A DNA stretch of 64,000 nt from Muricea muricata (taxonomy: Eukaryota; Cnidaria; Anthozoa; Malacalcyonacea; Plexauridae): NCBI GenBank assembly GCA_963855995.1, contig OY979716.1, forward strand, positions 32,124,230 to 32,188,229, written 5' to 3'. Below, one piece after another: positions 1-64,000 of this stretch; the stretch's first letter is position 1; each line of letters starts with the position of its first letter. The position numbers and the translations under genes are program-made. Below the pieces are notes generated by a model. The model worked only from the letters and a program-made list of their open reading frames with translations, was not told where the DNA came from and did not search any database.

Positions 1-2
1 GT

Positions 3-1166
3 AATACAGGTGCGCAAGGGACGAAAGGTTACCAAGGGGATACGGGCTCACAAGGGTTAAAAGGTGACAAAGGTAATACAGGCGCGCAAGGGCCAAAAGG
101 TGACAAAGGGGATACGGGGTCACAAGGTCCAAAAGGCGACAAAGGTAATACAGGACCAAAAGGGGATACAGGTAACCAGGGACCTCCTGGTTCCGGTGGG
201 TTATCCGACACGGATTTTACAATGCAAGGAAACATTGACATGAGCAACAACAAAATCACAAACCTCCCCGACCCAACACTAGCGAACGACCCTATTACAA
301 AACAATATGCAAACCGAGTATATTTAACCGACGGTGGGTTTACGATGCAAGATAATATCGGTATGAACAACCACGAAGTTCTAGGCCTAAACCCGACTTC
401 ATCCAACGACACAGCAGCCGTATTCAAAAATTATACCGACACAATGTACATTAAAAAAGGTACCGATATTGATATGAACGGTCGCCGTATTACCGGGTTG
501 CCTATTATTCCATTATCGTCAGGCGAACCGATTACGAAAGGTTTTGTCGAAAGGTATTATTCGGATTATACGAACATTATAACGTTCAAAGGGAAACCCG
601 GCAACGTTACAATCCTTCGACAAGACAATATGGTCGATTCGCCTGCGAACGGACGTGCTACGAAAACGTTAGACTTTTCAAAAGTTGGTAGCAGTTACCA
701 AATAAATTTTTCCGCCCAACCCAAACTCCCAAACGGCGTCTACACTTACGAAATGGATGTTGTTCTAACGACGTCTAGGGGGTATGATGTCATGTTATGG
801 GGTGATTGTGGTGGGAGTGGGTACAATGCATCGTCCAAATACAAGTACTGGTCGTGGAGTTATGAAAATAAGATTGCCCATGACGACGTACAGGGTGGGC
901 TATTCCACAGAGGTACCGGTAAAAGGGTACGTATCCAAGGATCGTTCTTAAACCAGGGCACGCGTATTTACGGGCAAGAAATTTCGCTTTCGTTAGATTA
1001 TGAAAATGGGAAAACGTACGAGTTTGTTATGCAAGATCTAGCGTCACGAAGTTCCGATCACATTCTTGGTAACTCCATCTATTTCGTGTTCCAACCTGAC
1101 GGTAACCATACGAGGGACTTTACGGACGAAACGTATTTCAGTTTTAAACGGTTATTGAAACTCTAG
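3..1166 (+). CDS. Collagen-like fibre protein, 5' end outside window (Polinton-type)
   Basis: The frame is open from the window edge to TAG at 1164-1166, so the real start lies upstream. About 65 residues (3-205) are Gly-X-Y triplets rich in GDKG, GDTG and GPKG, lacking the Pro-Pro bias of animal collagens. Three modules of about 50 residues follow, each with a turn like DMNGRRITGLP (232-290, 340-400, 465-530), then a C-terminal globular region of roughly 190 residues (590-1163). The layout of collagen stalk, repeated shaft and globular head is that of viral and phage fibre proteins, and similar proteins occur in invertebrate Polinton/Maverick elements. Neighbours of the same type support that context. 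A host extracellular protein is less likely because there is no other host gene nearby. Function in attachment is inferred. Confidence 0.7.
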   Translation, partial: NTGAQGTKGYQGDTGSQGLKGDKGNTGAQGPKGDKGDTGSQGPKGDKGNTGPKGDTGNQGPPGSGGLSDTDFTMQGNIDMSNNKITNLPDPTLANDPITKQYANRVYLTDGGFTMQDNIGMNNHEVLGLNPTSSNDTAAVFKNYTDTMYIKKGTDIDMNGRRITGLPIIPLSSGEPITKGFVERYYSDYTNIITFKGKPGNVTILRQDNMVDSPANGRATKTLDFSKVGSSYQINFSAQPKLPNGVYTYEMDVVLTTSRGYDVMLWGDCGGSGYNASSKYKYWSWSYENKIAHDDVQGGLFHRGTGKRVRIQGSFLNQGTRIYGQEISLSLDYENGKTYEFVMQDLASRSSDHILGNSIYFVFQPDGNHTRDFTDETYFSFKRLLKL

Positions 1167-1218
1167 GTCTACCAAAAAAAGTTTTGAATTCGTGACGGGA
1201 AAAAACGTTACGAATTTT

Positions 1219-1575
1219 CTAACGGGAAACCATATAACAGCCAATAGCAACAGCAACAGCACCTAAAAGTAATGTTGATACGCATATTATTCTTACCCCC
1301 TCTGAAATGTCTACGCTCAATTGGCCTTCGTCAATAAATAAGTCATGGACCTCAATCATTCCTTCTAAAGAATCATCAAGAATATTGCCACTATGCTCAA
1401 TAATAAGTTGATCGAAACCACCACGTGCCACACCACGCGTGATCCACCCAAAATAATCAACGGGTTTAAGGGCATACAATACCTCGGCAACCACGAGTAA
1501 CGTCCTAGGGAACATGTCTTCATCAACATCATATAACCTACCGTTTACTTCCTGTGCTACCTCATATACGTTCAT
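1219..1575 (-). CDS. Small C-terminal membrane protein, paralogue A
   Basis: A 118-residue ORF with an ATG start at 1575. I do not recognise a family. The N-terminal 95 residues are acidic and soluble-looking. Residues about 95-116 form one hydrophobic helix (CVSTLLLGAVAVAIGCY), so it looks like a tail-anchored or single-pass protein. It is a diverged duplicate of the next minus-strand ORF (1713-2090): both share the N-terminal VYE start, a central YFGW-x-TR-x2-ARG motif and a CVST-x-LLGA helix. It converges on the fibre gene with a 52-bp gap. It probably belongs to the same Polinton-like element, function unknown. Confidence 0.55.
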   Translation of the reverse strand: MNVYEVAQEVNGRLYDVDEDMFPRTLLVVAEVLYALKPVDYFGWITRGVARGGFDQLIIEHSGNILDDSLEGMIEVHDLFIDEGQLSVDISEGVRIICVSTLLLGAVAVAIGCYMVSR

Positions 1576-1712
1576 CCTTATTTATTTGTACTTTTCTAAA
1601 ACGTTTTGATAGTTGATTTCTCCCACATGGTAATGGCGGTGGCCATGCGGTGGGCTTTACGGGCGAAACGGTTATTGAGATTATAAACCCGTAACGTTAC
1701 CCCGTCGTGAAA

Positions 1713-2090
1713 TTACCCCATTATGAAATTTTTTAACGAAAAAACCATGTGGTAGCAACCAACGACGGTAGCACCTAGAAGAAATGTTGATACGCATAAG
1801 CCCTTTACCACTAGTGATTTAAACTCAATGATTGATTTCCTAGATTCGTCAAATGATTTATGGATCTTGGTCAGCCCTTCAGGGGACTCATCATCATGGC
1901 TATCACAAAACTTGATAATGCACTCATCATCATCACCACGTGCTATACTACGCGTACACCACCCAAAATAATTTATTGGCTCACAGACATACAATGTCCC
2001 AGAAACCGCGAGAAACGTTTTAGGGAATTTACTTTCGTCGCCACCATTTATCCTGTCGTGTACTTTCCTTGCTATTTCATATACGTCCAT
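1713..2090 (-). CDS. Small C-terminal membrane protein, paralogue B
   Basis: A 125-residue ORF starting with ATG at 2090. It is the tandem paralogue of 1219-1575: same length class, same N-terminal DVYEIA-type start, YFGW-x-TR-x2-ARG motif near residue 42 and a hydrophobic C-terminal segment (CVSTFLLGATVVGCY, residues about 98-113), followed by a short extra tail. About 140 bp separate the two copies. Both copies are intact, which suggests the duplication is functional or recent. No enzymatic motif is visible and no function is assigned. Confidence 0.55.
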   Translation of the reverse strand: MDVYEIARKVHDRINGGDESKFPKTFLAVSGTLYVCEPINYFGWCTRSIARGDDDECIIKFCDSHDDESPEGLTKIHKSFDESRKSIIEFKSLVVKGLCVSTFLLGATVVGCYHMVFSLKNFIMG

Positions 2091-2144
2091 TTTTTCTTAT
2101 TTATTACTATAATTTTGAAACGTTTTAATAGTATATAATAAAGA

Positions 2145-2617
2145 ATGTTTACCAACCCTAAAGACTTCATCGGTTGCAAATACAACCGTAAAAAAAATAT
2201 GGGATTTTCCATCGCTGCTCGGATTATAGGTACCACTTTTGTTTCGATGACACGAAATACTCCCACCCAAACCAATACAAAGACTGTGGACACCTAGAAA
2301 AGGGCGATATCTTTGGTGACCTCACTTGCCTCCGATGTGGACTTCGGTTCACTAAAATCTTTAGCACGTGTGAACATCGTCGGAAAAAGAGATTCTTCGA
2401 CTACTCGGACCTCTATTGTTGTGCTGACTGTGACTACCACTTCGTTGATGGGGACCCTAAATACCGACACCCTAGCCAATACGAAAATTGTGAACATACG
2501 GATCAAAGGATGGTTGATAACCAACTCGTATGCCTACGTTGTGTGGACTCAGGCTCACAGGACCACCCCCCATACCATTTGTTGAAAAAAAAAACATGTG
2601 TGAACACCCTCGTTTAG
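2145..2617 (+). pseudogene. Tandem zinc-ribbon protein, frame broken at an A8 run
   Basis: From ATG 2145 the frame runs into an A8 run (2190-2197). After it, the open frame is the one containing 2231-2617. That frame has repeated CxH...CxxC units: around 2285-2335 (CGH then CLRC), 2370-2430 (CEH then CADC) and 2493-2545 (CEH then CLRC). Spacing of 10-14 residues between the half-sites resembles the zinc ribbons of TFIIB-like and late-transcription-factor-like proteins of large DNA viruses. The frame ends at TAG 2615-2617, just after an A10 run, while the same kind of module continues in the next frame from 2596. It may be a pseudogene, a slippage-dependent gene, or carry homopolymer sequencing errors. 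Confidence 0.5.
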
Positions 2618-3123
2618 AAAATTATTATGGGACCTTATTTTGTACAGAATGCGGTTTAGCTCATGGAGAAACACCTCATGGCGGCAACGACGATACGTGT
2701 GACCACCCTCATCTCATAGAAAAGGATGGGATGTCATACTGCACAAATTGTGGATTATTTGAAGGATACGAGTTTGCAAATGACCTTTGTATACCTCGTA
2801 GCCACTATGCGGAAATACAAAAAAATAAGACTAACCTAAATGAAAACTCTAAAGTTAATGACCTCAGGAAGGCTGCAAAAGCTAACGGGGCCAAGCGCGT
2901 CACATGTATGTCGAAAAAACAACTTTGTGATGTCTTAGGGATAAAAAATCAAAATAGAGGTAAGTACGTTTTCAAAAACGAGAAAACAGGTGAAGAGCAT
3001 AGGCTTAGAAACCAAAAAGAAATTGCAGACAAGTTTGGGATTTGCCAAGGGTCGATATCGTTCCTTTTAAAAAAAGGGAGAGTCAACGCAAACGGGAACA
3101 CGTACTCGTTGAAAAAACTTTAA
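2596..3123 (+). CDS. Zinc-ribbon / SAP-like / helix-turn-helix protein
   Basis: I chose ATG 2596 because the upstream in-frame residues look non-coding and the zinc modules start here. Two CxH-x(10-13)-CxxC zinc ribbons lie at residues about 2-20 (CEH...CTECG) and 37-56 (CDH...CTNCG). Residues about 88-118 (NDLRKAAKANGAKRV onward) resemble a SAP/Rho-N-type nucleic-acid-binding helix pair. The last 55 residues (KEIADKFGICQGSISFLLKKG) look like an AraC/NUMOD1-type helix-turn-helix. The composition suggests a nucleic-acid-binding transcription or replication factor of the Polinton-like element. It continues the repeated zinc modules of 2145-2617 in another frame. Domain calls are by eye. Confidence 0.6.
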   Translation: MCEHPRLENYYGTLFCTECGLAHGETPHGGNDDTCDHPHLIEKDGMSYCTNCGLFEGYEFANDLCIPRSHYAEIQKNKTNLNENSKVNDLRKAAKANGAKRVTCMSKKQLCDVLGIKNQNRGKYVFKNEKTGEEHRLRNQKEIADKFGICQGSISFLLKKGRVNANGNTYSLKKL

Positions 3124-3168
3124 AATAATTTACTAATAAAAATAGATGATGAAACACTATTCAAAAAG

Positions 3169-3609
3169 ATGGTATTGGAATTCAAAAAAAGTTTTTTAAG
3201 GTATTTAGAGAAGGGTGTATATGTAGAAACCAAGTTCTTCCACCAATTATTTAGACTCAAGGTTAAAAACATCATTGAAGCTAACCCACACAATGAGGGG
3301 ACAACGGTAGGATTTTTCATGAAAAGCAAGATCTTTTTTGGGAAGACATACCAAAAGAGGAACCCTTCTTACCACTTTCTTAAAAGAATTTTAGTACCCG
3401 CCCTTAAAAAAGACCATAGGAAAGTCGTAAAACACGAACAAAAAATGCTTTCCTTCCTAGCCAACGAAATGGGCAAGGCGGGACGGCTCGTCGAAGCCCA
3501 CGTCGTAATGACCATCGTCAAACCGAACCTCAAAGAAATGAGGAAAGACTGGGAAGAAATGACGGCCATGCAAAAATTCAAGGCCGCCGAAAGGAAATTC
3601 TATAGGTAA
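3169..3609 (+). CDS. Small basic helical protein, unknown
   Basis: A 146-residue, Lys/Arg-rich, predominantly helical protein. ATG 3169 is the first ATG after the in-frame stop at 3121-3123, although the frame is open for 45 bp upstream. There is no signal peptide or membrane segment. Charged patches (KKDHRKVVKHEQK near residue 80; MRKDWEEMTAMQKFKAAERK at the C-terminus) suggest a nucleic-acid-associated or core protein, but I do not recognise a family. It follows the zinc-ribbon gene by 45 bp in the same direction and is the last gene before the non-coding flank. Confidence 0.5.
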   Translation: MVLEFKKSFLRYLEKGVYVETKFFHQLFRLKVKNIIEANPHNEGTTVGFFMKSKIFFGKTYQKRNPSYHFLKRILVPALKKDHRKVVKHEQKMLSFLANEMGKAGRLVEAHVVMTIVKPNLKEMRKDWEEMTAMQKFKAAERKFYR

Positions 3610-6938
<3,329 letters not shown>

Positions 6939-6970
6939 AATAGGTTTTGATTGTCATGCCTGGATTTATT

Positions 6971-7304
<334 letters not shown>

Positions 7305-7338
7305 TCTAGTATTGAGTATAGAATCATACGAGTAGAGT

Positions 7339-7396
7339 GCTCACCTGATGAGTGTGGTAAGCTTTGCTTACCATACGAAACAAGTTTGTAGTGAAT
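7339..7396 (+). ncRNA. Type I hammerhead ribozyme
   Basis: All conserved blocks are present in order: CTGATGA (7345-7351), a 10-bp helix II (GTGTGGTAAG with CTTACCATAC, loop CTTTG, 7352-7376, one G-U pair), GAAA (7377-7380), a 2-bp helix III with a four-base loop (7381-7388) and a GTA cleavage triplet (7388-7390). Helix I forms from TCAC (7341-7344) and GTGA (7391-7394), at least 4 bp. Short helix III is typical of hammerheads in Penelope elements and animal retrozymes, which are known to act as dimers. The 135-bp segment holding it (7301-7435) lies between (TA)n arrays like the Penelope insertions. Activity is inferred from structure. Confidence 0.75.
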
Positions 7397-7434
7397 AAAT
7401 GTTTAAATGAAGTGACTCAAGTTTGTCTTCTTTG

Positions 7435-7435
<1 letters not shown>

Positions 7436-7526
<91 letters not shown>
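7436..7526. repeat. (TA)n microsatellite
   Basis: TA repeat of about 90 bp on the right of the hammerhead segment. Confidence 0.95.
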
Positions 7527-7529
<3 letters not shown>

Positions 7530-8234
7530 ATACTTGTGCCGGGTGATAACACGGTGACATAAAAACGATATGTCCCGTGATATCGTTTTTTGTCCCGCTC
7601 AAAACAAAGATGGCGTCCGACTGAAGGACAGTGAACTCAAATAAGACTGGAACGCTACGTGGAGCTGAGGTTTTGAAGCCAAGATGGCGGAAATTGAAGC
7701 CTGGCTTGTAGGTATGATCCAGGCCTTTGCGCGGAAATTCCATACAAAATATCGCAATATTTTTTAAATGTCTTTCGCAGAAAATCATGTTGACTCAGTT
7801 TACGGACTTTTACATCGGAATTTTTCACAATTCAAGTAGGTCAGAGCAAGTATTTTTTAAAAACAACCTCTGGAAGCATTTAACAGGAATGGCAGAGTTG
7901 TTTGAGTCTCGTGAAAAACAACTTCGAGAAAAGCAGGCGTGAAAAAAAACAACCATAAACTTTTGTTGTTTTTTTCTGATTGTATGTGAGAAATTTCAAC
8001 GCAACACGAACAACATGAGCTATACTTGCATATACCTAACCATTTTCTTTCGTTTCTTCCTTTCAAGTTGCTTTGGTGATCCAAAATATATAGCAATAAT
8101 TGTAAAAACATCGACTTGAAATAGTTATCACCCCAGTACTTTTTCACCAAACAGAGTACAGAGTTATTGAGAATTTAAAGGACAGTCATTGCCAAAGTCA
8201 AAGTCAAAAATTAAGAGTAAAAAGAGAGCAAAAA

Positions 8235-11200
8235 ATGCCAGTAAATTGTGTTATTCGTGGGTGCAAGAGTAATGGGTGTAGGAGTAAAAGTGGCAAAGAA
8301 AATAAGCCAAATATTTCGTTTCACAGGCAAGTGTTTATTATTTTAACCAATCAGTTGAGCTCTGAAATCAACTGTAGTTGTTGTCACACTGGAAATATGG
8401 CAAGGATATTATACAATAAACTCAAACATTTATATTTTGGATAATTTAATTCACTTGACACAGAGAGGGCAAATTTTAAAACAGGGCTAAGGACAACCTA
8501 AGCAAGGCCGTAGGAAGATGCAAAAAGTTAGGGGGGCTCTTCGAGCGCTGAAGGCACAAGTGCTGCTAGGGGGTCCGGGGACACCCCCCTCCCAGAATTT
8601 TTTTCTATTTTTAGCACGCTCAAACATGTTTTTCTGCACTTTTGAAGTTAGTTTTACCATAATCATTGGATTAAGACATGTGTAAGACTGTAAACCGTTA
8701 AAAACGGGTATTTACTTCGAGACTCAAAGCTCATTTTTAGGGGGGCTCAGCCCCCCTGCCTTTGATGTTAGGGGGGCTTGAGCCCCCCCTGCCTCCGTGG
8801 TTCTTACGGCCATGAACCTAAGGATTATGTTCATGAGCAAGTTTGCCCCTATAAAGGCTATTTACAGAAAAACAACAGATATTGTCTTTAGTAGGTTGCA
8901 GTAGTCAGACAATTAGTCATATGCAAAGGGCATACAGAAACAAGCTGTGATATAAAACAGTAGAACTAATATACACTACAAAATATAAAATATATACAAT
9001 CATATATATCATGAATTCAATCTGAAGTACATTTTTACCAACTCATATTATAACCATAACTACTACAGGTTTCCTTTAAAAGATCCACACTTGCTTAACA
9101 AATGGGAGAATGCTGTTGTGACAATAAACAAAGATGGCCAACTGTGGAGAGCCACCAAATACAGTTTCATTTGTAGTCACCATTTTGAACACCATGATTA
9201 TATTATCCCACCATCTTCTGGTAAGACCTGTAGGTTAAAAAAACATGCAATTCCATCAGTATTTTCAACATTGGAGCAACCTAATGCAATTCGTCTTTCA
9301 AATGAAGAAAGAAACAGGTTAGGGATTCCAAGGAAACATCCTCTTCCCCCTGATGACCCAGATGACATGTCACCACCAAAAAAGATCTTCCTTGAGCACA
9401 ACTACGCAAGAAAACAACCTGAAGATGAATGGCAAGAAGAGTCAACTGACGAAGAGGAAAAGCCGGACGAGAAGCCAGATTTGCAGCAAAAATTGAGACA
9501 AAAAATTAAGAACTTGCAACAGAAGCTAAGACGATCAAAGAAAAAGTTAGAGAATATGGCAAATTTGATTTCCCACTTACAGGAAAAATTAGTTATCAGT
9601 TCCGAGCAAGCAGGAATACTACATGCAGCATTTGACAACCTACAGTTCTCCCTTTTCCAAAATACCAAGAACAATGTAACAAGTGCACCATCAGCAAGAA
9701 GATACGATGATCAAGTAAAAGAGTTTGCACTAACACTCTACTTTTATTCGGCTAAGGCCTACAAATATGTGACATCAATAATTCCTCTGCCTCATCCTTC
9801 ATTGCTTCGAAAATGGTTATCCTCTGTCAACTATGAACCAGGCTTTTCCAAAGAAGCTTTTACTGCATTGGAAAGCGAGGTCAGCAAAGAAGCCATTAAA
9901 AGGGACTGTTGCTTAATAATAGATGCAATGTCTATTAGAATGATCGATATGTTGGTTTTGTAGACTATGGCAAGGGTGGCCCTGTTCTTGATGACCCAGA
10001 CACCTTAGCATCAGAAGCACACGTTTTTCTTCTTGTTGGGACAAGAAGCCATTGGAAGTGCCCTGTTGGCAACTTTCTAACTGCTAAAATTGAATCAACA
10101 ACTCAAGCACAATTGATTAAAACAGCTCTGGAAATGGCAGCTGATGCTGGTTTAAAGGTATGGTCTGTAACCGCAGACGGAACATCAGTAGACTTGAGTA
10201 CTTTTGAGCTACTAGGATGTCAGTTTGGTACCACATATGATACCTTTCAGACAAAATTCCAACATTCAACTACAGGAGAAGACGTGTTTTTGATTGCAGA
10301 TCCAAGCCACATGCTGAAATTGGCAAGGAATGCATTGGCATTCCTTGGTACCATTACTGATGAAGATGGTCAAAAAATACAATGGCATTATTTCCAACAA
10401 CGTCATATGCTTCAACAGGAAGAGGGTTTAAAGATGGCAAACAAGCTTTCATTCAACCACATCAAGTTTGAAAGGCACAAAATGAATGTAAGACTAGCGG
10501 CACAAACACTCAGTTCATCTGTGGCTGATGCGATAGAGTTTTTAGATGTTGGCATGAAAAATCAAAAATTTCAAAATAGCAGTGGAACAGTTAAATTTGT
10601 AAGAACAATTGATCGGCTTTTTGACATGCTAAATTCGAGAAACCCTGTGGGAAAAGGATACAAACAGCCCCTACGTTCAACAAACAAGGTTATGTATGAA
10701 GATATGCTGCAATCCACAGCAAAATATTTACTCTCCTTAAAGATAAACTTGACCTCAAAACTCCTAGCAACTCACAGACGGAAGACCTTTATCATTGGTT
10801 TTGTAACCACCATCAAATCAACCATCGAAATGGCAAATCAAATGTTCCTTATACCTAATGACCCTTTTAAATATCTCTTAACTTACAAATATTCACAAGA
10901 TCACCTGGAACTTTTGTTCTCCTGCATTCGATCTCGAGGCGGATGGAACAACAATCCTAACTGCTTGCAGTTCAAGTATGCCCTGCGCCAAATGATGATG
11001 AAGAATGCTATCACTGCATCAAAAAATGCAAACTGTACAGATTTTGCTGACAATTCTATCATTCCAATTTTCCACAGCACCAAGCACCAGTCACCATTAA
11101 GTGGAATGTCTTTAGAAGAGGACAAGGATGAGAATGCCGATGCAAACAATTCCATGGAAGAGGCAGAAGAGAGTTTGATGTTCGAACATTTGGACCGGGG

Positions 11201-11792
11201 CATTCACTCTGACTTTATTTCGAACATTCTATTTTATATTGGTGGGTTCATTGTGTCGAAACTCGTAAAGAAACTCACCTGTCAAGCATGCATAGATTGT
11301 CTTGTTGGCAGTATTAACAGAGCAGAATCAGATCACGATTACTGTGGACAGTCTGCATACAATGAAGTTTCAACAGCTGCTGCATTCACGCTATTTGTGA
11401 ACAACGGTGGATTGCGAATACCATCAAAGTCCGTTTTTACTACCATTGAACAGTGTGAACACATCTTCAAACAATATGTTTGCCAAAACGGAATCAGCAA
11501 CGCGAAAAATCTAAAAACCAAGATGATACTCAAAGTTTGCAATCATTTTCTTCTAAGTGTCAACAATTCTGTATTTGAAGACCATGAGATGGGTTTAAAC
11601 GCGAACATGGAGGAAAATGAGCATCAAATCAAACTTATAAAATGGACATCGGATAAATACTTTACCATGCGTCTCTTTACGTACGGGAAACATTTTAGCG
11701 AGACAGTTGTACATAGTGGAATGCCCAGTGCCAGGCACCAGTTGAACAAATTAATTTTATTTAGAAATCAATACAATAATACAATAAAATAA
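8235..11792 (+). pseudogene. P-element transposase (THAP9-like), frameshifted
   Basis: Exon 1 (8235-8326) encodes the first half of a THAP zinc finger (C-x4-C with ISFHR). It joins exon 2 at 9069 through a GC-AG intron (donor AG|GCAAGT at 8327, acceptor ACTACAG at 9068) that restores HRFP in frame, followed by a WRATKYSFICSHHF block with the CxxH half-site. A coiled coil follows (about 9480-9600), then the transposase core. At about 9935-9963 the frame is lost after IDAMSIR and reopens as YVGFVDYGKG one frame over, so a small deletion is likely. From about 9943 the frame is open to 11792, including CIRSRGGWNNNP, diagnostic for P/THAP9 transposases. Apart from that one lesion the gene looks young. 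Confidence 0.9.
8506..8811. mobile_element. MITE in the P-element intron
   Basis: Ends are GGCCGTAGGAAG (8506) and its near complement CTTACGGCC (to 8811). The interior carries AGGGGGGCT...AGCCCCCCT inverted blocks. It is 306 bp with no ORF and lies entirely inside the 742-bp intron of the P transposase, which explains the length of that intron. No convincing target duplication was seen, so the superfamily is not assigned. Confidence 0.55.
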
Positions 11793-12250
11793 AAAAATAA
11801 TACAATACTTATCTTATAAAAATGTTTTTACAATACTTATCTTATACAATTATCAAATGTTTTTACAATACAGTACTTATCTTATACAATAAAAAAATAA
11901 TACAATACTTATCTTATATTTCGTTGATTGTTTATTTAAAACAAATGCATTCTTTGCTGTTCAACGACGTTCGAATGTGTTTATTGACCAAGGTTTAACC
12001 ACATTCAAAATCCTCGTAAAATAAGTTTAATATCCTTTTGATCCACTATTATTATCCAAAAAAACCCCTATCTCAGTCACAAGTTCTTTTAGAAATACCA
12101 TAAAAATCGTGTAAATTCAAACCAAAAGTACAAATTTTTGGGTCTTTAGACAGGATGCTTCGATTGAGAATCGCGCCATAGTCGCCATGCTTTCTAGTCT
12201 CGTGATTACCCCACGCAAAAAACACGCGTGTTTTATACCTACAAGACGGC
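11793..12250. other. P-element 3' region
   Basis: Non-coding part of the P element. It starts with four imperfect tandem copies of an AATACAATACTTATCTTATA-type unit (about 11797-11920), then unique AT-rich sequence before the internal inverted repeat. Confidence 0.6.
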
Positions 12251-12341
12251 CTTCAATTTCCGCCATCTTGGCTTCACCTAAAGATAAGGCTATTTACCTG
12301 AAGGTATCGTTCCAGTCTTATTTGAGTTCACTACTGAAGGA

Positions 12342-12818
<477 letters not shown>

Positions 12819-12943
12819 ATACGTTGAAGTTTTGAAACTGATCTAATTAAAAACATTTTACATTGAAAATTGTATAAAAAACTAAAAGTTGCTAAATTTT
12901 CGGCCGCAAGCTGCTAGCCTTCGTCTGAGCAATATGGCTAGAA

Positions 12944-13834
12944 CTAGACTGAATTGTTTTTATAATGCCTATTGTTCTGCTTGATTGAGTTTACCAGTGT
13001 TAGATAGCATGATGGGAATTCGGCATGTTCATTGACTGAATCTTGATTTATCACTGAATGCAACGCCTCCAAGAAGATTCTTTGTGAGTAATTTGTAATT
13101 TCTTTCTCGAGTATCACTGCATCTGATTTTGCTGCACCGTGTCCAGTCGTTTCAGCATGTTCTTTGATTGCCGAATAGTTGTTTCTCCGAACACCAGGCT
13201 TATGTTCCAGCCATCTCGAACACCAACACCGTTTGGACTCGCCAATATAAGTGAACGAGCATGTTCTACATTCAAATTTGTATACAACAGCTTTAGTTCT
13301 CTCCTCTGATGGTCTTGTTTTTGGTATACGGAATATATTTGCCAAAGTACAAACCGGTTTTAGTGCTACTCGTACTCCTGCCTTTGTTAAAATACTTTTA
13401 ATCTTTTCCGAAAGACCTTTTACATATGGAATACATGTCGAGCCCCGTAAATCTTCTTTCCTTTTCTGATTCACTTTTACAGTATGATTAACAACTTCTT
13501 TAATAAAACTTCTTTTGTAACCATTTAACTCTAGTGCACGTAAAACATTATGAGTCTCTTCAGTTTGTAAGGTCAAGGTGGATGGAATAGTCTTGGCTCG
13601 ATCAAGCAATGTTTTTATCACTGCTTTTTTATCATTTTTGTGGCTGTGAGATTCAAAAGGTAAATATTTATCTGTATGGGTATTCTTTCGGAACACTTTA
13701 ACGTCGATGTCACCAGATATGTTACCAAGTAATTGTGTATCTAAAAATGCAATTGTTTGACTCCCATTCCGGTTAACAGCTGGCATTTCAATCGTAAATT
13801 GGATATGAGAGTTAACAGAATTTAAATGTTGATG
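12944..13834 (-). pseudogene. Penelope 1 GIY-YIG endonuclease, inverted partial copy
   Basis: A minus-strand open frame of 297 codons matching the C-terminal half of the plus-strand copy. It contains the connector, a Cys pair (CRTC) and the GIY-YIG-type core FTYIGESKR with a downstream EHK, which is the single-strand-nicking domain of Penelope elements. It keeps a glutamate codon where the plus copy has TAG (15331-15333) and continues to the normal end. It lacks the reverse transcriptase, so it is a fragment although uninterrupted. Confidence 0.8.
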
Positions 13835-13841
13835 ATAAAAA

Positions 13842-15495
13842 CACATATAAACGCATTACAGATAAAAGACGCAATCCAACGTCAAAAACGGAAACAGACC
13901 TGCAACAAATTCTACTGAAATTAAAAGCTTCGGGATCTCTATCAGAAAACGAGTACTTGAAGTTAAGACCTTTCGATTCTTACCCCGCAGCGTTCTATTG
14001 TTTACCTAAAATACATAAAGCTCCAATGATTGAACAAGATGATCACTTTACAATAGCAGCAGATACCAAAATTCCTTTTAGACCTATAAGCAGCTCAATA
14101 GGGTCTCCCACGTACGAAGTATCTAAATATTTGGCACACATATTAAAGTTCTTATATAATGATAAGTACACCGTTCAAAACTCTAACGAATTTTCGAATT
14201 TTATTGCTAACCAAAAAGTTGATCTGGATGAATATATCGTATCTTTTGACGTAACCTCTTTATTTACATCAATCCCTGTTGACCTGGCATTACAAATCGT
14301 AAAAGAAGAGCTCGCTATAACAACCCTATGGACACTACATACAAATTTGACTGCAGAACAGATTTGTAACTTATTGAAATTTAGTTATTGCTTAATGCAA
14401 TAACTTTTTGTGTTTGACGATTGTCATTACCATCAGATCTTTGGATGTCCCATGGGGTCGCCAGTAAGTGCAGTTGTTGCAGAACTAGTCATGCAGAGAA
14501 TTGAGAAGGTAGCATTGGATTCCTCTCCGGTTTCGGTACGATGGTGGAAAAGATATGTGGACGATTCCAATGCCTGCCTTAAACAGCTAGACGTCCCGCT
14601 TTTCCATCAACATTTAAATTCTGTTAACTCTCATATCCAATTTACGATTGAAATGCCTGCTGTTAACCGGAATGGGAGTCAAACAATTGCATTTTTAGAT
14701 ACACAATTACTTGGTAACATATCTGGTGACATCGACGTTAAAGTGTTCCGAAAGAATACCCATACAGATAAATATTTACCTTTTGAATCTCACAGCCACA
14801 AAAATGATAAAAAAGCAGTGATAAAAACATTGCTTGATCGAGCCAAGACTATTCCATCCACCTTGACCTTACAAACTGAAGAGACTCATAATGTTTTACG
14901 TGCACTAGAGTTAAATGGTTACAAAAGAAGTTTTATTAAAGAAGTTGTTAATCACACTGTAAAAGTGAATCAGAAAAGGAAAGAAGATTTACGGGGCTCG
15001 ACATGTATTCCATATGTAAAAGGTCTTTCGGAAAAGATTAAAAGTATTTTAACAAAGGCAGGAGTACGAGTAGCACTAAAACCGGTTTGTACTTTGGCAA
15101 ATATATTCCGTATACCAAAAACAAGACCATCAGAGGAGAGAACTAAAGCTGTTGTATACAAATTTGAATGTAGAACATGCTCGTTCACTTATATTGGCGA
15201 GTCCAAACGGTGTTGGTGTTCAAGATGGCTGGAACATAAGCCTGGTGTTCGGAGAAACAACTATTCGGCAATCAAAGAACATGCTGAAACGACTGGACAC
15301 GGTGCAGCAAAATCAGATGCAGTGATACTCTAGAAAGGAATTACAAATTACTCACAAAGAATCTTCTTGGAGGCGTTGCATTCAGTGATAAATCAAGATT
15401 CAGTCAATGAACATGCCGAATTCCCATCATGCTATCTAACACTGGTAAACTCAATCAAGCAGAACAATAGGCATTATAAAAACAATTCAGTCTAG
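13842..15495 (+). pseudogene. Penelope 1 reverse transcriptase plus GIY-YIG, two nonsense codons
   Basis: The frame is open from 13842 with AAFYCLPKIHK, then the first palm Asp in YIVSFDVTSLFTSIPV, then FGCPMGSPVSAVVAE and the catalytic YVDDS. An in-frame TAA interrupts it at 14401-14403, just before FDDCHYHQ, and a TAG at 15331-15333 cuts the GIY-YIG domain. The inverted copy has a sense codon at the second site. The N-terminal part of a Penelope protein is missing, so the copy is 5' truncated at the junction with the inverted arm. Confidence 0.85.
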
Positions 15496-15511
15496 TTCTA
15501 GCCATATTGCT

Positions 15512-15541
15512 CAGACGAAGGCTAGCAGCTTGCGGCCGAAA
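15512..15541 (+). other. Hammerhead-like relic at Penelope 1 3' end
   Basis: CAGACGA, a GGC/GCC stem and GAAAA in the order of a hammerhead core, but the first block departs from CTGATGA. The inverted copy lies at about 12900-12928. Confidence 0.35.
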
Positions 15542-15651
15542 ATTTAGCAACTTTTAGTTTTTTATACATTTTTCAATGTAAAATGTTTTTAATTAGATCA
15601 GTTTCAAAACTTCAACGTATTACTATGTAGTCTACTGATCGCCTGAACAGC

Positions 15652-15787
<136 letters not shown>

Positions 15788-15981
15788 GAAGGAATAGGAA
15801 ACGCTTTAAATTGTAAAAATTTTACTTCAAGTTTCTGGAGGTGTTCCTCCGTCTTCAGAAATTTTACAATGATTGATTATTCATAAAATAACCTAACTAA
15901 AATTGTAAAAACTACGTCACTACTAAGAATGTTTATACTAATTCTAATTGTAAAATGTTCATTATTGTGATAATAGTCCCT

Positions 15982-16797
15982 CTATGGCTTAAAATTTCTA
16001 AAAAGAAATGGCGCTCTATGTCTACACGAAGATGCCAATTCATTACGTTTGTTTAAGGTCCCTAGTTCTGGTCTGCTAATGATAAATGTTTTTTCAAGGT
16101 TGCATAGTTGGCATCGTTTTGTCTTGTTGCTGTAAGGTTTCGCCCCTCGCAGAATTTCCCATTCTATCTTGTAATCTTTCTGTTGGTCTTTCAGGTTCCA
16201 AATGTATTTACTGAGTTCCGTACTGTTGCGTTTGCTTGCGTTTTTAAACGTGGTTTTATGTCCGTTAAATCTTTCCTTAAATGTGTTCTTAGTTAATCCA
16301 ATATATGTCTCTCTGCTTTCATTTGTTGTAACCGTGGCTTGATAAATAATTGATTCTCTCAGACACTGGCCTTTCATGGGGCAGCTGCTTGGACTCCTGC
16401 AGTTGCATAACTTCTTAGCACCGTCTGTACTCTCTTTCTTTTCGCTCTTTTCTAATACTTTCTTGTTGTGCCCATCGACTATATTCTTCATATTAGGCAT
16501 ACAGCAATAACTCAATTTCACTGTATTAGTGTTAAATATTTTGTGTAATTTATGTTCCGGGGGGAATTGCTCTTTCACTATCTTGAGGAATAATCTGCCG
16601 ATGTTAGTTTGGACGTTACTCGAATACGGAGGGTTGTACCAGATGATATTCCTTGTTCTGTTTCTTTTGCTTTTTTCTTCTTGCTTTTGGTATTTTAACT
16701 CGTGGGTATATCCGCTTTTCTTCAATGCCTCTGGGTACAATGGCTTCGCGTTGTTAAATACTTCTTCGCAGCTAGAAATTTCTGATAGTCTTCGATG
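15982..16797 (-). pseudogene. Penelope 2 GIY-YIG protein, inverted partial copy
   Basis: A long minus-strand frame with a Cys cluster (CNCRSPSSCPMKGQC) followed by TYIGLTKNTFKERFNGHK, the GIY-YIG-type nuclease with its Arg, and a terminal CQLC/CRHR zinc-like patch. The frame is intact across the C6 run where the plus-strand copy has C5. It lacks the RT, so it is a fragment. Confidence 0.8.
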
Positions 16798-16812
16798 TTG
16801 TAGATTATTATC

Positions 16813-18151
16813 CATCAATTACTGAAGAATTACTCAATAAGGCGCTTGACTTCGCCTCGCAATTCGATGAGATTACTGAAGAGGAACGAGACATAATTAT
16901 ACACGCAAAGCGATCATTCATGTACACCGAGGGATTATCATGGGGAAAAACCCAAAGAACAGAATTGTTTGACGTTACGATGGGCAGTTGGGATGGGGCC
17001 GAAACTTGTGAACTGGTGGGTATTTACATCTTATCCATTATTGAAGCGAAACACGGCAACAACATCGGGCTCTATAGAGATGACGGTCTAGGTGCATTTG
17101 AGGCAGCCCCGCAGGAAGTAGAAAGAATTAAAAAAAGTATTTGTAGTATATTCAAGGATAATGGTTTGAGAATTACAGTTGAAGCTAACCTAAGCACTGT
17201 CAATTTCCTCGACGTAACGTTTAACCTTGCCAGAAACAGCTTCGAACCGTATGCAAAACCAAACAATATACCAACATATATACATGCAAAATCCAACCAC
17301 CCACCAGCAATTATAAAAAACCTCCCCTGTGCAATCAACAAAAGACTATCAGAAATTTCTAGCTGCGAAGAAGTATTTAACAACGCGAAGCCATTGTACC
17401 AAGAGGCATTGAAGAAAAGCGGATATACCCACGAGTTAAAATACCAAAAGCAAGAAGAAAAAAGCAAAAGAAACAGAACAAGGAATATCATCTGCTACAA
17501 CCCTCCGTATTCGAGTAACGTCCAAACTAACATCGGCAGATTATTCCTCAAGATAGTGAAAGAGCAATTCCCCCGGAACATAAATTACACAAAATATTTA
17601 ACACTAATACAGTGAAATTGAGTTATTGCTGTATGCCTAATATGAAGAATATAGTCGATGGGCACAACAAGAAAGTATTAGAAAAGAGCGAAAAGAAAGA
17701 GAGTACAGACGGTGCTAAGAAGTTATGCAACTGCAGGAGTCCAAGCAGCTGCCCCATGAAAGGCCAGTGTCTGAGAGAATCAATTATTTATCAAGCCACG
17801 GTTACAACAAATGAAAGCAGAGAGACATATATTGGATTAACTAAGAACACATTTAAGGAAAGATTTAACGGACATAAAACCACGTTTAAAAACGCAAGCA
17901 AACGCAACAGTACGGAACTCAGTAAATACATTTGGAACCTGAAAGACCAACAGAAAGATTACAAGATAGAATGGGAAATTCTGCGAGGGGCGAAACCTTA
18001 CAGCAACAAGACAAAACGATGCCAACTATGCAACCTTGAAAAAACATTTATCATTAGCAGACCAGAACTAGGGACCTTAAACAAACGTAATGAATTGGCA
18101 TCTTCGTGTAGACATAGAGCGCCATTTCTTTTTAGAAATTTTAAGCCATAG
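16813..18151 (+). pseudogene. Penelope 2 reverse transcriptase plus GIY-YIG, one-base frameshift
   Basis: The frame is open from the inverted junction, beginning within the RT palm at YYPSITEELL. It includes the catalytic block LYRDDGLGAF and the thumb. At about 17570 a C run has five bases where the inverted arm has six, shifting the frame (first block ends 17615, next block 17612-18151). The second block carries the same Cys cluster and GIY-YIG core (TYIGLTKNTFKERF). The start of the RT is missing. Confidence 0.85.
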
Positions 18152-18274
18152 AGGGACTATTATCACAATAATGAACATTTTACAATTAGAATTAGTATAA
18201 ACATTCTTAGTAGTGACGTAGTTTTTACAATTTTAGTTAGGTTATTTTATGAATAATCAATCATTGTAAAATTT

Positions 18275-18302
18275 CTGAAGACGGAGGAACACCTCCAGAA
18301 AC
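18275..18302 (+). other. Hammerhead-like relic at Penelope 2 3' end
   Basis: CTGAAGA, a 5-bp GGAGG/CCTCC stem with loop AACA, then GAAAC. One base differs from the CTGATGA block. Confidence 0.4.
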
Positions 18303-18413
18303 TTGAAGTAAAATTTTTACAATTTAAAGCGTTTCCTATTCCTTCATGTATTTCAAGCTCTGACCAGCAAGGACATTGAGCACTCTATCTCAATCTGAAG
18401 AGAAACTGGCTTT

Positions 18414-18528
<115 letters not shown>

Positions 18529-18684
18529 GAGGTAAACAGTATATATTCACTTGGTTAAAAGAGAGCTCAATCCGTACGTAGAGCCTGTACAAATGTTCAG
18601 TTGACTATTTACAGTTAAGAACCATTTGGTAAGAAGTAAAAATAAATATAAAAATACTAAATAAGAGTCAGTAACTCAGAGAGT

Positions 18685-18908
18685 TACTCATTCATTGCCT
18701 ATTCAAACCACCCCCCTGCAATCCTTAAACATATCCCGAAATCAGTTGGCCAACGAGTATCTAGCCGATCATCCAGCAAAGACGAATTCGATAAAGCAGC
18801 TCCGTTGTACAATGTGGCATTAAAAGCCAGTGGTTTTAAAGAGTCAGCCCCATTTGTGGAAATAGATAACCAAGAAAGAAAGAAAAACAGCAAGAGAAAT
18901 AGACATAA
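18685..18908 (+). pseudogene. Penelope 3 protein, left fragment
   Basis: The frame encodes the post-RT connector (SNHPPAILKHIPKSVGQRVS and DKAAPLYNVALKASGF), matching the equivalent part of Penelope 2. It ends where the Polinton derivative inserts and continues at 29159. Confidence 0.75.
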
Positions 18909-18943
18909 AGTAGTAATATAGGGGCCGATCAACCCTTTTTTTT

Positions 18944-19180
18944 AGGGCGCCGCAAGGGTACCGCAGGGCGCCGCAAGCCTCCATAGGGCGCCGCAAGGGT
19001 ACCGCAGGGCGCCGCAAGCCTCCATAGGGCGCCGCAAGGGTACCGCAGGGCGCCGCAAGCCTCCATAGGGCGCCGCAAGGGTACCGCAGGGCGCCGCAAG
19101 CCTCCATAGGGCGCCGCAAGGGTACCGCAGGGCGCCGCAAGGGTACCGCAGGGCGCCGCAAGCCTCCATAGGGCGCCGCA
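18944..19180. repeat. GC-rich 41-bp tandem array, left arm
   Basis: Alternating GGCGCCGCAAGGGTACCGCA and GGCGCCGCAAGCCTCCATA blocks give a 41-bp unit repeated about five times plus one extra GGTACC block. It is GC rich in an AT-rich region. The right arm has one unit fewer. Confidence 0.9.
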
Positions 19181-19199
19181 CTAATTAGTATGCGAGATT

Positions 19200-19795
19200 A
19201 TGATTGGTTGAACCGCATACGTACATACCGTGACGTACACACCGTGACGTACACCCCGTGACGTACACCCCGTGACGTACGCCATAGCTATGCTCTGATT
19301 GGTCAAACAGCGTGACGTACACCCCGTGACGTACACACCGTGGCTGCGCGAGGTTGCGCAAGCCTCCACAGGGTGCCGCACTAATTAGTATGCGAGATTA
19401 TGATTGGTCGAAAAGCGTACGTACACACCGTGACGTACACACCGTGACGTTCACTATAGCCGTGCTCTGATTGGTTAAAACAGCGTACGTATACCCCGTG
19501 ACGTACGCCATAGCCGTGCTCTGATTTGTTAAAACAGCGTACGTATGCCCCGTGACGTACGCTATAGCCGCGCTCTGGTTGGTTAAAACAGCGTACGTAT
19601 ACCCCGTGACGTACGCTATAGTCGCGCTCTGGTTGGTTAAAACAGTGTACGTATGCCCCGTGACGTACGCTATAGCCGCGCTCTGGTTGGTTAAAACAGC
19701 GTACGTATACCCCGTGACGTTCGCTATAGTCGCGCTCTGGTTGGTTAAAACAGTGTACGTATACCCCGTGACGTACGCCATAGGCGCGCTCTTTT
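19200..19795. repeat. 60-bp promoter-like tandem array, left arm
   Basis: About nine imperfect units of roughly 60 bp, each with CCCGTGACGTACGC, a GC-box-like GCCGCGCTCTGG, the CCAAT-type TTGGTTAAAA and CAGCGTACGTA. Each unit thus combines a TGACGTAC (CRE-like) site with an inverted CCAAT-type site. The units end directly before the GRF zinc-finger frame, so a terminal promoter/enhancer, replication or packaging region is plausible. The long ORFs in several frames come from a unit length divisible by three. Confidence 0.85.
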
Positions 19796-20031
19796 GCCGA
19801 CATGATCTGATATGTCGCACCAAGAAAGTGAAGAAAGAGGGTCCTAATCAGGATCGTTTATTCTATTGTTGTCCTCACCCAAGAGAAAGTGCTTGTGACT
19901 TCTTTGAGTGGAAACCTGACAAAGACCCCCTTGAGCCAGGTTGTGTTTGTCTGTTTAGTATGCCACCATCTTACCGATATACAGTGAGAAAGACAGGGGA
20001 GACATTTACTAGTAAGGAAACGGATTCGTAA
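19793..20031 (+). CDS. GRF-type zinc-finger protein, left arm
   Basis: A frame of about 79 codons starting within the last promoter-like unit. Its start codon is uncertain because the frame is open upstream through the array. It contains CRH, then KKEGPNQDRLFYCC and CDFFEWK, the CHCC pattern and FFxW end of GRF fingers that bind single-stranded DNA in topoisomerase 3, APE2 and NEIL3. The stop is at 20029-20031. A DNA-end or ssDNA-binding role in the element is inference. The 3' half is repeated in the downstream tandem units without the finger. Confidence 0.65.
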
Positions 20032-22592
20032 GAAAGCGTATGACGAATTCCTTCGGCAAAAGGAAATCGGTGAACTGATTCAGGACTTACAGATCTACTA
20101 ATAACTATAACAAAAGTGTGACTGTACATATAATTAAATGAACTTAAACATATAACTAAATATTGTTAAACACAAAACCAAATAAAATAGTTTTTGTAAA
20201 AGTCCCGTGGAGGGACAAATTGTGTCCCGCAAGTCCCGCAAAGTGATATTAGGTTTTGCAAAAGTCCCGTGGAGGGACACAAAGTCCCGTGGAGGGACAA
20301 ATTAAGTCCCGCGAGTCCCGTTTCAGCAAAACAAACCAATGCCCGCTCACGAACTCGATTCTATTATTGTCCAAAACCACATATATCGTGTTATATGATC
20401 TCCCGTGTTGTCAAGGTTTTATTCGCCTCGGGCAAAGTAAATAAGACACAGATGGTAATAACACGCACACATGTTAGTTGTTGAAAACATATATTCACAA
20501 AATAGCTATTTACAGATCAAATATCTAATGGAATGGTTGCAACACCGTCTTCCAAAACTTTACGTTTTGGATAAAAATAACTAAAAGCGTTTTTAACTTG
20601 AACATATGTGCACATTGTATTGTTCATAACTCTGAATCCCCTATTTACACCCGACCCACTACGTTTACTTAAAATTACATCGAAATATTTATCTTTATTA
20701 ATAACATAATTCTTTTTGTTAACCCCTTTGCAACTAAATTTGTCTTTCCCATCCCCAAAACAATAATACGTTTTACTACATAGACTAATTATCCCATCCC
20801 CGTGGAAACCCGACGAAGACCTCCTTGAGCCAGGTTGTGTTTGTCTGTTTAGTATGCCACCATCTTACCGATATACAGTGAGAAAGACAGGGGAAACATT
20901 TACTAGTAAGGAAACGGATTCGTAAGAAAGCGTATGACGAATTCCTTCGGCAAAAGGAAATCGGTGAACTGATTCAGGACTTACAGATCTACTAATAACT
21001 ATAACAAAAGTGTGACTGTACATATAATCAAATGAACTTAAACATATAACTAAATATTGTTAAACACAAAACCAAATAAAATAGTTTTTGTAAAAGTCCC
21101 GTGGAGGGACAAATTGTGTCCCGCAAGTCCCGCAAAGTGATATTAGGTTTTGCAAAAGTCCCGTGGAGGGACACAAAGTCCCGTGGAGGGACAAATTAAG
21201 TCCCGCGAGTCCCGTTTCAGCAAAACAATTCAATGCCCGCTCACGAACTCGATTCTATCATTGTCCAAAACCACATATATCGTGTTATATGATCCCCCGT
21301 GTTGTCAAGGTTTTATTCGCCTCGGGCAAAGTAAATAAGACACAGATGGTAATAACACGCACACATGTTAGTTGTTGAAAACATATATTCACAAAATAGC
21401 TATTTACAGATCAAATATCTAATGGAATGGTTGCAACACCGTCTTCCAAAACTTTACGTTTTGGATAAAAATAACTAAAAGCGTTTTTAACTTGAACATA
21501 TGTGCACATTGTATTGTTCATAACTCTGAGTCCCCTATTTACACCCGACCCACTACGTTTACTTAAAATTACATCGAAATATTTATCTTTATTAATAATA
21601 ACATTATTCTTTTTGTTAACCCCTTTGCAACTAAATTTGTCTTTCCCATCCCCAAAACAATAATACGTTTTACTACATAGACTAATTATCCCATCCCCGT
21701 GGAAACCAGACGAAGACCCCCTTGAGCCAGGTTGTGTTTGTCTGTTTAGTATGCCACCATCTTACCGATATACAATGAGAAAGACAGAGGAGACATTTAC
21801 TTGTAAGGAAACGGATTCGTAAGAAAGCGTATGACGAATTCCTTCGGCAAAAGGAAATCGGTGAACTGATTCAGGACTTACAGATCTACTAACAACTATA
21901 ACAAAAGTGTAACTGTACATATAATTAAATGAACTAAAACATATAACTAAATATTGTTAAACACAAAACCAAATAAAATAGTTTTTGTAAAAGTCCCGTG
22001 GAGGGACAAATTGTGTCCCGCAAGTCCCGCAAAGTGATATTAGGTTTTGCAAAAGTCCCGTGGAGGGACACAAAGTCCCGTGGAGGGACAAATTAAGTCC
22101 CGCGAGTCCCGTTTCAGCAAAACAAATCAATGCCCGCTCACGAACTCGATTCTATTATTGTCCAAAATCACATATATCGTGTTATATGATCCCCCGTGTT
22201 GTCAAGGTTTTATTCGCCTCGGGCAAAGTGAATAAGACACAGATGGTAATAACACGCACACATGTTAGTTGTTGAAAAGATATATTCACAAAATAGCTAT
22301 TTACAGATCAAATATCTAATGGAATGGTTGCAACACCGTCTTCCAAAACTTTACGTTTTGGATAAAAATAACTAAAAGCGTTTTTAACTTGAACATATGT
22401 GCACATTGTATTGTTCATAACTCTGAGTCCCCTATTTACACCCGACCCACTACGTTTACTTAAAATTACATCTAAATATTTATCTTTATTAATAACATTA
22501 TTCTTTTTGTTAACCTCTTTGCAACTAAATTTGTCTTTCCCATCTTCAAAACAATAATACGTTTTACTACATAGACTAATTATCCCATCCCC
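19908..22592. repeat. Threefold tandem duplication, about 895 bp units, left arm
   Basis: Units 19908-20801, 20802-21698 and 21699-22592. Each runs from the end of the GRF frame, through a block with repeated GTCCCGTGGAGGGAC palindrome-like motifs, to the C-terminal part of DNA polymerase B on the minus strand. The junction is always polB (ATCCC) joined to GTGGAAACC of the GRF gene. Copies are over 97 % identical by eye. Only the third has the longer polB end. Confidence 0.85.
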
Positions 22593-22634
22593 TTCCCACT
22601 CTACTTTAAATAATCCCGGCGTTCTCTTATCCAT
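22308..22634 (-). pseudogene. Protein-primed DNA polymerase B, C-terminal end, left arm
   Basis: A 108-codon minus-strand frame with PGLFKVEWEGDGII, YYCFEDGKDKFSCK and the C-terminal KRKVLEDGVATIPLDI, which is the end of the Polinton/Maverick pPolB. It ends normally with TGA but has no polymerase palm upstream: the sequence 5' of it is the inverted N-terminal part of the same gene. Shorter copies of this end lie in the two preceding tandem units (about 20515-20795 and 21415-21690). Confidence 0.8.
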
Positions 22635-22640
22635 CGACTA

Positions 22641-23992
22641 TTTGGTGGAAATTAGCCAGGAAAGCTATTCGCTATTGTTGGACCGTTTCTCTCATGTATT
22701 CGACCAAATCAGTCAACGAATAGTGAACGGTGAGGTATGTTGTGCGTTTGACCACCTAGGTATTTTCGAGACTTGTACTTATTACTATTATGACTATTTA
22801 GGTGTGTGCTGAAAGTGGCGATGACGTTGAAGAAATGGTGCAATGTCTTCTCACATTGAATCAGGTATAGACCATATTGTTGGTCAACTTGATCTGTGTA
22901 GTTCTTGCTCTTATTACTCTTTCTTATTTTTTTTTTTTTGCTGGAGACCCAAGATGAAGCGGACGCTAGTCAAGCAAGCGAGGACGAAGTGCATGAGGTA
23001 AATAATTTTAGAGGTTTAAAATTCTAGTCATGGTTTACTTATCTTTCCGGGCTTGTGATATATATGTGTAGCATTTTTTTTTTTTCCTCCGTTTTTTTCA
23101 GGCGAGTGAGAATGAGGAAAGTGGGGAAGAAAATACAATTAAAGGTTCACCCATTAGAAAAATTGCAAGAAAAACTGGAACTTCATCTCATGGAACTACC
23201 TGTTCTGGGCTTCAATTCCGGAAAGTATGATATCAACGCCGCTAAAAACCCTTTCTTTGCCCACCTCATGAAACATGAGCAAGTTAAGTTTGTGATAAAA
23301 AGAAACAACAGCCACATGTGTCTCAAGACAATACACTTGAAGTTTCTCGATATTACAAACCACTTGGCTCCTGGATTCTCCTACGAACAATTTTTAAAAG
23401 CTTACGAGTGCACACAGACCAAAGGGTACTTTCGTCTGACAAAGTTAAACTTATCCACCTTACCGCCCCCTGAAGCCTTGAATTCAACGCTTTCCAACAC
23501 CGCCATTTCCGAGGAACAATACGAGTACTGCCAGCGCGTGTGGAACGATAACAACATGGAAACGTTTCGTGACTTTTTGGTTTGATATAATAATCTTGAT
23601 GTCGTTCCCTTCCTCGAGGCTATTGACAAGATGAACAAGTTTTGGAAGGAGCGAGATATAGACATGTTTAAAGACGGCGTGAGTGTGCCAGGTTTGACAA
23701 TGAAATATTTATTTTCGAATGTTCTAAACGTGCATTTCTCACTGTTTAACGAAAAAGACAAAGACTTATACTATACCATGAAAGACAATAACGTCGGTGG
23801 CCCAAGTATAATATTTAACCGATACCACGAAACAGACAAAACTTTTATACGCAACGCAGAAATGACACGAAAGAAATCTAGAGCCTAAACCATGCAAGAA
23901 AGTGGTCGGTTACGACACCAATGCGCTATACCTCTGGGCGATCATGCAATATTTGTCAACCGGACAGTTTACGCGACGACTGGAAGGCGACG
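22641..23992 (+). pseudogene. DNA polymerase B N-terminal/exonuclease part, left arm
   Basis: Plus strand, inverted relative to the C-terminal end next to it. Acidic exon-like blocks (to 22734, about 22802-22863, 22952-22997, 23101 on) are separated by GT-AG intervals. The main frame 23130-23585 contains LPVLGFNSGKYDIN (exonuclease motif) and FLDITNHLAPGFSYEQFLKA. After a stop at 23584 it continues as FLEAIDKMNKFW, DMFKDGVSVPGL and VGGPSIIFNRYHE to 23888, then a frame change before GYDTNALYLWAIMQ. No palm catalytic motif is present. This is the N-terminal half of a Polinton pPolB with several lesions. Confidence 0.8.
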
Positions 23993-24108
23993 AGCTCCAA
24001 CTCTTTTCTCGGTATTTTTGTACCCATGTCTGATCTTTATCTGTTGTTGGTGGGCTTGCCATTCCAACCACTCGATCGGCTTTTTACCGCTCCATTGCTT
24101 TTTAGAGC
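23993..24108 (-). other. Single-copy centre of the palindrome
   Basis: A 116-bp spacer. Read on the minus strand it continues the right arm's polymerase frame (KPIEWLEWQAHQQQIKIRHG and NTEKRVGARRLPV), so it is polymerase sequence belonging to the right arm. The left arm stops at 23992. Confidence 0.75.
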
Positions 24109-25460
24109 CGTCGCTTTCCAGTCGTCGCGTAAACTGTCCGGTTGACATATATTGCATGATCGCCCAGAGGTATAGCGCATTGGTGTCGTAACCGACCACT
24201 TTCTTGCATGGTTTAGGCTCTAGATTTCTTTCGTGTCATTTCTGCGTTGCGTATAAAAGTTTTGTCTGTTTCGTGGTATCGGTTAAATATTATACTTGGG
24301 CCACCGACGTTATTGTCTTTCATGGTATAGTATAAGTCTTTGTCTTTTTCGTTAAACAGTGAGAAATGCACGTTTAGAACATTCGAAAATAAATATTTCA
24401 TTGTCAAACCTGGCACACTCACGCCGTCTTTAAACATGTCTATATCTCGCTCCTTCCAAAACTTGTTCATCTTGTCAATAGCCTCGAGGAAGGGAACGAC
24501 ATCAAGATTATTATATCAAACCAAAAAGTCACGAAACGTTTCCATGTTGTTATCGTTCCACACGCGCTGGCAGTACTCGTATTGTTCCTCGGAAATGGCG
24601 GTGTTGGAAAGCATTGAATTCAAGGCTTCAGGGGGCGGTAAGGTGGATAAGTTTAACTTTGTCAGACGAAAGTACCCTTTGGTCTGTGTGCACTCGTAAG
24701 CTTTTAAAAATTGTTCGTAGGAGAATCCAGGAGCCAAGTGGTTTGTAATATCGAGAAACTTCAAGTGTATTGTCTTGAGACACATGTGGCTGTTGTTTCT
24801 TTTTATCACAAACTTAACTTGCTCATGTTTCATGAGGTGGGCAAAGAAAGGGTTTTTAGCGGCGTTGATATCATACTTTCCGGAATTGAAGCCCAGAACA
24901 GGTAGTTCCATGAGATGAAGTTCCAGTTTTTCTTGCAATTTTTCTAATGGGTGAACCTTTAATTGTATTTTCTTCCCCACTTTCCTCATTCTCACTCGCC
25001 TGAAAAAAACGGAGGAAAAAAAAAAAATGCTACACATATATATCACAAGCCCGGAAAGATAAGTAAACCATGACTAGAATTTTAAACCTCTAAAATTATT
25101 TACCTCATGCACTTCGTCCTCGCTTGCTTGACTAGCGTCCGCTTCATCTTGGGTCTCCAGCAAAAAAAAAAAAATAAGAAAGAGTAATAAGAGCAAGAAC
25201 TACACAGATCAAGTTGACCAACAATATGGTCTATACCTGATTCAATGTGAGAAGACATTGCACCATTTCTTCAACGTCATCGCCACTTTCAGCACACACC
25301 TAAATAGTCATAATAGTAATAAGTACAAGTCTCGAAAATACCTAGGTGGTCAAACGCACAACATACCTCACCGTTCACTATTCGTTGACTGATTTGGTCG
25401 AATACATGAGAGAAACGGTCCAACAATAGCGAATAGCTTTCCTGGCTAATTTCCACCAAA
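24109..25460 (-). pseudogene. DNA polymerase B N-terminal/exonuclease part, right arm
   Basis: Mirror copy of 22641-23992, including the same stop codon and exon-like blocks, with a C-to-T type difference at 24613 (Thr to Met in the frame 25046-24516). Its frame runs further, into the centre of the palindrome. Confidence 0.8.
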
Positions 25461-25466
25461 TAGTCG

Positions 25467-25793
25467 ATGGATAAGAGAACGCCGGGATTATTTAAAGTAG
25501 AGTGGGAAGGGGATGGGATAATTAGTCTATGTAGTAAAACGTATTATTGTTTTGAAGATGGGAAAGACAAATTTAGTTGCAAAGAGGTTAACAAAAAGAA
25601 TAATGTTATTAATAAAGATAAATATTTAGATGTAATTTTAAGTAAACGTAGTGGGTCGGGTGTAAATAGGGGACTCAGAGTTATGAACAATACAATGTGC
25701 ACATATGTTCAAGTTAAAAACGCTTTTAGTTATTTTTATCCAAAACGTAAAGTTTTGGAAGACGGTGTTGCAACCATTCCATTAGATATTTGA
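25467..25793 (+). pseudogene. DNA polymerase B C-terminal end, right arm
   Basis: Mirror copy of 22308-22634, identical at the protein level. Upstream polymerase palm is missing as in the left arm. Confidence 0.8.
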
Positions 25794-28193
25794 TCTGTAA
25801 ATAGCTATTTTGTGAATATATCTTTTCAACAACTAACATGTGTGCGTGTTATTACCATCTGTGTCTTATTCACTTTGCCCGAGGCGAATAAAACCTTGAC
25901 AACACGGGGGATCATATAACACGATATATGTGATTTTGGACAATAATAGAATCGAGTTCGTGAGCGGGCATTGATTTGTTTTGCTGAAACGGGACTCGCG
26001 GGACTTAATTTGTCCCTCCACGGGACTTTGTGTCCCTCCACGGGACTTTTGCAAAACCTAATATCACTTTGCGGGACTTGCGGGACACAATTTGTCCCTC
26101 CACGGGACTTTTACAAAAACTATTTTATTTGGTTTTGTGTTTAACAATATTTAGTTATATGTTTTAGTTCATTTAATTATATGTACAGTTACACTTTTGT
26201 TATAGTTGTTAGTAGATCTGTAAGTCCTGAATCAGTTCACCGATTTCCTTTTGCCGAAGGAATTCGTCATACGCTTTCTTACGAATCCGTTTCCTTACAA
26301 GTAAATGTCTCCTCTGTCTTTCTCATTGTATATCGGTAAGATGGTGGCATACTAAACAGACAAACACAACCTGGCTCAAGGGGGTCTTCGTCTGGTTTCC
26401 ACGGGGATGGGATAATTAGTCTATGTAGTAAAACGTATTATTGTTTTGGGGATGGGAAAGACAAATTTAGTTGCAAAGGGGTTAACAAAAAGAATAATGT
26501 TATTATTAATAAAGATAAATATTTCGATGTAATTTTAAGTAAACGTAGTGGGTCGGGTGTAAATAGGGGACTCAGAGTTATGAACAATACAATGTGCACA
26601 TATGTTCAAGTTAAAAACGCTTTTAGTTATTTTTATCCAAAACGTAAAGTTTTGGAAGACGGTGTTGCAACCATTCCATTAGATATTTGATCTGTAAATA
26701 GCTATTTTGTGAATATATGTTTTCAACAACTAACATGTGTGCGTGTTATTACCATCTGTGTCTTATTTACTTTGCCCGAGGCGAATAAAACCTTGACAAC
26801 ACGGGGGATCATATAACACGATATATGTGGTTTTGGACAATGATAGAATCGAGTTCGTGAGCGGGCATTGAATTGTTTTGCTGAAACGGGACTCGCGGGA
26901 CTTAATTTGTCCCTCCACGGGACTTTGTGTCCCTCCACGGGACTTTTGCAAAACCTAATATCACTTTGCGGGACTTGCGGGACACAATTTGTCCCTCCAC
27001 GGGACTTTTACAAAAACTATTTTATTTGGTTTTGTGTTTAACAATATTTAGTTATATGTTTAAGTTCATTTGATTATATGTACAGTCACACTTTTGTTAT
27101 AGTTATTAGTAGATCTGTAAGTCCTGAATCAGTTCACCGATTTCCTTTTGCCGAAGGAATTCGTCATACGCTTTCTTACGAATCCGTTTCCTTACTAGTA
27201 AATGTTTCCCCTGTCTTTCTCACTGTATATCGGTAAGATGGTGGCATACTAAACAGACAAACACAACCTGGCTCAAGGAGGTCTTCGTCGGGTTTCCACG
27301 GGGATGGGATAATTAGTCTATGTAGTAAAACGTATTATTGTTTTGGGGATGGGAAAGACAAATTTAGTTGCAAAGGGGTTAACAAAAAGAATTATGTTAT
27401 TAATAAAGATAAATATTTCGATGTAATTTTAAGTAAACGTAGTGGGTCGGGTGTAAATAGGGGATTCAGAGTTATGAACAATACAATGTGCACATATGTT
27501 CAAGTTAAAAACGCTTTTAGTTATTTTTATCCAAAACGTAAAGTTTTGGAAGACGGTGTTGCAACCATTCCATTAGATATTTGATCTGTAAATAGCTATT
27601 TTGTGAATATATGTTTTCAACAACTAACATGTGTGCGTGTTATTACCATCTGTGTCTTATTTACTTTGCCCGAGGCGAATAAAACCTTGACAACACGGGA
27701 GATCATATAACACGATATATGTGGTTTTGGACAATAATAGAATCGAGTTCGTGAGCGGGCATTGGTTTGTTTTGCTGAAACGGGACTCGCGGGACTTAAT
27801 TTGTCCCTCCACGGGACTTTGTGTCCCTCCACGGGACTTTTGCAAAACCTAATATCACTTTGCGGGACTTGCGGGACACAATTTGTCCCTCCACGGGACT
27901 TTTACAAAAACTATTTTATTTGGTTTTGTGTTTAACAATATTTAGTTATATGTTTAAGTTCATTTAATTATATGTACAGTCACACTTTTGTTATAGTTAT
28001 TAGTAGATCTGTAAGTCCTGAATCAGTTCACCGATTTCCTTTTGCCGAAGGAATTCGTCATACGCTTTCTTACGAATCCGTTTCCTTACTAGTAAATGTC
28101 TCCCCTGTCTTTCTCACTGTATATCGGTAAGATGGTGGCATACTAAACAGACAAACACAACCTGGCTCAAGGGGGTCTTTGTCAGGTTTCCAC
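25509..28193. repeat. Threefold tandem duplication, right arm
   Basis: Mirror of 19908-22592. Because all three units and their private differences are mirrored, the triplication preceded formation of the palindrome (or the arms were homogenised). Confidence 0.85.
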
Positions 28194-28308
28194 TCAAAGA
28201 AGTCACAAGCACTTTCTCTTGGGTGAGGACAACAATAGAATAAACGATCCTGATTAGGACCCTCTTTCTTCACTTTCTTGGTGCGACATATCAGATCATG
28301 TCGGCAAA
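28070..28308 (-). CDS. GRF-type zinc-finger protein, right arm
   Basis: Mirror copy of 19793-20031 with the same CHCC residues and FFEW end, intact. Confidence 0.65.
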
Positions 28309-28901
28309 AGAGCGCGCCTATGGCGTACGTCACGGGGTATACGTACACTGTTTTAACCAACCAGAGCGCGACTATAGCGTACGTCACGGGGTATACGTAC
28401 GCTGTTTTAACCAACCAGAGCGCGGCTATAGCGTACGTCACGGGGCATACGTACACTGTTTTAACCAACCAGAGCGCGACTATAGCGTACGTCACGGGGT
28501 ATACGTACGCTGTTTTAACCAACCAGAGCGCGGCTATAGCGTACGTCACGGGGCATACGTACGCTGTTTTAACAAATCAGAGCACGGCTATGGCGTACGT
28601 CACGGGGTATACGTACGCTGTTTTAACCAATCAGAGCACGGCTATAGTGAACGTCACGGTGTGTACGTCACGGTGTGTACGTACGCTTTTCGACCAATCA
28701 TAATCTCGCATACTAATTAGTGCGGCACCCTGTGGAGGCTTGCGCAACCTCGCGCAGCCACGGTGTGTACGTCACGGGGTGTACGTCACGCTGTTTGACC
28801 AATCAGAGCATAGCTATGGCGTACGTCACGGGGTGTACGTCACGGGGTGTACGTCACGGTGTGTACGTCACGGTATGTACGTATGCGGTTCAACCAATCA
28901 T
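28306..28901. repeat. 60-bp promoter-like tandem array, right arm
   Basis: Mirror of 19200-19795. One substitution was seen (28380 against 19721). Confidence 0.85.
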
Positions 28902-28920
28902 AATCTCGCATACTAATTAG

Positions 28921-29116
28921 TGCGGCGCCCTATGGAGGCTTGCGGCGCCCTGCGGTACCCTTGCGGCGCCCTGCGGTACCCTTGCGGCGCCCTATGGAGG
29001 CTTGCGGCGCCCTGCGGTACCCTTGCGGCGCCCTATGGAGGCTTGCGGCGCCCTGCGGTACCCTTGCGGCGCCCTATGGAGGCTTGCGGCGCCCTGCGGT
29101 ACCCTTGCGGCGCCCT
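28921..29116. repeat. GC-rich 41-bp tandem array, right arm
   Basis: Mirror of 18944-19180 but about 41 bp (one unit) shorter, the only length difference found between the arms. Confidence 0.9.
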
Positions 29117-29158
29117 AAAAAAAAGGGTTGATCGGCCCCTATATTACTACTGACATAA

Positions 29159-29863
29159 AAACGTTATCTGGTTTAACCCCCCATATAGCAAGAATGTCGA
29201 AACAAATGTCGGAAAGCGATTCTTAAAGTTACTTGATGACCACTTCCCAAAGAGCCAAAAATTGCACAAGATCTTTAATAGAAAAAACGTAAAGGTGAGC
29301 TACGGATGTGTCGATAGCATTGTACAGATAATAAGAAGCGCAACAAAAAGGTCCTAACACCAGAAAACACGTCTCCCCAAGCGGCATGTAATTGCAGAGA
29401 TAAACCAGTATGCCCATTGGATGGTGCATGCTTGACAAAAAGCATTGTTTATCAAGCAGAGGTGAAAACAGGTGATGGTCAAACAAAACAATACATTGGA
29501 ATGACGGAGCGCCCATTTAAAACAAGATACACCATGCATAAACAATCTTTTAGAAATTCAAAATACCAGCACTCTACCGCTTTGTCAAAATACATCTGGG
29601 AATTGAAATCAAAAGGCAAAAGCTATGAAATAAAATGGTCAATTATGAAACGAGCGAAACCATACCAGTCTGGGACAAACCATTGTAGTCTATGTACCCA
29701 GGAGAAATTGTGCATTATTAATGCAAACAAAGAAACTCTGCTGAACCAGAGATCGGAACTAATCTCTAAATGTAGACATGAAAACAAATTTTACGCATGT
29801 AATTATAAACCTCAAACATTTAGTCTGAAGATCGCCAACGAGCGTGAAACTCTGAGTTACTGA
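29159..29863 (+). pseudogene. Penelope 3 GIY-YIG protein, right fragment
   Basis: Continues 18685-18908 with VIWFNPPYSKNVETNVGKRF. A frame change lies near 29325, after which the frame has the Cys cluster CNCRDKPVCPLDGAC and the nuclease core QYIGMTERPFKTRYTMHK, then CSLC and CRHE. It ends at TGA 29861-29863. The frame change and missing RT make it non-functional. Confidence 0.8.
29825..29850 (+). other. Hammerhead-like relic at Penelope 3 3' end
   Basis: CTGAAGA, a CGC/GCG stem and TGAAAC, overlapping the last codons of the nuclease frame. Confidence 0.35.
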
Positions 29864-29936
29864 CTCTTATTTAGTATTTTTATCTTTATTTTTACTTCTT
29901 ACCAAATGGTTCTTAACCGTAAATAGTCAACTGAAC

Positions 29937-30525
<589 letters not shown>

Positions 30526-31229
30526 AAATGGCGACATCTTCGCGAAGGCAATTGGGTGAAATTCTACCCGAGCTTTTAGCCGTCTGATTGCGAGATTTCT
30601 ACTGAAGATGAATCATCCAGCTCTGTGGAATATTTAGAAACGACAACAAATTCAAATGAGGGGAGAATTTAGCTTACAGACAACTCAAATGTCTTATGAG
30701 AGAAGACCCATGTGACCGAAGCAAATCGTTTGCTTGATGATGATGATGAACTAATCCATGATGATGAAGTAAGTACTATTCTTACATTGTTTTGTATTTT
30801 TTTAGTTTTTTTTTTGTTTGGAATTGTGTATAGATGTCTAAGTTAGAATACCAGTGATCTATTTCATGAACAATACTTGTATGTATGGGATTTACAGTTG
30901 CCACCAGGCTCAAAGCCAGGATATGATGTACAAATCTCTGGATAGTTATTGTAACTAGTATTTTTGTGCTTTTGCAGGATCCTTCAGTGGAAAATGAAGT
31001 TCACTCACCAATTCCTGGTAGGAGATCAAGGAGTAATGATACAAGGCTACATTGAAAACATTTTGCTGAGAGTCGCCCTCCTAAGCGTGGAAGGTGTGGA
31101 TATTGTGGGTACAAGAAAGGCATAAACGGGAAGAATAAGGACACTAAAACTTCAAATTATATGGGAAAATGTGACAAATTTCTCTACGAAACCTGTTTTG
31201 AGCCATATAATACTAGAAGTAATGTGTAA
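30526..31229 (+). pseudogene. piggyBac-type transposase remnant (N- and C-terminal parts)
   Basis: Starts at ATG 30528 (MATSSRRQLGEILPEL), followed by stops and an acidic stretch (LLDDDDELIHDDE). A plausible intron runs from GTAAGT at 30771 to TTTGCAG at 30978. After it come an acidic/basic block and a C-terminal Cys-rich domain CGYCGYKKG...C...CFEPYNT, the C5-type zinc finger that ends piggyBac transposases. The whole DDD catalytic core is absent. Frameshifts and stops are present in the first exon. Confidence 0.5.
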
Positions 31230-31885
31230 ATGACCAAAAACGGGGTAAACTATTACCATATCAAAAAATGTTGTATTCCAGTCCAAAAAATGGTGTCATA
31301 TTACTCGGTCAAATTTGAGAGCATATAACCTCGAGTATGCAGTTTGGCAATATTAATTGCAACAGTGGGGTTGATTTGTGGAAATTGTATTGCATTCACT
31401 CTGATTTTGTCATTTATTCAAATTTTATTGGGTGGAAATAATTAGAAATTAGTATTTTTAGTATAGTTTTCGTAATTGTCATTATTGTTCACATGACTTG
31501 TGACATCACACTTTCATAAGTAGTATCAAACTAAATAAATATTATTAAAGCTTATGTTCTGCTGATTCTAAAAATGTATAACTTTGTATGCCTACATGCA
31601 AGAAAAATCCCATTACAGGCAACTGAATGCGGCATGTTGCAAATTTGAAAAATCACAAAAAATTATCTTGGTAGCTAAAGAAATTAAACCAAAAGAGATG
31701 TTGTGGGAGTTGAAAACAATCAACAATCGAATGTTTGTAGGAGTTGAAAACAATGAACCAAAAAACATGTTCACAGGCACCCTAACAAGTATGGTAATCC
31801 AACCGGAACAATATCAAAGTACACTAATATACAATCAACTCAATCACTCGAGGTTCTCCCAATAAACATACATTCTTACGTTCAA
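31230..31885. other. No recognised gene
   Basis: AT-rich. A 93-codon plus-strand frame (31584-31865) has no recognisable domain and may be spurious. Confidence 0.3.
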
Positions 31886-32438
31886 CTAAGGTATACCAAA
31901 ACCCTTAGCATTTCTAACAGCAAACTGAAAATCAGAAGTCAACATACTCAGTGTGACCAGCAGGAAGACGGAGAATCCAGGAGCAAGTGTTTGCTTAAGA
32001 AAACTTTGAGAGAAGACCATTTTCTTCTGGCTCATGCAAGAATTCTTGCTGCAGTAAAATGCTTCGACAAGGAACAACCCTCAACCCTGATGCAAAAAAT
32101 AGAATGTCAGAAAAAGTGAGTTCACATTCCTTTTCCTCAAAATCCAACAGGAAATCTCTCCAAAACGCGAGAACTGTTCTGTTCTCTACCTCCCATCTGT
32201 TGGAGAGCTGTTCACTTCTATTCACAACGAAAAGTTGCTCCAATGAATCAGAACTTAAAACTTGTGGATAGAAACAAAACACTCTTTGGAACAAATCTGA
32301 ATTCTTAAAAACAGCATCAAGCAAACCTAAGCATGTTATTCCACTTTTAAAGCTCTCATAGGCTGCAGTAGTCCTATCAAGGACATACCAGTGAGCAATC
32401 TCACAAACCACATCTTTAGCATCGCTTATGCTTCTCAG

Positions 32439-32774
32439 CAGACTCGGACTGGCCCTAATTAAGGGGCCTTGCCATTCTAGCACTGAGAGGGGACCTGAAA
32501 TTTTTTGCTATCCTGAATGTTTTAGGTGAAGATTTTATGGTATTCGGGAGAGAGCATGATGAATTATTTAACTGCTTCCCTGAAGAGTTCAAAATTCCAA
32601 ATCATTCCCATCTGGTCCCTTTTATTTTCGTTTCGTACTGCTTGATAGTCTGTTCTAAACATCTTTGAATGTTTACAAATACGAAAATTAAACAACAATT
32701 GTCAAGGGCCCATTTGATGTCCCAGTAGGGGCCCATGTGCCATGGCACAGTGGCACATAGGCCAGTCCGAGCCT
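32439..32774. mobile_element. hAT MITE in a HECT exon
   Basis: 336 bp with ends CAGACTCGGACTGGCC and GGCCAGTCCGAGCCTG, flanked by an 8-bp duplication CTTCTCAG (32431-32438 and 32775-32782). Removing it rejoins the HECT frame exactly. Confidence 0.9.
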
Positions 32775-33775
32775 GCTTCTCAGAACCCTTAGGGTGCCTG
32801 AAAGCTCTTGAATTTCCTCTAATTTCTTATTTGCTATCAACCTATTAGCTTCATCGACCGATGAAACAGACATTAAATTTTTAAGAGTCGACTGCAGCTC
32901 CAAATCATACACAGCATCAATAGCAACATGAACTTTCGCATGACTTTTAATGGATAAAACAACGAAAAGTTGCTCCAGCGTGAACTAGAGCCATTGAAAT
33001 CAACTGACCAGCCATGAAGTACTCGTCATGTTTCAGAGCCTTAGCATCATAAGACAACAACCTTGAATGCTCTTGCCCACAAAAAAGTTTGCTTGATAAT
33101 ATTGCTTCAAGGAATAATGTAAAAAATTCCCTCATTGGCCCACCCATATCCACTGCACCTTCAGAGAGACCGATATCATCAGTAAATTTGACTGATAACT
33201 TTTTGTTTGGAGAAAATGACTTCCTACTCATTCCTCTAAAAATGCCATCGCAAATATTACTGCGGCATATGTTGAATTTGGAATTTTTTTCATTTTCGAT
33301 TTTGGCAGATGCAAGCTGTTGTAAAATATCACTAATATCCATAACAACTTCATCATCGTTTGGAGAATTTTCATCAACTTTTTCTTCAATTATTTCAGTA
33401 TCTTCGTCTGATAGATATTCAGCATTAATCTCATGGAACAAAAGAGAGGCATACAGTAAATCATCACTTTCTTCTGTGCCCTGCATTTTGGTAGACTCTG
33501 CATCGCCAGTCTCGCCACCAACCTATATGAACAAACTTAGTAATTGGTTGTTCACGAAGACAATGAAGTATGGAGATTATTGTTCCAAGGAAGCACTGTA
33601 ACTATTGTTTTGTGAAGACATTCACATGAATTTATTTTATGTAATAGATGGTCTTATAATGTAGGTTATGCGCATGCGTGAGAACAAGCTCTGGCCACTA
33701 GGTTCTACCTAAAAATTAAAGATGTGTGAGGGGGCTCCCATAAAAATTTCATAAGAATAGTAGGGGTATGGAAAA

Positions 33776-34175
33776 TTTTGTTAAAAATTTTTGTTTCTCC
33801 TCCAACAACCCCCCCCCCCCCCCCCACTGTATTTAATTGTGCATATTTCAAAAGCAAATATATTTTACCCTATTTCCATGCAAACTATTGTCAGAAAAAC
33901 GAGTTTTTTAAGTTTTCACAGCAGCTATACTCGAACTGTGTAATTTCCTATACTTATTGTTTGATATTTTCCCATATTATTTTCATGTTAGCATTGCAAC
34001 TACTATTGTTTTTAATAATCAAATACTTCAGGTGGGAACTTTTTGGATTTGAACTCAGCGTGTTCGAAGTGTTAGTTCCGTAAAAATATTTCAGATCTTT
34101 TTTTGAGGTCACAACACACAGACTATTGCTGCATGCATGTGCAATATGTATTTTTATTTTTAGTTTGGTATTTAC
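33776..34175. other. HECT intron, no feature
   Basis: Intronic sequence with a C15 homopolymer near 33810-33825 and nothing else recognised. Confidence 0.35.
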
Positions 34176-34410
34176 CCTTGTCTCTGGATTGTCTGTTTTA
34201 CTCGGATTATTCAGGAAGGTAGCCTCAGGTAGTATTTCTTCCCCATCAGCATCACGAGCATCATCAACTTCAATAACACTTATATTCTGATCCCTATTAT
34301 TTCATATTAATTTATTACATGATCAAACATTAAAACTCAAATGAGAAAATAACTGGTTAATAAAAACTCATTAAATTTATGGTGTTGCAGATACTGTAGA
34401 GACAGGAGGC

Positions 34411-34837
34411 CAGGCTTTTAGCTAGAAAGGCTGGTACGCCCCTAGAATGATAAATGGACACCTTTGGACGCCCAAATTCTAGGGGGAAAGGGAAATTATT
34501 TTCAATTGTTTTCCTAAGTATATTAATATATCTGAAACGAAACAGCTTCAATTCTCATTATTATTATACATTTGACATTTTGGTCAATTTGATGGTGTAC
34601 CTGGCTGAATAAAAATGTCATAGTCAAAAGTAAAGAAGCATTGCGGCACAAACTCACAAAGCCAAATGCTTTGAAAAATTTCAAACAAGCTTGGAACAGA
34701 TACTGACATGAGGTAACATAAACTTCAAAAGTTTTTCAGAGGGACATTTTCCCTCCCCCCCCCCCCCCCCTTTTACTGTCAATGTCTCGTTATACCAAAA
34801 TTGGACGCCCTCTTTTAGATTCCTGGCTAAAAGCCTG
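34411..34837. mobile_element. hAT MITE in a HECT intron
   Basis: 427 bp, ends CAGGCTTTTAGCTAG and CTGGCTAAAAGCCTG, flanked by the 8-bp duplication CAGGAGGC (34403-34410 and 34838-34845). A C17 homopolymer lies inside at about 34756-34772. A different family from 32439-32774. Confidence 0.9.
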
Positions 34838-35204
34838 CAGGAGGCAGTGGGGGTAATTCACTATTGGCAAATTAAAAATTTAAAATTATAGCATGATGGG
34901 TGGGGGTGAATTAAACAAGTGCTTCATCAATTGACTGTAATTTTGTTGCAAAAAGAAATTTTGGCCTTTTCAAGGAAATGTGATTGTTGCCTAGGACATA
35001 AACATTACAATGAAATAGCAAGGAAATTTTGCTGTCAAAAAGGAAATAAGAAGGAATTTGTGTTATTTCTAATAAATCCCAAGAATAAAGCAATTTCCCA
35101 AGAAAATCCACATCAGAAATTGCCAAAAATACTGTCCTGCAGGAATGGAAAATCTGAAAATCTTCTGGAGGAGTGCCCTCAATTGCTATCAATTTTACTT
35201 TTTA

Positions 35205-35460
35205 CAGTTGATCTTACATAACTTTTCTCTGAATGTTGCGAACTTTGTTCCGAACTTCGTTATGAAGTTAAAAAGTTCATACTGAAATCCACAAGCCGGC
35301 TTGTAAACAAAGCCTCTGATTGGCTTATTTTTGTACAGGGATCAATCAGACGTTTTGTTTACAAACCAGCTTGTGAATTTCAGTATGAACTTTTGAACTT
35401 CACAACAAAGTTCCAAATGAAATTTGCAACATTCAGGGAAAAGTTATACGAAATCAACTG
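35205..35460. mobile_element. TA-flanked foldback MITE
   Basis: 256 bp starting CAGTTGAT and ending ATCAACTG with TA on both sides. Imperfect inverted arms of about 110 bp (GAACTTTGTTCCGAACTT-type blocks) cover nearly the whole element. Probably Tc1/mariner-mobilised. Confidence 0.8.
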
Positions 35461-36488
35461 TAATAGTAAATTTAGGTAAACTCCCATTTTGATGAGTGGC
35501 AAAAGAAGCAATTTGATATTGGTGGGGGGGGGGGGGGAGGTTGGAGGAGGAGACATCTTTCTAAGTCAATTCCATAAGTAAGCATCCTCCTCCATGAGAC
35601 ATTGCCGGGATATGCCTTTTTCCTCCCAAGAAATTGCTAATGTCCAGGTATATTACAGGGGGTGGGGCATGGTTACTCATGGAATTGTCTCATGGATAAG
35701 AGCTGTTTATCCTTAATCTGTAGTGTAAGCTTACCTGGTATTTCTCGAGGTAGTTGCCGTTGTTGCCGTATTATTTGCAGGACATAAGTAAAGATGTTCC
35801 CTCAACTTATTCATGGGGAATATATTCATACAATGATTACATATTTCTTCTATGATTTCTCCTTCATATTTGGCTTTAACCATAGCTTTTAATTTAAGTC
35901 AAGATTGCACTGTATTGAGCGAATATATGCTCGTCCTTGTCCGACAAACTGTTTGAGAAACTCAATGGTATACCCATTTTCTCCCTCATCTATAACGGAA
36001 AGCTGACGAGAACTGGCTTTTGCGTACATAAATTCATACCCACCACCACCGGTCAACTTTGGGTATATGTTTCCTTTAGTGCAGCCACAACATCAGACGA
36101 GGTTGAGTCTGCTTGTAGGGTTACCTTCTTTTCGCCAAGTCCAGCGACGAGCAACTGTTGCTTTTCATTATTATTTGGAACGTCTGGGTGGGTGGTGCTC
36201 GCAAGACAGAAAAACTTTATTGATATTTCTTACACTGATTTTCTTCTTTTCAGTGCTTTTGCATGATTTGTAGATGCTCTTCGTTGGGGTATATTGTCAT
36301 TCAATGGAACGGAACGAGAGGTGGACGCATTTGCTTGATTATACGGTGCAAAAACCCGCCGAAATTCATCCCTCGCTCTCGCCGGCCTGTTGCTTGTCTC
36401 CGGCTGATTGGTGACTGCCGAAGATTCTGTGCTCGGTCACGAATCATGTCTCCACTTTTTTTCGCAAGTGCCCTTTTAAATCCGCCAT

Positions 36489-37640
36489 ATTGAATTTAAC
36501 CAGGAGTTGAACTGCAGAGTGTATATACAAAGTTCATCATAAATAAATCACTTAAATAGTATCACATTTACAGTTTAGAATATAGTGCTCTTGAAGAAAC
36601 AAAATGAAATAAAGATAGTTCTTCATATAGTCGTGTATTTAACACACAAAACTATTGTAGTTTTGCGTAAACATGATATAATTTTGAAACATTTTGCATT
36701 CTCGAAGGCGAAGCATGACTAAAAATTTCGCTATAAACAAAGCCAAAGTGGCCAAATAATCGTTTTTCATTGACTTCTGAAGCTTAATAATATATCTTTA
36801 AGTTTCCGTTTCAAAAAACAGCAACTATGTAAACTATAGTAAACTATTATGTTGAGTGTAAAATGTAATTGTATGAGCAAATATCGATTACTTAATATTG
36901 TCATTGCCAAATTGCATGCCTTTTAAATATAATATTAAGAAACACAGACAAAAACCAATGAAAAGTAACCATTTCGTTCTTTGTAGCTATCAATCATCTT
37001 AACTGTTTTCATATATATGTATTTTAGAACGCTAAAACACACCTGTTGAGACTGTTTTTCATCCTCTGACTCTGTTTTTGAGTTTTATTTTTTTCGGCTT
37101 AAGCAGCAATCTTGAAAACTTGTATTTTGTAACTCCAATTTCTTTGTATTATCTGCTCAGGACTAATCCTTTCTCGTAAAAGACTCATAAAATTCGTTTT
37201 CCTTTGTTTAAAAGTTTTTATGAGCCATTTTTCCATGTAAAGTCACGAATTTTTATCTTTCGGTAAACTTTGCTTGACAAAAAAAACAATCGCACTCCTC
37301 GCAACCGCGCGAAATTCTCTGCGTAAGAGTCTGGGACTAGCCAAAATGCCCTTATAAATCCGCCATTTTGTGGAGACAAAATTTTTACTGAGAAAAGATA
37401 GGAGTACGCATTCTATACCTATTATTTCTATGCAGAAGACGAGCAGCTTCGGCCAGAGCTGGTTCTTTGGCCATTTAAATAAACTTTTTGAATAAACATT
37501 AGTATAATAAAATGCATGCGAAGCTGTGAATACTGAACACATGTCAACATATATTTATGCTGAAAAGTGAATTTCAATGACTTCCAGTCCACATGACCGC
37601 GCTAGTCCCAGACCTCTGGCTAATGAAAAATTGGTGCTGA
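36489..37640. other. Intergenic between divergent HECT fragments
   Basis: AT-rich with no supported gene. A 99-codon minus-strand frame (37542-37243) shows no domain and biased composition and was not accepted. Confidence 0.35.
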
Positions 37641-37825
37641 ATAATAGAAATGAGCTGAATAATAAAAATAAGCTGAATAATAAAAATAAGCTGAATAATA
37701 AAAATGAGCCGAATGATAATAATAAGCTGAATAAAAATAAAAATGAGCTGAATAATAATAAAAATAAGCTGAATAACAATAAAAATAAGCTGAATAATAA
37801 TAATAATAAGCTGAATAATAATGCA
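37641..37825. repeat. AAGCTGAATAATAAA-type minisatellite
   Basis: About 11 imperfect copies of a 15-21-bp unit (AATAATAAAAATAAGCTG). It reads as Asn/Lys-rich repeats on plus and as Tyr/Ser or Phe/Leu on minus, with no flanking coding sequence. Confidence 0.9.
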
Positions 37826-37936
37826 AAAAATAATATGGTATTCATATAATTTTGGCGGATATGGCACCCGATATTCTACCTAATTTCCCGCCTTTTTTAC
37901 CAATATTATCTCATTGATTAATATGATTATAACATC

Positions 37937-38699
37937 ATGGCGGACATTAACGCAGCTTGTTTAGCTGCTGCAAATGCTCTACAAGCACTGCAATCATCCA
38001 CAAAATATATTGAGACTTTTTTAAATAACTCCCCCCTTCCCCCAATTTCAATGTTGAAACGCCAGCATACTTTTATCAGGGTATATTGTACCTCCAAAAC
38101 TCCAGCTATCACATTGGCAGTTAAATTTTAGCGTTTCACGTTAGAATTAAGCAATGTTATACTTGAAAACAACATTGAAATAGGGGGGGGGTTCGTCTCA
38201 AATATTATGTGGACGATTGTGGGTCATTTACAGCCCGGTTTTTGTAGCGATATGTCTCCTCGATTAATGGAAAATCAAAGGCGACAATTCGACAAAGCAG
38301 AAATATCTCGGAAGCAGACGAAACACAAAGCACCCAGCTGAGTCAAAGTGGAGAGGCCCAGCAAAATATATCCATACAATCACGACTTCAGTCGTGTTTT
38401 CCTACTATTGCTAGTCGCGTATGTCGTAATACCGTTCGAAACAATGGAGTTTCTAAAAGATCCAAATCACGCAAATCAGGAACTCCTGGACGGCCAGAAA
38501 AGTTATTGTGCACAAAGATTTGGTTGTTATTCCTGGACCTGATATTGAAAAAGTGCCAACACACAGCAGTCGTGTCAAGCTGGAGGAGAGGGAACTGGTT
38601 TGTCACGAGTTCCCATTTAACAAAGAATGGGATGAAGCAACGTTAAAAAAGAAATCCTCAAGCAATTTCTCGCAATGATCAATTTCGACTTTGTAAAGG
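37937..38699 (+). pseudogene. Second HECT-type (G2E3-like) gene, 5' exons only
   Basis: A first-exon candidate starts at ATG 37937 (MADINAACLAAANALQ). A second block (about 38240-38699) has SRKSGTPGRPEKLLCTK, VVIPGPDIEKVPTHSSRVKL and FPFNKEWDEATL, then a frameshift before FDFVK and a GT donor at 38700. These blocks match the N-terminal part of fish and cnidarian G2E3-like HECT proteins as I know them. No HECT domain follows on this strand, so the gene is truncated. It runs divergently from the first HECT gene. Confidence 0.5.
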
Positions 38700-39101
38700 T
38701 GAGATGCTTTTTACCAATGATGATAATATGATAGGCGCCATCCATTTAGTACGTACGCACAGGAGGGGGGAAGGGGTATGATTGCTGCGTACATTAGCGT
38801 ACAAGGGGGAAGGGGGGTAACCAGTGCTTCCGTACGTACGCAAAACAAATTTTTGTGAAGACCAAAATAAGTTGATCTGAAAAAACTGACAACTGCACTG
38901 ATTTGGTATTAAGACTATCAAGCGAACGAAGGTCACTAAGTTGGGTTACATAATCTTAAAAACTTCAAGATTGACTAACTTGAAGTACTTGGCCACGCTA
39001 TAATATCCCGCTGACCTTTCTATTCCTGTTTATAAATTTAAATAATCAACATCGAGACACAATATTAAATATGGAGTGCATATTCCCCATTCATTGAAGG
39101 A
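38700..39101. other. No gene; GTACGTACGC-rich repeat
   Basis: Holds a short repeat-like segment (38732-38850) with CGTACGTACGC at one side and CCGTACGTACGC at the other and G-rich blocks between, possibly a small MITE. The rest is unremarkable. Confidence 0.35.
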
Positions 39102-40915
39102 TGGAAGGTCAACAACGATATGACAGCTTTGTTCAAGCATTTCGAGATGCCAATCCTTATCTTAATAAACAAACACAGTTCCCGGAGGCCCAAAAGACAA
39201 CCAGAACTGAACCTAAATCTAAAAACTGAACCAGAAAAGCTTAGCCAAAAAATGAGCGAGTATAAGGCAAAAGCGGCGGAATTTAAGACTAAGTCTTTAC
39301 GCTTTTGGTTAAAAACGTCCAGTGCAATTCCGGAAAAAAGGAGTAGAAACGATGAGGAGGCAAAAACTAATGCTCAATGACAACAGACTTGTGAAGATGT
39401 CAGTGAAAAAACTAGTGATGAAGGTATGCTTTCACTCAGAGACTAATAAACCCCCCAGCTATTTTTAACAATATTAATCTAATAATTTTCTTGTTACTTG
39501 TCTGTTTTGATACTCCTTATTAACCCAGCGCGATATCTGTACAGCAAAATATCGGACCGAGGTCTTTTTTTGTATCCAGCTGCTTACTGAAGCTATTTTC
39601 GTTGCTTTTGCTTCTAGAAGAAGAATGCTGTGAAAGTAATTTATTACCTTGTCCTGGAAAAACGGCTATTCTAGTGCAAGATAAGCTAAGTAATGAGATC
39701 AGCGACATGAAGACACAGCTTGCATCGCTGATAGCATTAAAGAACACGGGGTTATCTCTGGTAAAACCAGAAAAAATTAAAGAACTCAAAAAATCTATTA
39801 ATACAAAGGAAATGCAACTTAAGAGGTCAGAATGAAACGAAAAAAGTTGACAGTCAGTAACATTAATAGAAATCCAAGTTTACCCATTTTTAATGTTTTT
39901 AGGCGAGTGAATGAAGCAACGAGACAAAGGAAAAGAAGAGCGAAGTTGAAAGAAAGTATCAGAGCCATAAGCGAGAAACACCAAGATGCTGCGCAAGTCT
40001 TTAGGTCTCTTTCCCGAGATGTAGTAGGTCGCCCAAGACTTGACGTCGACCAGCCATATTTGTTAAGTACAATTGTCGACATAGTGCAATCTTCTTCAGC
40101 CTCTGCTGATAGGCAAAGAAGTGAGATGTTACGCACCATTACGACATTAGATAATTTGAACAAGGAACTTCTAAAGCTCGGGTTCAATATTAGTCGATCT
40201 GCAACATATCTTCGCCTTTTACCACGACGACAAGATAGCATAGAATGTAAACGTCATGTGAAAACTGTACCAGTAAAATTGCTTTGACCAGAAAACACTC
40301 TCAGGAAAGCAAACGCTGATCGTATGTATGCAAAATGCTGTGTCGATGATGTGCAAAGAATCTGTTCATTGTTTGGACCTGATGCAGTGCTGTTTCTTTC
40401 TAACGACGATAAGGCTCGTGTACCCCTTGGTCTTGCAGCTGCCAACCTTCAAGCTCCTATCTTGATGCATTTGGACTATAAAGTACGATTAAACGATCAT
40501 TTTTTTGTAGTTGGTGCAGGGCACAACCAAATACCATCAGTGTACGCTGTGTGTGAAGTGAAACCAAATGGTGATTTATCGTACTCTGGGGACACGTTTA
40601 TAAGAGTGAGAAGTGGAAAGCACGATTCTTCAACTGCGTTTAGGCATGCTTACGCATGCTTACGCAAGCAACAGCAGTCTTCTACCTGCCACTGAAAATT
40701 CTTTTTGCTGTAGCAATCTTGTACCTGTTAGTGCAGATAATTCTTTCAATCAAGTAAATTTTAACGAAACCCTACCTCCTTGCCAAACAGTTCCACCTAA
40801 ATCCACACTTGAAATTGATTATTCTGCAGAAGGTAATCCTACATACAGCAAGAGCGATAAAAGCAGCAACGCGGCAGCTGAAGCACTTATAAATCTTTCC
40901 GTTACGAAAATGTAG
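39102..40915 (+). pseudogene. Transposase-like protein of an unnamed invertebrate family, broken
   Basis: The first exon starts at ATG 39102 (MEGQQRYDSFVQAFRDANPY), shifts frame near 39225 and continues as SEYKAKAAEFKTKSLRFW, ending at a GT donor (39424). The second exon begins after CTTCTAG at 39619 and holds a coiled coil, a frameshift at about 39830, then NEATRQRKRRAKLKESIRAI, DNLNKELLKLGFNISRSATY and LRLLPRR. An in-frame TGA lies at 40285-40287. Then come LFLSNDDKARVPLGLAA, YKVRLNDHFFV and SGDTFIRVRSGKHDSS. A 10-bp tandem duplication (GCATGCTTAC, 40644-40663) shifts the C-terminal frame, which continues to 40915. The acidic pairs and IRSGKH block suggest an RNase-H-fold DDE enzyme, but I cannot name the family. 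Confidence 0.55.
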
Positions 40916-40975
40916 TGAAACTGCGATATTTGAAAGCAGTGACAAAAATTAATTTTGGGCCTTTACGTGATGCCA

Positions 40976-41057
40976 TTTTAAGCCGGTTTTCCACTAGCGA
41001 AAAAAGTCACTTCGCGCAAAAATATCCTGAATTCGCTGGTGGAAACCGGCTTTAGCC
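40976..41057. repeat. Mini-hairpin element
   Basis: About 80 bp, AAGCCGGTTTTCCACTAGCG pairing with CGCTGGTGGAAACCGGCTT, 35-bp spacer. Looks like a very small foldback repeat. Confidence 0.6.
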
Positions 41058-41137
41058 AAATGGGGCAGTTGATGAAATGAAAATTCTCGGACAGCATGTT
41101 GATATTTGAAGTTATTAATCGTTGAGTTTTAAAATAG

Positions 41138-41479
41138 TGTAGTATTAGCATATATGCAGATTTAGCACTCTATATGAACTTTGGAATATAGCTGTTTTAT
41201 TGTTTACATATTCACGGTCTTCTGTTTCCCTTAACATTATCAGTCTTGAAGTGTTCATTCATAATTGGCTATGTTATCTTATTTTCAACTAGGATATTTC
41301 TATTGTAACATATGCTAGCAATTAGTAAGAAATAGGACACCATTAGATAGAGATTTGGTGACAGGCAAATTAAGATATAATCGGGGATGGGCATATGGTG
41401 TAAACAAATATATATATAAATAACAGAGGAATAAAGCGAGTGTTGCTCTATTATTGTCTTGTTTTTGGCGTATATTACA
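41138..41479 (+). repeat. Gypsy 5' LTR (probable)
   Basis: Starts TGTAGTAT and ends ATATTACA (short inverted ends) directly before the primer binding site. A TATA-like TATATATATAAATA is at 41407. The left border is a best guess because no 3' LTR is present for comparison. Confidence 0.5.
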
Positions 41480-41497
41480 TTTGGTGCCGTGACCAGG

Positions 41498-42418
41498 ATG
41501 GCCACAACGAGAAGTAAGAGTGTAGCGCTTCCTGAGGTATTTTCAGATGGGGATATTGTTTTATGGCTGCGAAAATTCGAGCTTTGTTCGACGGCAAACG
41601 ACTGGAAAGATGCCGATATGTTAAAACGGTTACCGACACTTTTGTCTGGTAAGGCTTTTGCAGTTTTTGAGCGTCTCTCAGCGGTGGAAAAAGGAGATTA
41701 TAAAATGCTGACGAAAGCCTTGTCGACGGCGTTTGGTGGAGATACAACGGGCAAACACATTGCTATGATGGCGTTCCGTAGCCGAACGAGAAAGCCAGAC
41801 GAAGACATCCAAGTGTTTGCCTACAATTTTGTTAAGGCGCGCAATGCCGAACATCGGAAACGCAGACAGGGAAGTCCTTCTCCAGCAACAATTCATTGAA
41901 GGGGTAGACGTAGAACTAAAGAAGGAACTATTACAACGACCGAGCAATTCGTACGGAGAAACGGTCTCGGTTGCGCGGCAACTCGACCTAGCGAGTCAGA
42001 TTTCATCACACCAAACGGGGGTCAAGTCAACTTGGCGAGTGCAAGCGGCAGTCTTCAGCCAACAATGACCAATCAGCCACTGGTTACCCAGTTGATGGAG
42101 AACATGGAAACCCTTACCAGGAAAGTAAGCGAGCTATCTGTATCTGTCGCGAATGTCAACGCCATGTCAGCGCGAAGCTCAGCCAGGGGAAGGCGTGGGC
42201 CTTGTTATCAATGTGGCAGGATGGGCCACCTCGCCAACGAGTGCAGAAGTTCCGGTACCGGAAGTAGACGGGCAGACTATCGACAACACCACGCCGAAAA
42301 TTATTGCTTTGTATGTGGGCAAATCGGACATTTCGCGCGAGAATGCCGCTTTCGGTTCCAGTCCCCTGCCTCGGGCCAACCGCGTCAGGGAAACGATCAA
42401 GGGCCGACCCATTACTAG
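41498..42418 (+). pseudogene. Gypsy Gag
   Basis: ATG 41498 lies 16 bases after the start of the primer binding site. The frame holds a retrotransposon Gag region (FELCSTANDWKDADMLKRLP) to 41899, then continues in two other frames (41817-42068 and 42032-42418). The last frame has CCHC zinc knuckles CYQCGRMGHLANEC and CFVCGQIGHFAREC. The frame changes within Gag mean it is broken unless sequence errors are present. Confidence 0.75.
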
Positions 42419-42436
42419 GCGGGGGGTCCGTCCACG

Positions 42437-43567
42437 ATAATACGGCCTTGCCTATAAACTGTATCCAGCCTACCGCGGTTTTCACCCAGATACACGTCGG
42501 TGGACACGATCAAAAATGTTTGGTGGATACAGGCGCGACGGTATCGTTGGTAAGTGGAGAACTCGTCAGTGGCCCTTTAAAGCCATGCTCTTTGAAGGCA
42601 AGAGGGATCGGTGGGGAGGAATTGCAAGTTCTTGGAATGAAAGAATTGAAAGTCAGGATCGGGACGTTGACTATATCCCACCAGTTTTTGGTTGTAGGAA
42701 TGAGAAACACGTGTATTTTAGGTGCTGACTTTTTGAAGTCAGGGCGAATGGTTGTGGGTATAGCGAATTCGAAATTGACCTGGTCAACGGGAGAAGTGGC
42801 ATTGACAATCGAGACGACTGCCCCCACTGTCAATAAATTAAGCGTACTGTTAGAGAATTACTCGGATATTATTGTAAACGGACCAAACGACCCTTTAGGG
42901 CGGACCACTCTAGCGGAGCACCCGATCGACACAGGAGACAGTCGTCCAGTGAAACAACGGCCTTATAGAATCCCTGTTCATCTCAACGCCGTGGTAAACA
43001 ACCAAGTTAACGACATGTTGGAAACAGGTATTATTCGAGCTAGTCCCTGGTCTTCACCAATCGTGTTAGCACCAAAGAAAGACGGTGATTACAGGTTTTG
43101 CGTTGACTTCAGACGAGTAAATTCGGTGACAAAGAAGGATGCTCATCCCATGCCTCGTATCGATGAAATCCTTGACCAGTTAGGCGGTGCGTGCTACTTT
43201 AGTACCTTGGACCTTGCATCCGGGTATTGGCAAGTACCATTGAGAGAAGAAGATATGGAGCAAACGGCATTTTCCGTTGGTGCGGACCATTATGAATTTA
43301 CAGTTATGCCCTTCGATTTAACTAACGCTCCGGCCACATTTCAGCGCATGATGGGTAATCTATTGAAAGGAATTAAAGGCTGCCTAGTATTCATCGATGA
43401 CATTATTATTTTTTCGGACACGTGGGAGCAACATCAGCGTATTTTGAACGAAGTATTTCGTCGCGTTCGGGCGGCAGGGTTGAAGATCAAACGCGACAAA
43501 TGTCAATTTGCACAAGAGTCGGTAAAATTCCTTGGTCACATTGTGTCAGCGCGAGGAACGGAACCGG
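42437..43567 (+). pseudogene. Gypsy Pol: protease and partial reverse transcriptase
   Basis: One open frame overlapping the Gag end in a different phase. The aspartic protease motif LVDTGATVSLVSG is at about 42522, then the RT: RASPWSSPIVLAPKKDGDYR, FSTLDLASGYWQVPL (first Asp), FDLTNAPATFQRMM and CLVFIDDIIIFS (catalytic DD), FLGHIVSARG. The frame leaves Gypsy sequence near 43567 and ends at 43596 in LINE sequence. Enzyme core intact, gene truncated. Confidence 0.8.
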
Positions 43568-43621
43568 TACAAAACCATCTGGTAGACACCGGCTAGTCAC
43601 TGAATCCGTGATTCAGACATC

Positions 43622-45244
43622 ATGGCGACCGGAGGTACAAAAGTGAGCTCAGACATTGTTCAAGATTTAAGCGAAATATCTGATGTCGTTAATGATTTAA
43701 ATGAAGAAAATAGTGACTGTTTAGTCGCTACTCACATTGAATTAACAGACAAGGGCAAAATTAAATGGAACGGGCCGTATGAAATGCTTCAAAAGCTCAT
43801 GGTCAAATTAACGGGAGAGGATGTTTTGTGGTCTACACCTGGCGGTGACTGCAAAATGTTGAAGTTAAATGAAGTTGAAGTGAGATGGTATACAAGTAAC
43901 AAGTCGTTAACTATAAATGGGATAAAGAAAGAAGATCTTAAATCACAACTTAGAGTATTAGCGACTTTGGTCAAGGAAGGGGAGGCTAGCGGGGACTGCC
44001 TTGGTGAATCGCAGAGCATCGGATCGTCGAACACCGAAACGTTGATTGATGTTGTTCGAAATCTTGAAAAAAGGGTGAACATAGAATTGAACAACTTCAG
44101 AGGCGAAATTCGGGACTTAAAAACTAACTCTCAATTGAGGCGAACAGGGCGAGAAAAGAATAATATCCATGATAGTGATAGTAATCAGTCGTTATTGGCA
44201 ATGAGGGAATTCCTGTTAAAGGAAAACGCTAATCTAAAAGAGCGGAACGAAAAACTGAACAGCGATTTGAATAATTATAAATGCATGACTTCAGACCTTA
44301 ACATGAGGGTAAAAGAACTAGAAAACCAAAATAGTAGCCTCGTTACGGTCATTAATCTATTGAATAAGGAACAAGGAAATGACGGTAACAAAGAACAATG
44401 GAAAACGGCAAATAATAGAAGACGATCTCGTGTTGAATGCAGGGACAATAATATTCATGACGACGTGGTTGAAGTTGTTCCATTGGAAAATCGATATGCC
44501 TCATTAACGAAATATTCAAACGTTCCTTTAAACCAAAGTGAAACGTTCTTTAATGAGTCTAACCAGCACCAGCAACAAAAACAAGCTCAACGGCAAGTTC
44601 AAGATCGTAGTCAACAACAAGCAGAACAGCAAGATCCAGAACAGCAAGATCCAGAACAGCAACACCAACACCAACACCAACAGCCACGACGACCACGACA
44701 AAACAATCGACGTGATAGGAATCGACAAGCACAAGTATCACAGATTGGCGAACAGAAACGACGAATAGACATCGTTGGAGACTCGATGCTAAAAGGTTTG
44801 AAAGGGCATAAAATGTCCAGAACCGACAAGGTTAGAGTAACTACTTTTTCTGGTTGTTCTACTAGGGACATGTTTGACTATATAAATCCAACTACAAATA
44901 GGAAACCAGATCAGCTTATAGTGCATGTTGGCACAAATAGTCTGCGAGACAGTCCCAACCCAGAAATCATTGATCTTGCAAATTCAATAAAAGATTCATT
45001 GCCTACAACTGAGTTAGTTCTGTCAGCTTTGATAACACGCTCAGATGATGTAGAGCTTGAAAGACAAGTGGGCGAGGTAAACAAAATACTTAGACAGCAC
45101 TGTGACAAAAAACGTTGGAATATATTAGAGCATTCTAATATTACAAAACGTCACTTAAATCGAAGTGGACTACACTTAAATAAAGTGGGAACTACTCACT
45201 TAGCATGTAATCTCATTCAATGCATACAGCATGGAAATAAATAG
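43622..45244 (+). CDS. LINE A ORF1p with SGNH esterase domain
   Basis: A 540-residue intact frame. Residues 1-110 form an unrecognised globular region. A coiled coil covers about 145-255, followed by a Gln/His-rich linker (about 305-370). The C-terminal domain (380-535) has the SGNH/GDSL hydrolase blocks: IDIVGDSM, FSGCSTRDM, HVGTNS and SGLHLNKVG with the catalytic Ser, Gly, Asn and His. Esterase-bearing ORF1 proteins are known from CR1 and L2 LINEs. Role in RNP or membrane association is not settled in the family. ORF2 follows within 25 bp. Confidence 0.85.
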   Translation: MATGGTKVSSDIVQDLSEISDVVNDLNEENSDCLVATHIELTDKGKIKWNGPYEMLQKLMVKLTGEDVLWSTPGGDCKMLKLNEVEVRWYTSNKSLTINGIKKEDLKSQLRVLATLVKEGEASGDCLGESQSIGSSNTETLIDVVRNLEKRVNIELNNFRGEIRDLKTNSQLRRTGREKNNIHDSDSNQSLLAMREFLLKENANLKERNEKLNSDLNNYKCMTSDLNMRVKELENQNSSLVTVINLLNKEQGNDGNKEQWKTANNRRRSRVECRDNNIHDDVVEVVPLENRYASLTKYSNVPLNQSETFFNESNQHQQQKQAQRQVQDRSQQQAEQQDPEQQDPEQQHQHQHQQPRRPRQNNRRDRNRQAQVSQIGEQKRRIDIVGDSMLKGLKGHKMSRTDKVRVTTFSGCSTRDMFDYINPTTNRKPDQLIVHVGTNSLRDSPNPEIIDLANSIKDSLPTTELVLSALITRSDDVELERQVGEVNKILRQHCDKKRWNILEHSNITKRHLNRSGLHLNKVGTTHLACNLIQCIQHGNK

Positions 45245-45266
45245 GAAATGCTAATGTGATGATGAT

Positions 45267-48004
45267 GTGCTAATAATTAACGAAACGAAACTAGATAGTA
45301 CGATCGATAATCGAGAAGTAAATATACCGGGTTACGAAACAATTCGGAACGACAGGAAAATTAATGGCCGTAAAGGTGGTGGAGTTTGCATTTACATACG
45401 GTGTAACCTAAATTATACTTTAAGAGATGATCTTGAAGTAGAAAATTTGGAAACTTTGGTGATCCAAGTAAACAAACTAAGATCCAAACCAATATTGATT
45501 AGCACCTGGTATAGACCTCCGGATACACCGATTACTATTTTTGATAACTTTGAGGAGTTAATTGGAAAAATGGACTCAACCGGTCACGAAATATTTTTAC
45601 TGGGTGATTTTAACGTTGATTTTATGCCAGATGCAAATGCAAACAATACCAATAAATTGAAAGATATTTTTGCTACTTATGGCCTTGAGCAGCTGATCAA
45701 TGAACCCACTAGAGTAACGCCAAATTCAAGCACATTAATCGATCTATGCGCTACTAATACCGCAACTAAAATAGTTAATTCTGGGGTTCTCCACTTGGGT
45801 ATCAGTGATCATTCGCTCATCTATATGACGTATAAAACAAAATATGAACGTAGTGGAAAACGTATTATCGAAATTCGAAGTATGAAAAACTTCAGGAAGG
45901 AGCAATACCTTTGGGACTTAGAGCAACAAAATTGGAATGATATTAAGTTAAGTAGTGATCCAAATACAATGTGGTCTAAGTGGAAGTCCCTGTTAATGGA
46001 ATGCATTGATAGGCACGCTCCACTGAGACATAAACGAGTAGGTAATAAGAGATCTCCATAGATTACTAGTCAACTGCAGCGAGAAATGCGCAAAAGAGAC
46101 TATCTTAAACAAAAGGCAGTACGAGAGGATAATTATCAAATTTGGGAACAGTTTAAACACGCACGTAATCACACAAATAATCTTATTAAAACTGCCAAAC
46201 GCGAATATTTTGTAAATAACTTTGAGATCAACAAATCAAACTCCAAGGAAACGTGGAACTTGATCAATCAATTAAGTTCTCGATCATCTAAAAAATCGGT
46301 AAATATCTCTGAGATAAAAACGGGGACTAATGTTATAAATACTCCCACAGAGCTAGCAGAGACATTTAATTTACATTTTTCAACTGTTGGCAAAAAATTG
46401 GCTGCAGAAATACCAAATGAAAATATGGAACCTGAAGCCTACATGCAACGTACGCAACATAGATTTTCCTTAAAAGCACCAACAGTTAGTACAGTGTACA
46501 AGTTATTGGAAAATATAAATGTCCGAAAGGCCACTGGCCTTGACGGGGTTTCAAACAAACTACTGAAATTTGCGGCTCATATAGTAGCCCCTTCACTTAC
46601 AGAGATATTTACGTCTGTAAATACGGGAATATTTCCAACTGAATGGAAAATCGCCAGAGTAACGCCAATTTTTAAAAAAGGTAAAAACAATGATCTGAAT
46701 AATTATAGACCGATTTCAGTAATTCCGACTGTAGCAAAAATACTGGAAAAAATTGTTTATGAACAATTATTTTCATATTTTAACGATAATAATCTTCTGA
46801 CGTCCTGTCAGTCTGGATTCAGATCATTTCACAGTACGCTCACTGCCCTAACTGAGGCAACGAATAGTTGGTCAGTTAATATTGATAACGGGCTATTAAA
46901 TGGAGTTGTATTTCTTGACCTCAAAAAAGCTTTCGACACCATTGATCACAGCATAATCTTACGAAAACTTCAATTCTATGGTATAGAACAAAAATCACTT
47001 AAATGGTTTCAGTCGTATCTTGACGATCGAAAACAAGTGTGCTGTGTCAATGGGCACATGTCGAATTCGCGATCAGTTTCATGTGGGGTTCCTCAAGGTA
47101 GCAATCTTGGACCGTTGCTCTTTCTTATATACATAAACGACCTACCAAATTGTCTCAGCACGGCTTCCCCGAGAATGTTTGCAGATGACACTAACGTAAG
47201 TCTCGCATCATCCACTTTATTTGAACTCGAAAACATGTTAAATCAGGAACTCCAAAATCTTAATATTTGGTTGAAGGTTAATAAGCTCAGCCTTAATATA
47301 GCGAAAACCGAATTTATGATAATTGGGTCACGCCAACGATTGAATGTTAATGTTGATGGACATATTAACATATCAATCAATGATCAACCGATTAAAAAAG
47401 TAAAACGGAAACATTGTGCATGACAATAGATCAACACCTTACTTGGTCTAAACCTGTCGAGGAAAAATCGAAAAAGATCTCCTCGGCTATTGGTGCCCTA
47501 AAGCGTATAAGACCCTTTATAACAATAGATGTCGCCAATAAAATATATAAAGCAATAATCCAACCCCACCTTGATTATTGTTCCATGGTCTGGGACGGCC
47601 TAGGTGTGACTTTGCTTGATAAAATACAGAAATTACAAAATCGAGCTGCAAGAATAATAACGCAGTCGAGTTACTATACCAGTGCAAGCAGTCTCTTGGA
47701 GGAGCTGGGATGGGACAATGTTTTAACTCGTTGGAAAAAACAGAAAGCAATCCTAATGTTCAAAACACTGAATAATAGGGCTCCTGAATATTTACGTAAT
47801 CTTTTTATCGATCGAAACACACATTATGATCTTAGAAACGCTGGTGGTAAGCTTAACTTACCGCGTCCACGCACGGATTATTTGAAACGAAGTTTTAGTT
47901 ATAGCGGGGCACAGCTATGGAATAATTTGCCCGAATCTATTCGTACTATAAAATCACTTAAGAATTTCAAAAAAGTTATCCAAAACTATTTTGAAAACGA
48001 TTAG
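45267..48004 (+). pseudogene. LINE A ORF2p: APE endonuclease and reverse transcriptase, broken
   Basis: Begins within the endonuclease (INETKLDS, GGGVCIYIR, STWYRPPD, FLLGDFNVDF, ISDHSLIYM), so about the first 35 residues are deleted after ORF1. TAG at 46059-46061 replaces a codon in frame. The RT frame 46086-47423 has KARVTPIFKKG-type IARVTPIFKKG, VVFLDLKKAFDTIDH, GVPQGSNLGPLLFLIYINDL and MFADDTNV. A one-base shift in an A-rich run near 47405 moves the C-terminal part to 47414-48004, including IDQHLTW and the SYSGAQLWNNLP end. At least three lesions, otherwise young. Confidence 0.85.
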
Positions 48005-48149
48005 TTGACTCCCACACGGCAATCTTGTAAAACAGTATTCAAGTTGTAAATATGCATGTAAATTAGATTATTAGATATTTAACTATAGTATAGTTTTGTT
48101 TATTAATATTGTGTATATACTGAAGATTTTACCGTGTATAAATAAAGAG

Positions 48150-48987
<838 letters not shown>

Positions 48988-49101
48988 GACGTAAATGAGT
49001 CTCAATCCGCGTGTTCAAATTCTTTAACATACTAAATCGTTTGGTTCGTCATCAGTTACGCCCAGGCATTGACGATGGAACGCGCGCTCCGATTATTGGA
49101 A

Positions 49102-49253
49102 ATAATATAACAATAGAGTTGACGTTCTCGGGCATAAATATGTTTTTGGCCCGACTCAGAATCATTTTAGCCCGAGCGTAGCGAGGGTTAAAATGAGCAA
49201 TGAGGAGGGCCAAAAACATATTTATGCCCAAGAATATCAACTCTATTACTATT
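49102..49253. repeat. Foldback element
   Basis: Arms of about 46 bp (49102-49151 with 49207-49253, GGCATAAATATGTTTTTGGCC type) and an inner stem with CCCGAGCGTAGCGAGGG. About 150 bp, between the ATPase start and the next ORF. Confidence 0.75.
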
Positions 49254-49257
49254 ACGA

Positions 49258-49641
49258 AATTCAAAATTTACGTCAGGACGTTTGCTGCAGTTGCAAAATA
49301 TACGCGCAGGATTGATTGAGGAAGGATGGGATATGCACGGTTTGGCCGCCATGGAACGCGTTAACTACAGCCCTTCGGTTTGGCACGAATTCCTCGACGT
49401 TTTGGACATCTTAAACATGGGCGTTCATCAAGAATTTGCCGACCATTTAATGGGATTGCAGAACGACCCCAATCGCTATTTTGTCGAGGCTCTATTCCGC
49501 GTATACGAAAACAACCAAGCGCTGGTGGACATTCTACACAACTTACCGCACCCTACCGCTCAGTCTCTGGAATCTCTCAGCATTGGTTATTTCAGTAATC
49601 CCGGGAGTTACAAGTACCATACAGGGGCGGATCCAGACTGA
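49258..49641 (+). CDS. Unknown protein next to Polinton ATPase, 3' end cut by hAT
   Basis: Open from 49258 without an early ATG (first ATG about 49330). The helical acidic sequence (EEGWDMHGLAAMERVNYSPS, WHEFLDVLDILNMGV) is unfamiliar. The last seven codons lie in the hAT terminal repeat starting at 49622, so the true C-terminus is lost. It could be a Polinton gene divergent from the ATPase. No function is assigned. Confidence 0.4.
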   Translation, partial: NSKFTSGRLLQLQNIRAGLIEEGWDMHGLAAMERVNYSPSVWHEFLDVLDILNMGVHQEFADHLMGLQNDPNRYFVEALFRVYENNQALVDILHNLPHPTAQSLESLSIGYFSNPGSYKYHTGADPD

Positions 49642-50230
49642 TGCAACTGATGCGAATGCATCAGTCAGAATTTTTTAAGCTTAGAATTTTGAAGAAAATT
49701 ATTATGCTAATTATAAATAAATAGCACTTATGTTAAAGCATAGCAATAATAGCATTTTGACTGTAAATGACACAAGAACGCAGTTCTCCCATATTATTTC
49801 AAATGAAATAAATAGTAAAACCATATTTCTTGAATTAACTCGAAAGTCGTGTTAACAGACGGGAATGCCTTCCAAAAAACGAGTTCACGAACTTATACGA
49901 TATCTTGTCGGCGTACAAATCTCGCGATGGCATTTCGCCAAATATGTCGGCAATTTGTTGGAACTTGGAAGTGCTCCATTGCGCTGCTACAGCTCAGTGG
50001 AAGCATAACTTTTACGCCACGTTGGGAGAGAGTGCATCACTACGTCACGTGGGGGAAAAAAGTGCATCAGTCACGAGTCTTTTTGGCCGAGTTTCCCCAA
50101 TGACACGTCATAAAAACCATCGTTCTCGTGCCTACGTAACGTTGGGAAATGGATGCTGACTGATGCATTCAGCCTGCGATCAAAATAATGCGCTTGTGAC
50201 TGATGCATTTCGCCCGCAGTCAAGCGATTC
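49622..50230 (+). mobile_element. hAT element 1, left end only
   Basis: CAGGGGCGGATCCAG is a hAT terminal repeat. The next 600 bp contain several ACTGATGCAT/ATGCATCAGT motifs (49637-49668, about 50045-50070, 50155-50170, 50198-50210), arranged like subterminal transposase-binding repeats. Two weak frames (49849-50159) lack transposase motifs. No matching right end was found in the window. Confidence 0.6.
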
Positions 50231-51392
50231 TTTCGCCAGCGTTTCTCGAATCATCATGGCAGGACGTATGCACTACGACCTTTGTTCGTATCATAGTTTC
50301 AAAATAACAAAGCTGTCGAATTGGACGCAGTGAAGAAAAACTGTGAATAATATTACAGATCTACAGCCATTGCACAGGCGAAAATTTGGGATCCATTTCG
50401 AAGTGGAGAGCATATAAGAGATCTTTATGCTGAATCGCTTGTCCCTAAACATATAACAAAACTATGGCAACGTGGAGTAGCACTACGAGCCTTAAAGTGA
50501 GTGTTAATTATATATTGAATATATACAATAATTGTATTTACACTTTGTTTACGGTAGTAATAAATAAATAATAGCTCATTTTGATTATTTTGTGTTTATA
50601 TATAACTATATAAATATATAATGTCAAAATATGTGTTGAATTTATAGTTTATAAAACAGAGCATTGTTTAATATTTGAGGGGTATTTAGGGATATTCATT
50701 ATCACTCATGGTTAAGAGGAAACTGAGATATGGTTAGATTATATGTATACTAACCTAGGGTGAGCTGCAACATGCAACTAACAGGCGACAGCATTCACAG
50801 CAACCTGCAAACCTAACCACTTAGGCACTTACCAACCTCTTAAGCCAGATAAAAATTGAAAGGGATGCTACTACAAGCTGTTGTTGACAAAATAATGTAA
50901 ACAAGAGTGTCCTGTCAAGTGGGATAAAATATAACAATATTAAAGCAAAAGTAAAGTTCGTTTCACTTACCGTTCTAGACTGAGTTTTTATGTTGTTCAG
51001 GCGGCCTGAGTTTAATACAGTACAACTTACAAGCTGACCTGTTTATTAATGATGAGTTGACTGAAAAGTACACACTGGTTACAATATATCTACATTATAA
51101 TTATTGGGATAATAATATATGATAGGATAATAATGTGTTATATTACGGTATACATGTATAATATAGGCACTTGCACTTGAAATAGAGGCAGAGGCCCAAT
51201 ATTATCCATTGTGATTGTAAACAAGTAGTTTGCCTGCCAAATAAGAGTGAATGAGATGTTAATGAATGATTGAATAGTCAATATAGAATGAACTTTATGC
51301 TTGCTTTTCAGAATGGTCCAGTCATCCTGCTGCTGTTGGAATAATCTTTACTTTGCTGTTGGAATGATCTTTACTTTGATCTTTACTATAAA
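50231..51392. other. Mostly non-coding; exon-like fragment
   Basis: At about 50355-50496 a frame FGIHF/WDPFRSGEHIRDLYAES ends at a GTGAGT donor and may be an exon of an unrecognised transposon or host gene. The rest is AT-rich with no ORF. Direct repeats of GGAATGATCTTTACTTTG type occur just before LINE B (51340-51390). Confidence 0.3.
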
Positions 51393-54187
51393 GTGAATAA
51401 TTTACCACGTAACCGTAACAATTTAATTCAAATCCCCCTTAACAGGAAACCAAACAACGAATCTAAAACTAAATTAGCATATGTCCCTTCCTTTCTGCTG
51501 TCGAACGTGATGTCGCTTGTTCCAAAAATTGATGAAGTGGTTGAGGTCATACAATGTACCCATTATGATTTCATTTGTTTCGTTGAAACCTGGTTACAGC
51601 CACATATTCACGACAATGTTGTCGCTCTTGGTGGTTACAACATCGTTCGTAGGGACAGGATAAACAAATTACACGGGGGAGTGTGTATTTACATCAAAGA
51701 CTCTATACATTATACGGCAATAAATGAGCTTGCGCATACTTCCTTTGAAGCATTATGGGTTCATCTCCACTTAAGGAGATTACCCCGGGGTTTTAGTAAT
51801 CTTATTGTTGGTGTTGTGTACCACCCTCCAAGATCGGATAACGCAGCAATGTTGGATTATTTATCGAATTGTTTATCCTACATTGAGTCGCACTTTCCCA
51901 ACAGTGGCCTAATCCTCCTTGGAGACTTCAACAAATTGAACATCACACGTCTGTGCTCAAGTTACAATCTTAAACAGATTGTTAAATTCACAACGCGGGG
52001 TAGTAATACTCTTGACCTAATTCTGACCAACCTTAGTTCCTTTTACGCCTCTCCCATCAGAATTTCACCTTTTGGGCTCTCGGATCATATGTCGATCGAA
52101 GTTAAAGCTAAGGATCGTTCCCAACTCCCGGCAGTGTCAAAGGTCAAAGTGAAAACAAGAGATTTACGTCCATCTGCTCGCCTTGCAATTCGTCGTTATC
52201 TCGAACTGGTAGATGTTCCGAGTCTTATCAATCAAATGCCATCATGTGAAGGGAAAGTTTCTCTTCTCGAATCTATTGTTAAGATCGGGCTGGATTTTAT
52301 TTGCCCATTTCGTCATAAAACAGTACATTCAAACAATCCTCCCTGGTTAACTGCAAAATTAAGTAACCTTATTAAAAATAGGCAAACAGCGCTTAGGGCG
52401 GGAAATATGATGGAATTCAAACGTCTCAGAAACCAAGTTAATCGGGAACGGAAGTCTAGTCGATCAAAGTTTTACCTTGCCAGCGTCCATCATCTCCGTC
52501 AATGTAATCCTTCCACTTGGTGGAGTGAGGTTAAAAAGCTTAGTGGAATGAAATTAGGAAGTGCAACAAATACCGAGATATTAAAGTCGTTGAAATCTAA
52601 TGCCAGTCCTGCCGATACATCGACAAAGGGCCTAGCTAATGATATTAATAAAGCGTTTTTATCACCTATGCGGCATTTTGTACCTCTCCCCTCGAACGTT
52701 TCTCACAGTATTGCCAGAAATACAGAAACTCCAATTACGGTTACGAGAGACTCTATTTATCTTAAACTCTCTAAATTAAATCCTAAAAAGGCTCAAGGTC
52801 CAGACGGTATTCCGTCCTGGCTTTTGAAAGAGAACGCGGACTTGCTGGCTGGACCAATAACTGACATTATCAATTGTTCGTGTCGTGAAGGTTGCCTCCC
52901 CACCTCTTGGAAAAAGGCTGACGTGGTGGTCATTCCGAAACAGAAACCAGTTAAAGATATCAACAATCATCTGCGTCCTATCTCTCTTATCCCTATCATA
53001 TCTAAATTGGCGGAGGAAATCGTAGTAAAAAATTACGTGAGACCAGCGGTCATAGAAAAAATTGATGATAAACAATTCGGTACAATCCCAAATTCGTCAA
53101 CTACACATGCGCTCATTAGTATGCTTCATACTTGGACGAAAGACACCGATGGAAATGGTTCAACTACAAGAGTGGTCCTATTTGATTTTCGTAAGGCGTT
53201 CGATCTAAGAGACCATCGCATTCTATCTCACAAATTGCTTACGTATAACCTACCCAAAAGTATTGCCAGTTGGATTTTGAATTTTTTAACGGATCGTACA
53301 CAGAGGGTGAAATTGAGCAACGACTGTTTTTCCGAATGGGGCTCTGTTCCTGCGGGTGTACCGCAGGGTACTAAATTAGGTCCCTGGTTGTTCATTATTA
53401 TGATAAACGATTTAACCGTGTCTGGCGTTGATGCCCTGTGGAAATACGTAGACGATACCACTCTGTCTGAGTCACTGGCCAAGAACGACCCAAGTCTTTT
53501 ACAACATCATGTGGATGACTTTGTGACAAAATCGCAGTCTGATGGTTTGCAGTTAAATGAGTCTAAATGTAAGGAGTTTCGCGTGGATTTTTCTAAACCT
53601 TGTAGATCGTTCCAGCCCATTTTAATCAACAATAAAAGCATTGATGTTGTGCCATCCGTAAAGTTGTTGGGTCTTACAATTAGCGAAGATCTCAAATGGA
53701 ATCAGCATGTCATGGACATTTGTAAAAAGGTTTCTTCACGCCTGTACTTCCTGAGGCAACTAAAACGTGCTAAAGTTCAATCTAAAGAACTTGTCCTATT
53801 TTATACAACTTGTATTCGCCCGGTTACTGAATACGCGTGTCAGGTGTTTCACAATTCCCTCCCTCAATACTTATCATAAGAAATTGAAAAACTTCAGAAA
53901 CGAGCGTTTCGGATTATTTTCCCCGAGTTACATTATCAAGAAGTTTTATATCTACTAAATATTCCGACACTTTACGACAGAAGAGAATCTCTTACTGAGA
54001 AACTATTTAGTGACATTGTTACTAATGATCAGAATAAATTAAGAGCCTTATTTGGGACAAAATGGGCCGTGAAGATATTTGATGAATGGCAAAAACATCG
54101 TGGTAATAAAATAGCAAGAAATGAGTCTTTCGGATTCGAATGCAAGAGGTTAGATAGTCTCCAATGCGAAACCCAAGTTAGATGTTA
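51393..54187 (+). pseudogene. LINE B ORF2p: endonuclease and reverse transcriptase
   Basis: The 828-codon frame has the APE endonuclease (ICFVETWLQPHI, GGVCIYIKDS, LILLGDFNKLN, FGLSDHMSIE) then the RT: KKAQGPDGIPSWLL, RVVLFDFRKAFDLRDH, AGVPQGTKLGPWLF and the catalytic WKYVDDTT. The SDH motif of the endonuclease is intact. TAA at 53877-53879 interrupts the C-terminal region, which continues in frame as EIEKLQKRAFRIIFPE to a stop at about 54187. Apart from that codon the gene is open over 2.8 kb. An ORF1 was not seen upstream. Confidence 0.85.
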
Positions 54188-54439
54188 GCAACGCAAATAA
54201 CTTGGATGGAAGTTGGCCCGATGTGGAAAGCTAGGTGGTGTACATGAGAGGAAGAATGAGAGCGCTGGTTTTTCAGATTGTTTTACGAATTTGATTGTAA
54301 TATAAGTGACGACATTTTAGCGAGCATAGATTTGCTATCCATTCTTCCATCTTGCCCCACTTCAAATGAACGTGTAAGTAGTGTCATGGGAAATGTTGCA
54401 AGCTATAGAACCAGGGGCGGATCTAGGGTAGTTTCCGTA

Positions 54440-54820
54440 GTTTCCGGAAACTACTGAGAATTTTTCGACAAAAAAATTTAATCACCACTGTCAGTTTAAG
54501 AATCTTCACCAAAATAAATATAATACAGAATATTCTTCTCAAATATCGTATTTCTGGCCATTTTTTGAACGATTTTTAAAAAATTTCGCGCAAATTTTGC
54601 TGCTTTTCATCGCATTTTCCTGCTGGGAAACTGGGAACCAGTGGGAAACACGCGTTTATAAGGAAACTATTAGGAAACTACTGAGGTTTCCATATATGGC
54701 GATTGGAAACTACTGCGTCAGCAAGATTTGCCTTTGGAAACTACTGCGTCAGCAAGATTCATTTGGAAACTACTGAGCCTCGAGCTCTGATTGGTCGGAA
54801 ACTACTGTGGAAACTACCGA
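54440..54820. repeat. hAT 2 subterminal GGAAACTACTG repeats
   Basis: At least eight copies of GGAAACTACTG or its complement between 54440 and 54815, several followed by CGTCAGCAAGATT. Likely transposase-binding sites. Confidence 0.75.
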
Positions 54821-55108
54821 AAAAAGTATAAATACCCAAGCCTACAACCCTACGACCTCTGTTTTGTTAGATGTGTTTTACTACACTCCGTTCAAACGGA
54901 ACGCTAGCACACGCTAGTTATAATAAGTGTGATTTCAATGATTTTGGTCGATCTACGCTCGAAATATTACTGAGAAGAATACTACTACTAGTGCTTTTTC
55001 TGATACATAGGAGTTACGATCATTTTGCGCGCATCATTTACTATACACAGAAGCAGTTACGTAAACGGGGAGTATTCAAAGTGATCCAACCATGCCGATG
55101 ATACTTAA

Positions 55109-56347
55109 GGTGGCTCCCTATGGTTTTGTTCAGTTATAACCCGATTTATAGAGATCAGACGCTGTCCGCACGAATCACGCGTGGAATGTTCGTGGCCAGC
55201 TATAATAAAATTTTTCACATTCAAAGTTGAAAACATTGTTTTTGCCGATATTTTTGTGTTTCTACACACAAACGACATGTCACAAGACGACAGTTCTTCC
55301 TTACAATCGCTTGTGTTTCCAAGTTCAAGTATTAGGTGCTTTAAATCAGTTTTAAAACAATTTTTAGGCGCTTTTTTATGTCCGGTAATGTAATTTTTGT
55401 TGCTCGAAATTTTACGAAAGTGTATGGACTCCGACTGAACCATTTTGTATTGTCTTTATCGACTTCATGGCTCTTCTGAAATGTTACCGAAGCTTATGTA
55501 AGTTTTCTTGTTTAATTAAGGTCGGATGTCTGTCGTGTTTTAATAACATAGTCTTATAACTATCGTGCATACAGTCATGAGTTTTGAAAATATTTTCGTA
55601 CATCGGTTTTTAATGACAAGAATAAATTTAAGAAGCAGTGGTTTGATTTTATGCCTTATTATGTCTTGTTTTTACTTCTTGGCAATGTGAATGTCTTTTA
55701 ATCTCTTCTTAAATAAGGTTAAACCAAAAATTTCAAACGAAAAAATACTACGGCTATTATCAAAAACACGCATTTCTCGCTGTTCTGGTTGATGTCCACG
55801 AAATGTGCTGGACTCCACGCGTGAAAAACTGGTTTCAAAAATTTTATGACGTCAAAGCAAAAAAATATAATGAAATTAAACTGTAAATTTTGCCCGTTTC
55901 CTTCGGTGAATTTTTTTAAAATTTTGTTCACCAATTACCATCGCCCAAGTGCTTGAAATGTCATTTTTTAGAAAAATTTTATGGAAGGGATTTTTTTTTA
56001 TATTGATTTTTGACATTTTGTAGGGTAATAAAAAAACCTATCCATAGAATTTTTTTAAAGTGTGTAAGTGAAACCCTTACGTCAGTACCATACAACATGT
56101 TCAATCAAAAAATAATTCACCGAAGGAAATCTCGAAAATTGCGGAAAGAAGACGAAACGCAAGCCATGTTCTTATCCATTTGTTGCCATGGCAACAATCT
56201 TCTAGCGCAAAATCACCACTTTAAAATCTTCAGCAAGACTTCAATAACACTTGTACTGAATTTCATAGTTTTATAATGAAAGATGTGGAAATGAGACGGT
56301 CTTAACGGCTACAATGCACTTTATAACTAAAACCGTAGGGAGCCACC
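55109..56347. mobile_element. TTAA-flanked non-autonomous element nested in hAT 2
   Basis: Ends GGTGGCTCCCTATGGTTTTG and its near complement (AAAACCGTAGGGAGCCACC), TTAA on both sides (55105-55108, 56348-56351). 1239 bp without a transposase frame. TTAA duplication points to the piggyBac or Kolobok superfamily. Confidence 0.85.
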
Positions 56348-56351
56348 TTAA

Positions 56352-57007
56352 CAGACAAATTCGTCGAGCTAATGCTCCAGCTGCAGCATTAAAGCAGTAT
56401 TACAAGATAAATTTGACAAGAGTGTTCTTGGACCATGCAATTCAACAACTTGACATCAGATTTAAAGCTCAAGTACATATTTGCTATAATTCCATGAATT
56501 TTGCTTGGACAACCCCAGGATTGGAAAAATAATGTAAAAGAATTTTGTGAGAGCTACAATCAAGACATAACAAACATAGCTGGCTTAGAAGCAGAATTAA
56601 TCCTGTGGGGAGAGATTGTGGAGTGAACAGAAAGCAAAAGAAGAAGTATCCTGACAGACTAGTGCCTTAATAAAACTCATTGACAAAGAATCTTTTACAA
56701 TATTTTTGCTGTCCTACAAGTATTGGCAACTATTCCAATTTCATCCTTAAGTTGTGATTGTGAAAGATCTATTTCAACTCTTCGAAACCTAAAAAACTGC
56801 TTGAGGAACACAATGAGCCATGATAGACTCAATGGATTAGCACTCATGGACACTCATGCAGAGATTGAGCTGGATCTTAATGAACTCATTGATTTATTCC
56901 AACCCACACCCCAGAAGAATGAGGATGGCAAATATCTTGGAAGATTAGATACACTGCTTTTTCTTATTTCACTAGCTGTTTCTAGAGTACTTGACTGTGA
57001 GTTATGA
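56352..57007 (+). pseudogene. hAT transposase C-terminal fragments
   Basis: Directly after the nested element a frame reads QIRRANAPAAALKQYY, VFLDHAIQQLDIRFKAQ, as in ZMYM/TTF-type hAT transposases. After a gap with frame changes (56530-56720), 56723-57007 has SLSCDCERSISTLRNLKNCL and HDRLNGLALMDTHAEIELD, the hAT dimerisation domain. The DDE core and N-terminal zinc finger are missing. Confidence 0.8.
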
Positions 57008-57868
57008 ACTGTATGGATTTTTTAATCCTTAAACTGACAGTGAACAGAACAGAGGCAAAAAAGCTGGTATCAATTTGCTACACATGTATTTGCTTCCCTT
57101 TATTTGCTGACATTTGTTCTCATGGACTCTGTGTTGTTGTGTGAATTCCTTCCTGTTCTTTACTTTTATTGATTGTTGATCCTTGCTGTCTACCAGGAAA
57201 ATATCAGGTATATATTTTTTTACACCATACAGCTACATACATAATCTTTATTTTACTCACAATAAAGTTTAATTATCTCTAATTATAATGGTGTTCATTT
57301 TTCATGTATTTATTATTCATTTTATCATCTTTTAGATTACTTGTTGTTGCTGTTATTAATGTTTTTAAAAGAAACTGACTGAGATGTCAGGTATAACTTT
57401 ATGTAGTTCATATTGTTAATCAGTATTTTTGTAGCTGCAATGAAGTTTACTCATCTTTTGGCAGGCTGTGGTATTGAGGTGGTGGATGTTCCAAAAACCA
57501 AGAGATAAGTCTATACAGTTCTTATGCTGGTAACATTTGTCAACAATCTCCATTGAATAAGGGGCAAGTTTGGAATTCAATTGTACTTATTCAGTGATCT
57601 AACACACAAGTCCATCACAAACTTACTCCAACACTACAGTAGTTCGACAGGAATAAATTTGTAGTATTAAATATATCATATTTGCATGGTCTTGTGTGGC
57701 AAATGTTGTTAATGAAGGTATAGATTTATCTTCAATTAAAGTACTGTTGTCTCAATGAATACTTTTTTGTTTTAAATGGGGGTTGGGAAATATCCTCCAG
57801 GGGGGAGATCCTAATGTTACAATAAAAAAATTGGAAACTACTGAGGAAAAAGTCTAGATCCGCCCCTG
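57008..57868. other. hAT 2 3' region
   Basis: Non-coding AT-rich sequence up to the right terminal repeat. No further features seen. Confidence 0.5.
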
Positions 57869-58410
57869 AGAACGTTCAATAATTGTAGCATTAACTCTGT
57901 TATGAACTCGAAATAATGATGTAAAGTGGAGCTTGATAGAGTGCACCATTGCGTCGATGTGTTGAGTTGTGAACTTGCGTAGTTGCGTGTATGTATGTGT
58001 GTAAAAAGTAAATGTGAAATGTCTTTTTTGGTTACAAGTTGGTCAATCTTCTCTCAGATGATAGAGATCTGTATCAAATGATACAGATCTGTATCATTTG
58101 ATACAGAATACTAATGAGGTTATTAGTATTCTGTATCAAATGATACAGAATTTTAATTTACCCCGTAATTTCCCTGCTGAATATCAAAGCCCCCCCCCCC
58201 CAGCTTTCAAACAGTGGATCTAGTATCGGATATACAAAGGTTATCACGTGTCATAAAGGAAGAGTTTTTATTGGTAATTTGACTAATGAATAATTAATGA
58301 ATTTCACAAATATATATATAAGCCCTGGATATGAGCTTTTGAAAACCAAAAATACTCTTAATTTAAAGGAAAAAATTGTAATTTTTTGTAGATATTTGTA
58401 AGCTATATTT
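57869..58410. other. LINE B 3' flank; palindromic octads
   Basis: Contains the ATGATACAGA/CTGTATCAT palindromic block at 58060-58155 and a C12 homopolymer near 58189-58200. No gene. Confidence 0.5.
58060..58155. repeat. Nested palindrome of CTGTATCAAATGATACAG
   Basis: CTGTATCAAATGATACAG occurs at about 58071-58088 and 58132-58149, with CTGTATCATTTGATACAG at 58088-58105 between them. The intervening AATACTAATGAGGTTATTAGTATT pairs with itself, so the block can fold as one long hairpin or a cruciform. Confidence 0.75.
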
Positions 58411-58575
58411 CTAAAAAATATGATATTTGAAATGCTTTCTTTTATCCTTAGTCATTTTACTACCATTAAACACTTTCATACCAAAATTTTTAGCTTTTTT
58501 AGTGGTTTTTGTGATACTATTTTCAAGGAAAACTTGAATTTCATTTTCATTCAGCTCTCCAAATCTGTCAGCCAT
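58411..58575 (-). pseudogene. Crypton-like (DUF3504-type) N-terminal fragment
   Basis: A 54-codon minus-strand frame from ATG 58575: MADRFGELNENEIQVFLEN, then TKTTKKAKNFGMKVFN. The phrase resembles the N-terminal helices of Crypton-derived tyrosine-recombinase proteins in animals (ADRF...EEI...TKKATK). No recombinase core follows, so it is an isolated exon or relic. Identification rests on a short match by eye. Confidence 0.4.
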
Positions 58576-58723
58576 TTTGTTTACAGTGCTTTATAGTTAC
58601 TTTGTCTGCTAGTACGATATGAGCTAATATCCTACTAGTAGAGAAGCAATCAAATTGTAAAATCTCGTATCCAGTGCTTGTGTATATAATAACATCTAAT
58701 ACTTAATATTTAAATTGCTTCAG

Positions 58724-61700
58724 AACGTTCATGTCCACTGGTTTATCCATTGTCATGCCCTGTTTGCAAGACTTCAACTATTAAAAGGACAAATAGCTCT
58801 ACTGTGCTGTTGGTTACATGTCAAGGTTTGTTGGTCAGGTTGATAGATTGTAAAAGTTTGTAAGGCTAAGTTGGTACATTTTTCTTAGTTACATGATATT
58901 AATCAGGTGGAACTAGCATAACCTGTATATGTTAGATTTTTTATTTTAATATGTATCCATGTTTGGCTTTGTTTGATACATTTTACTGCTGATACTTGTA
59001 TCCTTGAGCACACAATAGTTTAACATGCTTTTATGCTGCCATATATTCATGTATGGGTTACCTGTGTTTATATACTGGTCAATGTAATGTTGACTATGAT
59101 AAATATGGTAATTAGCATTTTTGTTTTAATTGATATGTTATTTAATTTTAATTATGTAGTTTAATTTTGTTTTTTTATGTATTTAAAGGATGTTATGACT
59201 TAAACTGGTTTGCAGTTGGTTGTCCATCATGTTTGTGGCAGTGGACACCTATTTCTGTGGAGTGCATTGTTGAATCTGGGTTCTGGCCTGGCAGTCCAGG
59301 CAATGTTAACTACCTGTTCGACCAAAAGTTGTTCAGCTTGTGGGATGCTTTTAGGAAACGAATGCCAGGGTCATCACAAACAGCATTCTTACGTAGTTTA
59401 GAGGATTTATCTTTTGAAAAAGGGAGGGTGAGTGCAATTAAATTTTCAATAACATATTTGTTACACTGAATATTGTTTCTTTGTATCTCATTAATAATAA
59501 GAGGTTCAATAGGTATTGAATATATTGTAATACTATGTATAGTTATGTCCAGGTTATGTTTTGAACACAGCAATTTTGTGGACCTTACAACTAGCTTATC
59601 TTGATCAGAGATTTATAGAGATTAATTAACAAATGTTAAATGTTTTCTTATGTATATTATAATTATGTAACTAATTATTCTAAGTACAATATCCAGTGAA
59701 ATGAAAAGAAATGTTGTGAAATTTATTTTTTACTTGCAGGTAAATGTTGTCAATCCTGTAACATTTAGGAAAGCTTTTTCCAAAAGATGCTATTGCCAGT
59801 ATGAGGTAGATAACCTATGTGGCAAAGACTGGACAAAATACCCTCCATGTACTATCGACCAGCATTCCTGCCATGTTGATGGCAACCAGAAGGTTTATAG
59901 ATTCAGTAAAGTACCCAGGTTGGTTTATGAATTCAAATTGAATTATTCAATTATTTTCAGATGCCAGTTTTATATGTGCTGAGACTAATGTAAATTTAGC
60001 AGATATTTTTGTAATTAATAGATGAAAAGAGTTTCTTTTATTTGACCTGTTTTTTCCATAACGCCAGCATTATCCATTATGCATGGCAAATCACACAGCT
60101 GGTCATGCCAAGTATGTTAAATACAGTATTGTGAGCATTCAGTTACAATAAAATGATTAAAAGTCTAACAAATATTTTTCAAAAGGAAAATTTATTGCAT
60201 AGTCTCGGGACCACCATACCTATGTAAAATGAACGGATTTTTATAGGTGATTTGGAGCGGAAGGTGCAAGAAGGTGCTGCTGCAACTGCTGGGGAGGAAG
60301 TCGAACAAATAAATTCGTACCTATCATAACTTGGTTCAACAACGAAAAATATGACTGCATCGGGTATGACAGCTAGTAACTAAATTTGCTCTAAAATTTG
60401 TATTGTACAAGTGGAGCAGTAATGGGAAGATTGTCTCGCCAACTACCAAAATTTTTCCTAACCAGCATTTAGATGTTTATCGTACTCCTTTCTACATGTC
60501 TTTCAGGGCGTGAGGATAGTATTACTGAACATCTTCTCAGTTGGAACAGAAGGAAAATAATAAATCAGCCCATGTCATTACTTACTCACCTGAGGAAGGT
60601 AAAAAAATAAAATACAGTACTTATGAGTTTGTACTTTGTCGTTCGTCGAATGCTTTTTTTCAAAATTGTTTTTAACATCATCAATAAGAACGCAACTAAA
60701 TACGCAGCTGAGTTATTCTTGGTAATTGGTAGCGTATCTCTAATTCCTAACTTCCTTTCTGGTTGTTGTAATACTTTGTTTCCTAATTTTTGCATAATTT
60801 TTTTAGACCGATACGAAACTTGCAGAAGCAAAGAAGGACTTAGCAAACATGAAGTCGCAGCTTGATATGCCAGACACTGAGTTAGATGGTTCTATCATTC
60901 TATGGAAAGAAGAAGTTCAACAGTTTGCTAGGGGTATATGAAATGTGTTAAAGCAATATTAGGAAAAAATATGTACAATGTTTTGCATTATAAAAATAGT
61001 GGCATAAATAACTGAAGTACAAATAACTATACATAATTATGTCTTTAGAACAGCAAACTGGATTGCTGGCTTGTCCAACTGCTTTGGAAGAATTTTTTTC
61101 GTTGCACTACAAAGTAGAAAATGCCGAACGCTTGAAGATTTTCCTTAGTGCAAACGACGATCAGACGCAGACACTGGTTGGTGAAAAAGATCTTCTTCGT
61201 ATGGCACATAATAAAACCAAGGAACTGGAAAAGAATAAAGCAAGGCTTCAACAGCTGAGGAATAAGTTAAAGTGCCAAGATAATGAAACAGGGCAGCAAA
61301 TTTTATTACAGGGTAAAGATCAGCTGGCAAGAATTACAATCAGGAAACTGCAGAAGCAATTAGAAATGTTGTATTTTTCTGTCGCAAAGCGAACCAAAGA
61401 AATTTCATCACTAGCTGGTAGGGTTTTTTTCTCAAGTTAACGTACTTGATCATCAGTTACCTCGATTATAAATTCAGGTTGCGTTTTCATTGATGCTTTA
61501 CTATTAATTCACAGCAAAAATGTAGATTCTTCGAAATGTTTATGCTTGCAGATTCGAGTAAAAGACGATCCTCCATGCGAGCAAAATGTTCTAAAGAGAA
61601 GGCTGAAATCGTTTCTGCTGTAGAAGAATTGAATTCCATCTCAAGCCTTTGCGGTTTGCCACCAACAAATACAGAAGACGTTATGTCAGGAATGTTTTCA

Positions 61701-62633
61701 TGGTCTTTTAACGAAAGTGAAACGGCCTTGCTAGGTATTTTACAAGTGCAACAACCCTTCATTGTATTGATGTTGTATAACATCATGTTTTCTGCACTAT
61801 GTCCACGTGCTATTCACATGACGTTGTCATGTTTGTTTACTTTATATAGGAGTTCCAATACGTATTAAGGCTCAACTCGTTGAAAAATTTATGCTTGTTA
61901 AGCGGTTAGAAGAAGAAGAGGCGCTACTGAAGACGGAAATGAAAATTTTTTTAAAATTTTATCTAGATAGGATTTTGCCTAGTCTGGGGGAGGAAAAGGA
62001 TAAGATCAAGGAACGAATAGGTATTAAATCGTTCTGGGTATTAATATATCTTTTATTCACGAAGTTGTAGAGAAAATACAAGAGCGGCAACATTCAAGTT
62101 TTTACCTGCTGACAGTAAAATAAAGTAAAACATGTGTAAAACAAATGTTAAACTACAAATAATAAGTACAAATAATTTTTTAGATTATGTAAACAATGTG
62201 GATGAACCAGATGACAAATACTCTCAGGAAAAAACGGTACAAAAAACTTTCGTTGCCCAAATTGTTGACCCCGCATTCCATTTCAAATTTTTTGCGATGA
62301 CAATATGCTTTGACCGAAGTAACTGTATCTATTAATGACTGTATCTTTTTTTACTAGCGTTTCTTTATCCATTTGTAGAATTTGGTTGACAAGAATAACA
62401 ACCGTTATTGCACACACAATAACACAATTACGTCTTTAGAAGGCCGCCTTGCCATTGCAAAGGAAGGGATTGCGTTTGCCAAAAGTCAGATACGAAAAGG
62501 ATGCAGTTTGTTTGTCGATCTTTAGCAGTCTCTAAGCATCATAGAAGACAGCGACGACGAATTTCTCAGCGATAATGATAACGATAGTGATGATGAGGAA
62601 GATTTGGAATGCTATTCCAGTGACGAGAACTAA
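58724..62633 (+). pseudogene. KDZ (Kyakuja-Dileera-Zisupton) transposase gene, multi-exon, broken
   Basis: Exon candidates, mostly with GT-AG borders: 58724-58825 (CPVCKTS, Cys cluster), 59189-59427 (CPSCLWQWTPISVECI, SLWDAFRKRMPG), 59740-59918 (CYCQYEVDNLC, HSCHVDGNQKVYRF), 60248-60362 (EEVEQINSYLS then in-frame TAA then LGSTTKNMTASG), 60507-60598 (ITEHLLSWNRRKI), 60807-60931, 61049-61419 and 61552-61732 (coiled-coil regions), 61851-62023, 62184-62236 and 62440-62633 (acidic end DSDDEFLSDNDNDSDDEE, with an in-frame TAG near 62523). The HVDGN, EQ-NSYLS and TTKNMT blocks are those of KDZ transposases. The catalytic region between HVDGN and EQINSYLS seems deleted. Confidence 0.65.
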
Positions 62634-64000
62634 CTGTAGTTGTTTATGTAATAAGTAAATAAAATATGATGAAAGTTAACGTTTATGTTGTGCACATGTA
62701 TGGTAACATAAAAGCGTGTTTTGGTAGTCGTATACTGCATAACAACCATGCCAATTTAATTAAGCCAACCTGTACAGAAATTAGAGAAAGTTGTAATGAG
62801 CAAAAATTCCCTTTTTTCAATAAGCAAAAATTTCCATGCACTTTTTCAAAGACACTGATAAAATACATAAACGAATTGTTCTGAGAGTTTATACCCAAAA
62901 CGTATAATATAACAAAAAGCAGCTTTGAATGGCTACTACCATTGATGTTAGGCTGGTTCAATTCCAGTGCAAGACATTTCCCATAATTTGTTATGTATGC
63001 GTTTTATATAAGTTTACTCTGGAAGAAAAGGTTTTATTAAATCTTGGCAAGCCGACTATATATAATCAAGCATTGGTAAAAGAACAATTTATGTATAGGT
63101 ATATTTACGGACATGTCACTTTTTGTGGGCACGCATATTTATGCAAGGTGTGCACTTTAATTAACGCCTACTGGATTATTAGTGACCACAATAGTGCAAT
63201 AATTTTACTACGCAGCCAGAGCCGAAACTAGAATGTTAGTTGGGAGGGCGGTGCATATTCATATGTTCATTTTCTGCCCGACGAGTTTCTTTTGAAATTG
63301 ATCAATTTAAATTTGGTTTTACCAGAATTCATTGCGGTCTGAAATCGTTTAAAAAGCAAAATTGAAACCAGCTATGGACGTCATGGGCTCCTTTTAAAAC
63401 TTTTGGTAAATATCTAATAAAAACAAAAAAGTAAATTAACGTGACTAGCTTATTCAAACTGTGTTCAACACTTCACGCAATTATGCTACTCGCGTTTACG
63501 CGAGCAAATTTGCCGAGTTGAAAACCGAAATAACATCACGTAAGTTGTCCATATAATATCAATAGGCATGTATCAGTTTTATTTAAGTGGTGTTATTTAA
63601 CATACGATAGTGCAAGATACTTAAGATAGTGTTATTTAACAAACATGTGTACTTTTAGGTCAATGATTAAAGTTGCATTGATTTCAAAACTCTTTGTTAG
63701 TCTGTGCACAATAGTACGCGTTTATAACAAATACCTCACGTGCAGGTAAGTAGAATATATTATATTTTTAATTCAAGCCGGGTAAGAGATTATAACAGGG
63801 GTATTAGTCCGGCAGATAGAGGCCGATATACTTACCATATCGAGGGGAAATTCCATTTTGGTTTTATCTTGTTCCTTTAAGGTTAGTATGTATATTTCTG
63901 AATGATGACCGCGATGAAATTTCTTGTGGGCTCTTGCGAACACGTTTTCTACGATATTACTATAAAAATTTATTACTGTCAAAAAAGGTGATATTTCAAT
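62634..64000. other. AT-rich sequence without recognised feature
   Basis: No supported gene, repeat or terminal sequence. Several frames of 70-100 codons show no domain and lack coding-like composition. Confidence 0.4.

Follow-up and report, generated by a model that had tools for sequence, protein, structure and literature searches.

A family of palindromic, probably Polinton-derived elements in the genome of Muricea muricata

The window analyzed here, a stretch of 64,000 nt of Muricea muricata DNA, contains a 10.2-kb palindrome that we confirmed base by base by aligning its two arms. The left arm (18909..23992, + strand; 5,084 bp) and the right arm (24109..29151, − strand; 5,043 bp) enclose a 116-bp spacer, or loop (23993..24108, − strand), which is a piece of a polymerase gene by alignment to a full-length relative. 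Across 5,043 aligned positions the arms show 5,039 identities and four substitutions (left/right positions 19721/28380, 23488/24613, 23953/24148 and 23986/24115), plus one 41-base gap, and an inverted pair of 5,009 nt was found within the palindrome. These values bear out a preliminary description made from the sequence, which gave two inverted arms of about 5.05 kb, a 116-bp centre, four substitutions and one 41-bp difference. Both arms end in an identical 27-bp terminus (18909..18935, + strand, located by a genome-wide terminus search; 29125..29151, − strand, located by arm alignment and terminus search). A 7-bp direct repeat, GACATAA, lies at both borders (18902..18908 and 29152..29158, by sequence match).

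Reading inward from its terminus, the left arm carries 41-bp tandem repeats (18943..19209, + strand), the origin of the sole arm indel, followed by 54-bp tandem repeats (19379..19864, + strand; mirror copy at about 28255-28686) and three units of ~894 bp (19908..22592, + strand; mirrored at 25509-28193), each consisting of a left-end piece and a C-terminal piece of a family-B DNA polymerase (PolB). One C-terminal PolB piece (22311..22637, − strand) shares 93% identity with the full-length relative across 107 aa. An N-terminal PolB piece in inverted orientation reaches the spacer (23106..23992, + strand; mirrored on the − strand at 24109-24995) and is broken up by an in-frame stop codon and a change of reading frame. 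In frames of at least 45 aa, one arm encodes only such broken PolB pieces, with no complete polymerase and no integrase of its own. By themselves the PolB pieces matched no Pfam polymerase model and gave only weak, unrelated matches in Pfam, PHROGs and the PDB; they were assigned through the full-length relative and through homologues, the named ones being from a mussel, a sea star and the cnidarians Porites and Actinostola. No relatives emerged when two of the PolB pieces were scanned against IMG/VR, and an Rfam scan gave no match.

When the flanks are joined with a single GACATAA, they form one continuous reading frame, and BLASTP aligns it through the insertion site with a neighboring retroelement copy (48/103 aa identical). 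The interrupted host retroelement is a putative Penelope element; its only Pfam match is to GIY-YIG, below threshold at 19.6 bits against a cut-off of 22.6. The repeated borders and the frame resuming after them had been noted before; the repeats hold up by sequence match and the frame in the BLASTP alignment.

A 14.1-kb element with the same termini that is not palindromic lies at C1:77127138-77141285 (halves L049/L050). It encodes an integrase with a chromodomain (Pfam rve, 3.8e-13; Chromo, 7.7e-11; both above cut-off) and a predicted family-B DNA polymerase of protein-primed type: one of two PolB ORFs matches DNA_pol_B_2 at 26.0 bits (cut-off 25.8), and the other has no Pfam match. An ATPase-like ORF scores just below the Pox_A32 cut-off (21.7 against 22.8 bits), which L051, a palindromic element of a second class, exceeds with 25.2 bits. 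No Pfam match was found for a capsid protein or cysteine protease, and candidates were placed by position and resemblance; a 449-aa ORF has no credible PDB match, and a 181-aa ORF weakly resembles a viral cysteine protease (E 0.0018). Because this element is only 89-92% identical to the inner arm of the window palindrome, we regard it as a relative and not as the parent. One subterminal block of ~270 bp is 99% identical between the two. Polinton-type terminal inverted repeats together with a 6-bp duplication are present in relatives of the window palindrome.

Set against the full-length relative, the window arm is a composite of the left end, a C-terminal PolB piece and the inverted N-terminal PolB piece, while 112 bp of the spacer align to the relative at 95.5%. 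Of the earlier reading, the fold-back with two identical ends stands and the arm as simply one Polinton end does not; given the composite arm, we reject a simple palindrome of one Polinton end for the window's class of palindrome (class A). The composite arm needs further rearrangements, which our best explanation leaves unexplained.

Aligning the arms to the full-length relative, a check proposed at the outset, makes a turn point and a short complement visible. Over 183 nt, as far as 23977, the − strand of the palindrome runs collinear with the full-length PolB strand; from there the two diverge. The last 16 nt at this turn (23977..23992, − strand), placed by collinearity with the full-length element and presumed to be the fold-back primer, can pair at 15/16 positions with the presumed priming target on the other side of the 116-nt loop (24109..24124, − strand). 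Counted from the 3' end, the pairing consists of nine matches, a single mismatch and six further matches. The parental stretch contains no exact inverted 10-mers; the complement at the turn is an imperfect one. When the 210-nt upstream stretch was shuffled 5,000 times, 15/16 was never reached, for a 16-mer that was chosen after the junction had been seen. The single primer mismatch is the 23986/24115 arm difference, which persists in 20/21 copies compared (see below); the state at 23953/24148 also occurs in copy L009, and two of the four window substitutions thus pre-exist. One end is duplicated in inverted orientation round a short loop, with a short complement at the junction, as expected of a snap-back, and founding by snap-back appears well supported.

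We searched the genome (453 Mb, 74 contigs) for further copies. With a 301-bp centre query, 40 of 103 candidates were scored, and each of these 40 had the complete centre together with the two inverted partial matches. Allowing up to 3 mismatches, a 50-bp spacer pattern matches 89 places and its reversed control none: 47 are palindrome-type (39 exact and 8 with one other change), 31 have the G typically seen in other PolB copies, and 11 fall outside this letter-based sorting. All 41 of the 47 palindrome-type spacers that were checked (the 40 scored and L053) proved palindromic. In 20 further copies read as halves, the inner arms match on both sides of the same centre in every case, and some of these copies have arms interrupted by insertions. 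Among 11 copies with both termini, the arms are equal within 50 bp in five; in the remainder the length difference amounts to about one or two of the ~894-bp units or takes other values. The palindrome is a family of about 47 copies, a point beyond the preliminary description.

The 27-bp terminus matches 98 places in the genome at up to 2 mismatches (reversed control, 0), from which we paired 38 sets of termini by hand. The midpoints of 20 terminus pairs, together with L051, revealed two further palindrome classes with different centres: class B (L051, L062 and L063) and class C (L054, L056, L058, L059, L060, L061 and L067). L051 has arms of 2,105 and 2,028 bp with 5 mismatches, and class C centres comprise at least 9 adjacent inverted pairs among 40 scored of 735 candidates. 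The 38 pairs divide into 10 of class A with its centre, 3 with class A arm sequence and no spacer match, 3 of class B, 7 of class C, 3 that are B- or C-like, 1 unresolved, and 11 PolB or full-length elements, most of these assigned from one match or from the midpoint only. At least 20 of the 38 hand-paired sets are therefore palindromic (10 A with centre, 3 B, 7 C). Moreover, inverted PolB pairs with equal spacing occur at two places 614 kb apart, and probably represent a fourth class, D.

Target duplications are 6 bp long in 12 of 13 elements with testable borders, the window copy with its 7 bp being the thirteenth; L035, a 14th element with both borders, was left out of this count, with only two flank bases. 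Nine of the 6-bp duplications belong to class A (L009, L015, L023, L027, L029, L039, L041, L043 and L047), and one each to class B (L051), class C (C9:949302) and the full-length element. A Polinton-type duplication of 6 bp, invoked earlier, is hence found in the relatives and not in the window copy. The suggestion that the same centre might recur with different target duplications proved right (47 spacers; 6-bp duplications at other sites), and we reject a one-off accident, given many copies with differing flanks and duplications. The palindrome has spread by insertion as a unit at dozens of sites.

We compared the arms of 21 of the 47 copies over 1,400 inner columns anchored to a reference; these columns replaced a MAFFT arm alignment that was distorted by non-homologous insertions in some arms. 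Six arms span only 611-1,220 of the 1,400 columns (L011 right, L013 left, L019 left, L041 left and L029 both). Arms differ on average by 0.51% within a copy versus 1.03% between copies, a within-copy value reached in none of 10,000 shuffles of arm pairing, and 20 of the 21 copies have a within-copy difference below their own between-copy mean. Two observations run the other way: the arms of L045 differ by 1.01%, versus 0.99% to other copies, and only 8 of the 21 arm pairs are sisters in a tree.

More than 80 bp from the spacer, 110 minority alleles were found. Sixteen occur in both arms of at least two copies and 35 in both arms of a single copy; 54 are confined to one arm of a single copy, 3 lie in opposite arms of two copies, and 5 are mixed (3 of them also among the 16), being present in both arms of certain copies and in one arm of another copy. 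None of the 110 is shared by two of the 21 copies in the same single arm, a count that uses an 80-bp limit set after L019 and L045 were seen to share a single-arm state at 75 bp. Shared alleles (16 both-arm versus 0 single-arm) thus differ from private ones (35 versus 54; Fisher p 2.3e-6). Simulations without any reset of the arms, fitted to the within- and between-copy differences under two tree shapes with 300 runs each, put the number of shared single-arm alleles at 13.2 and 16.7 on average; for neither tree shape did any of the 300 runs give none. A reset model yields zero shared single-arm alleles by construction, and predicts 9 private both-arm alleles versus the 35 seen. With 0 shared single-arm against 16 shared both-arm alleles, and 13-17 single-arm alleles simulated, it appears that each transposition makes the two arms identical, save next to the loop. 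Two of the five mixed alleles occur in the close pair of the window copy and L009; they may have been inherited in a single arm and converted afterwards, which would speak against a reset.

Beside the loop the pattern is different: arms within a copy differ by 6.1% in the first 50 bp from the spacer, versus 0.16-0.38% farther out. At 23950, 23956 and 23969 the states form a nested series in which the left allele always replaces the right one, a direction that is only a hint because the copies are not independent. L043 is the sole copy changed at 23986, and there the nesting is broken.

The palindrome is probably a non-autonomous Polinton derivative that arose by snap-back, presumably during protein-primed replication, and was then integrated by enzymes supplied in trans. 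At its founding, a linear Polinton molecule would have been replicating when a single strand ended in the polymerase gene; this strand would have folded back at the 16-nt imperfect complement, primed itself and been copied to its own end, and the resulting hairpin would have become a linear palindrome with two identical termini, able to spread as a unit to dozens of sites with 6-bp duplications. The enzymes probably came from relatives in the same genome, because the palindrome has only broken polymerase pieces and relatives carry integrase and polymerase genes. In each later cycle, as the polymorphism suggests, the molecule may become a hairpin, or a truncated strand may be re-primed, and one arm would then be copied or repaired from the other. 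The arms would accordingly be identical at insertion, apart from some 45 bp next to the loop that would either persist as an annealed stub or escape repair. We infer the intermediate, its priming and the helper action from sequence alone. The preliminary description, which had proposed a fold-back Polinton made by a replication error, with two identical ends and inserted via outside enzymes, finds support in the turn point, the broken PolB and the other copies. We infer the reset at each move, a more novel claim than founding by snap-back, from 21 of the 47 copies.

Y-chromosome palindromes have arms that are kept alike by gene conversion. Conversion between arms after insertion, with no hairpin stage following the founding, would help to account for the mixed alleles and for the 35 that are private to one copy yet present in both of its arms, and conversion tracts could produce loop-proximal states nested from outside inwards. 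Under conversion alone, however, single-arm variants would be inherited, yet none is shared beyond 80 bp where the simulations expect 13.2 or 16.7, and the inheritance of single-arm states beside the loop shows that the sharing test is able to detect them; we judge this account unlikely. We consider it less plausible still that a chromosomal Polinton folded back at a break or stalled fork, by fold-back repair or ODIRA-type template switching, and was mobilised later. Fold-back of chromosomal DNA at short inverted complements is known and offers a precedent (PMC10766183, PMC10622511 and PMC7467729), but the palindrome ends exactly at transposon termini, between unlike flanks and with a target duplication, whereas a chromosomal inverted duplication would carry flanking DNA along. 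That several palindrome classes share termini also argues against a chromosomal origin. Fold-back chimeric reads are known to produce perfect palindromes, but an artefact of reads or assembly is hard to reconcile with many places whose flanks and duplications differ, with fixed arm differences common to the copies and with arms differing in unit number; we reject it as having almost no chance of being correct.

The snap-back derivative favored here shares its termini and 6-bp duplications with Polintons (Mavericks), whose full-length representative has an integrase with chromodomain and DNA_pol_B_2, but unlike them it consists of one end twice, without integrase or whole polymerase. A literature search at the level of titles and abstract openings found no palindromic Polinton and, to our knowledge, Polinton replication has so far been deduced mostly from gene content. 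Ad12 SYREC, a symmetric defective adenovirus genome, likewise repeats one terminus of a linear, protein-primed genome as a palindrome; unlike the present family, it is not known to occur as inherited insertions with target duplications. As described in PMC8235507, snapback genomes of adeno-associated virus are self-complementary, duplicate one end, are symmetric or looped and replicate with a helper; they are packaged parvovirus by-products, whereas the Muricea palindromes are inherited insertions multiplied into a family. Hairpin replication with helper enzymes, as in a snap-back defective genome, is suggested here by allele sharing and simulations. Foldback elements, Galileo and MITEs also have long, internally repetitive inverted ends and spread non-autonomously (PMC3573991, for part of this comparison), but they use other transposases, and here the whole element is palindromic with Polinton termini. 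Of the earlier label, a giant snap-back MITE, the words giant MITE are only a loose fit. Yeast ODIRA also involves an inverted linear extrachromosomal intermediate from a template switch (PMC10766183), but through host chromosomal replication, without transposon termini or integration.

These insertions would record replication events, in a primer site with its mismatch, apparently reset arms and an unreset loop-proximal zone, so that mirror-image forms may leave a readable trace of how Polintons copy DNA. If this is true, extrachromosomal linear strand-displacement copying of Polintons becomes testable in an animal genome. The family also adds a class of non-autonomous element that is very long, wholly palindromic and recurrent, and that repeat catalogues may take for long inverted repeats or misassemblies. 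We give about even credence to a broader model, which casts palindromic Polintons as satellites able to sustain themselves, with protein priming at the end and self-priming at the loop: each transposition would pass through a hairpin, or through a truncated strand re-primed on its own other arm, the arms would be rebuilt in each cycle, a loop-proximal stub of ~45 nt would be inherited as primer, and several forms would have arisen from one Polinton group. In class C, a mismatch 48 bp from its own spacer is kept in 3 of 4 stretches, a pattern similar to that of class A.

Three other class A copies of the palindrome (L009, L039 and L043) retain the centre of the palindrome in the window and carry a different terminus (AGTAGTATTATAAAGG), which is present at both ends within each copy. 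At L068, a midpoint read between one pair of termini (C2:50176889-50185395), the class A arm turns at arm position 4424 and continues, reversed, from position 3643, a flip representing either a second turn point or a centre-spanning deletion. On contig C1 of the same genome, we identified two inverted pairs of the Polinton family-B DNA polymerase gene (PolB) with identical spacing, 614 kb apart (C1:119859697-119866848 and C1:120473875-120481026). These pairs probably belong to a fourth class of palindrome, or else to one that has been duplicated.

Within the window, a minus-strand fragment at 48103-49014 resembles the packaging ATPase of the class B palindrome L051 (32% over 69 aa) and continues into a (SINQ)n array of octanucleotides. 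Searched alone against Pfam, this fragment gave nothing above the cut-off; we read it as a further Polinton remnant. Immediately left of the palindrome insertion lie two additional inverted pairs, made of Penelope-like pieces, 12690-13834/14605-15758 (98.1%) and 15652-16792/17342-18495 (96.4%). The window also contains a THAP/TNP-like DNA transposase at 8989-11792, with TNP-like Pfam domains (best 1.9e-43).
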